Source of the DNA: Herpetosiphonaceae bacterium
GTDB lineage: Bacteria > Chloroflexota > Chloroflexia > Chloroflexales > Kallotenuaceae
NCBI GenBank assembly: GCA_036374795.1
Contig: DASUTC010000197.1
Coordinates: 1-46,632, forward strand
DNA: 46,632 nucleotides
Reading direction: 5' to 3'
The translations under genes and the position numbers were made by a program. This document shows, piece by piece, positions 1-46,632 of this stretch (its first letter is position 1; each line of letters starts with the position of its first letter). The notes below the pieces were generated by a model. It had not been told where the DNA came from and searched no databases. It worked only from the letters and a program-made list of their open reading frames with translations.

Positions 1-635
1 TCTCGCTGAGCCTGCTCTCCGGTCGGGCTTTTCCGCTGCGGGAAGAGCTGACGCTCTTGCGCGGCCTGGTGCAGCCACGCGACGGCCAGATGTACATGGA
101 CGTGGCTTGCTCGGCGGGGCTGTACGCGCGTGCCCTGGCCGTGCCGGGCGCGATCGTTGTGGGCGTCGATCATGCGTGGCCGATGCTGCACCAGGCGCGC
201 AGCCTGTCGCGACAGCGCGGGCAGCGGATCTCGTATATTCGCGCATCCGCGCAATCGCTGCCGATTGGCGATGGCGTTGCGGCGGGCGTGGGCATGGGCG
301 GCTCGCTCAACGAGATCGGCGATCAGCAGGCGGCGCTGCGCGAGATTCAGCGGGTGCTCCAGCCCGGAGGCCGTTTCTTCTGCATGAATCTGGTGGAGGC
401 GCAGAGCCGCTGGGGGCGGATCGTGCAGCGCGTCTTAGTCCCTGGCGGTGTTGCGTTTCCACCGCTGCCAGCGCTGGACACATGGTTCGAGCGGGCAGGC
501 CTGGGGCGGCTGGCACAGTGGCGCTGGCGTGTCGTGGCGATCACGCTGCTGGCAAGTCATGGAAACAAAGGAACAAACGAACAAGGGAACAAGGGGAAGA
601 AGCGAGAACAAGCCACAGGGGAGCAAGCCGTTTAA
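1..635 (+). CDS. SAM-dependent class I methyltransferase, 5'-truncated by the window edge
   Basis: The reading frame is open from base 3 and continues upstream of the window, so the visible TTG at 57 is not necessarily the start. Motif I is MDVACSAGLYARALA, followed by VGVDHAW (acidic end of strand beta2) and the post-motif LQPGGRFFCMNL, which are typical of UbiE/Methyltransf_11 enzymes that move a methyl group from S-adenosylmethionine to a small molecule or protein. The substrate cannot be read from sequence. The last 25 or so residues are rich in Asn, Lys, Gly, Glu and Gln and are not family sequence: they are encoded by an intergenic-type repeat (561-646) that the frame runs into before reaching TAA. 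The natural protein probably once ended near the ITLLASH segment. Confidence 0.8.
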   Translation, partial: SLSLLSGRAFPLREELTLLRGLVQPRDGQMYMDVACSAGLYARALAVPGAIVVGVDHAWPMLHQARSLSRQRGQRISYIRASAQSLPIGDGVAAGVGMGGSLNEIGDQQAALREIQRVLQPGGRFFCMNLVEAQSRWGRIVQRVLVPGGVAFPPLPALDTWFERAGLGRLAQWRWRVVAITLLASHGNKGTNEQGNKGKKREQATGEQAV

Positions 636-646
636 GCCTTTGTTCA
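561..646. repeat. Intergenic-family repeat tract, copy 1 (inside a CDS 3' end)
   Basis: Purine-rich tract with an approximate 8-nt period (AAGGAACA, AACGAACA, AGGGAACA) followed by AGCGAGAACAAGCC. The downstream CCTTTGTTC at 638-646 is nearly complementary to the start of the tract, so a long imperfect hairpin is possible. Here the repeat is translated as the C-terminus of the methyltransferase. Confidence 0.75.
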
Positions 647-673
647 TTCATCCTCCGGCCTGAGGGCGCGTAG

Positions 674-703
674 TTGCGCTGATTTCGCTTACTCGCATAT
701 AAT
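674..703 (+). promoter_or_regulatory. Sigma-70-type promoter for the carboxylase pair
   Basis: TTGCGC (674-679), 18-nt spacer, TATAAT (698-703). Transcription would begin near 710 and give a leader of about 65 nt before the GTG at 777. Confidence 0.5.
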
Positions 704-776
704 AGCCGCATCCAACCGCTTTGCTTCGTCCGATGCTCGCGATCAGACCCGGTATCGGTGATGGAGATAGCCAGCC

Positions 777-1037
777 GTGAAGACTCAGCCACTCGCCAGC
801 GCCGACCGTCAATCACCCGACGAGATCGTTGCGGCGATTATTGCGGTACAATCCTACCTTAGCGCAGAAGGGCAGGCAGCGCCCGCCGATCAGGCGGCTG
901 AGAGCGGCTGGCAGGCTGCCGCGAAGCTGTCGGTGCAGAGCTTGCAGCCCACGAAGCTAACCACGCCGCCGCGCTGGAACACGATCGAGCGACTACGCCG
1001 GGGCACGAGCGGCCTTTATGGGATCGTGGGCCTGTAG
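777..1037 (+). CDS. Small protein, probable acyl-CoA carboxylase epsilon-like subunit
   Basis: This 86-aa protein lies directly upstream of the biotin carboxylase gene. It starts with GTG preceded by a GGAG-containing site about 10 nt upstream. The N-terminal helix DEIVAAIIAVQSYL, a middle W and a C-terminal PPRWNTIERLRR segment follow the plan of small accessory subunits found beside biotin-dependent carboxylase genes, which help hold the biotin carboxylase and carboxyltransferase subunits together. That role is inferred mainly from position and this weak pattern; sequence similarity is not strong enough to be certain. No carboxyltransferase gene is present in the window. Confidence 0.6.
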   Translation: MKTQPLASADRQSPDEIVAAIIAVQSYLSAEGQAAPADQAAESGWQAAAKLSVQSLQPTKLTTPPRWNTIERLRRGTSGLYGIVGL

Positions 1038-1102
1038 GCCGCTAGACGGCTCAGGTTCTCAATCCGTCCGTTGTTTCTTCTTGCATTGGTTGGGAGTCCA
1101 GC

Positions 1103-2878
1103 TTGTTTTCAACTGTCCTTATCGCCAATCGCGGTGAGATTGCATTACGGGTGATGCGCGCGTGTAAGGAGCTTGGCCTGCGGACCGTCGCGGTCTACTC
1201 CGAGGCCGACCGGGACGCGCTCCATGTGCGCTACGCCGACGATGCGTATCTGATCGGGCCGCCCCCGGCCACCGAGAGCTACCTCCAGATCGAGACGATC
1301 ATCAGCGTCGCCAGGCGCGCGGGCGCAGGCGCGATTCATCCGGGCTACGGCTTTCTGGCCGAAAATGCCCACTTCGCGCGCGCCTGCCGCGAGGCCGGGC
1401 TGGTCTTTATCGGGCCGACGCCGGAGGCAATGGATCGCATGGGCGGCAAAGTGCCCGCGCGCAACGAGGCGATCGCGGCAGATGTGCCGATCGTGCCCGG
1501 CACGACGGAGCCGGTCGAAACGGCGCACGAGGTGCAGCGGCTCGGCGAGTCGTTTGGCTACCCGATCGCGATCAAAGCCAGCGCCGGAGGCGGAGGTCGT
1601 GGCCTCAAAGTGGTGACGCAGCCCGGCGAGGTGCAGGCGGCGTTCGAGAGCGCCAGGCGCGAGGCGGCGGCGTACTTCAAAAACGACGAGGTCTATGTCG
1701 AGAAATACATCACCGATCCGCGTCACATCGAGATCCAGATTCTCGGCGACACGCACGGCAACGTGCTCTATCTGGGCGAGCGCGATTGCTCGATCCAGCG
1801 ACGGCACCAGAAGCTCGTCGAGGAAAGCCCGTCGCCCGCGATCACGCCCGACATTCGCGCCGCGATGGGCGCGGCAGCGGTGCGGCTGGCGCAGCGCGTG
1901 GGCTATACCGGCGCGGGCACGCTAGAGTTTCTCTTCGAGGATGGGCAGTTCTACTTTCTGGAGATGAACACGCGCATCCAGGTCGAGCATACCGTCACCG
2001 AGCAGGTGACGGGGATCGATCTGGTGAAGTGGCAGATCGCGGTGGCGCAGGGCGCGCGCCTGCCGTGGACCCAGGACGAGATCGAGCTGCGCGGCCATGC
2101 GATCGAGTGCCGGATCAACGCCGAAGATCCCGCCGATGGCTTCCGTCCATCGCTGGGGCTGATCAGCGAGTACCGCGAGCCGCACGGCTTCGGTGTGCGC
2201 GTGGATAGCGGCTACACCGAAGGTGTGGCGATCCCGCAGTTCTATGACTCGCTGGTTGCAAAGCTGGTGACGTGGGGCCAGGATCGCGCCGAGGCGATTG
2301 CCCGCATGCGCCGCGCGCTGGACGATTTCACGATCGGCGGCGTGCGCACGACGATCCCCTTCCACCGGCAGGTAATGCAGCACCCGGCCTTCGAGCGCGG
2401 CGCGGCGACGGTTCGCTTCATCGGGCAGCATATCGCCGAGGCCGATCTCAAGGCGCTGGCGCAGCCGCAAGGGCCGGTCATGGCCGACGATGGAGCGGCG
2501 ACGGCCAGCAGCACGCGGACATTCGACGTGGAGGTCAACGGACGCCGCTTCCAGGTGCGCGTGGCGCAGCCCGATCTTCCAGCCGGAGCCTCCGGCAACG
2601 GCGCGTCCGCTGCGGCGCGTCCCCGCCGTGGAGCGCCAGCCAAGAAGCAAGCTCACGCCGCCGATCCGAACGCCGTGCTCAGCCCGATTCAAGGGACGGT
2701 CGTGGCCGTTCGCGCGCAGCCGGGCATGCAGGTCGAGGCTGGGCATGTTCTCTTTGTCGTCGAGGCGATGAAGATGGAAAACGAGATCACCGCGCCGCGC
2801 GCCGGGACGATCAAAGAGGTGCGCGTAGCGGAGCGCGCGGCGGTACAGGCCGGTGAGACGCTGGCGACGCTCGAATAA
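1103..2878 (+). CDS. accC: Acetyl-/propionyl-CoA carboxylase alpha chain (biotin carboxylase fused to biotin carrier)
   Basis: This 591-aa cytoplasmic enzyme carboxylates its own biotin using ATP and bicarbonate, for transfer to an acyl-CoA by a separate carboxyltransferase. The order is biotin-carboxylase N-domain (1-110), ATP-grasp (about 115-320) with the glycine loop AGGGGRGLK at 161-169 and FLEMNTRIQVEH near 290, biotin-carboxylase C-domain (about 335-445), an Ala/Pro/Arg-rich linker, and a biotinyl domain (about 520-591) with EAMKMEN, in which Lys557 carries biotin. The fused layout matches actinobacterial-type AccA3/PccA rather than E. coli AccC. The start is TTG with GGGAG about 8 nt upstream. 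It is probably cotranscribed with the 86-aa gene. The acyl-CoA preference (acetyl, propionyl or other) cannot be told from this subunit. Confidence 0.95.
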   Translation: MFSTVLIANRGEIALRVMRACKELGLRTVAVYSEADRDALHVRYADDAYLIGPPPATESYLQIETIISVARRAGAGAIHPGYGFLAENAHFARACREAGLVFIGPTPEAMDRMGGKVPARNEAIAADVPIVPGTTEPVETAHEVQRLGESFGYPIAIKASAGGGGRGLKVVTQPGEVQAAFESARREAAAYFKNDEVYVEKYITDPRHIEIQILGDTHGNVLYLGERDCSIQRRHQKLVEESPSPAITPDIRAAMGAAAVRLAQRVGYTGAGTLEFLFEDGQFYFLEMNTRIQVEHTVTEQVTGIDLVKWQIAVAQGARLPWTQDEIELRGHAIECRINAEDPADGFRPSLGLISEYREPHGFGVRVDSGYTEGVAIPQFYDSLVAKLVTWGQDRAEAIARMRRALDDFTIGGVRTTIPFHRQVMQHPAFERGAATVRFIGQHIAEADLKALAQPQGPVMADDGAATASSTRTFDVEVNGRRFQVRVAQPDLPAGASGNGASAAARPRRGAPAKKQAHAADPNAVLSPIQGTVVAVRAQPGMQVEAGHVLFVVEAMKMENEITAPRAGTIKEVRVAERAAVQAGETLATLE

Positions 2879-2880
2879 CG

Positions 2881-2910
2881 GCGCGCGGCTGTGTACGTCC
2901 AGCCGTGCGC
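2881..2910 (+). terminator. Hairpin after accC, weak terminator candidate
   Basis: GCGCGCGGCTG (2881-2891) pairs with CAGCCGTGCGC (2900-2910), with one G-U pair and an 8-nt loop. No T tract follows, so intrinsic termination is doubtful. Confidence 0.35.
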
Positions 2911-3073
2911 AGCACCCGCTGAGCGGCGATCGGACGGATCGCTGGTGCTCATCTTCGCGCTGGTCCCAGCCGCCGATACCCAACCAACCCAGGCACCCAC
3001 ACATGACGTACGACCGCAACCCACCACTGCGGAAGACGTATATTCACCACGTAGTGTTCACCAGGAGGCCACC

Positions 3074-3670
3074 ATGAACACGTCCACGAGTTCGTTGTCG
3101 GAGATGATCAACAGCAGCATCGTCGTTCTCACCCGGCCCAGCGTTTCGACATTCGAGCAGTACGAACGGCGTGGCGGAATGCGCGACGCGCTGATCTATG
3201 TCGGCGTTGCCGCCGCGCTGGCCGGTATCGTCGGCTTCATCTTCAACCTCATTTTCACCGGCGTTGCGGCTGCTATCGGGGGGTTGATTGCAGGTCTGCT
3301 CACCACGCTCCTCGGATTTACCGTTTTTGCCTTCGTGCTGTACTTCGTCGGCAAGCAGCAGGGCGGCACCGGCTCGCAGGACGAGGTCTTCTACACCTGC
3401 GCGCTCTATACCGCGCCGCTGCTGGCAATCACCGGGATTGTATCGGCGATTCCCGGCCTCAACTGTCTGCTTCTGCCAGTGACCCTGGCGGCGTATGTGT
3501 ACCAGCTTTACCTGGGCTATCTCGCGTCACGCTCCAGCATGAACCTCGGTCAAACCCCTGCGATCATCGCGGTTGTCGCCGCAATCTTGGCGCAGTGGGT
3601 CGTCGGCTTAATTATTGCTGCAATTGTGATCACGCCGTTCGTCATAAATGCTGCCACGAGCGGTGGTTAA
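3074..3670 (+). CDS. Yip1-like multi-pass membrane protein
   Basis: The frame is open from 2891, but the start is set at ATG 3074 by a strong AGGAGG site (3063-3068) five bases upstream, giving about 198 aa. A 50-residue cytoplasmic N-terminus (SEMINSSIVVLTRPSVSTFEQYERRGG) is followed by four or five hydrophobic segments: ALIYVGVAAALAGIVGFIF, a glycine-rich pair, ALYTAPLLAITGIVSAIPG, and a C-terminal IIAVVAAILAQWVVGLIIAAI. The order of a helical lead-in then a membrane bundle matches Yip1-domain proteins. No enzymatic residues are visible and the function is unknown. The next gene is also a small Gly-rich membrane protein. Confidence 0.7.
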   Translation: MNTSTSSLSEMINSSIVVLTRPSVSTFEQYERRGGMRDALIYVGVAAALAGIVGFIFNLIFTGVAAAIGGLIAGLLTTLLGFTVFAFVLYFVGKQQGGTGSQDEVFYTCALYTAPLLAITGIVSAIPGLNCLLLPVTLAAYVYQLYLGYLASRSSMNLGQTPAIIAVVAAILAQWVVGLIIAAIVITPFVINAATSGG

Positions 3671-3686
3671 TCGGATGCTGATGGCA

Positions 3687-3705
3687 GGGAGATCGCAGAT
3701 CTCCC
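3687..3705 (+). terminator. Hairpin after the Yip1-like gene
   Basis: GGGAGATC, loop GCA, GATCTCCC: eight perfect pairs, followed by CCTATCTTT. This is a plausible but weak intrinsic terminator. Confidence 0.4.
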
Positions 3706-3854
3706 CCTATCTTTAAGCACGAGGAGTTACGCGGTCGTCTGAGCGGCCCTGCGGTGGAGCGGTCCTGGATTGGTCAGGATATCTTCGCTGCTGCCGCAGG
3801 CCCAAAGCTCTGCAAGAACAGATGGCTGCATAGCTCATACAAGGAGGAGTAAAG

Positions 3855-4445
3855 ATGTCGGGAACTGTGCGCGCTGGATTAGTGTTTGGTCTTGCCGCGG
3901 TCTTGGCGTTTCTTGGCGGTTTCCTGATTCCGATCCCATGTGTCAATATGATCCTCGGCTTCGGCTCCGTGATCGCGCTCGGCTGGGGTGCGGGCTACAC
4001 CGGGGCCAAGACCACAGGCGCGGGACCGGGCCAGGGCACCGGGCGCGGGCTCACGGCAGGTGCAATTGCCGGAACTGTTGTGCTGATCGGGAGCGTCCTC
4101 GTATTCCTGCTGGTGCAATATATTCCTGGTTTTCAGGATGCGATCAGTCAGGGTTTGCAGCAGGCGGCCCAACAGAATCCTGAGGTCGGCGATGTTGACG
4201 TAGGCAGCTTTCTGGGCCTCGGCCTCGGCATCGCGGGGTTCATGTGCGGCATCATCAACTTTATCTTGATGCTGATCGGCGGCGCGATCGGCGGCATGAT
4301 GTGGAAGGGCACCCCCACCACGGCGGACTATGTTCCCGCTGGCAGCTACCAGCCGAACCAGCCCTTCGGCAATCCGCCCAGCACGTCAGGCGATGAGGGC
4401 GGCGCGCGAATCTACGATTCGAACGATCCGAACCGCCAGCAGTAG
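3855..4445 (+). CDS. Glycine-rich membrane protein of unknown function
   Basis: A 196-aa protein starting at an ATG preceded by AAGGAGGAG (3840-3848). It has about four transmembrane segments: 9-29 and 33-50 near the N-terminus, a third around GAIAGTVVLIGSVLVFLLVQYI, and a fourth in GFMCGIINFILMLIGGAIGGMMW. Between segments 3 and 4 is a short polar region with DAISQGLQQAAQQNPEVGDVDVG. The C-terminal 45 residues are a Pro/Asn/Gln/Gly-rich soluble tail. The pattern resembles small DUF4199/TMEM-type membrane proteins, but no family could be assigned. It is followed by a strong intrinsic terminator, so it appears to end a unit separate from sdh. Confidence 0.7.
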   Translation: MSGTVRAGLVFGLAAVLAFLGGFLIPIPCVNMILGFGSVIALGWGAGYTGAKTTGAGPGQGTGRGLTAGAIAGTVVLIGSVLVFLLVQYIPGFQDAISQGLQQAAQQNPEVGDVDVGSFLGLGLGIAGFMCGIINFILMLIGGAIGGMMWKGTPTTADYVPAGSYQPNQPFGNPPSTSGDEGGARIYDSNDPNRQQ

Positions 4446-4505
4446 CGGTGGTGGCCTTCGGGCGGCGGCGCAGGCGTAACGCCTACAGTGATCTGCGCTA
4501 TAATG

Positions 4506-4548
4506 GAAGCGGCAATTGCGAACGAATCTCGCAAGCCGCTTCTTTTTT
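4506..4548 (+). terminator. Strong intrinsic terminator
   Basis: GAAGCGGC (4506-4513), AA bulge, TTGCGA (516-521), 7-nt loop, TCGCAA (529-534), GCCGCTTC (535-542), then TTTTTT (543-548). Fourteen pairs plus a six-T tail. It closes the transcript of the preceding membrane protein. Confidence 0.85.
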
Positions 4549-4580
4549 GCGCTTGCGGAAGAGAGCGCTCGTGCGCCGAG

Positions 4581-4646
4581 AGGCCGGGGACGAAAGCTCA
4601 ACGTTCGATGAACTCGGAACTCGAAGCTTGAAACTCGGAACCGGAG
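4581..4646. repeat. Intergenic-family repeat tract, copy 2
   Basis: GGCCGGGGACGA is followed by 7-nt-type units: TTCGATGAACTCGGAACTCGAAGCTTGAAACTCGGAACC in pieces. The GGCCGGGGACGA lead is shared with the copy at 8321. It lies between a terminator and the sdh promoter region. Confidence 0.65.
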
Positions 4647-4741
4647 GTAGCATCTTTCGGCGCTGTTCGCTGTGGATCTTGCCGTGGGGGAACGCGCTTA
4701 GAATCGCTCGTTGCAGATGCTGGGTTGAAAGGAGTTTCGTC

Positions 4742-5125
4742 GTGAATCGAACCTTTGCGGATCGCTACCGGGGCGGCGTGGGCATGCTGGCCTGGCTGCT
4801 GCATCGTTTGTCGGGGCTGGCGCTCAGTGCGTACCTGCTCCTGCACATTTACGATCTGCGGGCTGCCCAACGCAGCGCGCAAGCCTTCGACGAAGCGCTC
4901 GCTGTCTTCCAGACGCCCTTCTGGAAAGTGATGGATCTGCTGCTGGTAGCAGCGGTGCTCTTCCATGCGCTCAACGGTATCCGGCTGCTGGCCTTCGATG
5001 CGGGCTGGGGCCTGCGCAATCAGCGGCAGCTCTTCTGGATCGCGCTTGCCGTCACCCTTGGCGTGCTCTTCTTCTCGGCGGTCATGACGTTTTCTCACCT
5101 GCCCGCGACGGCAGCGGCTAGATAG
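4742..5125 (+). CDS. sdhC: Succinate dehydrogenase cytochrome b subunit
   Basis: A 127-aa inner-membrane subunit that anchors the SdhAB catalytic pair and helps bind heme b and quinone. The frame is open from 4448, but GTG 4742 is chosen because AAAGGAG lies about 8 nt upstream and the protein then opens with the usual polar N-terminus. Three membrane spans are visible. The family signature HRLSG (about residue 20) begins span 1, LLHIYDL offers a heme-ligand histidine, and span 2 carries LFHALNGIRLL, the H-x3-G-I-R motif near the quinone site. It is first in sdhCDAB, and sdhD starts 10 nt after its stop. A TAGAAT at 4699-4704 may be the -10 box, but the best -35 (TTGCCG, 4679) is too close. 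Confidence 0.9.
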   Translation: MNRTFADRYRGGVGMLAWLLHRLSGLALSAYLLLHIYDLRAAQRSAQAFDEALAVFQTPFWKVMDLLLVAAVLFHALNGIRLLAFDAGWGLRNQRQLFWIALAVTLGVLFFSAVMTFSHLPATAAAR

Positions 5126-5134
5126 GAAGCAGCT

Positions 5135-5563
5135 ATGGCAATGCAAGATCGAGTCATCGGCAATGTAACTGCCCAGCCGCAGCGGGTGCGCCACGCGCCG
5201 CAGCGCGGCACGCTTCCGTGGGTGCTGCAACGGGTGACGGCGTACGGCCTGGTGCTGTTCCTGGCCGTGCATATGTGGTTCAACCACTTCGCCGACGTGA
5301 CGACCGGTAATCGTCTGACGTTCGAGCTGGTCAATCGGCGCTTCGAGCTGTATCCCGTGCTGTACGCGATCAACGATATTGGTCTGCTGACCTTTACGAT
5401 CTTTCATGGTCTGAACGGCGTGCGCAACGTGGTCTACGACTGGTCGACCAGCCCCGCGATTCGGCGGATGGCGACGATCCTGCTGCTGATCGTCGGCCTG
5501 GTGGCGCTCTTCGACGGCTCGCTGACGCTGCTGGCGATCATGGATCTGCCGATGACCCGTTAA
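5135..5563 (+). CDS. sdhD: Succinate dehydrogenase hydrophobic membrane anchor subunit
   Basis: A 142-aa membrane protein with three predicted spans: LQRVTAYGLVLFLAVHMWFNHF, YPVLYAINDIGLLTFTIFHGLNGVRNVVYD and MATILLLIVGLVALFDGSLTLLAI (described here as segments, each shorter in the membrane). HMWFNHF and FHGLNGVRNV provide heme- or quinone-side histidines of the type seen in SdhC/SdhD folds. Its N-terminus (about 30 residues) is Arg/Gln-rich and cytoplasmic. An AGGAAG site precedes the ATG. Two separate small anchor subunits, rather than one large cytochrome b, indicate a four-subunit complex II. Confidence 0.88.
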   Translation: MAMQDRVIGNVTAQPQRVRHAPQRGTLPWVLQRVTAYGLVLFLAVHMWFNHFADVTTGNRLTFELVNRRFELYPVLYAINDIGLLTFTIFHGLNGVRNVVYDWSTSPAIRRMATILLLIVGLVALFDGSLTLLAIMDLPMTR

Positions 5564-5637
5564 AGATTGCGCGTGGCGCAGCATCGCTGCTATGCTGCCG
5601 CGTGCCACATCGCAGACTAGAAATCAGGTGAAACGCT

Positions 5638-7431
5638 GTGATTACCCATGATGTGATTATCGTCGGCAGCGGGCTGGCCGGGATGCGCTGTGCGGTTGAG
5701 ATTCGGCGCAAGGCTCCCCAGGCCGACATCGCGATCGTCTCCAAGATCTACCCCACGCGCTCGCACTCCGGCGCGGCGCAGGGCGGCATCGCCGCGCCGC
5801 TCGGCAATGTGCGCTACGATGAAAACCAGATGCCCGTGCCGGACTCGGAGGAGAATCCGCAGGATAACTGGCAGATCCATATGTACGATACCGTCAAGGG
5901 CGCTGACTTTATCGGCGACCAGGACGCGATCGAGATTTTGTGCCGCGAGGCCGCGCCGACGATCTATGAGCTTGAGCATATGGGCGTGCCGTTCTCGCGC
6001 CTGCCGGATGGCCGGATCGCACAGCGGCCCTTCGGCGGTCACGCCAATCCCCGCGCCTGCTACGCCGCCGACCGCACGGGCCACGCGCTGCTGCACACGC
6101 TCTACGGCGAGCTGGTGCGCTACGACATCAAGGTCTATCCCGAATCGTATATGCTGGGGCTGGTCGTCGAGGATAACATCTGCCGTGGCATCACGGTGAT
6201 GGATATTCGCACCGGGCAGATCGAGACGATCCAGGCCAAGGCGACGATGTTCGGCACCGGCGGCTACGGTCGCGCCTTCAAGATCACGTCGAACGCTTTT
6301 TCCTCCACGGGCGACGGCATTACCGCAGCCTACCGCGTCGGGCTGCCGCTCGAAGACATGGAGTTTGTGCAGTTCCACCCGACTGGCCTCTTTTCCCACG
6401 GCATCCTGCTGTCGGAGGGCGCGCGCGGCGAGGGCGGCTACCTGCTGAATGGCCTCGGCGAGCGCTTTATGACGCGCTACGCGCCCGGACGGATGGAGCT
6501 TGCGCCCCGCGATGTTGTCTCGCGCGCGATCTACGCTGAGATCGAGGCGGGTCGCGGCGCAGGGCCGAACGCCGACTATGTGCTGCTCGATCTGCGTCAC
6601 CTGGGCAAGAAGAAGCTGGACGAGCGGCTGCCGCAGATCACCGAGCTGGCGCGCGATTACCTGGGTATCGATCCGGTGACGGAGCCGGTGCCGATCCAGC
6701 CGACCGCGCACTACTCGATGGGCGGCATTCCCACCGACGCCGATGGTCGCGTGGTGACGACGATCGACGGCCAGGATACGGTGATCGTGGGCTTCTTTGC
6801 GGCAGGCGAGTGCGCCTGCGCGTCGGTCCACGGCGCGAACCGGCTGGGCACTAACTCGCTGCTTGAGGCGACGGTCTTTGGTCGGCGCACGGGGCAGACG
6901 ATCGCCAACTTCTTGCTCGGCGAGGCCAGGGACGGCAGGGGCCTCGCGCCGATGCCCGCGTATGCCTTGAAGCAGGCCGAGGATGAGGTCGCCGAGCTGC
7001 TGAGCCGTCGCGGCAGTGAGAACCACGCCGATATTCGCAAAGAGCTACAGGCGACGATGTTCGGCAACGCGGGTGTGTTCCGCCAGCCCGACAAGCTGAC
7101 GCAGCAGCTTGGGATCATCAACGATCTGCGCGAGCGCTTCCAGCGCATCTCGCTCGACGACAGGGGCCGCAAGTACAACACCGAGCTGGTCGATGTGCTT
7201 GAGCTGTCGCATCTGCTTGAGTTTTCGGAGTGCATCGTCGCGGGAGCGCTGGCCCGTGAGGAGTCGCGGGGCGCTCATGCCCGCCGCGATTTCCCGAAGC
7301 GCGACGACGCCAAATGGATGAAGCATACGCTTGCGTTCCGTGGCGCGGATGGCCGCCCGCAGTTGACCTATAAGCCGGTGCGGTATGGCCCCGAAGGCCC
7401 GCGCTTCCAGCCGGAAGAACGGAAGTATTAG
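5638..7431 (+). CDS. sdhA: Succinate dehydrogenase flavoprotein subunit
   Basis: This 597-aa subunit oxidises succinate to fumarate in the TCA cycle and passes electrons to SdhB. The FAD-binding Rossmann motif [13 protein letters not shown] is at residues 9-21, and the covalent FAD histidine is in [11 protein letters not shown] (His43). The catalytic cap includes [11 protein letters not shown] and [10 protein letters not shown], and [13 protein letters not shown] binds FAD near residue 400. The C-terminal helical domain ends [19 protein letters not shown]. The start is GTG with AGGTG about 8 nt upstream. Length is normal for the family. Between it and sdhB is a 69-nt gap holding a repeat tract, unusual inside a tight operon. 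Confidence 0.96.
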
Positions 7432-7486
7432 AACAAAGAGCAGAGCACAAAGCACACCAGGAAATGCACCGGTTCTCTGTTCTCGC
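7431..7486. repeat. Intergenic-family repeat tract, copy 3 (sdhA-sdhB gap)
   Basis: GAACAAAGAGCAGAGCACAAAGCAC is matched downstream by the inverted GGTTCTCTGTTCTCGCTC, so the tract can fold into an imperfect hairpin within the sdh mRNA. It could alter sdhA to sdhB stoichiometry, but this is inference. Confidence 0.65.
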
Positions 7487-7500
7487 TCAAGGAGCACTAG

Positions 7501-8313
7501 ATGGAAGTTCGATTTCGCGTGCATCGCTTCGATCCTGAGGTGGACGTGACGCCGCGCTATCAGGTATACACGGTCGATGTCGAGGGCGACATGACGGTCC
7601 TCGATGCGCTGCATCAGATCAAGTGGTACCAGGATGGCACAGTCACGTTTCGGCGCTCGTGCCGCTCCGCGATCTGCGGCTCGTGCGGCATGCTGATCAA
7701 CGGGCGCAATCGTCTGGCCTGCAATACTCGTGTCGGCGATCTGAACTCGCCCGAAGTCTCGGTTAGCCCGCTGCCGGGCTTTCCGGTGCTGCGCGATCTG
7801 GTAGTAGACTGGGACCCGTTCTTTGCCAAGGACGCGGCGATGATGCCGTATCTGATCAACGACACGCCAGCGCCACAGAAGGAGCGCCGCCAGTCGCCGG
7901 AGGAGTACGAGCAGATCGACAATGCGACGCTGTGTATCATGTGCGGCTGCTGCTCGTCGGCCTGTCCGATCGTCTGGAGCAACGGCGAGTACTACGGCCC
8001 GGCGGCGCTGACGCGGCTCTACCGCTTCGTCTTTGATACGCGCGATACCGCAACCCAGGAGCGGCTGGCGCTGGCAGGCTCCGAGGAAGGTGCCTGGCGC
8101 TGCCATACGATCTTCAACTGCACCACAGACTGTCCCAAGGGGGTGCTCAATACCCAGAATATCCAGGCGCTCAAGCGCAAAGTGATGCTCAAGAACCTGG
8201 GCTTTGGCGGCACGCGGATCGCGTTCGAGCTACCGCCGCCCAAGCCGAAGCCGCTGTCCGACGCGACCGCCGCCGCGCACGGCGATTATGGAGCCGGGCA
8301 TCACCGGCACTAG
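7501..8313 (+). CDS. sdhB: Succinate dehydrogenase iron-sulfur subunit
   Basis: A 270-aa electron-transfer subunit linking SdhA flavin to membrane quinone. The N-terminal ferredoxin domain carries the [2Fe-2S] cysteines in CRSAICGSCGML and RLAC (Cys54, 59, 62, 74). CIMCGCCSSACP near residue 145 supplies the [4Fe-4S] site, and CHTIFNCTTDCPKG near 200 supplies the [3Fe-4S] site. AAGGAGC precedes the ATG. The C-terminus is a short Pro/Lys then Gly/His tail (GDYGAGHHRH). The stop codon lies inside a perfect 14-bp palindrome (8305-8318), and a repeat tract follows immediately. Confidence 0.95.
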   Translation: MEVRFRVHRFDPEVDVTPRYQVYTVDVEGDMTVLDALHQIKWYQDGTVTFRRSCRSAICGSCGMLINGRNRLACNTRVGDLNSPEVSVSPLPGFPVLRDLVVDWDPFFAKDAAMMPYLINDTPAPQKERRQSPEEYEQIDNATLCIMCGCCSSACPIVWSNGEYYGPAALTRLYRFVFDTRDTATQERLALAGSEEGAWRCHTIFNCTTDCPKGVLNTQNIQALKRKVMLKNLGFGGTRIAFELPPPKPKPLSDATAAAHGDYGAGHHRH

Positions 8314-8320
8314 TGCCGCT

Positions 8321-8453
8321 AGGCCGGGGACGATAGAACAAAGGAACAAGGGGGCAGGGGAACCAACAAAGATCAAAGGGAACTTGAAACTTTGAACGTT
8401 GAACTTGAAACTTCCTGACCCCCGACTCCTGATCCCTGGATTGAACTTGGAAC
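8321..8453. repeat. Intergenic-family repeat tract, copy 4
   Basis: One of the longest copies. It begins with GGCCGGGGACGA (as at 4581), continues with the 8-nt AAC/AAG block (GAACAAAGGAACAAGG) and then the 7-nt block (GAACTTGAAACTTTGAACG and GAACTTGAAACTTCC). It separates sdhB from the tRNA-Thr promoter. Confidence 0.8.
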
Positions 8454-8490
8454 ACCGCAGCGAGGCGGTGAATGTTCGGGCACAATTGGT

Positions 8491-8519
8491 TTGACGAACC
8501 GACTCGCTTGTGTTATCAT
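8491..8519 (+). promoter_or_regulatory. Promoter of tRNA-Thr
   Basis: TTGACG (8491-8496), 17-nt spacer, TATCAT (8514-8519). Predicted transcription start is about 4 nt before the tRNA. Confidence 0.75.
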
Positions 8520-8529
8520 ATGCGCCGTC

Positions 8530-8605
8530 GCCAACATAGCTCAGCTGGTAGAGCAGCTGTTTCGTAAACAGCAGGTCGTGGGTTCGAGTCCCACTGTTGG
8601 CTCCA
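8530..8605 (+). tRNA. tRNA-Thr(CGT)
   Basis: A 76-nt cloverleaf with a 7-bp acceptor stem GCCAACA (8530-8536)/TGTTGGC (8595-8601), D arm GCTC..GAGC, anticodon arm GCTGT-TTCGTAA-ACAGC giving anticodon CGT (reads ACG, Thr), a T arm containing GGTTCGAGTCC, discriminator T and encoded CCA. The single-gene unit has its own promoter and terminator. Confidence 0.95.
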
Positions 8606-8607
8606 GT

Positions 8608-8643
8608 AACCTCTCGGTTCACTTCTGAATCGAGAGGTTTTTG
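8608..8643 (+). terminator. Terminator of tRNA-Thr
   Basis: AACCTCTCG (8608-8616) pairs with CGAGAGGTT (8631-8639), followed by a T-rich run (TTTTTGTTTT). Confidence 0.9.
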
Positions 8644-8718
8644 TTTTGGATGCCGCGCCATGACAACCTGTATCCGAATCATGCTATGCAGCTAAGCCTT
8701 CAATCCGAGAAGCTGGGG

Positions 8719-8724
8719 TATAAT
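8719..8724 (+). promoter_or_regulatory. -10 box for a leaderless transcript
   Basis: TATAAT lies six bases before the ATG at 8731, which places the transcription start at or next to the start codon. There is no Shine-Dalgarno sequence. No clear -35 box is seen. Confidence 0.6.
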
Positions 8725-8730
8725 GCCGCT

Positions 8731-9990
8731 ATGAGACGCCTCACCCTGCTCCTGCGCTGCGTGTTTCTGGCGGCTCTTTGCCTGCTTCCGGCCTGTGCAG
8801 CTACAACCGCGCAGCGGCAGCCGGTGGCTTCGCCGGACCCTGCGGTGCAGCAGCCGACGTCTGTTGTCCGCCTGACGCTCTGGCATAGCTGGTCGGGGGC
8901 AAAGCTCGACGCGCTCAACAATCTTGCCCGCAGCTACGAGCAGGCCCATCCCGATGTGCGCATCAGCCTCCAAGCGCAGCCCGCCACAGATATTATCCGC
9001 GCCTACAGCCTGAGCGTCGCCGATGGATCAGCGCCGCAGATCGTGCTGCTCATGGGGCGGTATGTGGGCGAGCTGGCGGAGCGCCAGTATATCGCGCCGC
9101 TCGACGATGCGCTGAGCGCCGACGCGCTGGGCGACCTCCTGCCCCAGGCGCTCGACGGCACGCGCTTCGACGACCAACTGTATGGCCTGCCGATCAGCTT
9201 TGATACGCTGGCGCTGTTCTACGATCGGCGTCAGACCGACGCGCCGCCCACGACGTTCGAGCAGGTGCTTGATCTCAATGCGTCGCGGCGCGACCAACCG
9301 GCGGAGCAGCGACCGCTGAGCCTGGGCTACTACCTCTCACTGGAAACAACCTTGCCGTATCTCAATGTGTTCGGCGGCGCGCTGCTCGACGATCAGCGCC
9401 AGCCGGCCTTTGCCTCGCAGAGCAGGGAGGCCACGCTGCGCTGGCTGGAGTGGCTGAAGAGCTTGCAGGCGAACGAGCAGGTGATCGCGTCGCCGGACTT
9501 CAGCGCCGTCGATGCGGTGATGCAGCAGGGCCGTGTCCTGAGCGCGATCGACTGGCTGCGCCGCCGCTCGAACTACGCGCAGGTCTGGGGCGCGGACAGT
9601 GTGGGGATCGCGCCGCTGCCGGGCCTTACGCCTGAGGCGGCTCCCAAAGCGCTGGTGCTGTCGGAGGCGCTGTGCATCAACACGGTGATCTCGGCGGAGC
9701 AGCGGGCAGCCGCACAAGATTTTCTACGCTACATGGTCGAGCGCTCATCGCAGGAGATCCTCTGGAGCCGTGGTCAGGTCTTGCCGGTTCATCGGCAGGT
9801 GGCCGTCGATGATGCGATGCAGCCAGTCATGGCTGCCGCTGGCGAGGCCCAGCCCTTGATGAGCGACATAACCGCCGCGAACCTCTGGCGACCGCTTAAC
9901 GATATGCTGCGGAGCGTGATGTCAAACGCGGCGACGCCCGGCGAAGCGATCGCTACGGCGGGCGCGGCGCTCCAAAAACCAACCCCCTAG
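8731..9990 (+). CDS. ABC-transporter extracellular solute-binding lipoprotein, sugar type
   Basis: A 419-aa secreted, lipid-anchored binding protein. The frame is open from 8641, but ATG 8731 gives a proper signal peptide: MRR, a hydrophobic core, then the lipobox LPAC with Cys22 as the lipidation site. The mature protein begins with an Ala/Gln/Pro linker, then VVRLTLWHSWSGAKLDALNNL, the usual entry to the SBP_bac_1 (family 1, MalE-like) fold, followed by YEQAHPDVRI, LLMGRYVGELAERQYIAPLDD and GLPISFDTLALFYDR. It probably binds an oligosaccharide or glycerol-phosphate-type ligand for an ABC importer; no permease or ATPase gene is adjacent, so the ligand is unknown. The start codon is directly behind a TATAAT box, which suggests leaderless translation. 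Confidence 0.88.
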   Translation: MRRLTLLLRCVFLAALCLLPACAATTAQRQPVASPDPAVQQPTSVVRLTLWHSWSGAKLDALNNLARSYEQAHPDVRISLQAQPATDIIRAYSLSVADGSAPQIVLLMGRYVGELAERQYIAPLDDALSADALGDLLPQALDGTRFDDQLYGLPISFDTLALFYDRRQTDAPPTTFEQVLDLNASRRDQPAEQRPLSLGYYLSLETTLPYLNVFGGALLDDQRQPAFASQSREATLRWLEWLKSLQANEQVIASPDFSAVDAVMQQGRVLSAIDWLRRRSNYAQVWGADSVGIAPLPGLTPEAAPKALVLSEALCINTVISAEQRAAAQDFLRYMVERSSQEILWSRGQVLPVHRQVAVDDAMQPVMAAAGEAQPLMSDITAANLWRPLNDMLRSVMSNAATPGEAIATAGAALQKPTP

Positions 9991-10066
9991 TTCGGACTTC
10001 GAGCGTCCTATGCCCCGCGTGGCAGGTGGGGATCATACGACAGGACCGCAGACGCCTGTAGGATAG

Positions 10067-10096
10067 TTGTTGGCCCCCAAGGGCTTATAGTACAAT
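10067..10096 (+). promoter_or_regulatory. Promoter for the Roadblock gene
   Basis: TTGTTG (10067-10072), 18-nt spacer, TACAAT (10091-10096). Transcription from here would make a leader of about 255 nt. The gap 9991-10356 otherwise holds only this promoter and the hairpin at 10206; no open frame in it looks coding. Confidence 0.55.
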
Positions 10097-10205
10097 CCTG
10101 TTCAGCAAGAACCGCTGCAATTGCCTGGTTCCTTCAGTAACAGGATGTACGTGGTCGGGCTGCCACATGCTAGATGCAGGAGTCTGTGGCAGCAAGGATT
10201 CAGAA

Positions 10206-10242
10206 GTGTGTCGGTCTGTGCGTTCAGCGTGGACCGACACAC
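10206..10242 (+). promoter_or_regulatory. Leader hairpin upstream of the Roadblock gene
   Basis: GTGTGTCGGTC (10206-10216) and GACCGACACAC (10232-10242) form 11 perfect pairs around a 15-nt loop, followed by an A6 run. It sits midway in the long 5' leader and lacks a T tract, so it is a candidate cis-regulatory structure rather than a terminator. Confidence 0.55.
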
Positions 10243-10356
10243 AAAAAATCTGCGCTACCGCTCTGCCGAAGGCCCGGTAAAGCCACCGCGTAACTGCTGT
10301 CAATCTGCCTTTCCCCAATGCGAGTACACCGGCCAGGAGCCGATACGGAGGAGTAC

Positions 10357-10725
10357 ATGGCTACACGAACCGATGAGATGGTCCGGCATCTCAAAGCGCT
10401 ACAGATGAATACACCTGATATTGAAGCCTCGGCGGTCGTGAGCGTCGACGGTCTGATTATGGCATCGGCCTTGCCGGCGGATGTGGAGGAAGATCGCGTA
10501 TCGGCGATGAGCGCGGCGATGCTATCGCTGGGCGAGCGAATCTCAGGCGAGTTGGGTCGCGGTACACTCGATCAGGTCTTCGTGCGTGGTGAAGAAGGCT
10601 ATGTGATCTTGATGGCGATCGGGCAGGATGCCGTGTTGACGGCGCTGGCGCATAGCCGCGCGAAGCTGGGCATGGTCTTTCTGGATATGAAGCGTACGGC
10701 GCAGGAGCTCTCGCGCTTCGTCTGA
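10357..10725 (+). CDS. Roadblock/LC7-domain protein
   Basis: A 122-aa single-domain protein. The ATG at 10357 has CGGAGGAG five bases upstream; the upstream in-frame extension is rejected. The sequence DIEASAVVSVDGLIMASALP, then DRVSAMSAAMLSLGERISGELGRG and VFVRGEEGYVILMAIGQDAVLTAL matches the alternating beta-alpha layout of bacterial Roadblock/LC7 (MglB-like) proteins, which usually act as homodimeric partners or activators of small Ras-like GTPases in polarity, motility or signalling. No MglA-type GTPase gene is in the window, so the partner must be elsewhere. The long structured leader suggests post-transcriptional control. Confidence 0.88.
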   Translation: MATRTDEMVRHLKALQMNTPDIEASAVVSVDGLIMASALPADVEEDRVSAMSAAMLSLGERISGELGRGTLDQVFVRGEEGYVILMAIGQDAVLTALAHSRAKLGMVFLDMKRTAQELSRFV

Positions 10726-10834
10726 GATACCAGCGCGCCGTCGGGCCGGGGGTGTAGGGTGTTTCCCACATATTCCCCTGTCTTTCCCGACATGGTTCGT
10801 CGATCGTGCGCGAGCAAGAGCAAACGCTAACAGA

Positions 10835-10861
10835 TAGGGCACCCCAGCTTGGGGTGCCCTA
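10835..10861. terminator. Bidirectional terminator between convergent genes
   Basis: TAGGGCACCCCA (10835-10846), 3-nt loop, TGGGGTGCCCTA (10850-10861): twelve perfect pairs. It stands between the Roadblock gene (+) and the SIMPL gene (-). Confidence 0.75.
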
Positions 10862-10908
10862 TGGTCGTTTCCTTGCCGTCAGCCTGGACGGTGTGGAGGA
10901 TGGGAGGA

Positions 10909-11652
10909 TTACCTCAGCTCATAGGTGATCTGGACCTGCGCGTTGATCGTCTGCTCGCCAGACTGGATCGGGACCGCTGCGGCATCGGCAGCCATCGCGG
11001 AGCGCTCCGCCATTGGGTAGACCGGCGGCGGTGTCGCGCCGATGTTCTCGGTGATGCTAAGCACCTGTCCAAGGTTGGCGCTGGTCGCCTGCGCCATCGC
11101 CTCGGCCCGCGCCCGCGCATCTTTGATCGCGGCGTCGCGCGCCTGCTGCTCGACGGCGCTCGGCTGATCGATGGTGAACGCGATGCCCATCACGCTATTC
11201 GCCCCGGCATCTACAACCTTGTCGAGCAGCTCGCCGGTCTGGCTGATGTTGCGAATGGTGACGGTGACGGTGTTGCTGACCTGATAGCCCAGCACATCGC
11301 GGCCTTTGTCGTCGTAGCGGGGATAGATGCTGATGTTGCTGGTCTGGATGTCTTTTTCGGCGACGCCCAGCTCTTTGAGCTTGTCGATCAGCGCCTGCAT
11401 TTTGCCGTTATTGTCGGTGAGTGCCTGGCGGGCGGTTTCGGCCTCGGTTTGAACGCCAAGCTGGACGCTGGCTTTGTCGGGAGTGGCCTTGGCCTCGCCC
11501 TTGCCAACGACGGTGATCTGCCGTACCGGGGAAGTGCTGGTAGCCGCCACGATCGATTGGGGGCGGCTCCACACCGCGACGAGTGCGCCAATCACAACGG
11601 CGAGCATCGCAAGCGCAAACGCGGCGACAAGTGTCGATAAGCGCATATTCAT
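10909..11652 (-). CDS. SIMPL-domain (DUF541) secreted or membrane-anchored protein
   Basis: A 247-aa protein. The N-terminal segment MRLSTLVAAFALAMLAVVIG is a signal anchor, followed by the SIMPL domain starting RQITVVGKGEAKATPDKASV and containing ELGVAEKDIQTSNISIYPRYD, which is the conserved DUF541 core (YggE/BP26 family). Members form large ring oligomers in the cell envelope, and some affect oxidative stress; the molecular role is unsettled. Two ATGs (11652 and 11646) follow GGAGG; the second has the better spacing (10 nt rather than 4). The gene is divergent from the next small gene and convergent with the Roadblock gene. Confidence 0.88.
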   Translation of the reverse strand: MNMRLSTLVAAFALAMLAVVIGALVAVWSRPQSIVAATSTSPVRQITVVGKGEAKATPDKASVQLGVQTEAETARQALTDNNGKMQALIDKLKELGVAEKDIQTSNISIYPRYDDKGRDVLGYQVSNTVTVTIRNISQTGELLDKVVDAGANSVMGIAFTIDQPSAVEQQARDAAIKDARARAEAMAQATSANLGQVLSITENIGATPPPVYPMAERSAMAADAAAVPIQSGEQTINAQVQITYELR

Positions 11653-11824
11653 GATTCCTCCATTAATCTGTTCGTGTGGGTGTTATTCCTTAGACGTCAC
11701 GATCTGACAGAAAGTTCCTGCTGGTCTTCATCTTGCTACCCCGCGCGATAGCTCTATAGCTGGAGTCCAATCCTGTCGGCTGCGGTTGTGCGAGGAGCGA
11801 GCGGTGTTTTGAATGGAGGCTGGT

Positions 11825-12124
11825 ATGTGCTTAACTCGCGGTGGCTGCGAGAATGTATTTGATAATCATGGCGATCCGCGCAATATCACCATGGAGGCGC
11901 TCCAGAATGCGGCCAATTCCGCCAGCATCACGGTGCCCGAAGCGCTGGCGAATATCCAGAGAAGCGTCAGCCAGGCGCTGCGCGGGATGACCGATTGGAC
12001 AGGTGATCAGCAGGCAGGCGCGTCGCTTGTCCTCGATAATTATGCCGAAAAATACGCGGAAGGGCCGCAGCTTAGCTCGGCACCGCCGCCACCCTCGCCG
12101 AATGAAAAAAGTCCGGGCAGCTAA
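11825..12124 (+). CDS. Small hypothetical protein
   Basis: A 99-aa unrecognised protein. ATG 11825 is preceded by GGAGG (11815-11819) at a 5-nt distance, which is the main evidence that it is real. The N-terminus MCLTRGGCENVFDNHGDPRN carries two cysteines; the middle (MEALQNAANSASITVPEALANIQ) is predicted helical; the C-terminus is a Pro/Ser-rich tail (SSAPPPPSPNEKSPGS). There is no signal peptide. It is transcribed away from the SIMPL gene, with a shared 170-nt upstream region. Confidence 0.5.
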   Translation: MCLTRGGCENVFDNHGDPRNITMEALQNAANSASITVPEALANIQRSVSQALRGMTDWTGDQQAGASLVLDNYAEKYAEGPQLSSAPPPPSPNEKSPGS

Positions 12125-12262
12125 ACAGGCAGATGCTCGCCGCTCGCGCGCCACGGGCCAGGAGCATGGCGACTCGCCTGGTGAATCCCTACTCATGCAG
12201 GAGCTTACAGGCTGCGCTGAGCGGCAATCGAGCGGTGCCGCGAACCGACGATCGCGCCTCGT

Positions 12263-12291
12263 TTGCCTTTCCGTTCACCATAACCTATAAT
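12263..12291 (+). promoter_or_regulatory. Promoter of the 12.4-15.4 kb cassette
   Basis: TTGCCT (12263-12268), 17-nt spacer, TATAAT (12286-12291); start predicted near 12298. The 338-nt gap 12125-12462 contains this promoter and the hairpin at 12305 and no other supported feature. Confidence 0.6.
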
Positions 12292-12304
12292 TATGTCGTA
12301 GCAG

Positions 12305-12352
12305 AGCGCAAAGAAGAGCAGCACGCTGGTGCGCGCTGTTGTCCTTTGCGCT
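12305..12352 (+). repeat. Intergenic-family hairpin, copy 5, at the 5' end of the cassette mRNA
   Basis: The left arm starts AGCGCAAAGAAGAGCAGC (12305-12326) and pairs with 12331-12352 at 18 of 22 positions, with loop TGGT. The outer nine pairs (AGCGCAAAG/CTTTGCGCT) are perfect. It begins a few bases after the predicted transcription start, so it may cap the transcript or act as an attenuator. Its AAAGAAGAGCA composition places it in the same family as the other tracts. Confidence 0.65.
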
Positions 12353-12462
12353 TTGCAGCGTTAGAAATAGACGTCTTGTGATAGTGGCGTGATGGTGTGG
12401 AGACACATTCCATCAGCGTCAGGTATCATCTTGATAATTGGGCAGAGGAGCGAAAGTGCGTT

Positions 12463-12615
12463 ATGGATGCTCGTAATGTTCGCGTCGGCGAAACGGGACT
12501 TGAACAGTTGATCCAATGGCTGCGGCAGACGGGGAAGCCCCAAAGCCTGGAGGCGCTGACAGAGCGCTATGTCGCAATTCTAAAAGAGCTCGTCCTTCCT
12601 GAGGAGGTGGCTTAA
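12463..12615 (+). CDS. 50-aa hypothetical protein, translationally coupled to the next gene
   Basis: Predicted from ATG 12463 with GAGGAG about 12 nt upstream. The sequence MDARNVRVGETGLEQLIQWL, then RQTGKPQSLEALTERYVAIL, reads as a compact three-helix protein and resembles the N-terminal helix-turn-helix part of HARE-HTH-like domains. Its TAA overlaps the ATG of the 610-aa gene by one base (TAATG), so the two are almost certainly translated together and may form a complex. No known family could be named. Confidence 0.65.
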   Translation: MDARNVRVGETGLEQLIQWLRQTGKPQSLEALTERYVAILKELVLPEEVA

Positions 12616-14447
12616 TGGCCTTGGCGACGCAGCTTCAATTTGCTGGAAGCGCTGAGGAGCAGGCGCTTGCTCGCCGGATTTTTGAGATTATGGCCGGCCA
12701 GGGATCATTGAATTCGCGCGATGCGCTGATTCGCCAATCGCTCGACAATCTCGCCGCTTTTTTTGCCGAACAAGATAACTCTACACCTGACCAGATATTG
12801 CCACAGCTTGCGGCGGCGATCACCGCGAACCCGGCGATCTTTGCGCGCGAAGAGCGTAACGATACTGTTTTTATTGTCACCTCGCGGCGTGGCGTTTCCA
12901 GCGAGCGGCCCGCCGATAAGCGCCATACGTTCGCACAGCGCTTGTACGAGCCGGTGCGGCCACTGCCGGTCGAAGATATTAACAACATTGTCACCACGGT
13001 CCGCCCGCCCCTGACCACCGTCGAGCCGGTGCAGATCTCGAACTACTGGCGCGCGCTGGCGGGCCAGACGAGTGGCGACGAGCAGCTCGTCGTTCCGTCG
13101 GTCGAGGAGCCAGCGGAAGTGCGGGAGTCAGCGTCGGTCGAGGCCACGGCGGAAGCGCCGGTCGAGGCCACGCCGGTTGAGGCCGCGCCGCCTCCGGTCA
13201 GGCGGCCCGCCCTGCCGAACACCGCGATCACCCTGAGCGACGGCACGGCGGTCGATCTGAAGGAATCGATCGAGACGCTGATGGCCCAGTTCGGCGAGGC
13301 GCTTCAGGCCGAGGTCGCGGCGGCGTTCTCCGAAGATCCGCTGCGCCGCGTCGTCTCCTTCGGCACAACCTATTACGTATCGGATGCGCTGCCCAACTTC
13401 GGCAAGAACGACCTGCGCCGTATCCGCGACTACATCGTCGAGCAGGGCGAGCCTGTCAGCGATGTTGCGGTGCTCAGCGACGTGTATCGGGAGCGGCCCG
13501 GCACAAACTCGTTCGAGGTCTTCCGCTTTGGCCTGAACTACCGTCTGAGCCGCGAGAAGGACTTTGAGTTCGTCGGCACCGGCGGCCAGCATCTATGGTC
13601 GGCGAAGGGCCTGCCCGCGATTGGCTCGAAGCGCGTCAAAGCGAGCGACCTGGGCCAGTTCTACGCCTACGAGGTCGACGGCTACGACGACACCGAGGCG
13701 GTGACAGGCGGATCGGTCAGCCACTATCTGAGCGTCTTCGAGTGGGAGTACGGCGTGCTGGCGCTCAACCACGCCTTTGCATCGCTGATGCCGAAGCCGC
13801 TGCTGCACGAGCAGCGCACCGCCACGCTGCGCATCGAAGCGCCGCAGCACTACTCGACCTATATCGCGGAGGTGCGCTTCCCGACGCCCAATCGTGGCGG
13901 CTGGATCTGGGGCCTTGAAGATTTCTTCCACGAGTATCTGGTGCCGGGCACGCTGCTGACGCTGACGGCGACCGAAGATCCGACCAGCTTTACCGTCGCG
14001 TACGAAGAGATCGGCGGGGTGGAAGAGAAGCTGCTGCACTTCGAGGAAAAGCGCAACCGCTTCGTCTTCTTGCCGGTGACGTACTACGCGGCGGTCGACG
14101 AGGATCTGCTGCCGAGCCAGCGCCGCTACAACAAGCTGCGCAACATCAAGCCGCTGCCGATGAACGACCGCAAGAAAGCCGATCTGGTGATCGAGCATGT
14201 CTTCGAGGCTGTCGGCGAGCAGCTTGGCTCGAAGGAAGAGCCGATGTACTGGATTCAGTTCAACGAGCTGCATCTGGCCGTCAACGTGCTGCGTCCGATG
14301 TCGCGGGCCTATCTTGAGCACCTGCTGGGCGAGAATCCGGCCTACTATGCCGACGAGGCTACGGTGGGCGCGTACTACTACAAGCCCGCGCCGGTTGCGG
14401 TTACGGTGGATGACGAAGCAGACGAGGAAGAACCAGACGACGAGTAG
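12615..14447 (+). CDS. 610-aa hypothetical protein with winged-helix-like segments
   Basis: A soluble, acidic protein with no recognised enzyme motif. Residues 10-95 (EEQALARRIFEIMAGQGSLN then a beta hairpin TVFIVTSRRG) and residues about 240-335 (FGKNDLRRIRDYIVEQGEPV, then SDVAVLSDVYRERPG and FVGTGGQHLWS) each look like helix-turn-helix plus wing modules of the HARE-HTH/RpoE-delta type. Between them is a low-complexity Glu/Ala/Val/Pro linker (about 155-195). The C-terminal 230 residues form a beta-rich domain with RFPTPNRGGWIWGLEDFFHE and GTLLTLTATEDPTSFTVAYE. The tail is very acidic (DDEADEEEPDDE). Those features would fit a nucleic-acid or transcription-associated scaffold, but this is inference. 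It is coupled to the 50-aa gene upstream, and a HEAT-repeat gene follows. Confidence 0.75.
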   Translation: MALATQLQFAGSAEEQALARRIFEIMAGQGSLNSRDALIRQSLDNLAAFFAEQDNSTPDQILPQLAAAITANPAIFAREERNDTVFIVTSRRGVSSERPADKRHTFAQRLYEPVRPLPVEDINNIVTTVRPPLTTVEPVQISNYWRALAGQTSGDEQLVVPSVEEPAEVRESASVEATAEAPVEATPVEAAPPPVRRPALPNTAITLSDGTAVDLKESIETLMAQFGEALQAEVAAAFSEDPLRRVVSFGTTYYVSDALPNFGKNDLRRIRDYIVEQGEPVSDVAVLSDVYRERPGTNSFEVFRFGLNYRLSREKDFEFVGTGGQHLWSAKGLPAIGSKRVKASDLGQFYAYEVDGYDDTEAVTGGSVSHYLSVFEWEYGVLALNHAFASLMPKPLLHEQRTATLRIEAPQHYSTYIAEVRFPTPNRGGWIWGLEDFFHEYLVPGTLLTLTATEDPTSFTVAYEEIGGVEEKLLHFEEKRNRFVFLPVTYYAAVDEDLLPSQRRYNKLRNIKPLPMNDRKKADLVIEHVFEAVGEQLGSKEEPMYWIQFNELHLAVNVLRPMSRAYLEHLLGENPAYYADEATVGAYYYKPAPVAVTVDDEADEEEPDDE

Positions 14448-14459
14448 GCGTGATCTGAG

Positions 14460-14499
14460 GGTCCAAAGGCCAGACGTGCATGCGCTGGACCTTTGGACC
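14460..14499 (+). repeat. Hairpin between cassette genes, repeat-family copy 6
   Basis: GGTCCAAAGGCCAG (14460-14473) pairs with CTGG-A-CCTTTGGACC (14485-14499): fourteen pairs with a single bulged A. There is no T tract, and a TACACT box at 14502-14507 follows. It may process or insulate the downstream HEAT-repeat message. Confidence 0.6.
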
Positions 14500-14515
14500 T
14501 TTACACTTTAAAGCT

Positions 14516-15439
14516 ATGGCAACGATTGCAACGACTCTCGCGCGGCTGGGCGATCCCCGCCGTCAACTGCAACATAAGGAGCTGCGGCAGCTCAGCGATA
14601 TTGGCCGCGACGCACAGCCCGACTTTCTGGTCGCCTGGCGTGGCATCGAACTGGCTCGCCGCCGCGAGATCGCCGCCGCGCTGGTCGCGCTGGCCGAGGA
14701 TAACGCCGAGTTCGATTTCCGCGATGTCTTCAGCACGCTCCTGTCCGACGCCGACGCCGAGGTGCGCGCTGCGGCGGTTGGTGGCCTGTGGGAGGACGAG
14801 CGTCTGAGCACGCTACGGCTGCTGCTGCCGATGCTGGCGGATGATCCCGACTCCGCCGTGCGGGCGGAGGTGGCGCTGGCGCTGGGCCGCTTTGCGTATC
14901 TGGCAAGTCTGGAAGAGCTGCCCGCCCGCGAAGCGGCGGCGGTGCGGCGCGCGCTGTTCGCCAGCGCGTCCAACCTCGATCAGCCCGACGAGGTGCGACG
15001 TAGGTCGATCGAAAGCCTGGGCTACTTCGAGGGCGATGACGTGACGGCGGTGATCGGGCAGGCGTACACCTCAGGGCGGCGCGCGCTGAAGGAGAGCGCG
15101 CTGGTGGCGATGGGCCATAGCCTTGATACGCGCTGGCTGTCGGTGTTCGAGGCAGAGCTGCAAAGCGCCGAGCCTGCGCTGCGCTACGAGGCGGCGCGTG
15201 CCAGCGGCGAGTTTGGCACAGAGGCCGAGGCGATGGTGCCGCGTCTGCTGCTGCTGGCGCAGGGTGACGATAGCGAAGTGGCGCAGGCGGCGATCTGGGC
15301 GCTGGGCCAGATCGGCGGCGAGGCCGCGCGGCGGCTGCTGCAACGGCTGACCGACAGCGACGATCCGATGATTCAGGAGGCGGCTGAAGAGGCGCTGGCC
15401 GAGCTGATGCTGGGCGATGATACGCTGGGCTTTTTCTAG
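14516..15439 (+). CDS. HEAT-repeat protein
   Basis: A 307-aa all-helical protein with about six HEAT/PBS-lyase-type repeats. Clear units are VFSTLLSDADAEVRAAAVGG, MLADDPDSAVRAEVALALGR, a region with DEVRRRSIESLGYFEGDD, then EPALRYEAARASGEFGTEAE, QGDDSEVAQAAIWALGQIGG and TDSDDPMIQEAAEEALAELM. Such arrays bind proteins and serve as scaffolds. The ATG at 14516 has no Shine-Dalgarno, and a TACACT box lies 8 nt upstream, so it may also be expressed from its own leaderless start. It follows the 610-aa gene by 68 nt and is read here as part of the same cassette. Confidence 0.85.
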   Translation: MATIATTLARLGDPRRQLQHKELRQLSDIGRDAQPDFLVAWRGIELARRREIAAALVALAEDNAEFDFRDVFSTLLSDADAEVRAAAVGGLWEDERLSTLRLLLPMLADDPDSAVRAEVALALGRFAYLASLEELPAREAAAVRRALFASASNLDQPDEVRRRSIESLGYFEGDDVTAVIGQAYTSGRRALKESALVAMGHSLDTRWLSVFEAELQSAEPALRYEAARASGEFGTEAEAMVPRLLLLAQGDDSEVAQAAIWALGQIGGEAARRLLQRLTDSDDPMIQEAAEEALAELMLGDDTLGFF

Positions 15440-15517
15440 GAAGGGCCGGGCGGCGAGCGCAGCGTAGGCCGGGGGTGGGGGTGGCCCCTACTATTGTCTC
15501 ACCCTTTGCTGCGGCAT

Positions 15518-15531
15518 TTGAACTTTGAACT
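15518..15531. repeat. Short fragment of the 7-nt intergenic repeat, copy 7
   Basis: TTGAACTTTGAACT immediately before the deacetylase start codon. It is only two units long and would not be noted alone, but it matches the other tracts. Confidence 0.4.
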
Positions 15532-15544
15532 CAATACAGAGACT

Positions 15545-16342
15545 ATGTTGATCGAATCGCTAACCGCCGCTCGTGGCTACGAGCATGTGTATATCGCGCC
15601 GCATCTTGACGATGCGGTGCTATCATGTGGCGGCAGGATCGCGCTCCAGGTCGACGGGGGCCAGCCCGTGCTGGTCGTCACGATCTGCGCCGGTCGTCCA
15701 GCAGCGAGCGCCGAACTCTCGCCATTCGCGCAGTATCTCCACTCGGCCTGGGCGCTCGGCGACGATCCGGTCGGGCTGCGTCGCGAAGAGGATCGGCGGG
15801 CGCTGGCGAGCCTGGGCTGCGCTGGCCTGCATCTCGGTGAGCTGGACGCGCCGTACCGCGTGGCGGACTATGGCGCGCGCGATGCGGTCTTTGGCACGCC
15901 GGTCACGGGCGATCCGCTGGCCGAGGCGCTAGAGCCGATCCTGACGCAGCTTCACGCACAGCAGCCACAGGCGCGGCTCTACATGCCGCTGGGCGTCGGC
16001 CAGCATGTCGATCATCAACTGGTCTGCGCCGCCGGTCTGATGCTCCACGAGCAGGGCGCTGATGTCGTCTGGTACGAAGACGCGCCCTATGCCGCCAGGC
16101 AGCCGCACGCGCTGACGGAGCGCCTAGCAGCGCTATCCGAGCAGTTCGTGCCTGAGGCGATCGCGATCGATGCGGCACTGGAGCGCAAGCTGGCGGCGAT
16201 CCGCGCCTACCGCTCACAGCTTGCCGAGCTGTTCGGCGCTGTGGGGATGGAGCAGGTGATGACCGCCTACGCCGCCACCGTGGGCGATGGGCAGCATAGA
16301 TTCGGCGAGCGGATCTGGCGACGCGAGCAGCCGCAGCGCTGA
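15545..16342 (+). CDS. PIG-L (LmbE-like) family deacetylase
   Basis: A 265-aa Zn-dependent N-deacetylase of the family that includes MshB, BshB and GlcNAc-PI deacetylase. The frame is open from 15494, but ATG 15545 gives the usual short lead. The metal and catalytic motif PHLDDAVLSCGG is at residues 19-30 (His20, Asp22, Asp23), and the second zinc histidine is in GQHVDHQLVCAAG. Residues after GLHLGELDAPYR are typical of the family loop. The substrate (a sugar-linked acetyl group in a thiol, glycolipid or wall precursor) is unknown. It heads a plus-strand group with FemAB, a ParB/SerK-like protein and MurE, which favours a cell-envelope role. Confidence 0.87.
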   Translation: MLIESLTAARGYEHVYIAPHLDDAVLSCGGRIALQVDGGQPVLVVTICAGRPAASAELSPFAQYLHSAWALGDDPVGLRREEDRRALASLGCAGLHLGELDAPYRVADYGARDAVFGTPVTGDPLAEALEPILTQLHAQQPQARLYMPLGVGQHVDHQLVCAAGLMLHEQGADVVWYEDAPYAARQPHALTERLAALSEQFVPEAIAIDAALERKLAAIRAYRSQLAELFGAVGMEQVMTAYAATVGDGQHRFGERIWRREQPQR

Positions 16343-16415
16343 TGCCAGGCGCTTTGCGCAGATGTGAAGCACGTGCGGCGAGTGGTGTACGCGCTGTACG
16401 ATTTGTAGAGTGACT

Positions 16416-17516
16416 ATGCACACGATGGTACAAGGCCAGGAAACCGCAGAGAAGAGCGCCAGATCGCTGGCGGTGATCGAACATACCGATGCCACCGCGT
16501 GGGATACACTGGTCGGGCAGCATGCGCAGGGGCATATGCTCCAGAGCTGGGCCTGGGGCGAACTCAAGCAGCAGTTTGGCTGGCAGCCGCTTCGGGTGTC
16601 GGTCACGGATGGCGCGGCGGTCGCCGCCGCGCAGGTGTTGATTCGCCCGCTCTATGGCCTATCCGTGGCCTATGTGCCGCGCGGCCCGCTGTTTGCCGCC
16701 GACGAGACGCTCAATTACGCGCTGCTTCAGACGCTCCAACGAATCGCGCGGCGGCGGCGAGCCGCGTTCCTGCGGCTTGAGCCCAACATGCCGGAGACGA
16801 GCGACGCCACGAAAGCCCTGCACTCCTGGCTACAGGTCCAGCGCTTCGTGGTCGCCGCGCCGATGCAGCCGCGCTCGTCGATCCACCTGGATCTCACGCC
16901 CGCGCCTGATGCGCTGTTTGCCGCGTTCTCGAAAGGCCATCGCGCGGATGTGCGCCGGGCCGAGCGTAACGGCGTTACGGTGCGCGTCGGCACTACCGAC
17001 GCCGATCTGGACACGTTCTATACGATCATGCAGGCGACGGGCGAGCGCCAGAGCTTCGCGATTCATGCACGCGGCTACTACCAGGCGGCGCTGCGGCTCT
17101 TTGGCGACGCGGCGCGGCTATTGATCGCGGAGCACGATGGCGCGGCGCTCGCGGCGTTTTTGGTGTTTGGCTGGGGTCGGGAAGCGACGTATATGTACAG
17201 CGGCTCGACCGAAAGCGGGCTGAAGCAGGGCGCGAATCACCTGCTACAATGGCACGCGATCCAGTGGGCGCGGGAGCGCGGCTGCACGATCTATGATCTG
17301 TGGGGCATTCCCGATGCGTTCGGCCAGATGGCCCATGCGTCGAGCGATGAGCAAGCGCGGCTGGAACAAGCAGCGAAAGAACATCCCTTGTACGGCGTGT
17401 ACCGCTTCAAAAAAGGCTGGGGCGGCCACGTCGTGCGCTACCTACCCGCGTATGATCGCGTTTATCTCGCGCCGCTCTACTGGCTATGGCAGCGTCGGCG
17501 CGGCGGAGGCGAATGA
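16416..17516 (+). CDS. FemAB-family peptidoglycan bridge aminoacyltransferase
   Basis: A 366-aa protein (a GTG two codons earlier at 16410 is an alternative start). It belongs to the FemABX class, which use aminoacyl-tRNA to add amino acids to the peptide side chain of lipid II or peptidoglycan. Visible are the N-terminal GNAT-like half with HMLQSWAWGELKQQFGWQP and YVPRGPLF, the ARRRRAAFLRLEPNM segment, FSKGHRADVRRAERNGV, and the second half with LIAEHDGAALAAFLVFGWGR, YMYSGSTES, GANHLLQWHAIQWARERGC and YDLWGIPD. The C-terminal KKGWGGHVVRYLPAYD is a family hallmark. Its stop overlaps the next gene (ATGA). MurE lies two genes downstream, supporting a role in cross-bridge formation; the amino acid added is unknown. 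Confidence 0.87.
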   Translation: MHTMVQGQETAEKSARSLAVIEHTDATAWDTLVGQHAQGHMLQSWAWGELKQQFGWQPLRVSVTDGAAVAAAQVLIRPLYGLSVAYVPRGPLFAADETLNYALLQTLQRIARRRRAAFLRLEPNMPETSDATKALHSWLQVQRFVVAAPMQPRSSIHLDLTPAPDALFAAFSKGHRADVRRAERNGVTVRVGTTDADLDTFYTIMQATGERQSFAIHARGYYQAALRLFGDAARLLIAEHDGAALAAFLVFGWGREATYMYSGSTESGLKQGANHLLQWHAIQWARERGCTIYDLWGIPDAFGQMAHASSDEQARLEQAAKEHPLYGVYRFKKGWGGHVVRYLPAYDRVYLAPLYWLWQRRRGGGE

Positions 17517-18343
17517 TGCAGCCCGAACCTCTTCCGAATCTGCAACTGGTTGCGCTTGAGCGCTGTGTGCTTCACGAGTCGACCGATCCTGCGCGCGTCT
17601 CGCGGCTGATGAACGATCTGGCGCGCGAAGATGTGCTGCGCAATCCCCCGATCGTGGCGCGCTATGCCCGCACCGACCGCCTGATGGTGCTGGATGGGGC
17701 GACTCGAACCACGGCGATGGGCGAGCTTGGCTTCGAGGCGATCCCGGTACAGATCGTCAACTACGTCGATTCGCGCATCGAGCTGCATACCTGGGCGCAC
17801 CTGCTCCATAACATCAACACGCATTCGTTGCTCCGCGCGCTCCGCGCGCTCGATCAGGCCAAGATCTATGCGGTCGATGCCCAGGATGCCGAGCGGAGCG
17901 TCCGCGAGCGAGCACTGCTCGGCGCGCTGATCTCATCCGACGGCGATGCCTGGGCGATTGAAGGCGGCGCGGCGCTCTCCGATGAGGCGCATCTGCTGGA
18001 GACAGTCTTTCGGTGCTACGCGCAGCGGTCGACGATCCAGCGCCTGCCGCACGACGAGCGGCTCACTCCGGCAAGCCTGCCAGTGGGAACGATCGCGGTA
18101 ATCTTCCGGCACTACACCAAGCTCGATCTGCTGGAGCTGACCAACACGGGCGGGATTCTGCCCGCCGGGATCACGCGGCATATCATCCCTGGGCGGGTGC
18201 TGCGGCTCAACACGCCGCTGTCGATGCTGCGCTCCGCAACGTTCGCCGCGCAGCAAAACTGGTTCGCCGCGTGGGTCGCAGAGCGGATCGCCAGCGGTCA
18301 TGCCCGGCTGTACAACGAGCCGACGTGGCTGTTTGATGAGTGA
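17513..18343 (+). CDS. ParB-like (SbnI/SerK-type) protein, possible serine kinase
   Basis: A 276-aa protein starting at the ATGATG that overlaps the FemAB stop by 4 bases. The N-terminal ParB/Srx fold shows LVALERCVLHESTDPARVSR, LRNPPIVARYARTDRLMVLD and GATRTTAMGELGFEAIPVQI; the LDGATR motif (60-65) is the nucleotide-binding signature shared with SbnI and archaeal SerK, which phosphorylate free L-serine. The C-terminal half (after about residue 120) is not ParB-like and includes LPVGTIAVIFRHYTKLDLLEL. Serine kinase activity is inferred from family resemblance; a regulatory role, as also shown for SbnI, is possible. Coupling to a FemAB gene hints that serine or phosphoserine handling is tied to wall synthesis. 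Confidence 0.7.
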   Translation: MMQPEPLPNLQLVALERCVLHESTDPARVSRLMNDLAREDVLRNPPIVARYARTDRLMVLDGATRTTAMGELGFEAIPVQIVNYVDSRIELHTWAHLLHNINTHSLLRALRALDQAKIYAVDAQDAERSVRERALLGALISSDGDAWAIEGGAALSDEAHLLETVFRCYAQRSTIQRLPHDERLTPASLPVGTIAVIFRHYTKLDLLELTNTGGILPAGITRHIIPGRVLRLNTPLSMLRSATFAAQQNWFAAWVAERIASGHARLYNEPTWLFDE

Positions 18344-18350
18344 GACGCGA

Positions 18351-18430
18351 ACAACGAACCGGGTGCCCTTTGGGCGCACAAAGAACAAAGCAGGGAGTCT
18401 CCTGCGCTCTGTTCTTTGTTCGTTGTTTGT
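18351..18430 (+). repeat. Intergenic-family hairpin, copy 8, before murE
   Basis: AACAACGAAC and CAAAGAACAAAG on the left pair with CTCTGTTCTTTG and TTCGTTGTT on the right around an inner GCAGGGAG/CTCCTGC stem. The left arm is interrupted by GGGTGCCCTTTGGGCGCA, the reverse complement of the palindromic module found at 29210 and 43395-43525. It may work as a partial terminator or attenuator ahead of murE, because the right arm is T-rich. Confidence 0.75.
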
Positions 18431-18445
18431 ATAAAAGGATCATCC

Positions 18446-19978
18446 ATGAATCTTGCCCAACTTATCGCCGATCTGCCCGATGCACAGGTCACGGGAGCGC
18501 GTGAGGTTGCGATCAGCGGTGTGACCTACGACTCGCGCAAGGTGGTGCCCGGCAGCGTGTTCGTGGCGATCAAAGGCACGCATGTCGATGGGCATCGCTT
18601 TATTCCGCAGGCGCTCCAGCAGGGCGCGGCGGCGATCGTGTACGAAGATCAGGCGGCGCTGACCGAGGCTATGCCCGACACGGCGACGTTCGTGCGGGTG
18701 CCGTGCTCGCGGGCCGCGCTCTCGCCGATCGCGGCGGCGTTCTACGACTATCCGGGCCGCGCGCTGCGGGTGGTGGGTGTTACCGGCTCGAAGGGCAAGA
18801 CGACGACCTCGACGTTGATCGCGCATGTGCTCGACACCGAAGGCCATACCAGCGGCCTGATGACGACGGTCGATTTCAAGATCGGGCCGCGCTGGTGGAG
18901 CAATCTGACCCGCCAGACGACGCCTGAGGCGCTCGAAGTGCAGCAGATGCTTCGCGAGATGCTCGACGCGGGCTGCGACTACGCGGTAGTCGAGGCGTCG
19001 TCGCACGGGCTGTCGCCGCAGTGGAACCGGGTGGGCGACTGTGATTTCGACGTGGCGGTGCTGACCAATCTGACTCACGAGCATCTGGACTACCACGGCT
19101 CGATCGAGCAGTATCGCCGCGACAAAGCGCGGCTCTTCGAGCTGCTGCACGTGGGACAGGCCGGGCAGGGCGGGCGGAAGACGGCGGTGATCAACCTGGA
19201 TGATCCCAGCGCCCCGTTCTTTATCGACGCCGCGGGCGCTGCCGATGTGATCACCTACGCGCTGCACAATCCCTCGGCGCTGGTGCGGCCCTACGATGTC
19301 GATCTGACGCGCGACGGCGTGAGCTACACGGCTACCACGCCCTGGGGCGATGTCGCGATCGATCTGGCGATTCCGGGCGAGTTCAATGTGCTCAACTCGC
19401 TGGCGGCGCTGAGCGTCGGTCTGTCGCAGGGCATCTCCGGCGCGGCGATTGCTGCGGCGCTGCGGGCGGTCGGCGGTGTGAATGGGCGCATGGAGCGCGT
19501 CGAGCTGGGCCAGCCGTTTACAGTCGTCGTCGATTACGCGCACAACCCCGACTCGTTCGAGCAGGTGATGGGCATGATGCGTCCGCTCACGAAAGGCAAG
19601 CTGATCAGCGTCTTTGGCTCGGCTGGCGAGCGCGACCACGAGAAGCGCGCGATCCAGGGCGAGATCGCCGGGCGCTACTGCGATCTGGTGATCATCGCCG
19701 ACGAAGATCCGCGCGACGAGGACCGCGAGGCGATTCTGGCCGAGATCGCGGCGGGTGTGCAGCGGACGGGCAAGCGCGAGGGCCGCGATTATCTGCTGAT
19801 CGCCGATCGGGCACAGGCGCTACGGGAGGCGTTTCGGCGCGCGCAGCCCGGCGATATTGTGCTGCTGCTCGGCAAAGGCCACGAGTCGTGCATCATCTAC
19901 GAGAGCGGTCGAAAGCTGCCGTGGTCGGAGCGCGGCGAGGCCGAGCAGGCGCTGCGCGAGATGGGTTTCAATGGATAA
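18446..19978 (+). CDS. murE: UDP-N-acetylmuramoyl-tripeptide synthetase MurE
   Basis: A 510-aa cytoplasmic Mur ligase that adds the third residue to UDP-MurNAc-L-Ala-D-Glu. AAAAGGA sits six bases before ATG 18446, so the longer TTG frame is rejected. The domains are an N-terminal UMP-binding domain (GVTYDSRKVVPGSVFVAIKG), a central ATPase with GVTGSKGKTTT, LTRQTTPE, EASSHGL and LTNLTHEHLDYHGS, and a C-terminal domain with DYAHNPDSFEQVM. At the side-chain-recognition position it reads DEDPRDED rather than the DNPR of diaminopimelate-adding MurE. Chloroflexia are known for ornithine-type walls, so the third residue may not be diaminopimelate, but specificity is not settled by sequence. The carbamylated lysine lies in the YRRDKARLF segment. 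Confidence 0.95.
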   Translation: MNLAQLIADLPDAQVTGAREVAISGVTYDSRKVVPGSVFVAIKGTHVDGHRFIPQALQQGAAAIVYEDQAALTEAMPDTATFVRVPCSRAALSPIAAAFYDYPGRALRVVGVTGSKGKTTTSTLIAHVLDTEGHTSGLMTTVDFKIGPRWWSNLTRQTTPEALEVQQMLREMLDAGCDYAVVEASSHGLSPQWNRVGDCDFDVAVLTNLTHEHLDYHGSIEQYRRDKARLFELLHVGQAGQGGRKTAVINLDDPSAPFFIDAAGAADVITYALHNPSALVRPYDVDLTRDGVSYTATTPWGDVAIDLAIPGEFNVLNSLAALSVGLSQGISGAAIAAALRAVGGVNGRMERVELGQPFTVVVDYAHNPDSFEQVMGMMRPLTKGKLISVFGSAGERDHEKRAIQGEIAGRYCDLVIIADEDPRDEDREAILAEIAAGVQRTGKREGRDYLLIADRAQALREAFRRAQPGDIVLLLGKGHESCIIYESGRKLPWSERGEAEQALREMGFNG

Positions 19979-20052
19979 AGAACAAGAGAACAAGAGAACA
20001 AGGGATCTTGGGCTTTTTTTGTTCCTTTGTTCCTTTGTTCCTTTGTTCCTTT
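19973..20052. repeat. Intergenic-family repeat tract, copy 9, acting as a bidirectional terminator
   Basis: The left arm has AAAGAACAAGAGAACAAGAG units; the right arm is a perfect four-fold tandem repeat of GTTCCTTT (20021-20052). Between them is GGGATCTTGGGCTTTTTTT, with seven T residues. The arms are largely complementary, so this hairpin probably terminates murE (+) and the GHMP kinase gene (-). It shows the 8-nt unit most clearly. Confidence 0.8.
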
Positions 20053-21075
20053 CTACGGCTGCGCTTTCCAGGCGTGAACGCCCGTGCGCGTGAAGGAGAA
20101 GGGCCGCACGCGCACGCCTGCGGCGGTCAGCGCCTCCTCAAGCTCCAGCCGACGGTCAAAGGGGCAGCAGAAGCACATAAAGCCGCCGCCGCCAGCGCCG
20201 GAGAGCTTGCCGCCCCACGCGCCGTGCTCGCGGGCGATGGCATAGACCTGATCGACCAGCGGCGAGGCGATATGCGGCGAGAAGGCTTTTTTGACCTCCC
20301 AGGCCTCGTGCAGCAAGCGCCCGAAGTCGGGGATGCGTGCCGCGCGCAGCAGCTTGACCGACTCGTCGACAAATGCTTTCGTCTCGTGATGATAGCGCAG
20401 CGTATCGCCCTCGCGCATGCGGCGGACCTGATCGTTGACCACGTTGCGCGTGAGCATCTGCCGATCGCCGATAAAGCCGATCACCAGGGTTGACTCCAGC
20501 TCCAGCAGCGCCGACTCATCCGTAACCACCGGCTCGACGATCGCATCGCCCGCGCCGAAGTGGTAGACGTTCATGCCGCCGAAGGCCGCCGCGTACTGAT
20601 CCTGCCAGCCGCCGGAGATGCCCAGGTCCTCGCGCTCGATGCGGTAGGCGAGCTTCGCCAGATCGTGCGGGCCGATCCCAAGCTCAAAGGCGGCATCCAG
20701 CACCTTGAGCATCGCCACCACCAGCGCCGACGACGAGCCGAGGCCGGAGCCCGGCGGCACGTCGCTGAACATCACGATCTCAACGCCGTCGATCTCAGGA
20801 TGCGCGTTCATCACCGCCTGCGGCAGCGGCAGGTTGCCGTTCCAGGCGCGTCCCGCCACCGTCTGCGTAATCGTCGCGAGGTCGAGCGAGCGGATGATCA
20901 CGCCGGGCTTGCCGGTGGGCCGCAGCATACAGCGCACATACTTATCGATCGTGCAGTTGAGCACTTTGCCGCCGTACAGCTCAGGATACGGGCTAACATC
21001 GGTGCCGCCGCCGAAGAATCCGATGCGCATCGGCGCTTTTGCTTTATAGATATTCTGCATAGGGTTGATTACCAT
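20053..21075 (-). CDS. hddA: GHMP kinase, D-glycero-D-manno-heptose 7-phosphate kinase-like
   Basis: A 340-aa sugar-1-kinase of the GHMP superfamily. KAPMRIGFFGGGTD opens the fold, the phosphate loop is PPGSGLGSSSA at 107-117, YRIEREDLGISGGWQDQYAAAFGG is the HddA/fucokinase-like motif 2 region, and GGKLSGAGGGGFMCFCCP is motif 3. Homologues phosphorylate the anomeric carbon of a heptose 7-phosphate for activation as a GDP-sugar in glycan or S-layer synthesis. No other heptose genes are seen here, so the exact sugar is uncertain. It is 17 nt downstream of the translin-like gene and probably cotranscribed with it. The ATG at 21060 is a possible alternative start. Confidence 0.85.
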   Translation of the reverse strand: MVINPMQNIYKAKAPMRIGFFGGGTDVSPYPELYGGKVLNCTIDKYVRCMLRPTGKPGVIIRSLDLATITQTVAGRAWNGNLPLPQAVMNAHPEIDGVEIVMFSDVPPGSGLGSSSALVVAMLKVLDAAFELGIGPHDLAKLAYRIEREDLGISGGWQDQYAAAFGGMNVYHFGAGDAIVEPVVTDESALLELESTLVIGFIGDRQMLTRNVVNDQVRRMREGDTLRYHHETKAFVDESVKLLRAARIPDFGRLLHEAWEVKKAFSPHIASPLVDQVYAIAREHGAWGGKLSGAGGGGFMCFCCPFDRRLELEEALTAAGVRVRPFSFTRTGVHAWKAQP

Positions 21076-21092
21076 ACATGCGGTTTGTTGGG

Positions 21093-21728
21093 CTACTCCT
21101 GCGCCGGAAGCCGCGACTCAACCTGGGCGAGCGCGGCCATCAGGTGATCTTGCCGGATCGCCGCCGTCAGATCGCCGCGTGTGCGCTCCAGCACGGCCCG
21201 CAGCGCGTCGGTGGTGCGGCGCAGGCCGCCGGTAACGCCGTCGGGATAATCGACGGTGACGAGCCGGCTGTACACGTCGTCCATCACCTCAAGAAGCTGC
21301 TCGCCGGTGGTGACATCGCCTTTGCGCAGGCCATCCAGAATATAGCGGCGCAGCTCGCTGGCAGCCTCGGCCAGGCCGTTGAGATAGGCGGCAGGCTCGA
21401 CCGCGATCTGCTCCGGGCTGGGCAGATCGATGCCGCGCACCATGGCATAGACCAGCCGCGCCTCGGCATACTCCTTGAAGGCATCCTGGCTGTAGCCCGC
21501 GTTCAAAATCGCGGAGTGTTCGGTCAGGCGGGCGCGCAGCTCCGTGGCGATCCGGTCGGCCTCGCCCAGCATTGTCTCGGCACTAGCCCACTCATGGCGA
21601 TGTGTGGCGCGAATCGCGTTGGCGCACTGGCGAATCAGGCTGCGCGACGTAGCCAGCGCGGTTTCACGCGCCTGGTTCGTCTCATCGAGACGAGCAATCG
21701 CCGCTTCAACAATCGTTTCAAGATTCAT
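21093..21728 (-). CDS. Translin-family protein
   Basis: A 211-aa, nearly all-helical protein. The C-terminal segment VDYPDGVTGGLRRTTDALRA, then VLERTRGDLTAAIRQDHLM, matches the strongly conserved end of the translin/TRAX family. The N-terminal ETALATSRSLIRQCANAIRA and AYLNGLAEAASELRRYILDGLRKGD follow translin helices 1 and 4-5. Eukaryotic translin forms octameric rings that bind single-stranded RNA and DNA, and TRAX gives RNase activity; bacterial and archaeal members are little studied. The acidic residues that define the TRAX nuclease site could not be assigned by eye. It is upstream of, and likely cotranscribed with, the GHMP kinase gene. Confidence 0.8.
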   Translation of the reverse strand: MNLETIVEAAIARLDETNQARETALATSRSLIRQCANAIRATHRHEWASAETMLGEADRIATELRARLTEHSAILNAGYSQDAFKEYAEARLVYAMVRGIDLPSPEQIAVEPAAYLNGLAEAASELRRYILDGLRKGDVTTGEQLLEVMDDVYSRLVTVDYPDGVTGGLRRTTDALRAVLERTRGDLTAAIRQDHLMAALAQVESRLPAQE

Positions 21729-21791
21729 AGCATCCTACAGGTTACAAAATATGTGTCCATGCCGGGGCGAAGGTATCCGGCGCGCATCTCG

Positions 21792-22346
21792 CTAGCCGTC
21801 GAGCAGCACGTAGCGGAAATAGCGCCCGATCTCCTGGGCCACGCCGCCGATGTTGATGTCGCTGTCGGCTCCGACGGGCGCGCTCATCAGGCGCAACCGC
21901 TGATCGTGGGCGATCTTCAGCAGCCGCAGCATCTCGACCGGCTCGGCGATCAGCAGCGCGCTGGTCAGGTGATCGCGTTCGAGCGCCTGTCTGGCGGCGG
22001 CAAGCTGCGCGCGCTGCTGCGCGGCTTGCAGCTCGATCACGGCCTCGTCTTTGACGCCCCGACTTTGCAGCGTGGCGCGGCTCTCGGCGACATCCGCACC
22101 GGCCAGCAAGATCCGCGAAACCTTGCCCTCGATGTAGAGCCTGCGCGCATGCTCCAGCCGCGTCGTCGATCCCGCACCATCGGTCAACATAACGATCGCG
22201 GCGTCGGCTGGCTGGTTATCGCTGCGTCCCGCCTGGAGCATGATCGCCGCGCCGGTGCCGAACGCGATCAGCACAATCAGCAGCAGCAGCGACAGGATGC
22301 GCCGAAACGAGCGCCAGAGCGCGACTGTAGAAATCCGTGGAGTCAT
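21792..22346 (-). CDS. YdcF/SanA-like DUF218 membrane-anchored protein
   Basis: The frame runs to 22487, but ATG 22346 is chosen: it gives a 184-aa protein with MTPRISTVALWRSFRR followed by the hydrophobic segment ILSLLLLIVLIAFGTGAAIML, and a TATAAT lies 7 nt upstream. The extracytoplasmic domain starts ADAAIVMLTDGAGSTTRLEHARRLY and includes KVSRILLAGADVAESRATLQSRGVKDEAVI, the pattern of the DUF218 (YdcF/ElyC/SanA) family. These proteins affect envelope integrity; their chemistry is unclear. No ribosome-binding site precedes the ATG, consistent with a leaderless mRNA. Confidence 0.75.
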   Translation of the reverse strand: MTPRISTVALWRSFRRILSLLLLIVLIAFGTGAAIMLQAGRSDNQPADAAIVMLTDGAGSTTRLEHARRLYIEGKVSRILLAGADVAESRATLQSRGVKDEAVIELQAAQQRAQLAAARQALERDHLTSALLIAEPVEMLRLLKIAHDQRLRLMSAPVGADSDINIGGVAQEIGRYFRYVLLDG

Positions 22347-22353
22347 GCCGCAC

Positions 22354-22359
22354 ATTATA
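22354..22359 (-). promoter_or_regulatory. -10 box of a leaderless transcript (YdcF-like gene)
   Basis: On the minus strand TATAAT occupies 22359-22354, seven bases before the ATG at 22346. Together with the absence of a Shine-Dalgarno this places the transcript start at or very near the start codon. Confidence 0.6.
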
Positions 22360-22385
22360 CACGAACCGATCAGGGTCTTTGTTTC

Positions 22386-22416
22386 TTGACATTGTTTATC
22401 AACTATATGATAAAAT
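22386..22416 (+). promoter_or_regulatory. Promoter of the DUF4395 gene
   Basis: A consensus TTGACA (22386-22391) followed by the AT-rich ATATGATAAAAT. Usable -10 choices are GATAAA (17-nt spacer) or TAAAAT (19-nt spacer). It is back to back with the YdcF promoter. Confidence 0.65.
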
Positions 22417-22453
22417 AGAGGTGGATTGAAGAATCGTTTCAAGGAGATCAGGC

Positions 22454-22909
22454 ATGGAACAGGAGCGACCTGCAACTCATTCATCAAGTTCCGCTGATGG
22501 CGTTCCGCTTCCGATCGTGAAGCTGAACCGTTGGGTGCTTGTTCTTGGCGTGTTGATCGGCATCGTCACGCAGCAGCCAGCGGCAACCACGATCCTGTTT
22601 GTGCTGCTGCTGCCTGCGGTGGTGCTGGGGCAGCGCTGGAGTCCGATCGCGGCACTGGGCCGCTGGCTGTTTGCAACCAAGCTCCCAGGAGCCGAACGCC
22701 AGGATCGGCGGCTGATGCGCTTCAACAATACGATCGCGCTGGCGCTGCTGGGCGCGGCGCAGATTGCCTTCGTCGCTGGCTTGCCCATGGTCGGCTGGGC
22801 GCTGGCGCTCATGGTGGCGGGAGCGGCAAGCGTGGCGCTGGCAGGCTTCTGCGTCGGCTGCTTTTTGTACTACCAGTTCAAGCTGCATCGCCGCCAGATC
22901 TTGGGCTGA
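22454..22909 (+). CDS. DUF4395 integral membrane protein
   Basis: A 151-aa protein with AAGGAG just before the ATG. After a 20-residue polar start it shows LNRWVLVLGVLIGIVTQQPA, a second span ending LLPAVVLGQRW, two spans around ALLGAAQIAFVAGLPMVGWA, and the characteristic end AGFCVGCFLYYQFKLHRR. The conserved FCVGC cysteine pair and the overall layout identify DUF4395, a family found near thioredoxin or sulfur-handling genes in other genomes. Its function is unknown, but the CxxC-like FCVGC motif suggests redox or metal chemistry. Neighbours here give no further clue. Confidence 0.85.
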   Translation: MEQERPATHSSSSADGVPLPIVKLNRWVLVLGVLIGIVTQQPAATTILFVLLLPAVVLGQRWSPIAALGRWLFATKLPGAERQDRRLMRFNNTIALALLGAAQIAFVAGLPMVGWALALMVAGAASVALAGFCVGCFLYYQFKLHRRQILG

Positions 22910-22932
22910 TCCGGCAGCGCGGCCAAAAGCAT

Positions 22933-22961
22933 GAGGTTGGTGGCTGTTGTCCACCAACCTC
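22933..22961. terminator. Bidirectional terminator between convergent genes
   Basis: GAGGTTGGTGG (22933-22943), 7-nt loop, CCACCAACCTC (22951-22961): eleven perfect pairs between DUF4395 (+) and the alpha-glucosidase gene (-). Confidence 0.75.
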
Positions 22962-22990
22962 GTTGTATTTCTGCGGCCTATCCCGATCTG

Positions 22991-24583
22991 CTACTCGATC
23001 GCCAGTAACAGGCCCTCGTCGGGCCGCAGTGTAAGCCTTGACAGCTCGACATGCCCGTCGCGATCGAGGTGAGTCGAGCAGAGGATCGTGCCGCGCGCGC
23101 TGCCCGCCGCGACATCGAGCGTCTGCTCCGACGAGCTGAAGTTGAGCGCTACCAGAATACGCTGGTCCTGCGCCTCCCGCATGTAAGCAAAGACATCGAC
23201 GCTGCCGGTATTCACCGAGCGGTGCGAGCCGATAGTCAGCGCCGGATGCGAGCGGCGAAGATCGATCAGCCGTCGGAACAGGCTTAGCATTGATCTGGGA
23301 TCGTCGCGCTGGGCGGCGACGTTGTTGACGGCATAATCGTCGGCGAGCGGCAGCCAGGGCGTGGCCGTCGAAAAGCCCGCGTTGGTCGTGGCATCCCACT
23401 GCATCGGCGTGCGCTCCGGGTCGCGGCCAAAGCCGGGCGAAAGCTGCTCCTGGGGATCGTGCGCCAGCTCGCGTGGGATCGGCACGTTATGCATGCCGAT
23501 CTCGTCGCCATAGTAGCAGGTGGGCGTGCCCCGCAGCGTCAGCAGCAACATCTGGGCGACACGCGCCTGCGCCGGGCCGATGCGACTCACCACGCGGGGC
23601 TGATCGTGGTTGCCGAGCACCCAGTTGGGCCACGCGCCAGCAGGCAGCGCGGCCTCGTACTCATCCACAGCCTGGCGGATCACGGCGGCATTCCACGGCA
23701 GCAGCACAAGCTGGAAGTTGAAGGGCAGATGCGCGCCGTCGAGCGACTCGCCGTAGTACATCATCAGGCGTGGAACCGGCAGGTAGATCTCGCCAATCAT
23801 CACGCGCTCGTGATACTCGTCGAGGACCGCGCGCATTTCGCGCACGACCGCGTGAACCTCCGGCTGATCCTCGGTATACACCTTGTGATAGCGCATCCAC
23901 GGCGGATCGCCCTCGCGCCACTCAGGATTGGGCGGATTATCGCGGAACTGCTCGTCTTTGATCAGCAGCCAGATCACATCGACGCGGAAGCCGTCCACGC
24001 CCCGATCGAGCCAGAAGCGCATCGCATCGTACATCGCCTGCCGAACCGCCGGATTGCGCCAGTTCAGGTCGGGCTGCTTGGCGTGGAAGAGATGCAGGTA
24101 ATACTGGCCGGTCGCGGCGTCGAGCTGCCACGCGCTGCCGCCGAACATCGCCTCCCAGTTGTTGGGCGGGCCGCCGTCGGGAGCCGGATCGCGCCAGATA
24201 TACCAGTCGCGCTTCGGGTTGTCGCGGCTGGAGCGCGACTCGACAAACCAGCGATGCTCGTCGGAGGAGTGATTCGGCACGAGGTCGAGCAAGACCTTCA
24301 TGCCACGGCCATGCGCCTGCGCCAGCAAGGCGTCGAAGTCGGCGAGCATGCCGAAGAGCGGATCGATATCGACGTAATCGGCGACATCGTAGCCAAAATC
24401 GGCCATCGGCGAGGGAAAGATCGGCGAGAGCCAGATCGCATCGACGCCAAGCCATGCCAGATAATCCAGGCGACCGAGAATACCTTGCAGATCGCCGGTG
24501 CCATCGCCGTTGCTATCCATAAAACTGCGCGGATAGATCTGATAGACCGTCCCCGTCTGCCACCAAAGATACGGATGTGTCAT
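22991..24583 (-). CDS. GH13 alpha-glucosidase / oligo-1,6-glucosidase type
   Basis: A 530-aa cytoplasmic glycoside hydrolase (no signal peptide). YQIYPRSFMDSNGDGTGDLQ at the N-terminus is the hallmark of the oligo-1,6-glucosidase/trehalose-hydrolase group of GH13. Catalytic residues by motif are Asp202 (GFRVDVIWLL, nucleophile), Glu265 (MIGEIYLP, acid/base) and Asp327 (LGNHDQPR, stabiliser). DLVPNHSSDEHRWF is conserved region I, and GTPTCYYGDEIGM lies in the barrel end. The C-terminal beta domain ends LRPDEGLLLAIE. It probably releases glucose from malto- or isomalto-oligosaccharides. A solute-binding lipoprotein for sugars is present at 8.7 kb but far away. Confidence 0.93.
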   Translation of the reverse strand: MTHPYLWWQTGTVYQIYPRSFMDSNGDGTGDLQGILGRLDYLAWLGVDAIWLSPIFPSPMADFGYDVADYVDIDPLFGMLADFDALLAQAHGRGMKVLLDLVPNHSSDEHRWFVESRSSRDNPKRDWYIWRDPAPDGGPPNNWEAMFGGSAWQLDAATGQYYLHLFHAKQPDLNWRNPAVRQAMYDAMRFWLDRGVDGFRVDVIWLLIKDEQFRDNPPNPEWREGDPPWMRYHKVYTEDQPEVHAVVREMRAVLDEYHERVMIGEIYLPVPRLMMYYGESLDGAHLPFNFQLVLLPWNAAVIRQAVDEYEAALPAGAWPNWVLGNHDQPRVVSRIGPAQARVAQMLLLTLRGTPTCYYGDEIGMHNVPIPRELAHDPQEQLSPGFGRDPERTPMQWDATTNAGFSTATPWLPLADDYAVNNVAAQRDDPRSMLSLFRRLIDLRRSHPALTIGSHRSVNTGSVDVFAYMREAQDQRILVALNFSSSEQTLDVAAGSARGTILCSTHLDRDGHVELSRLTLRPDEGLLLAIE

Positions 24584-24601
24584 GGTCTACACCCAGGGTG
24601 C

Positions 24602-24657
24602 CGCTACGTGTCGGGTAGCGTACACATACGAGCGCGACCCTGAGCGGCGGGGTCGCG
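24602..24657 (-). promoter_or_regulatory. Two adjacent inverted repeats upstream of the alpha-glucosidase gene
   Basis: CGCTAC (24602-24607)/GTAGCG (24615-24620), and CGCGACCC (24633-24640)/GGGTCGCG (24650-24657). Both lie within 75 nt of the ATG at 24583 and could be operators or leader hairpins. No known regulator site was recognised. Confidence 0.35.
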
Positions 24658-24759
24658 ACAACAGAGATCATACTCACGCCAGCGATCGACGGCAAGCTAT
24701 GTGCCGCGCCTCGCGCTGACGATCGTCTGCGTGGTATGTAAGTTGCGGTGGTCCGGTGG

Positions 24760-24866
24760 GGCAGAGAACAAACGAAAGGAACAAGAACCAAAGGAAGAAC
24801 AAAGAACAAAGCGAGAACCAAGAGCCATAAGAAACTCGAAACTCGAAACTTGAAACTCGAAAAAGG
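24760..24866. repeat. Intergenic-family repeat tract, copy 10
   Basis: The 8-nt-type block (GAACAAACGAAAGGAACAAG, AAGAACAAAGAACAAAGCG) runs into the 7-nt block: GAAACTC, GAAACTC, GAAACTT, GAAACTC at 24831-24858. It supplies the sequence directly before the ribosome-binding site of the 107-aa gene. Confidence 0.85.
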
Positions 24867-24873
24867 AGCAAGC

Positions 24874-25197
24874 ATGACTGAGCGACAAAAACAATCCGCG
24901 CCTATCGACGCCGAGCTTGGGCAGCAGCGCGAGCAGGCGATCGATCGCGCGCAAGGGCCAGGCCCGGTGCTGGATCAGGACATGCCCCGACCGATGCCGC
25001 TCTTCAACCAAAACGAGCGGGTGGGCAGCGATGTGGAGAGTGCGATCGATCCGGCAGAGTTTGCAGCGTTCGGCCAGCGCAGCGGCGAGGAGCTGGATCA
25101 TGTTCGTCCGATGGGCGATACCGACGATCTGGGCGTGGCCGGACGCGCGGCGCACTCACGACTGAGCGACGCGGACATCAAGGATGAGGAGCGGTAA
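24874..25197 (+). CDS. Small hydrophilic acidic hypothetical protein
   Basis: A 107-aa protein; ATG 24874 follows AAAGGAGC by 5 nt, so the longer upstream frame (which translates the repeat tract) is rejected. It has no hydrophobic core or signal peptide, and is rich in Asp, Glu, Gln, Arg and Ser. Segments such as LGQQREQAIDRAQGPGPVLD and SDVESAIDPAEFAAFGQRSG, and the acidic end LSDADIKDEER, suggest an intrinsically disordered protein. No family is recognised. A second small hydrophilic protein with an equally strong ribosome-binding site lies on the other side of the histidine kinase pair. Confidence 0.6.
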   Translation: MTERQKQSAPIDAELGQQREQAIDRAQGPGPVLDQDMPRPMPLFNQNERVGSDVESAIDPAEFAAFGQRSGEELDHVRPMGDTDDLGVAGRAAHSRLSDADIKDEER

Positions 25198-25206
25198 ACT
25201 GATCCT

Positions 25207-26346
25207 CTATTGGCTGCTTAAAGCCTGAAGAGATTGCCGTGTCGGCACGAGCGTCGGCACGAACGTCGGCGCCTGTGTCGGCACGCGCGGCGGAGTTGCC
25301 GTTGGCTGAGTCGGGGTATTCGTCGGGGTGGGCAGCGCTGACGTGCTGGTCGGGGTGGGCGGCGCTGGCGTATCGGTTGGCGTGGGCAGCGCTGACGTGC
25401 TGGTCGGGGTGGGCGGCGCTGACGTACCGGTTGGCGTGGGAGTTGGCAGCGCAACTGTTGGCAGCGCGACTGTTGGCAGCGGGCCGCTGGTGGGCAGGAG
25501 CGTGGGCGGCAGCGTGGGCAGCGGCACGGCAGTTGGCGGCAGCGTGGGCAGCGGCGGTACAGTCGGTAGCACGACCGTGGGTAACGGGACGGTCGTGGGC
25601 AGGAGCGTGGGCGGCAGCGTGGGTAACGGGACGGTCGTGGGCGGCAGCGTGGGCAACGGCACGGCAGTTGGCAGGAGCGTGGGCGGCAGCGTGGGCAGCG
25701 GCACGGCAGTTGGCAGCACCGGCGTGAGCGTCGGTACAACGGGCGGACTGGTCGGTAGGAGTGGCGTCGCGGTCGGCGCTGGACGAGCCGGGGTATTCGT
25801 CGGGGCTACGCGCGTCGCGGTCGGCTGTGGGCGCGACGGCGGCCCGCTGGAATGGCTCGGCGTTGGCGTAGCGGCTGGTAGCTGCGCCGTCTGTGTCGCG
25901 GTCGCGCTGGGGCTGGGCGGCGTCGGCGACACGGTTGGCGAATCGGTGGCGCTGGGCGATGGACTCTCGCTCGCCCCGCCTGCTGCGGCGGTGGTCGGCG
26001 TGGATAGGGCGCTACGACCCCCGGCTGTTCCCGCCGGGGTTGGCTGATTCTGCGGCGACGGCTCGACCGGCACCTGGATGATGTGATCGTGCGGGGAGGG
26101 CGCGGCGTCGCGTGCAGTATCGGAGATAATCTCAGGATCGAGCGGGCGCTGGCGCGGGCTGGTGTCCGGCCAGGGCTGGTAGTTAGCCGCGACAAGCGAG
26201 AGCAGGCTCACGCGATGGGCGCTTCCCGACGGTCTGACCAGCGTCAGGCCAAGGATCGCGGTTGCCAGAATCATGGCTGTCGCGACGAGCATCGTGATCG
26301 CGCTGAGCAGCCAGAGCAGATGGCGCTGCAACAGGTGTGACATCAT
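25207..26346 (-). CDS. Membrane-anchored Pro/Thr-rich repeat protein
   Basis: About 379 aa from ATG 26346 (a second ATG follows at 26343; the frame opens at 26376). The start lies one base past the histidine kinase stop (TAGCATGATG), so translation is probably coupled. MMSHLLQRHLLWLLSAITML, then VATAMILATAILGLTLV, forms one membrane anchor. The rest is extracytoplasmic: a short ANYQPWPDTSPRQRPLDPEI segment, then 270 residues of Pro, Thr, Ser, Ala, Leu and Val. Repeats such as PTLPPTLLPTTVPLP and PTPTSTSALPTPT are obvious. No enzyme domain is seen. It may be a stalk or wall spacer, possibly O-glycosylated; linkage to the kinase suggests an envelope-sensing partner. Confidence 0.75.
   Translation of the reverse strand: MMSHLLQRHLLWLLSAITMLVATAMILATAILGLTLVRPSGSAHRVSLLSLVAANYQPWPDTSPRQRPLDPEIISDTARDAAPSPHDHIIQVPVEPSPQNQPTPAGTAGGRSALSTPTTAAAGGASESPSPSATDSPTVSPTPPSPSATATQTAQLPAATPTPSHSSGPPSRPQPTATRVAPTNTPARPAPTATPLLPTSPPVVPTLTPVLPTAVPLPTLPPTLLPTAVPLPTLPPTTVPLPTLPPTLLPTTVPLPTVVLPTVPPLPTLPPTAVPLPTLPPTLLPTSGPLPTVALPTVALPTPTPTGTSAPPTPTSTSALPTPTDTPAPPTPTSTSALPTPTNTPTQPTATPPRVPTQAPTFVPTLVPTRQSLQALSSQ
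25470..25720. repeat. Tandem coding repeat in the Pro/Thr-rich gene
   Basis: Plus-strand words such as GGCAGCGTGGGCAGCGGCAC and GTGGGCAGGAGCGTGGGCGG recur many times with phase kept at multiples of 3. The repeat encodes PTLPPT(L/A)LPTxVPLP units. Copy-number variation between strains is likely at this kind of repeat. Confidence 0.8.
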
Positions 26347-26347
26347 G

Positions 26348-28969
26348 CTAGGCTGCTGACTGAGCTTCAACCGCACGGCTCACTCCTGGAAGTGTAATCG
26401 TGAATAGGCTGCCCTCGCCGGGTGTGCTCTGCACGCCGATCGCGCCTCCCTGGCGCTCTAGCAGCTCGCGGGTCATCACCAGGCCCAGGCCCAGACCGCG
26501 CAGGGCCGTATTGATGCTATCCGCGCTGCGGCTTAGACGTTGGAAGAGCTGAGCCTGCTCTTCTGGGGCGATGCCCGGCCCGTAATCGCGCACCGCCAGG
26601 ATCACATCGTCGCCCTCGGCGTAGGCGCTGATCTCGACGGGAGCGCCGTCGCCGTATTTGAGGGCATTGCCCACGACTTCCTCAAGCGCCACCTGGATCA
26701 TGCGCGCATCGGCCATCACCGCCGGAAGGTTGCCCGGCAGATCGACATGCATCTCAACCCGCGCGTCGGCGGCGGCGGATTGCAGCGAGCGGATCGTGCC
26801 TTGCAGGGCAATTTGTAGCTCAGTCGGCTGAATGTTGAGCTGTAGGCTATCTGTCTCAAGATTGGCGACGATCAGCGCCTTATCGATCAAGCTGCTCATC
26901 GCGCGGCTTTGCCGCAGCGCCGTCTCGGCAAGCTCGCTCTGGACCGGCGAGAGCTGCCCGCCGATGCCTTGCCGCAGCATATCGACAGCGCCCTGGATCG
27001 TGGTCAGCGGCGTGCGCAGCTCATGCGAGATCAGCGCGATCAGGTTGGTCTTGGCCTGATCGAGCGCGGCCTCGTCGGTGATGTCGTGCAGCACAATCAC
27101 CTCGCCGGAAAGCCCGTCGTCGGCTGCCGGTAGGCGCGCGCAGGTGACGCGCAGGATGCGTCCGTATGCCTCGTAGCGATCCGGCGCGGCGGCCAGCGCC
27201 GCGCCGGATCGCGCCAGCGGCTTGAGCGGAAGCTGATCGAAGTGGTAGCGCCGCTCAGCCCAATCGTGCAGATCCAGCAGCGTCTCGGCTGCCGCGCTCA
27301 TCAGCACAATCTGACGCTCGGCATCGCAAACAACCACACCATCGGCGATGCTCTCCAGAATGACCCGCCGCCGATCGCCCTCCGCCTGGATCGCTGCGTA
27401 CAGCCGCGCGTTATTGAGCGCGGGCGCGGCCATGCTGCCGATCGCGGCGAGCGGAACCATGACCGACTCATTGATCGCGCCGGGCGCTGCGTGCAGAAAG
27501 AGCAGCAGACCGACCAGCTCATGCTGAACGGTCAGCGCCATGCAGCAGATCTCGGCGATACTGCCGGGCAGCGCCAGCGCTTGCAGGCGCGGGTCGTTCG
27601 CCGACATGACGCGCGGCTTGTCTATAGATCGCGCCAGCGCCAGAATCGCCGCGCTATCCCTGGCGGCGTGCTGACTCAGCCCGCGCCACCGCTCGGCGGC
27701 GCCATCGTCGAGGTAGCAGCGCCAGCCGTGCTGCTCGTTGAGCAGCGCCATGACCTGCGCACCGGGAACCAGCGGCTCGACAGCGGCCTGTGTCTGGGTA
27801 AGAATCGCGGTGGTCTGGATCGAGGCGCTGAGCGTGCGGCTGGTTTCGTACAGGTGCAGCAGCCGCTCGGTCATCTGGTTAAAGGAGCGCGCCACCACGC
27901 CGATCTCGTCGCGGCTGGCGATCGTGCTGCGACGCCGCAGCTCGCCGTTGGTGACGGCGCGCGCCGTGTTGGCGAGATGTTGCAGCGGATGGGTGATGCG
28001 CTGCGATACGCCCACGCCCACGCCGACGACCGCGCCGATCAGCACCATCGTCAGCGCGACCAGCGGCAATCGTCCAGCGGCCCAGGTATCGACGATGAAC
28101 TGGCGCGACACGCCCACGGAGAAGAAGCCGTTGGTCGCCCGCCGAACGCGCAGCGGGCTATAGGCGAGCTGATACTCGCGTCCGTTCAGGGTGGTGCTGT
28201 CCTGAAGATGGAATGGCTCGGCGGACGACTCTTTCGCCCGAAGCTGCGCGAGCAGCGGGGCAGGGATCGCGGGCGCGACTGAGCCGCTCGGTAGCACCTG
28301 GGTGGTGGCGACCGCGCGGCCCTCGGCGTCGTACAGGGTAGTGATGCTGGCCTGGCTGTTGCGCTGCAACTGCTCAAGAAGCTGATCGAGCGGCAGCCCG
28401 ACCATCATGCCGCCGATCACCTGCCCATCCTGGCGTACCGGAGCTGCCGTGTAGAAGTGGTGATCGTGAAACGCTGAGAACTTATCGCCCAGCGCATCGC
28501 TGCGGCCTGCGACGATCTGCTGCACCAGCCACCAGCCTGGCAGATCGCGAGCCTGGAAGTTGCTGGGCGCGGCATCGACGCTGGAGCCTGCTGGACGGTC
28601 CCATGCGAGAAGCGGCTGCCCGCGCCGATCGAAGACGACCAGCGCCTCAAGCCGCGCGTTGGCCCAGTGAGGCCGGAGCAGGGTGTTCAGCGCCGCCTGA
28701 TCGCCAGCCAGCAGCGACTCGGCAACGCCTTGCGTAAAGACCATCGCGCGCAGTTGCGTAAGCTGCTGATCCTCGGCGGCGACCAGCGCATCGCTTGTCA
28801 CCTGTCCCGCCTCGATCAGCCGGTTGTCGATTCGCTCCTGAAGCGCTCCTACGGTCAGTCGTACTGTTACAAAGGTCATGGCGATTGCAATACAGACCAC
28901 CACGACCAGATAGGGCAGGATGATTTTATTGCTTATGCGAGATGTCAGGATGTGTAGCCCTCGTCGCAT
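26348..28969 (-). CDS. Membrane sensor histidine kinase (Cache-HAMP-GAF-PAS-HisKA-HATPase)
   Basis: About 873 aa from ATG 28969, which has AAGGA about 10 nt upstream (GTG 29017 would add 16 residues). Order: N-terminal membrane segment, a large periplasmic double-Cache-like sensor (about 45-310), a second membrane helix (LVALTMVLIGAVVGVGVGV), HAMP (ITHPLQHLANTARAVTNGEL), a GAF-like domain, a PAS domain starting RRVILESIADGVVVCDAERQ, HisKA with ALISHELRTPLTTIQGAVDM (phospho-acceptor His near 647), and HATPase with VVGNALKYGDG, VRDYGPGIAPEE and LRGLGLGLVMTRELLE. It has the residues needed for autophosphorylation. No response regulator gene is nearby, so its partner is elsewhere. The ligand is unknown. 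Confidence 0.92.
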   Translation of the reverse strand: MRRGLHILTSRISNKIILPYLVVVVCIAIAMTFVTVRLTVGALQERIDNRLIEAGQVTSDALVAAEDQQLTQLRAMVFTQGVAESLLAGDQAALNTLLRPHWANARLEALVVFDRRGQPLLAWDRPAGSSVDAAPSNFQARDLPGWWLVQQIVAGRSDALGDKFSAFHDHHFYTAAPVRQDGQVIGGMMVGLPLDQLLEQLQRNSQASITTLYDAEGRAVATTQVLPSGSVAPAIPAPLLAQLRAKESSAEPFHLQDSTTLNGREYQLAYSPLRVRRATNGFFSVGVSRQFIVDTWAAGRLPLVALTMVLIGAVVGVGVGVSQRITHPLQHLANTARAVTNGELRRRSTIASRDEIGVVARSFNQMTERLLHLYETSRTLSASIQTTAILTQTQAAVEPLVPGAQVMALLNEQHGWRCYLDDGAAERWRGLSQHAARDSAAILALARSIDKPRVMSANDPRLQALALPGSIAEICCMALTVQHELVGLLLFLHAAPGAINESVMVPLAAIGSMAAPALNNARLYAAIQAEGDRRRVILESIADGVVVCDAERQIVLMSAAAETLLDLHDWAERRYHFDQLPLKPLARSGAALAAAPDRYEAYGRILRVTCARLPAADDGLSGEVIVLHDITDEAALDQAKTNLIALISHELRTPLTTIQGAVDMLRQGIGGQLSPVQSELAETALRQSRAMSSLIDKALIVANLETDSLQLNIQPTELQIALQGTIRSLQSAAADARVEMHVDLPGNLPAVMADARMIQVALEEVVGNALKYGDGAPVEISAYAEGDDVILAVRDYGPGIAPEEQAQLFQRLSRSADSINTALRGLGLGLVMTRELLERQGGAIGVQSTPGEGSLFTITLPGVSRAVEAQSAA

Positions 28970-29171
28970 ACAAGCCAGATCCTTGGAGTAGCATGTTCTG
29001 GTGAGTTGTATTCTCACAACGGATGCGAAACCTACTCCGCCTTTATGAGGGTACCACAGACGCGCCTTATCGTGGAGGGTACTACGGTCCCAAAGTCAAA
29101 GCCCCTATCGCGCAGAATGCCCTGCTCTCCTGGTACGTAGCGATGCGGCGGCTCGCGGCGTTGCCCTGGCG

Positions 29172-29282
29172 TGGTTTCAAGTTTCAAGTTTCGGCCCTCG
29201 CTCCGGGCCGGGGTACCATGCCCACAGGGCACCCGTATGGCACCCGGTTCTTTGTTCTTTGTTCCTTCGTTTGTTCTTTACC
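29172..29282. repeat. Intergenic-family repeat tract, copy 11
   Basis: TTTCAAGTTTCAAGTTTCGG (7-nt unit, reverse orientation), then GGCCGGGGTACCATGCCCAC, AGGGCACCCG and GGCACCCGGTTCTTTGTTCT, and TTTGTTCCTTCGTTTGTTC. All three building blocks occur in order, nearly identical to the copy at 43344-43525. Confidence 0.85.
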
Positions 29283-29376
29283 GAAATGATCGGCAGGCGA
29301 TACGCATGCCGGGAGACAAATGCTGGTCTGTCTCGCGTAGCACGTACCGCCTGCCAGGTACACAGACTATCCCTAT

Positions 29377-29568
29377 TTAGCTGTTGGACTCTCCGCTCTG
29401 CTCATCCTGCTCCGTCCGGCGCGCGCCTGGGCTGTTGCGGGTCTGCCCTTCGTGCTGCTGGTACTCCCGTCGCTGATCGCCCTTCTCGGCACCAGCGCCC
29501 TTGCCTTTCTGCTTGGTTTCGCCGGTATCGCCGCCGCGCTCGCCTTTTGGATCTGGTCCTTGTGCCAT
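29377..29568 (-). CDS. 63-aa highly hydrophilic protein
   Basis: The frame opens at 29607, but ATG 29568 is preceded by AAGGAGGAG at 6 nt, a near-perfect site. The protein (MAQGPDPKGERGGDTGETKQ onward) has almost no hydrophobic residues and is rich in Gly, Lys, Glu, Gln and Arg, with GDQRREYQQHEGQTR in the middle. This composition is that of disordered hydrophilin or stress-type proteins, but no family is recognised. It lies between the histidine kinase and the glycosyltransferase gene, on the same strand as both, 74 nt after the latter. Confidence 0.6.
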   Translation of the reverse strand: MAQGPDPKGERGGDTGETKQKGKGAGAEKGDQRREYQQHEGQTRNSPGARRTEQDEQSGESNS

Positions 29569-29642
29569 GCGCTTCTCCTCCTTGCTCTGTAGAACCCTGG
29601 CGCTCATGCTGCACTAAACATGCCAGCAGCCGAAGGCGCCAA

Positions 29643-31871
29643 TCAGCGCGGCAGAACTGTCACCTGCTCGACCACATACGGCAGCGCGATCGGCTGTCCC
29701 GCTTCGTCGGTGAGCTGCCAGGGCTGGCCTGTTGCCGGATCGTACACCGCCAGCAACAGGCTGTAGGTTCCGGGCGGAGTTGCCCGATCGATCGGCAGCG
29801 CTACGATGTCCTCATAGATCTTTGGCCCCGGCTTCCAGGCCCAGAACGGCGCGCCCTCCGGCCCGACCGGCTTGTCGAACTGGCCCCACTTATGCGTGGC
29901 GGCATCGACGAGCTGGAGCGACATAAAGGGCGTGCGCGGCTCTGGCCGCGTCATCTGCCACAACACCTTGACTTCAAGCGGCTCGCCCGCCTTGGCCTCC
30001 ATCGGCGCGACGATCCCGCGAATCTTGAGCGACTCGACCGTTACGCCACGCGGATGCGGCAGCCGCTCGTAGAGCATCGCGCTCGGCAGCGGATACTGCC
30101 GATACTCACTGGCAAGGATCACCGCCTGCTCCACGGTGGTCGGCGCGCGGGACGGAGCGAACACGGCCTGCGGAGCCTGCCTGAGCATCGTCATCACGGC
30201 GTCTCCGTCTGCTGCGGGCGCTAGCGGCGCTTTCCGCACAAGCACCTGCCACAGATCGCGCCAGATCGAGGACGACCAGCTTACGGACATGCCCGGCACG
30301 TGCATATAGCTGTCGATCAGCAGGCGACCATCCGGGGCGCGCATAAAATCCCGATCGCTGAACAGGTTGTAGAGCGGCTCGAAGCTCATCATTGGCTGCT
30401 CGGCTGCGGTGCGTGCCCGAATCCGCTCAGCGCTGGCCGGAATATCCCACGAGGGGCCGTCTGCGGGGAGCGAGCGCAGTTGCAGCACGACCAGCGGAAG
30501 GAGCACAAGGATCGCTACCGCGAGCGCCAGGCCCTTGCGCCAGGGTGTCGAGATGCTTAGCGCGGCGATACCGCCGCCACAGAGCGCGAGCGGAGCCATG
30601 AGCTGGCTGACATAATGTAGATAGAAGACCGGGCTGTTCATCAGGATCAGCAGCACGAGCGCCAGCCAGGTCAGGACGAGCGCCCAGCCCAGCGAGGGTA
30701 GCGCGCGCCGACGGAACACAACGATCGCGCCGAGCACCGCGACCAGCACCGTCAGCACACTCGCCGGGGCGGTAACAGCCAGCGCCGTCCGATCGATCGC
30801 CGAAACGTCGTGCGGCGCGCGCAAGATCTGAGCCAGCACGGTCTGCCGGATCAGGTTGTCCCAGCCCAGGGGGAGCGACACGAGCAGGCATAGCGCCAGG
30901 ACCAGCAAACTACCGCCCAGGATCGTCGCGGCCATCCGCCAGCGTCGATGCGCTCCGAAGCTGATCAGGATCGCTACCAGGATCACCACGCCCACGTATT
31001 TAGTCGTCGCGGCCAGCATCGCGCACGCTCCGGCAGCCAGGAGCCAGCCTGTAGCGCCGCGCCGAGCGCCATACAGCGCGCAGCCCAGCGCCGCAACAGA
31101 CCAGCAGTTCAGGCCAGTCTCAAGCCAGACGTGCGTGCTGTTGCGCCCTGCGGCTCCGTCGAGCAGATACAGACCGGCGGCGAATGCTCCGATCCGCCAG
31201 CCGCCTAGCTCGCGCCCGACCCACAGCATCAGCAGCGCCGTCACCACGTCGATCAGCGCGGTCATTCGCCGCGCCGCGATGAGCATGGCCGGTCCGGTGT
31301 CGCCGATCGCTACCGCAGGCAGCAGCAGCGCAATGCCGGTCGGCGGGTGCGACAGCCATACATCGCGGTAGGGCAGGTTGCCTTGCAGCCAGACCCGCGC
31401 CGCCGACACATAGACGCCCTCGTCGTAGTCGAGCGTCCAGACTAGCGCCGCCTGCGCGCTCCAGAGCGGCGCGAGCCGAATCCATAGACCTGCACCGAGC
31501 GCCGCCAGCAACAGCGCCAGCCAGATCGCGCTGATGGATTTCGAGCGCATCGCAGGTGCTGTGTCAGGATCGGTTGAGCGGAGCAGCAGCCCAAGAGCGC
31601 CAAGTAGCGGCCAGAGCCAGGGATAGCTGAAGACAAACGACTCGAGCGGGCCGACGATCTGCTGGTAGCGCGCGAGGCCAGCCTGGGCTTCGACCAGCGG
31701 GAGGCCATGTCGCAGCAGGCCATAGGTCCAGGCATATCCGGCCTGGCCGATCAGCAGGGGCAGCCGTCCAAGCACTACTATGCCGATCGCGGCTATTACC
31801 AGACATGTCCGCGCCAGCCATGCTTGCGCAGGAATTAACGTTCTATCTCGTCGGGCTGTACCCACAATCAT
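29643..31871 (-). CDS. GT-C fold membrane glycosyltransferase, GT39/ArnT-like
   Basis: A 742-aa protein with about 11-12 membrane spans in the first 480 residues and a soluble C-terminal 260 residues. The first extracytoplasmic loop carries the GT-C acidic motif LDYDEGVYVSAARVWLQGNL (Asp150, Glu151) followed by PYRDVWLSHPPTGIALLLPA (Asp170, His175), typical of enzymes that take a sugar from a polyprenyl-phosphate carrier. The C-terminal part includes ARTAAEQPMMSFEPLYNLFS and a beta-sandwich ending VYDPATGQPW...VEQVTVLPR. The acceptor is unknown. The ATG at 31871 directly abuts AGAGG; a GTG at 31865 has better spacing (6 nt) and may be the true start. Confidence 0.8.
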   Translation of the reverse strand: MIVGTARRDRTLIPAQAWLARTCLVIAAIGIVVLGRLPLLIGQAGYAWTYGLLRHGLPLVEAQAGLARYQQIVGPLESFVFSYPWLWPLLGALGLLLRSTDPDTAPAMRSKSISAIWLALLLAALGAGLWIRLAPLWSAQAALVWTLDYDEGVYVSAARVWLQGNLPYRDVWLSHPPTGIALLLPAVAIGDTGPAMLIAARRMTALIDVVTALLMLWVGRELGGWRIGAFAAGLYLLDGAAGRNSTHVWLETGLNCWSVAALGCALYGARRGATGWLLAAGACAMLAATTKYVGVVILVAILISFGAHRRWRMAATILGGSLLVLALCLLVSLPLGWDNLIRQTVLAQILRAPHDVSAIDRTALAVTAPASVLTVLVAVLGAIVVFRRRALPSLGWALVLTWLALVLLILMNSPVFYLHYVSQLMAPLALCGGGIAALSISTPWRKGLALAVAILVLLPLVVLQLRSLPADGPSWDIPASAERIRARTAAEQPMMSFEPLYNLFSDRDFMRAPDGRLLIDSYMHVPGMSVSWSSSIWRDLWQVLVRKAPLAPAADGDAVMTMLRQAPQAVFAPSRAPTTVEQAVILASEYRQYPLPSAMLYERLPHPRGVTVESLKIRGIVAPMEAKAGEPLEVKVLWQMTRPEPRTPFMSLQLVDAATHKWGQFDKPVGPEGAPFWAWKPGPKIYEDIVALPIDRATPPGTYSLLLAVYDPATGQPWQLTDEAGQPIALPYVVEQVTVLPR

Positions 31872-31939
31872 CCTCTGAGGGAGCGATTAACCGAGCGGTA
31901 ACACCGTAGCGATCCGCTCGGATACGTCATCGGCGGGGC

Positions 31940-31945
31940 ATTATA
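31940..31945 (-). promoter_or_regulatory. -10 box upstream of the glycosyltransferase gene
   Basis: TATAAT on the minus strand (31945-31940), about 70 nt before the start codon; no convincing -35 hexamer was found. Confidence 0.4.
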
Positions 31946-32062
31946 AACGAAAGAGCGGCGTACGGCGCGCGGAGCAAGCAGGTGGCTTGACGGCAGAGGT
32001 ATTCTGCTTTGCCAGCACAATGGTCGAATGTTTCGCTCCCACGGTTTGCAGGAGGCATAGCT

Positions 32063-32836
32063 ATGACATTTGATGCCTATCTGACGGGCAGAAACGCGGC
32101 TGACTACGCCGATTTTCTCATTCCGCACCTGGCACCAGACGTTCGGCTCCTTGATGTCGGTTGCGGAGGCGGAAGTATTTCTGTGGGTTTAGCCAGGCTG
32201 TCGGGCAACGTCATTGGGGTCGATCTGGACGCTGAGGAGTTTGCGGATGCTCGGCAGTACGCTATGCAACAGGGCATGACAAATGTGGAATTTCGGGTTG
32301 GTAGCGTGTACGCGCTGGATTTTCCGGCTGAGCATTTTGATGCGTGTCTGTGCCATTCCATGCTGGAGACGCTTGATCGTCCGCTTGATGCGCTTGAGGA
32401 AATCAAACGCACGCTCAAACCTGGTGCTGTGCTTGGCGTCGCCTGTGTCGAGTATGGCGGCCTGATCCTGGCTGGACCGAACGAGCAACTCCTGCGCCGA
32501 TTCTACACGGTTCGCGAACGCCTGTGGCAGCTTGATACCATGTCCGACCCGTATCGTGGCCGCGCGCTGCGCGGTCTGCTACGTAGCGCCGGATTTGAGC
32601 GTGTGGTCGCTTCGAGCAAATACTTCTGCTATGGCACGGACGATGCGGTGAAGTCCTTCGGGAGAGCACGGGCAGCCGATTGTCGCGATGAGTGGTACGC
32701 CAGCGCGGCCCAAACGTATGGGCTTGCCAGCGCCAGCGATCTCGATGCCATGGAATACGCCTGGATGGAGTGGTCGGAATCAGCTACGGCGTATGCCGCG
32801 TTTGCGTGGTGTCGGGCGATCGGATGGAAACCATAG
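32063..32836 (+). CDS. Class I SAM-dependent methyltransferase
   Basis: A 257-aa soluble enzyme. ATG 32063 has AGGAGG seven bases upstream, so the longer frame from 32009 is rejected. Motif I is LLDVGCGGGSISVGLA (about 30-45), then GVDLDAEE, RVGSVYALDFPAEHFDACLC and the post-motif IKRTLKPGAVLGVACVE. The C-terminal part (LLRSAGFERVVASSKYFCYG) is as in Methyltransf_11/25 enzymes of small-molecule type. Codon use looks less GC-biased than in the neighbours (many GTT, GGT and TTT codons), which may mean recent acquisition; this is an impression, not a measurement. The substrate is unknown. It converges on gyrB across a strong hairpin. Confidence 0.85.
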   Translation: MTFDAYLTGRNAADYADFLIPHLAPDVRLLDVGCGGGSISVGLARLSGNVIGVDLDAEEFADARQYAMQQGMTNVEFRVGSVYALDFPAEHFDACLCHSMLETLDRPLDALEEIKRTLKPGAVLGVACVEYGGLILAGPNEQLLRRFYTVRERLWQLDTMSDPYRGRALRGLLRSAGFERVVASSKYFCYGTDDAVKSFGRARAADCRDEWYASAAQTYGLASASDLDAMEYAWMEWSESATAYAAFAWCRAIGWKP

Positions 32837-32876
32837 TTTCCAAGCAACCATAGATAGCGGAGCTTGTGTGAGAAAT

Positions 32877-32909
32877 AGCTGGACTGGCCGCATTGAGGCC
32901 AGTCCAGCT
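32877..32909. terminator. Bidirectional terminator between methyltransferase and gyrB
   Basis: AGCTGGACTGGCC (32877-32889), 7-nt loop, GGCCAGTCCAGCT (32897-32909): thirteen perfect pairs. Confidence 0.8.
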
Positions 32910-32936
32910 AACTTCGGTATCCTACTAAGTACGCGC

Positions 32937-34895
<1,959 letters not shown>

Positions 34896-35843
34896 TTACG
34901 CTCGTCGCCCGATCCGGCTCAAGCGGTCTCGGTAAAAAATCAAGTGTGCGGCGGCCAGTCCGCAGCTTAGATAGGCGCTGCCGATCATCGCCACCACCAG
35001 GCCAACCTCGGATGTTGATAGCATCTGCCAGATCACATTCATGCCGCTCATGATCAAGCGCCCGATCAGATACAGCCCGATCGCGCCCCAGAACGAGCGC
35101 TGCACGATAAACAGGCTGGTCAGCAGCGCGCGGATCGGCCCAACACCGCTGAAGATCGCCGCGTCGAATGAAAAGTAGGCCGTGAACAGCAGCCATACGA
35201 AAAACGCGAACCACAGACTCGCCACCAGCGAGCCGAGCGCCGGGCTGATCAAGGAGGCAAAGCTCATCAGCAGGCCGAATGGAATCGCAAACAGGAGCAG
35301 AATGCCCAGCACGATCAGCACAATGCCCAGCAGCGACGCGAATGCCTTTGCCATGCGCCCTGCGGTTGGCCGTGGCATGGCGTCGCCCCGGACGATGTCA
35401 GCGAGCGGCATCAGGTAGAGCAGCGTCACCAGCAGCGCCAGCAGGTTGAGCAGCGTCACAGCCGCCAGCAGCATCGCGACGCTGCTGATCTGCCATGTCA
35501 CCGAGGTGAGCGGCGGCGGCGTAACCGACGGCAGCAGTGTTTGGGCGGTGGGGAGCAGTTGAAGTTGACCAAGGTTGAGCGGAACACGCGCCGCGCTCAG
35601 TGGCTCGGCCATCTGCTGGCGTAGCATCTCGCGGGCTTCTGGGCCGCCGAGCGCTCGCATCAGCGCGATGAAGCGATCGATGAGCGGCTGGATCGAGATC
35701 CGTGGCCCCAGCCAATAAAACAGGTCGAGCACGAACAGGATCGGCACCACCCAGAGCCGTCGGTTGACGGCCTCGAACCCCTGCGTGATCGTCTCGATCA
35801 GCGATGGTGGACGTGCGGTTTTTGAGGCATTCGTATGCTGCAT
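34896..35843 (-). CDS. Multi-pass membrane protein of unknown function
   Basis: The frame opens at 35960, but ATG 35843 gives a sensible start (MQHTNASKTARPPSLIETIT) and lies 9 nt after a TATAAT box; the upstream extension overlaps the lexA promoter region. The 315-aa protein has about six membrane spans: RLWVVPILFVLDLFYWL, SVAMLLAAVTLLNLLALLVT, LLGIVLIVLGILLLFAIPFG, SLVASLWFAFFVWLLFTAYF, a helix in SFWGAIGLYLIGRLIMSGM and a last one around LVVAMIGSAYLSCGLAAAHL. Between spans 1 and 2 is a soluble loop of about 90 residues (FIALMRALGGPEAREMLRQQ). The plan resembles DUF7847/DUF4013-like membrane proteins, but no family is certain. It is probably leaderless. Confidence 0.7.
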   Translation of the reverse strand: MQHTNASKTARPPSLIETITQGFEAVNRRLWVVPILFVLDLFYWLGPRISIQPLIDRFIALMRALGGPEAREMLRQQMAEPLSAARVPLNLGQLQLLPTAQTLLPSVTPPPLTSVTWQISSVAMLLAAVTLLNLLALLVTLLYLMPLADIVRGDAMPRPTAGRMAKAFASLLGIVLIVLGILLLFAIPFGLLMSFASLISPALGSLVASLWFAFFVWLLFTAYFSFDAAIFSGVGPIRALLTSLFIVQRSFWGAIGLYLIGRLIMSGMNVIWQMLSTSEVGLVVAMIGSAYLSCGLAAAHLIFYRDRLSRIGRRA

Positions 35844-35852
35844 ACTGTGTTT

Positions 35853-35858
35853 ATTATA
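35853..35858 (-). promoter_or_regulatory. -10 box of a leaderless or near-leaderless transcript
   Basis: TATAAT on the minus strand, nine bases before ATG 35843, with no ribosome-binding site between. It is divergent from the lexA promoter about 30 nt away. Confidence 0.55.
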
Positions 35859-35885
35859 CCACGACCAAGCCCTAAAAACCACTAC

Positions 35886-35915
35886 TTGACAGAACATTGG
35901 TGCGACTGATATACT
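35886..35915 (+). promoter_or_regulatory. lexA promoter, with possible LexA operator in the spacer
   Basis: TTGACA (35886-35891), 18-nt spacer, TATACT (35910-35915). Within the spacer GAACATTGGTGC (35892-35903) differs at one base from the gram-positive-type SOS core GAAC-N4-GTTC. Autoregulation by LexA is common, so this is a plausible operator. Confidence 0.65.
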
Positions 35916-35991
35916 AACAACACTCGCACATATTTGCTGAAAGCACCCCGCGCAGGCCATCAGGTCGGCGGTGGTGGAAAGGATACCGCCG

Positions 35992-36636
35992 ATGGATGGT
36001 CTGTCGCAACGTCAGAAAAATATTTACACCTATATCCAGCAGTTCATGCATAAGTTCGGCTACCCGCCCGCAATCCGCAACATCCAGAACGATCTCAATA
36101 TCTCTTCGACCTCGGTGGTCGCCTATAACCTGCGGAAGCTGGAAGAGCGCGGCCTGCTGGTGCGCGATCCCAAGTTCGCCCGTGGCATGAAGCTGCCACC
36201 GGCGGAGGTCGAGCCAGCGCCCCCGGTTTCCGGCAATCACCGCCGCGTCGGGCTGGTCGGGACGATCTCGGCAGGCTCGCCGATCCCGTTGCCGGATCAG
36301 GGCGAGGCTGATGAGTACGTCGATGTCCCGGCGGAGATGCTGCCGGAGCGTCTTCAGGATGTGTATGCGCTGCGGGTCAAAGGTAACTCGATGATCGACG
36401 CGCTCATCGCCGATGGCGATCTGATCCTGATGCGCTACACCGAGCAGGTCGAGAACGGCCAGACGGCGGCGGTGCGCGTGGTCGATCGCAACGAGGTGAC
36501 TTTGAAGAAGATCTACTTCGAGGGCGATAAGGTCCGCTTGCAGCCTGCGAACCCGACAATGGAGGCGTGGACAGAGGATGCCACGAATATCCAGGTGCAG
36601 GGTCGTGTGGTCGGGGTTGTGCGCTCGATGCTGTAG
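35992..36636 (+). CDS. lexA: LexA repressor
   Basis: A 214-aa SOS regulator. ATG 35992 is chosen because GAAAGGA lies 8 nt upstream and the sequence then begins MDGLSQRQKNIYTYIQQFMH, as LexA proteins do; the GTG at 35971 would add seven residues. The winged-helix domain includes GYPPAIRNIQNDLNISSTSV and NLRKLEERGLLVRDPKFARG. The C-terminal protease domain has the Ala-Gly cleavage site (GTISAGSPI, Ala94-Gly95), Ser133 in VKGNSMIDALIADGD, and Lys172 in EVTLKKIYFEGDKV. It represses DNA-repair genes until RecA filaments stimulate self-cleavage. No other SOS gene is adjacent. It ends at a strong terminator. Confidence 0.95.
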   Translation: MDGLSQRQKNIYTYIQQFMHKFGYPPAIRNIQNDLNISSTSVVAYNLRKLEERGLLVRDPKFARGMKLPPAEVEPAPPVSGNHRRVGLVGTISAGSPIPLPDQGEADEYVDVPAEMLPERLQDVYALRVKGNSMIDALIADGDLILMRYTEQVENGQTAAVRVVDRNEVTLKKIYFEGDKVRLQPANPTMEAWTEDATNIQVQGRVVGVVRSML

Positions 36637-36656
36637 GTGCGAGAGGATGAATGTAG

Positions 36657-36692
36657 AACCGGCGAGGTCTGACACCTCGCCGGTTTTGCTTT
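36657..36692 (+). terminator. lexA terminator
   Basis: AACCGGCGAGGT (36657-36668), 5-nt loop, ACCTCGCCGGTT (36674-36685), then TTGCTTT. Twelve perfect pairs. Confidence 0.88.
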
Positions 36693-36748
36693 AACCTCCA
36701 GAAGGGGGAAATGTTTGGGGAACTCGCCCACTCCCGCCTGACGGCGCG

Positions 36749-37753
36749 CTACGCAGGCTTCGGCGTCACGCCGAGGCCCGGCCCGTCCGGCAGTGTTAGC
36801 CGCGCGCCTTCAAAGCGCAGGCCCTCGAACGGATCATTGGCGATCAGCAGCGGACCGTCGAGATCGACCCAATCGACCAGCCCCGCCAGATGCGCGGCGG
36901 CGGTCGCGCCCAGCGACGTTTCGATCATACAGCCGAGCATGATCGTCAGGCCGCAGCTACGCGCCGTGTGGATCGCCGCGAGCGCCCCCTGAATCCCGCC
37001 GGTTTTCATCAGCTTGATATTCACACCATCGACCGCATCGGCCAGCTTCACGACATCGCCGGGCGCTTTGACGCTCTCATCGGCGATGATCGGCAGCGGC
37101 AGACGCGCGCGCTTGAGCGTACGGAAGCCTTCCAGGTCGTCGGCGGCGAGGGGCTGCTCTATTAGCTCGACGCCAAGCTCGGCAAGCTGCGGTATCAGAT
37201 CAAGTGCCTGCGGGACCGTCCAGCCAGCGTTCGCGTCGACACGAATGGTCGCCTGGGGCGCGGCCTCACGGATCGTGCGGACGATGTCGAGATCGCGGTT
37301 GGTGCCGAGCTTGACCTTGAGGATCGGAAACGCGGCGGCATCTCGGACCCGCGCGACCAGCTCATCGGGCGCGGTGATCGCAATCGTGAACGAGGTCTGC
37401 CGCAGCGGCAGCTGGCTCAGGCCGAGCAGATGATAGACGGGACAGCCCAGGCGCTTGCCGAGCGCATCGTGCAGCGCCAGGTCGACGGCGGCGCGCGCGG
37501 CGCGGCTTCCTGTGAGGCGCTGGAGCAGCCAGGTGATCGCCGCCGGATCGTCCAGCCGCGCAAGCTCGGAGCGCCAGCCCGCCAACGTCTCGGTCACGGC
37601 CTCGGCGCTCTCGCCGTGGTAGGCCACGGGCGCGGCCTCGCCCAGGCCATCGCCGAGATGCAAGAGCACGTTGCGGCGGCTATCGCTGGCTCCATGCGCG
37701 ATATGAAAGGTATGGCGCAGGCGCAGCTCGATCGTCTCGTACGCGATCCGCAT
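36749..37753 (-). CDS. ykfB: L-Ala-D/L-Glu (dipeptide) epimerase, enolase superfamily
   Basis: A 334-aa enzyme that epimerises the glutamate of murein-derived L-Ala-D-Glu to L-Ala-L-Glu. The family features are the KxK base motif (LKVKLG, Lys146/Lys148), metal ligands Asp173 (RVDANAGW), Glu199 (ELIEQPL) and Asp225 (IIADES), and the second base region IKLMKTGG (Lys247, Lys250). The C-terminal MLGCMIETSLG is also typical. The ATG at 37753 overlaps the endopeptidase stop by one base (TGATG), with an in-frame GTG directly ahead. The pairing with an NlpC/P60 peptidase mirrors the ykfB-ykfC arrangement of Bacillus murein-peptide recycling. Exact dipeptide preference can vary in this family. Confidence 0.9.
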   Translation of the reverse strand: MRIAYETIELRLRHTFHIAHGASDSRRNVLLHLGDGLGEAAPVAYHGESAEAVTETLAGWRSELARLDDPAAITWLLQRLTGSRAARAAVDLALHDALGKRLGCPVYHLLGLSQLPLRQTSFTIAITAPDELVARVRDAAAFPILKVKLGTNRDLDIVRTIREAAPQATIRVDANAGWTVPQALDLIPQLAELGVELIEQPLAADDLEGFRTLKRARLPLPIIADESVKAPGDVVKLADAVDGVNIKLMKTGGIQGALAAIHTARSCGLTIMLGCMIETSLGATAAAHLAGLVDWVDLDGPLLIANDPFEGLRFEGARLTLPDGPGLGVTPKPA

Positions 37754-38847
37754 CACTCGTTCGCTTTGAGGTAGCGCCGCGCGCCGAGGAAGCGGCGATC
37801 GAACGTGGGCATGAAAAACGGCGATTGCGGATCGAACGAGCCCCAGATCACGCCGCCGCCGCGCCAGCTCGAATGGATGAAGTCGGTGCGATTGAGCGCC
37901 ATGCCGACGTGTGTAACGGCCAGATCGGGCGCTCCGCTGATGATGTCGGCGTTGGACTGGCGCGTATCGAAGAAGATCAGATCGCCGAACTCAAGCGCAT
38001 CGAACGCCACGGGCATGCCCTCCAACGCCTGCTGATCGGCGTCGCGGCGCAGATGGATGCCGATCAGGCTATAGATCATCTGCACCAGGCCGGAGCAATC
38101 GTAGCCAAACGGCGTTTTGCCGCCCCACAGGTAGGGCACCCCGATCAGCGCGTGCAGCCACGGCTCAACGGTTCGCAGCGCAGAGGTCGTGCCATGCGGG
38201 ATCTCGCCCTGCGGGATCAGATCGGTGCTAGCCACCCAGCGGAGCTTGCCGTCGGGACAGCGGATGCGCTGCATCGGCCCGTCGTGGCCCTCGACGGCGA
38301 GACGCGCGCCAAAGGGCAGCAGCGCGACCTGCTCGTGAGGCTCGGCGGTGGGCTGGGCGTAGAGCGGCGTCAGCGGGCGCTTGATCGTATGCGTGATCTG
38401 CTGGCGATAGGTCTGCGCGGCCTCCATCGTACACATATGCAGCGGCTCGACGTGCATCCAGCCGAGGTAGCCATCGATCAAGCGAACGAACGCCCAATCA
38501 TCCTGGTAGCGCAGCACCTCGATCGGCTCGCCGTAGAGCGTCTGCGAGACGCGCTCCGAAAAATTATCAGCCTCGCGGCGCAGATCGGCAACCGCGCGGA
38601 GGTTAAGTGCCCAGCCATAGTCAGGCCCCGTGACCAGCGGCGTGAGCTCGTCGCGCCAGTTAACGCCGGGCGCTTGCACACGCAGCGCATGCATAAAGCC
38701 ATCGGCAGCCTGACGATCCAGCACCGCGCCACGGATGCGAATGGTATCCTGATGTTGATCGACGCGGATATCGCCCAGCGTGAGGCGCGAGTCGCGAAAG
38801 AGCTGGTGGCGCGCATGCTCAACGATGTCGAGGGGTGTTTGGGGCAT
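37753..38847 (-). CDS. ykfC: NlpC/P60 endopeptidase, gamma-D-Glu-diamino-acid type
   Basis: A 364-aa murein peptidase. The true start is ATG 38847 (GGAGG five bases upstream); the longer frame from 39174 is antisense-like filler inside hutI. The N-terminal 80 residues are unassigned; bacterial SH3 domains follow around 85-135 and 160-215; the C-terminal NlpC/P60 domain has YLWGGKTPFGYDCSGLVQMI (Cys251), THVGMALNRTDFIHSS (His313, His325), and GDLIFFDTR. The YkfC-like layout suggests cleavage between gamma-D-Glu and the third residue, releasing L-Ala-D-Glu for the epimerase downstream. No signal peptide is obvious, so it may act in the cytoplasm on imported muropeptides. Its 5' end overlaps hutI by 29 nt. 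Confidence 0.88.
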   Translation of the reverse strand: MPQTPLDIVEHARHQLFRDSRLTLGDIRVDQHQDTIRIRGAVLDRQAADGFMHALRVQAPGVNWRDELTPLVTGPDYGWALNLRAVADLRREADNFSERVSQTLYGEPIEVLRYQDDWAFVRLIDGYLGWMHVEPLHMCTMEAAQTYRQQITHTIKRPLTPLYAQPTAEPHEQVALLPFGARLAVEGHDGPMQRIRCPDGKLRWVASTDLIPQGEIPHGTTSALRTVEPWLHALIGVPYLWGGKTPFGYDCSGLVQMIYSLIGIHLRRDADQQALEGMPVAFDALEFGDLIFFDTRQSNADIISGAPDLAVTHVGMALNRTDFIHSSWRGGGVIWGSFDPQSPFFMPTFDRRFLGARRYLKANE

Positions 38848-40198
38848 CGAAACCTCCAGAAGCTGAAAGAGTAGCAAGGGGCGGGAGCGTGTTGTCGACG
38901 ACGCGCTGGCCGTGCTTCCAGACGTAGAGCACGGGATTGACGCCGAAGCGATAGGCCAGCTCGCGCTCGTCGGCCAGATCGAGCAGCACCAGATCGGCCT
39001 GCTTGCCGGGCTCAAGCGAGCCGACCTGCGCGCCCAGTCCGAGCGCATGAGCGGCGTTGATGGTAGTCGCGTTGATTGCTTCGTGGGGCTGTAGGCGCAG
39101 GAACCGGCAGCCGAGCGCCAGCAGCAGCGGCAGCGACTCACAAACGCTGGTGCCGGGGTTGCAATCGCTGGCAAGCGCCAGCGCGCCTCCGGCGTTGATC
39201 AGCGCCCGCGCTGGCATATGCTGGCACTTGCCCAGGCCGATGGGCGTGCCCGGCAAGGCCACGGCAACCACCCCCGACGCCGCGAGCGTCTCGACCTCGG
39301 CCTGGCTGGTGGCGACCAGATGATCGACGGAGGTTGCGCCAAGCTCGACGGCCAGGCTGGTGCCGCCGAGCGCCTCGAACTCGTCGGCGTGCAGCTTGAG
39401 CGCAAAGCCCAGGCCCCGCGCACGCTCTAAGATTCTTCGCGTCTGCGCCAGATCGAACGCGCCGGGCTCGCAGAAGACATCGCAGAAGAGCGCCGCCGAT
39501 GCGTTTTTCTTGGGATGGACCATATCGCTATCGCGCCAGGCGGCGGCCACGGTCGGCAGCATCTCCTCGACGACCAGATCGACGTAGGCGGCGGGCTGCC
39601 GCGCGTACTCGGCGGGAACCGCGTGCGCTCCCAGGAAGGTCGGCACGATCGTGCAGGGATGCGTGGCGTCCAGATGGGCGATGACTTCGAGCATGCGCAG
39701 CTCGGCGGGTGTGTCCAGGCCATAGCCCGATTTGATCTCGACCGTCGTGGTGCCGTGACGCAGCATGCGGTCCAGCCGGGCACGAGTCTGCTCGATCAGC
39801 GCGGTCTGCGGCGCGGCGCGTGTGTGGCGCACGGTCTGCATGATCCCGCCGCCCGCCGCCATCAACTCCTGGTAGGTCGCGCCCGCGATGCGCCGCTGAA
39901 AATCCTCGATGCGATTGCCCGCGTAGCAGGCATGCGTGTGCGGATCGACAAAGCCTGGCATCAGCACGCGCGCGCCGCCGTCGAACCGATCGCGGGGCGT
40001 GTAGCGCGTCTCAAGCTCGGCGCGTGGCCCGACGGCGACGATCCGGCCTGCGTCGATCGCGACCGCGCCCTGGTAGATCACACCGGCATCGGCCAGGGCA
40101 GATCCGCGCCTGGGGCCGCCCGGCGAGGCACAGGTGACGACGCGCTCCGCCGTCAGCAGTAAGTCGATGGTTATCGTCTGTGGCTCCACGATTGTCAC
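38819..40198 (-). CDS. hutI: Imidazolonepropionase
   Basis: A 459-aa metal-dependent amidohydrolase that opens imidazolone-5-propionate to N-formimino-L-glutamate, the third step of histidine breakdown. DPHTHACYAGNR (His87, His89) supplies metal ligands; EIKSGYGLD, FLGAHAVP, KLHADEFEALGG and SDCNPGTS are characteristic of HutI rather than of other amidohydrolases. It is longer than most HutI proteins (about 400-420 aa) because of extra residues at both ends. The start is GTG with no clear ribosome-binding site; it begins 12 nt after the upstream membrane-protein gene. hutH and hutU are not in the window. Its place in an operon with murein-peptide enzymes is unusual. Confidence 0.93.
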   Translation of the reverse strand: MTIVEPQTITIDLLLTAERVVTCASPGGPRRGSALADAGVIYQGAVAIDAGRIVAVGPRAELETRYTPRDRFDGGARVLMPGFVDPHTHACYAGNRIEDFQRRIAGATYQELMAAGGGIMQTVRHTRAAPQTALIEQTRARLDRMLRHGTTTVEIKSGYGLDTPAELRMLEVIAHLDATHPCTIVPTFLGAHAVPAEYARQPAAYVDLVVEEMLPTVAAAWRDSDMVHPKKNASAALFCDVFCEPGAFDLAQTRRILERARGLGFALKLHADEFEALGGTSLAVELGATSVDHLVATSQAEVETLAASGVVAVALPGTPIGLGKCQHMPARALINAGGALALASDCNPGTSVCESLPLLLALGCRFLRLQPHEAINATTINAAHALGLGAQVGSLEPGKQADLVLLDLADERELAYRFGVNPVLYVWKHGQRVVDNTLPPLATLSASGGFDAPNTPRHR

Positions 40199-40210
40199 CG
40201 CGATCAGCGC

Positions 40211-40549
40211 TTAGAGGCCAGAAACCCGTGCAAACCAGTAGAGCGCCGCGTAGGCGCTGCCCAGGCCCAGGGCGACATACACAAACGAGACGATCACCTG
40301 AAGCGGCGACACTGAGCGCAGCCGCGCCCGCGCGGGCTGTTTCGTGACGATCCGCTGCCCGCGCCAGTAGGTAACTTTGGTGCTGCCGAGGACGCTGCCG
40401 CTACGACGCCAGGGCTCTAGCCCGGCCTGAATCGCCCAGCCAGCGCCAATGGCTAGCACGGCAATATTGGTGAGAGCGTTCCTTGAAAGGAGCAGCAGTA
40501 TTAAAAAAATGAGGGCGATCCAACGCCAATCGATATTCGTCGTATTCAC
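40211..40549 (-). CDS. Small membrane protein heading the hutI operon
   Basis: A 112-aa protein starting at GTG 40549, seven bases after AAAGGA (an in-frame TTG at 40555 touches that site and is less likely). It has MNTTNIDWRWIALIFLILLL as a first membrane span, a second short hydrophobic stretch (NIAVLAIGAGWAIQAGL), a basic loop (KVTYWRGQRIVTKQPARARL) and a final span ending SAYAALYWFARVSGL. No family is recognised. Its stop is 12 nt from the hutI start, so it is probably the first gene of the four-gene unit. Confidence 0.65.
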   Translation of the reverse strand: MNTTNIDWRWIALIFLILLLLSRNALTNIAVLAIGAGWAIQAGLEPWRRSGSVLGSTKVTYWRGQRIVTKQPARARLRSVSPLQVIVSFVYVALGLGSAYAALYWFARVSGL

Positions 40550-40636
40550 AGCCAATCCTTTATCTCCTGGTAGGATACCATATAGAGATGGTTAACGTCG
40601 AGATGCGGCTGACGCCAGCAGGAAGGAGTTTATTGT

Positions 40637-41749
40637 ATGCGGGATGCGCTGATCGGCTATTTGGAGAGCGTCACGTTTGCGACGGAGCTCGCCGCGTGGG
40701 CGGAGATCGAAACATGCTCGTATGATCCGGTCGGCCTGGCGCAGTTTGCCGAGGTACTGACCGACCGATTCACCCAGCTCGGCGCGGAGGTAGAGCCGGT
40801 CGGCGAGATGCATCTGCTTGCGCGCTGGTCCGGCGTCGGCAAGCCGCTGCTGCTGCTCGGCCACTTCGACACAGTCTATCCACGCGGCACGCTGGCGGAG
40901 CAGCCGGTCGAGCGGCGCGGCAACAAGCTCTTCGGCCCCGGCGTGGTCGACATGAAGGGCGGCCTGCTGATGGGCTGCGTGGCGATCGAGGCGCTGCAAG
41001 CCATGAAGCGCTTCTGGCGGCGTCCGATCTGGTTTCTCTGCACCTGCGACGAGGAGATCGGCAGCCCAACGTCGCGGCGGCATATCGAGGAGCTTGCGGC
41101 GCAATCCGAGGCGGCGCTGGTGCTGGAGGCGGCGGCGAACGGCGGTGCGCTCAAAACCGCGCGCAAGGGTGTCGGCCTCTACGAGCTGTCGATCACGGGC
41201 CGCGCTGCGCACGCGGGTGTCGCGCCGGAGCAGGGCCGCAACGCGCTGCTGGAGCTGGCGCATCAGATCATCTGGCTGCAAAGCCTGAACGATGCCGAAA
41301 GCGGCACCACGGTGAATGTCTGCACGGCCAGCGGCGGCACGACGGCCAACGTGATCCCGGCGGAGGCGCGCGCCGAGATCAATTTGCGGGTGCGCACCTT
41401 TGCCGAGGCGGAGCGCATCGCCCAGGCGCTCGCGGCCCGGCAGCCCGTGGGCGAGGACGTGACGATCAGCTTCAGCGGCGGTCTTAACCGGCCACCGATG
41501 GAGCGCACCGAGCAGATCGGGCGGCTGTACGAGCACGCGCGGCGTCTGGCAAACGAGCTAGGCTTCGACATCGACGAGGCCGCGACGGGCGGCGGCTCCG
41601 ACGGCAACTTCACGGCGGCGATCGGCGTTCCCACGCTCGACGGCCTGGGTCCGGTCGGCGGCGGCGCGCACGCGCTCACCGAGCATGTCAACCTGGATGC
41701 ATTCGTGCCACGAACGGCCCTGCTGGCGCGGCTGCTCGAAACGCTGTGA
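40637..41749 (+). CDS. M20 metallopeptidase, CPG2 (glutamate carboxypeptidase)-like
   Basis: A 370-aa di-zinc exopeptidase, with AAGGAG nine bases before the ATG. Zinc and catalytic residues are visible in LLGHFDTVYP (His76, Asp78), GPGVVDMKGG (Asp105), CDEEIGSPTS (Glu139/Glu140), and GLGPVGGGAHALTEHV. LYELSITGRAAHAGVAPEQG belongs to the dimerisation lid, and ATGGGSDGNFTAAIGVPTLD is strongly CPG2-like. Such enzymes remove C-terminal glutamate from small peptides or folates. There is no signal peptide, so it should act in the cytoplasm. It is divergent from the hutI operon; together they may recover glutamate from L-Ala-L-Glu and similar compounds (inference). Confidence 0.87.
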   Translation: MRDALIGYLESVTFATELAAWAEIETCSYDPVGLAQFAEVLTDRFTQLGAEVEPVGEMHLLARWSGVGKPLLLLGHFDTVYPRGTLAEQPVERRGNKLFGPGVVDMKGGLLMGCVAIEALQAMKRFWRRPIWFLCTCDEEIGSPTSRRHIEELAAQSEAALVLEAAANGGALKTARKGVGLYELSITGRAAHAGVAPEQGRNALLELAHQIIWLQSLNDAESGTTVNVCTASGGTTANVIPAEARAEINLRVRTFAEAERIAQALAARQPVGEDVTISFSGGLNRPPMERTEQIGRLYEHARRLANELGFDIDEAATGGGSDGNFTAAIGVPTLDGLGPVGGGAHALTEHVNLDAFVPRTALLARLLETL

Positions 41750-41789
41750 TGTGCGTCGCCGCTCCGACGATTGCGAGAGGAAGCCGCTC

Positions 41790-42575
41790 ATGCGTCGGCT
41801 GATCGGGCTGCTGCTGGCGATCTATCTGTTCATCTATGTCTTTGCGGTGCCGATGCTGATGTTCGCGCTGGTGCCGTCCTGGGGCACGTGGATGGGCGGC
41901 TTTCTGCTGATCATGCAGGGCAGCCTGCTGACGCTGTGGCTGGCGGCTAACGCTGGCGGGCGTGGGCTGCTCGCCGCCGCGTGCATTGCGATGCTATCCT
42001 GGGCGGTGGAGCATATCGGCGTCACGACGGGCGTGCCGTTTGGTCGGTACAGCTACACCGACGTGCTGGGCTGGAAGCTGGGCGGCGTGGTCCCGCTGCC
42101 GATCCCGTTTGCCTGGCTGCTGGTCGTGCCCGCCGCGATCGGCGCTGCGCGGGCACTGCTCCCGGCATCCGCGCGCCGCCCCGGCTGGCTGCTGATTGGC
42201 GCGCCGCTGCTGGCGCTGGCGCTCGATCTGCTGCTGGAGCCGGTCGCGGCCTACGTCACGGGCTACTGGCACTGGCTGGACAGCGGGCCATACTACGGCG
42301 TGCCGACGGCCAACTTTATCGCCTGGGGAACAACTGCGCTGGTGCTGACGCTGCTGACGCTGGCGCTGTGCGGGCGGCGGATCGTCGATGCGGCGGTGCT
42401 GCCTATGGTGCCCGCGCTGCTCTACATGCTCAACCTGTTCCAGTTCGCGCTGGTCGATCTGGCGTATGGCTACGTGCTGCCCGCGCTGCTGGGCCTGATC
42501 GTCCTGCTGATCGCGGCGTGGCGCTGGCCGTTTAGGGGCAGGGGGAACAAGCGAACGAGCGAGCAACAACCTTAA
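41790..42575 (+). CDS. cruF: CruF-type carotenoid biosynthesis protein (DUF422)
   Basis: A 261-aa integral membrane protein with about seven spans, starting at ATG 41790 (GAGAGGA about 9 nt upstream), 40 nt after the peptidase gene. Family motifs are AVEHIGVTTGVPFGRYSYTD and PFAWLLVVPAAIGAARALLP, then LDLLLEPVAAYVTGYWHWLD and YGVPTANFIAWGTTALVLTL. The EH and DxxxEP motifs are those of the CruF/bisanhydrobacterioruberin-hydratase family, which hydrate the 1',2' double bond of carotenoids before glycosylation. The final GRGNKRTSEQQP is encoded by a repeat tract and is not family sequence. Its stop codon shares TTAA with the stop of the convergent acyltransferase gene. Confidence 0.85.
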   Translation: MRRLIGLLLAIYLFIYVFAVPMLMFALVPSWGTWMGGFLLIMQGSLLTLWLAANAGGRGLLAAACIAMLSWAVEHIGVTTGVPFGRYSYTDVLGWKLGGVVPLPIPFAWLLVVPAAIGAARALLPASARRPGWLLIGAPLLALALDLLLEPVAAYVTGYWHWLDSGPYYGVPTANFIAWGTTALVLTLLTLALCGRRIVDAAVLPMVPALLYMLNLFQFALVDLAYGYVLPALLGLIVLLIAAWRWPFRGRGNKRTSEQQP

Positions 42576-42608
42576 GCCTGTGTGCGTCGGTTCGTTGGTT
42601 CGTTGGTG
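42535..42608. repeat. Intergenic-family repeat tract, copy 12 (within two 3' ends)
   Basis: GGGGGAACAAGCGAACGAGC (plus strand) faces GGTTCGTTGGTTCGTTGG. The two halves are inversely related, and each encodes the C-terminal tail of the gene entering it, cruF from the left and the acyltransferase from the right. Confidence 0.75.
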
Positions 42609-43345
42609 CTTCTCCGGCGCTTCCCCCGCACCCGATCCCAGACGACGTTGACCGAGGCGCGGCCCTGCAAGATCGTGCGGTAGTGTGCGGTCGTGCCGTC
42701 GATCGTGTCGGCGTGAAGCTGCTCGACTTCACAGAACAGGCGGCGGTCCATCTCGCGTTGCAGCGCTTTCACATCGTACTCGCCCGACACGACGTGAGCG
42801 GGACCGAGCCGCACCAGCGCTTCGGGCCGCTGCTCGTCCAAAAACTCGAAGCGCAGCGCCATCGGGATGCAGCGCACGGGCGCGGCGCGTCTGGCGATAT
42901 GCGCGGCACCCGCATACGTCACCAGCGGACGGCGATCATTGGGCGTGATCAGGCCCTGGGGAAAGATCCAGAGCGCGCGGCCAGGATGGCCTCGGAGCAG
43001 ATCGGCGGCGTACGCTACGGAGCGCAGGCCCTCGCGTGGATCATGGCGATCCACGGAGAAGACGCCGCAGTAGCGAAAGAAGCCGTAGCGGGCAAGCTGC
43101 GGCTCCTCCATCATCAAATATCCGGGGCAGCGCCAGTGCTCACGTGCGAGCAGAAAGGCGATATAGCCGTCCCACCACGACGGATGGTTGGCATAGATCA
43201 GCGCGGGCAGATCGGGCGTGAAGCCTGGCTCGGCGCTCCACAGCGCCACCCGCTGAAAGGCGCGGCGCAGCGCTGGGCGTACCAGCGTGCGATAGATCAG
43301 CGCCTCGATCAGTGGGGTTTTTCGCGCGGTCAGCCGTGGCTGCAT
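42572..43345 (-). CDS. PlsC-like 1-acylglycerol-3-phosphate acyltransferase family
   Basis: A 257-aa protein from ATG 43345; the eight codons upstream in the open frame (to 43369) translate repeat sequence and are rejected. The acyltransferase motif I is NHPSWWDGY (HX4D, His54/Asp59). Motif III reads FPQG (128-131) where most PlsC enzymes have FPEG, so Glu is replaced by Gln. GLRSVAYAADLLRGHPGRAL and VRCIPMALRFEF follow the usual order. The last residues (STNEPTNRRTQA) come from a repeat tract. It may acylate lysophosphatidate, or, given the neighbouring cruF, a carotenoid glycoside (as CruD does); the second idea is inference from context only. Confidence 0.75.
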   Translation of the reverse strand: MQPRLTARKTPLIEALIYRTLVRPALRRAFQRVALWSAEPGFTPDLPALIYANHPSWWDGYIAFLLAREHWRCPGYLMMEEPQLARYGFFRYCGVFSVDRHDPREGLRSVAYAADLLRGHPGRALWIFPQGLITPNDRRPLVTYAGAAHIARRAAPVRCIPMALRFEFLDEQRPEALVRLGPAHVVSGEYDVKALQREMDRRLFCEVEQLHADTIDGTTAHYRTILQGRASVNVVWDRVRGKRRRSTNEPTNRRTQA

Positions 43346-43525
43346 GAAGGTCCAAGTTTCAGGTTCCAAGTGCCAAGTTCAAGGCTCTCCGTTTGTTCCT
43401 TTGTGCGCCCAGAGCGCACCCGGTTCTTTTGTTCTTTCGCTTAGTTCTTGGTGTGCCGGGCGCCATGCCGGGGTACCATGCCCAAAGGGCACCCGGTCTG
43501 GCACCCGGCTCTTTGTTCTCGGTTA
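43344..43525. repeat. Intergenic-family repeat tract, copy 13, with two palindromic modules
   Basis: Begins with TTTCAGGTTCCAAGTGCC and CAAGTTCAAGG (7-nt type), then TTTGTTCCTTTGTGCGCCCA, AGCGCACCCGGTTCTTTTG (module, diverged), and later GCCGGGGTACCATGCCCAAA, GGGCACCCGGTCTGGCACCC and GGCTCTTTGTTCTC (module, well kept). This is the longest copy; the second module is almost identical to that at 29205-29255. Confidence 0.85.
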
Positions 43526-44290
43526 AGAAGCGCCGTCGATTGCGTTAGTCGGGAACTTGAGCTGACGCACCAGCGCGGGTAGGATCTCGCCCGACTGGCC
43601 GATCAGCGACCAGTCGGCCATGACGCTGATCGCGGTCTGCTCGGTATTGATCTCGACCACGTTCGCGCCCATGCGCTTGGCAATCAGCGGCAGCCGGGCC
43701 GCAGGCTGAACCACCGCCGAGGTGCCGATCGACATGAACACATCGCAGGCCGATGCGGCGTCGATGGCCGTGCGTAGCGCCTGCTCGGAAATGCCCTCGC
43801 CGAACCAGACCACATCGGGCCGCAGCGGGCCGCCGCAGTAGGGGCAGCGCGGTGGGATCTCGCCGGTTTCAGGCCACCACGAGACGGGATGCCCCTCCTC
43901 GAAGCATTTGGTACGCGCGATGTTGCCGTGCAGCTCGATCATGTCGCGGCTACCGGCGAGCCAGTGCAGGCCATCGATATTTTGTGTCACCAACAAGAAC
44001 GTCGGCAGCGCCTGCTCCAGATCGACGAGCGCGTAGTGGGCTAGATTGGGACTGGCCTCCTGGATCAGGCTTCGCCGCCAGGCATACCACTCCCAGACCA
44101 GGCGCGGATTGCGGGCGAACGCCTGCGGTGTTGCCAGCTCGCGCGGATCGTACTGTGCCCACAGGCCGGTCTGGGCTTCACGAAACGTCGGCACGCCGCT
44201 CTCGGCTGAAACACCAGCGCCGGTCAGCACGACGACACGCTCGGCAGACGCAAGCTGGGCGATCAAATCTTCGGGAATATGCACGGGCAT
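43523..44290 (-). CDS. cobB: Sirtuin (Sir2) NAD-dependent protein deacylase, class III-like
   Basis: A 255-aa enzyme that removes acyl groups from lysine using NAD. ATG 44290 is preceded by TTGGAG seven bases upstream. NAD-binding GAGVSAESGVPTFR is at 24-37, TQNIDGLHW at 102-110, and the catalytic histidine is His121 (ELHGNIARTKC). Tyr69 and Arg72 (WYAWRR) form the Y-x-x-R pair that binds acidic acyl groups in SIRT5/CobB, so desuccinylation is possible. Of the four zinc cysteines only three are present (Cys129, Cys149, Cys152; RTKCFEEG and PRCPYCGG). It lies 39 nt after the pseudokinase gene on the same strand, so the two may be cotranscribed. Confidence 0.92.
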   Translation of the reverse strand: MPVHIPEDLIAQLASAERVVVLTGAGVSAESGVPTFREAQTGLWAQYDPRELATPQAFARNPRLVWEWYAWRRSLIQEASPNLAHYALVDLEQALPTFLLVTQNIDGLHWLAGSRDMIELHGNIARTKCFEEGHPVSWWPETGEIPPRCPYCGGPLRPDVVWFGEGISEQALRTAIDAASACDVFMSIGTSAVVQPAARLPLIAKRMGANVVEINTEQTAISVMADWSLIGQSGEILPALVRQLKFPTNAIDGAS

Positions 44291-44329
44291 AGGCTGCTCC
44301 AACCTCGTTAGTGATGATGTGAAGGATAG

Positions 44330-45835
44330 CTACTCTTGTTCAAGATTATTCTGCAAATTGGCAATCCAGCCGCTCGTCGCGTTGTCGAGGGTGATCACCG
44401 GCAGCCACTCATACGGCCCGCCCTGCGGATCGGGCTGGGCAACGCCAATCTGTTGAAGACGCACGCCCGGCTCAAGCACGCGAATCGGCGGGTTATCCTC
44501 GGTAGCGCCTGGCCGCTCCCGCAGATTTGTGGGCGCGATCACACGGTACGACGCAACCACGCTACCGGGATCGCGGAGCCAGGACGGAATAAAATCGTTC
44601 GGGTCGGGCAGTTGGCGGCTGATCCACTCGCCCACGTCGATCTGCTGAATCCTGCCCGTGGTGTAGTCGACGGCGTAGCGCAGGCCAAGGTAGCCGCCGT
44701 ACAGCAGCAAAAAGACGAAAAGCAATTGCAGGCTGCGCTTGATCAGCGCGCGCTGGCAGCCCTGGCGGCGAACCTCGCGGCGGACGTGGTGCTGGATCTG
44801 CTTATCGAGCGTGCGCTGGTCGAGCGGCGCTGGTCTGGGGCGGACAACCGTGCGCGTCTCCGGCGGCGGCTCGGCGATCACTGGCGGCGGCGGCGGCGGC
44901 GCGATAGCAGGCGCGGTAGCTGTCTGCGCGCGGCGACGCGGCAGGCGCAGGCGGGAGGAGCGCTGCTCGCTGATGGTCGTCGGATCGTTCCAGGCGTGAG
45001 GCAGCGCGGCGAGCCGCCCGGTCTGGGCGGTGGTCGCGTCCGCATAGTGATCGAGGGCACGGCCAAAATCGGTGGGCGTTGGGTAGCGCATGCCGGGATC
45101 GACGGCGACCGCTTGCGCCACGATGCGGTCAAGCTCCGGCGAGAAGATTGCCGGACGCGCCTGTGAGATCGTTGGAAGGTCGCCCTGACGCTGCTGCCGC
45201 GCAATCTCGTCGGGGGTCGCGCCGCCGAATGGCCGGTGCCCGACGAAGGCTTCCCAGGCCAGGAGGCCGAGCGCATACACGGTAGTGGCGGGTGATGGCG
45301 GCCCGCCCGTAAGGCGCTCCGGGGCACGATACGGCGCAAGCTCGAGCGGGATCTGGCTCGTCGGAACATGCCAGCTCTCGACCAGCAATGTCCGGCCACC
45401 GGGCAGCAGCCAGACGTTGCGGCTGCTGATCGGCGGGTGGGGCACGCCCTGGGTCTGGGCCAGCGCCACCGCCCCGACGATCGTGCGGACGGCGCTGAGC
45501 GCCTCGCTGGCGGAGATCATGCCAGCCTCGGCCAGCGAGCGGCCTGCAATATCTTCCGTCACCATGTAGGGCCGCCCGCCGACATCGCCCGTATCGTAGA
45601 CGTCCAGCAGGCCGGGATGCGTGCGCTGCGCGCCGCGCTGAGCTTCTTCTTCAAACCGCTGGCGCAGATTCGGCTGCTGGACCAGCTCGGCGCGCAGCAG
45701 GTGGACCAGGACCTTCCGCTTGAGGCGCTCGTCTTCGGCGTGATAGACCGTCGCCAGACGGCTCTCGCCCAGGCGGGCTAGAATCCGGTAGCGTCCATGC
45801 AGTAGCGGTGGAGTTGTCGGCGAAGCAGCGCTCAT
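44330..45835 (-). CDS. Membrane-anchored pseudokinase with C-terminal SH3 domain
   Basis: A 501-aa protein with a PknB-type kinase fold but no catalytic residues. The ATP-loop glycines are lost (LGESRLATVY, 22-31), the Lys of VAxK is His45 (VLVHLLR), HRDLKPEN has become HPPISSRN (133-140), and DFG has become ESW (153-155). The structural APE is kept (171-173), and YALGLLAWEAFVGHRPFGG fits helix F, so the fold is probably intact. A Pro-rich juxtamembrane linker (about 300-340) leads to one membrane span (369-387) and an extracytoplasmic bacterial SH3 domain (about 430-500) with APTNLRERPG. It may bind wall material outside and partner proteins inside, as a signalling scaffold. It starts at ATG 45835 behind a good promoter. 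Confidence 0.88.
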   Translation of the reverse strand: MSAASPTTPPLLHGRYRILARLGESRLATVYHAEDERLKRKVLVHLLRAELVQQPNLRQRFEEEAQRGAQRTHPGLLDVYDTGDVGGRPYMVTEDIAGRSLAEAGMISASEALSAVRTIVGAVALAQTQGVPHPPISSRNVWLLPGGRTLLVESWHVPTSQIPLELAPYRAPERLTGGPPSPATTVYALGLLAWEAFVGHRPFGGATPDEIARQQRQGDLPTISQARPAIFSPELDRIVAQAVAVDPGMRYPTPTDFGRALDHYADATTAQTGRLAALPHAWNDPTTISEQRSSRLRLPRRRAQTATAPAIAPPPPPPVIAEPPPETRTVVRPRPAPLDQRTLDKQIQHHVRREVRRQGCQRALIKRSLQLLFVFLLLYGGYLGLRYAVDYTTGRIQQIDVGEWISRQLPDPNDFIPSWLRDPGSVVASYRVIAPTNLRERPGATEDNPPIRVLEPGVRLQQIGVAQPDPQGGPYEWLPVITLDNATSGWIANLQNNLEQE

Positions 45836-45888
45836 CAGGCTCTTACTGGATTATCACCGGGGCGCACACTCGCGCACAGCATCGCGAG

Positions 45889-45917
45889 ATTATAGCATTG
45901 CCTGAGAGCCGATGCAA
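45889..45917 (-). promoter_or_regulatory. Promoter of the pseudokinase-sirtuin pair
   Basis: On the minus strand, TTGCAT (45917-45912), 17-nt spacer, TATAAT (45894-45889). The transcript would start near 45882, about 47 nt before the ATG. Confidence 0.65.
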
Positions 45918-45962
45918 TGGCGATCCAGCATCGCTTGCCGCCGTGATGGCACCAGATTGCGG

Positions 45963-45991
45963 TTGCAAATTCGCGTATTTTTCGTTATACT
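45963..45991 (+). promoter_or_regulatory. Promoter of tRNA-Arg
   Basis: TTGCAA (45963-45968), 17-nt spacer, TATACT (45986-45991), about 33 nt before the tRNA. Confidence 0.7.
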
Positions 45992-46024
45992 GCAAGCCGA
46001 TCAGGACATCGTAATACGCGCTAT

Positions 46025-46101
46025 GGCCCCGTAGCTCAGTGGATTAGAGCACTGGTCTTCGGAACCAGGTGTCGGGGGTTCGAATCCCTCCGGGGTCGCC
46101 A
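46025..46101 (+). tRNA. tRNA-Arg(TCG)
   Basis: A 77-nt cloverleaf. The acceptor stem is GGCCCCG (46025-46031) with CGGGGTC (46091-46097), including one G-U pair. The anticodon arm CTGGT-CTTCGGA-ACCAG gives anticodon TCG (codon CGA, Arg). The T arm contains GGGGGTTCGAATCCC. Discriminator G and CCA are encoded (46098-46101). Confidence 0.94.
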
Positions 46102-46105
46102 CGCG

Positions 46106-46138
46106 AAACGCCGCATGCCAATGCGGTGTTTTTGTTTG
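46106..46138 (+). terminator. Terminator of tRNA-Arg
   Basis: AAACGCCGCAT (46106-46116), loop GCCA, ATGCGGTGTTT (46121-46131), then TTTGTTTG. Eleven pairs, one of them G-U. Confidence 0.88.
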
Positions 46139-46204
46139 TCAGGAATCGCCGATAGCCATGTTGACAGCCCCTAGATTTGGATAGCGACTTCAACAAAGCG
46201 TTTC

Positions 46205-46233
46205 TTGACATTCATACGCAAGGATTGTACTAT
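46205..46233 (+). promoter_or_regulatory. Consensus promoter with no gene downstream
   Basis: TTGACA (46205-46210), 17-nt spacer, TACTAT (46228-46233) preceded by TG two bases earlier in the overlapping TGTACTAT. It is one of the best matches to consensus in the window. A second TTGACA stands alone at 46161-46166. Confidence 0.65.
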
Positions 46234-46237
46234 TTGC

Positions 46238-46363
46238 ACCGTTACCCCCCAATTTCCGCGTCAGAATCCTATTCGTTTACAGTTGTTAACTTTTAAGCTG
46301 GCATTGAGGACATTTTTGTCGTAGATCGGCGTGCTTCCCTCACACGTCGTATGATGTGTTTTT
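46238..46363 (+). ncRNA. Candidate small RNA of about 125 nt
   Basis: It is bounded by the promoter at 46205-46233 and the hairpin terminator at 46342-46363. No credible open frame with a ribosome-binding site lies inside. It does not match any small RNA I recognise (not 6S, SRP, tmRNA or RNase P by visible motifs). Evidence is positional only. Confidence 0.35.
46342..46363 (+). terminator. Intrinsic terminator in the lower-GC flank
   Basis: ACACGTC (46342-46348), loop GTAT, GATGTGT (46353-46359) with one G-U pair, followed by a five-T run. Confidence 0.55.
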
Positions 46364-46632
46364 CTTGCCATCCGCAGCCAATAGTCCTGGTAGGAGCATG
46401 CAGCGTTCGCTCGCATGGCGCCGTATGTTCTGCTGCTTGCACACCATTGGGTGTGCCACTCTTTTTTGGATGAATCCTTCGAGCCTACCAACAACCTGCA
46501 GCCGGCTGCTCGTATGTGTCGTCCAGCTCAAGTAGCTACTACGTAGCGCCATATATCCGCCTGGCGCGTCTAGGCGCGGGCGTTCCCAATCATTTCCCTT
46601 GCTGATACAGAATCTCATGCAAGGTTGTCCAA
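46364..46632. other. Lower-GC sequence with no recognised gene
   Basis: Sequence after tRNA-Arg is visibly richer in A and T than the rest of the window. Short minus-strand frames (about 77 and 92 codons, 46261-46494 and 46340-46618) have no ribosome-binding site, no domain I recognise and unusual residue use. They may be remnants of a decayed gene or mobile element, or chance. The region runs off the window edge. Confidence 0.4.

Follow-up and report, generated by a model that had tools for sequence, protein, structure and literature searches.

At one end of the window, the 46,632-nucleotide stretch of DNA analysed here, three genes run in the same direction and encode a membrane-bound kinase-like protein, a Sir2-family deacylase and a PlsC-type acyltransferase (Table 1). 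The membrane span of the kinase-like protein, already proposed in a preliminary description of this DNA, is supported by hydropathy and is followed by about 110 C-terminal residues. A comparable hydropathy peak occurs in 65 of 69 relatives, with a few proteins carrying the peak at another position or being truncated. The same description had placed an SH3 domain outside the cell, and nearly all C-termini of the family match the Pfam model SH3_3, although that of the window protein itself stays below Pfam detection. By analogy with the topology usual for such kinases, the kinase-like domain would lie inside the cell and the SH3-type domain outside. Directly upstream of the gene, on the other strand, is a tRNA-Arg gene (tcg, positions 46025-46101), and a tRNA-Thr gene (cgt) is found at 8530-8605. 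Within 41685-43369, a CruF-type carotenoid gene (PF04240) converges with the PlsC-type acyltransferase gene; a PlsC gene recurs at the same place among members of the window's family, so the two may take part in an acyl step on carotenoids or lipids.

Table 1. Features of the window and of related loci in other genomes (L numbers), with the evidence for each.
Feature	Position	Strand	Evidence or remark
Pseudokinase gene (501 aa: kinase-like domain, Pro-rich linker, one membrane span, C-terminal SH3-type domain)	44330..45835	minus	
Kinase-like domain, residues 16-251	45083..45790	minus	Pfam PF00069, 39.6 bits; PknB at E 1.6e-46 by family profile
Degraded glycine loop LGESRLATVY	45743..45772	minus	Arg invariant, 70/70 orthologues
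Beta-3 VLVH vs VAIK (Lys to His, Ala to Leu)	45701..45712	minus	Orthologue alignment
HPPISSRN vs HRDxKxxN	45416..45439	minus	Orthologue alignment
ESW vs DFG (acidic-x-Trp in the family)	45371..45379	minus	Orthologue alignment
APE motif, retained	45317..45325	minus	Orthologue alignment
Thr272, directly after last helix; candidate phospho-site	45020..45022	minus	Thr in 61/69
Membrane span LLFVFLLLYGGYLGLRYAV, residues 371-389	44669..44725	minus	Hydropathy
C-terminal SH3-type domain, predicted outside	44351..44563	minus	27/29 family C-termini match PF08239
Sir2-family deacylase, catalytic residues intact	43523..44302	minus	PF02146, 175.6 bits; 27 bp downstream of pseudokinase
PlsC-type acyltransferase	42572..43369	minus	PF01553; third gene of the co-directional run, window's own family only
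Pseudosirtuin example	L083 4881-5657		Catalytic Asn, often His, lost
Pseudosirtuin example	L094 5578-6315		Catalytic Asn, often His, lost
Pseudosirtuin example	L067 5229-5972		Catalytic Asn, often His, lost
Pseudosirtuin example	L075 4107-4844		Catalytic Asn, often His, lost
Zinc-ribbon Ser/Thr kinase	L119 4348-5616		Beside pseudosirtuin-GNAT pair
Zinc-ribbon Ser/Thr kinase	L120 4959-6716		Beside pseudosirtuin-GNAT pair
Zinc-ribbon Ser/Thr kinase	L121 1935-3536		Beside pseudosirtuin-GNAT pair

By homology, the kinase fold of the protein is secure, because its match to the Pfam Pkinase model lies above the cut-off of 31.7 bits and because a sequence search of the PDB returns Mycobacterium tuberculosis PknB as the top match among solved structures, both for the single protein (E 1.3e-26) and, far more strongly, for a profile of 31 family sequences. 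AlphaFold2 models, built on three or four sequences, reach pLDDT values of 39 and 46, and Foldseek with the latter lists PknB first, at an rmsd near 14 Å; predicted structure is therefore left out as evidence for the fold. The retained fold put forward in the preliminary description is thus borne out by the sequence matches.

When the window protein is aligned with PknB, VAVK becomes VLVH, HRDVKPAN becomes HPPISSRN and DFG becomes ESW, while the glycine loop GxGxxG reads GESRLA and the activation segment is shorter and lacks the activation-loop threonines of PknB. We searched 82 genomes of the order for orthologues, recognised one in about 75 and aligned 70; genomes with no full-length orthologue are mostly incomplete, some showing only fragments at contig ends. 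Assignment is clear in most genomes, with E values of 1e-54 to 1e-275 for the orthologue and only about 1e-30 to 1e-40 for the next kinase. The beta-3 Lys, the HRD Asp and the catalytic-loop Lys are each kept in none of the 70, all three being present in the five motif-intact kinases that served as controls. What replaces them is itself constrained: His (55), Asn (7), Ala (6) or Tyr (2) stands for the beta-3 Lys, Pro for the HRD Asp in 68, Pro for the HRD Arg and Ser for the residue following the catalytic-loop Lys in all 70, Trp for the DFG Gly in 68 of 69, and Leu for the VAIK Ala in 97%. Arg26 of the glycine loop, Pro134 and Ser138 are invariant, and the family shares the signature LGxxRLAxVY, VLxHLLR, HPPISSxN and [ED]xW. 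The protein thus combines a kinase fold with loss of the VAIK Lys and the HRD Asp, which defines a pseudokinase in the general sense, and these losses are conserved across orthologues.

Not every kinase feature has gone. The APE Glu and its Arg partner are kept in 69 of 69 orthologues, as the preliminary description had it for APE. That description also took every catalytic motif to be lost, and the glycine loop, beta-3 Lys, HRD Asp and DFG are indeed changed as it described; however, the catalytic-loop Asn persists in 53 of 70, although it is lost in several genera, and the DFG Asp position stays acidic in 68 of 69 (Glu in 50, Asp in 18). The alpha-C Glu is not constant (53 of 70). Helix F, described as intact, is present, but its Asp, normally invariant in kinases, is kept in only 2 of 69. 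To judge from the alignment, ordinary phosphotransfer would be excluded in the family because the catalytic base is absent in every orthologue. ATP binding is unlikely, since the Lys is lost and the VAIK Ala is replaced by a bulky Leu that would fill the adenine site.

All catalytic motifs being changed might suggest a decaying pseudogene or a local loss, which is exceedingly improbable given an open frame and a signature common to four family-level groups, and dN/dS values of 0.07-0.20 between relatives (Nei-Gojobori, where computable). A local pseudogene is rejected by the same motif losses across the 70 aligned orthologues, and the pseudokinase call consequently survives the refutation envisaged for it, relatives with intact catalytic residues, as none has the beta-3 Lys or the HRD Asp. 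On this sequence evidence, the pseudokinase gene is not dying but belongs to a family whose new signature is under selection, and its product is probably a functional signalling scaffold. Its distribution is narrow. The family profile exceeds 300 bits solely in genomes of the order, other kinases of the class reaching no more than 211 bits within the order and 196 bits beyond it; among 400 genomes of the phylum, no member was found outside the order, and all 40 strong matches lie inside it. General kinase homology accounts for the PADLOC matches of the pseudokinase (PD-T4-6, MAD6), and a defence role was rejected; PADLOC gave no match for the sirtuin, the GNAT acetyltransferase or the nucleotidyltransferase of the cluster.

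The gene neighbourhood was read in 69 genomes, those whose readable DNA downstream of the pseudokinase extends to about 900 bp or more, the gene order of two being taken from coordinates. In 67 of them the next same-strand gene of the set encodes Sir2 (41) or GNAT (26), and both are present in 28. Since Sir2 or GNAT adjoins the pseudokinase so widely, the sirtuin neighbour pointed out in the preliminary description for the window is a trait conserved across the order, not a chance feature of one genome. The fullest gene order is pseudokinase–sirtuin–pseudosirtuin–GNAT–nucleotidyltransferase-like; the window's own family has pseudokinase–sirtuin–PlsC acyltransferase, and family f3 has pseudokinase–pseudosirtuin–sirtuin. 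In L028, L043 and L083 the stop of some cluster genes overlaps or abuts the start of the next, and genes upstream of the pseudokinase are conserved within subgroups only. Linkage is not universal: the Sir2 gene is absent from the cluster in about a third of genomes, members of the window's own family have GNAT at another site, have a weaker match or yielded none, and two genomes (G056 and G070) keep the pseudokinase with the remaining cluster genes located elsewhere. The nucleotidyltransferase-like protein that follows GNAT in many genomes (L060 2386-2928; L086 10749-11303) has a weak PF14907 match, below cut-off, and in f3 and some f2 genomes the pseudokinase is preceded by a SAM methyltransferase whose N-terminus has a hydrophobic stretch (L094 8151-8909; L060 5092-5763).

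The window sirtuin has the features of a Sir2 deacylase, with GAG..FR, QNID (the QNxD motif), the catalytic His and the zinc cysteines all intact, and scores above the cut-off for the NAD-dependent deacylase subfamily. A pseudosirtuin, in which the catalytic Asn is lost and often the His as well, occurs in the cluster of 27 of the 67 genomes. In f3, most of f4 and two f2 genomes the cluster copy has lost the Asn, QNxD having changed to QAxD, QTxD, QSxD or LAxD; the f4 copies and that of one f2 genome additionally have Asn in place of the catalytic His. A single origin of the pseudosirtuins, seemingly supported in a first tree, failed once taxa were added: the rooted tree rejects one pseudosirtuin clade (AU p 0.010) and needs three changes, and for this reason the phylogeny indicates that catalytic loss in the sirtuins arose more than once. 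The pseudosirtuins are under purifying selection (dN/dS 0.04-0.15). In eleven of eleven g34 genomes there is a single Sir2 match, a pseudosirtuin wherever the sequence was read; there it therefore cannot merely modulate an active sirtuin.

A GNAT match at E ≤ 1e-15 is found in 76 of the 82 genomes, with one clearly best copy in most. The protein encoded in the clusters of relatives matches Pfam GNAT at 50.6 bits and conserves the CoA pyrophosphate loop (G-x-G-x-E) and a Tyr, as expected of a GNAT enzyme. Its closest PDB relatives are spermidine N1- and aminoglycoside N6′-acetyltransferases, so it may act on a substrate other than protein lysine. Three genomes, G056, G070 and G061, have a pseudosirtuin–GNAT pair away from the pseudokinase, which G061 did not yield; beside the pair lies a divergently placed, motif-intact Ser/Thr kinase with a zinc-ribbon N-terminus, an HRD-type loop (YRDMKPSN) and DFG. 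Acylation genes thus recur next to a kinase fold, here an intact one.

We tentatively favour a reading in which the membrane-anchored pseudokinase scaffolds or gates a reversible protein-acylation module, while rating its chances at somewhat under even. Having lost phosphotransfer and probably ATP binding, the pseudokinase would act as a protein-binding platform, and together with the outside SH3-type domain it would anchor and gate a dedicated module of an NAD-dependent Sir2 deacylase and a GNAT acetyltransferase, with the pseudosirtuin as a possible reader or regulator in many lineages. The scaffold would bring writer and eraser to the membrane, or gate them there, and the SH3-type domain would provide the envelope input; we infer both the physical contact among the products and the envelope state as the signal. 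This reading would explain why a surface without catalytic function is conserved, why the protein is anchored in the membrane and why acylation genes are its constant neighbours; at the level of sequence it draws on the residues that are lost and the constant ones that replace them, on domain layout, on purifying selection and on conserved linkage. Against it stand the g34 genomes, where the only Sir2 found is a pseudosirtuin and no active eraser is paired, the clusters that lack Sir2 or (in the window's family) a nearby GNAT, the separated partner genes of G056 and G070, and the consideration that predicted shared transcription could mean co-regulation only. A bolder version, which we regard as rather doubtful, takes the dead kinase and the often dead sirtuin, proteins of different descent, as non-catalytic sensor and scaffold subunits of a dedicated membrane GNAT across the order, such that pseudoenzymes of two modification systems would jointly control lysine acylation.

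The tail and neighbours of the pseudokinase bear on a different, MviN-type role. In M. tuberculosis, PknB phosphorylates the C-terminal tail of the MviN pseudokinase and FhaA is recruited (PMC12599244). Of the non-catalytic membrane pseudokinases studied by experiment, MviN is the nearest precedent. An active PknB-like kinase could likewise phosphorylate the protein studied here, for example at Thr272, so that FHA proteins are recruited and the cell wall controlled, the acylation genes being merely co-transcribed. The broad layout is the same, a Thr directly follows the last helix in 61 of 69 relatives, frequently in a TxRL context, the SH3-type domain is predicted outside, and many other kinases are encoded in the window genome. 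The neighbours, however, are acylation genes and not cell-wall or FHA genes, and Thr272 is replaced by another residue in several lineages; such an adaptor seems unlikely, if well worth keeping in view.

Some kinase-like proteins transfer groups other than phosphate: SelO transfers AMP and SidJ glutamate. An altered pocket that still binds a nucleotide and transfers a non-phosphate group would suit the acid at the DFG Asp position, the frequent catalytic-loop Asn and the invariant glycine-loop Arg, and it has a precedent in POMK, described as ATP-binding through a basic glycine-loop residue paired with an acid (PMC12599244). Yet the beta-3 Lys is absent everywhere, the VAIK Ala is Leu, and both the alpha-C Glu and the loop Asn are kept only in part, which leaves a repurposed enzyme improbable. 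The wider interest of the family is that it connects a kinase fold with protein acylation directly and in a testable way. Its signature is fixed, each genome has a single copy and the neighbours are constant; the order is probably Chloroflexales and would in that case include cultivable bacteria, and the neighbouring sirtuin, active, pseudo or lost, forms a natural series by which the roles of the parts are separable.

Of the 42 families of bacterial Ser/Thr kinases in a 2025 review, seven are rich in pseudokinases, and the review stresses that few bacterial pseudokinases have a known function (PMC12599244). Compared by text and table, none of these seven shows the HPPISS or ExW signature, and the text of the review makes no mention of Chloroflexi (PMC12599244). 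We found no prior description in the open-access literature of a Chloroflexus pseudokinase, of a sirtuin/GNAT/kinase operon, or of a "pseudosirtuin" by that name. Like ActPs3, the actinobacterial family of MviN (Rv3910) in M. tuberculosis, the pseudokinase has lost all three motifs, has a shortened activation loop and carries its membrane span after the domain, but the published ActPs3 signature VALT / Lsidhpsr stands against VLVH / HPPISSRN in the window and VLxHLLR / HPPISSxN in the family, and the neighbours differ (PMC12599244). The mycobacterial MviN parallel drawn in the preliminary description thus holds for the general layout and fails for the signature. GLW pseudokinases also lack all three motifs and have a C-terminal membrane span, but they are proteobacterial, with HRD changed to GLW and the Lys to Leu or Trp, whereas here HPP is found in most of the 70 orthologues and His replaces the Lys. 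The beta-3 Lys to Arg change of DYD / ActPs2 is likewise absent, the 70 having His, Asn, Ala or Tyr and no Arg. EssB/YukC is similar by analogy as a membrane-bound, non-catalytic scaffold, but belongs to type VII secretion, and the stretches read here contain no secretion genes. With PknB, StkP and PknA the family shares the kinase fold (residues 5-257 in the best PDB matches), a single membrane span and an outside sensor domain, but lacks the catalytic residues and the alpha-F Asp, has a shorter activation segment devoid of the PknB activation Thr, and carries an SH3-type domain in place of PASTA; the PknB PASTA kinase model (NF033483) scores 153 bits against a cut-off of 450, with no PASTA match. 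Pat/CobB-type reversible acetylation similarly pairs a lysine acetylation writer (GNAT) with an eraser (CobB/Sir2), and the window sirtuin keeps all its catalytic residues, but here the pair is linked at the gene level with a pseudokinase and, in many genomes, with a pseudosirtuin. We class the sequences as a probable new family of bacterial pseudokinases, one whose set of genetic partners is unusual.
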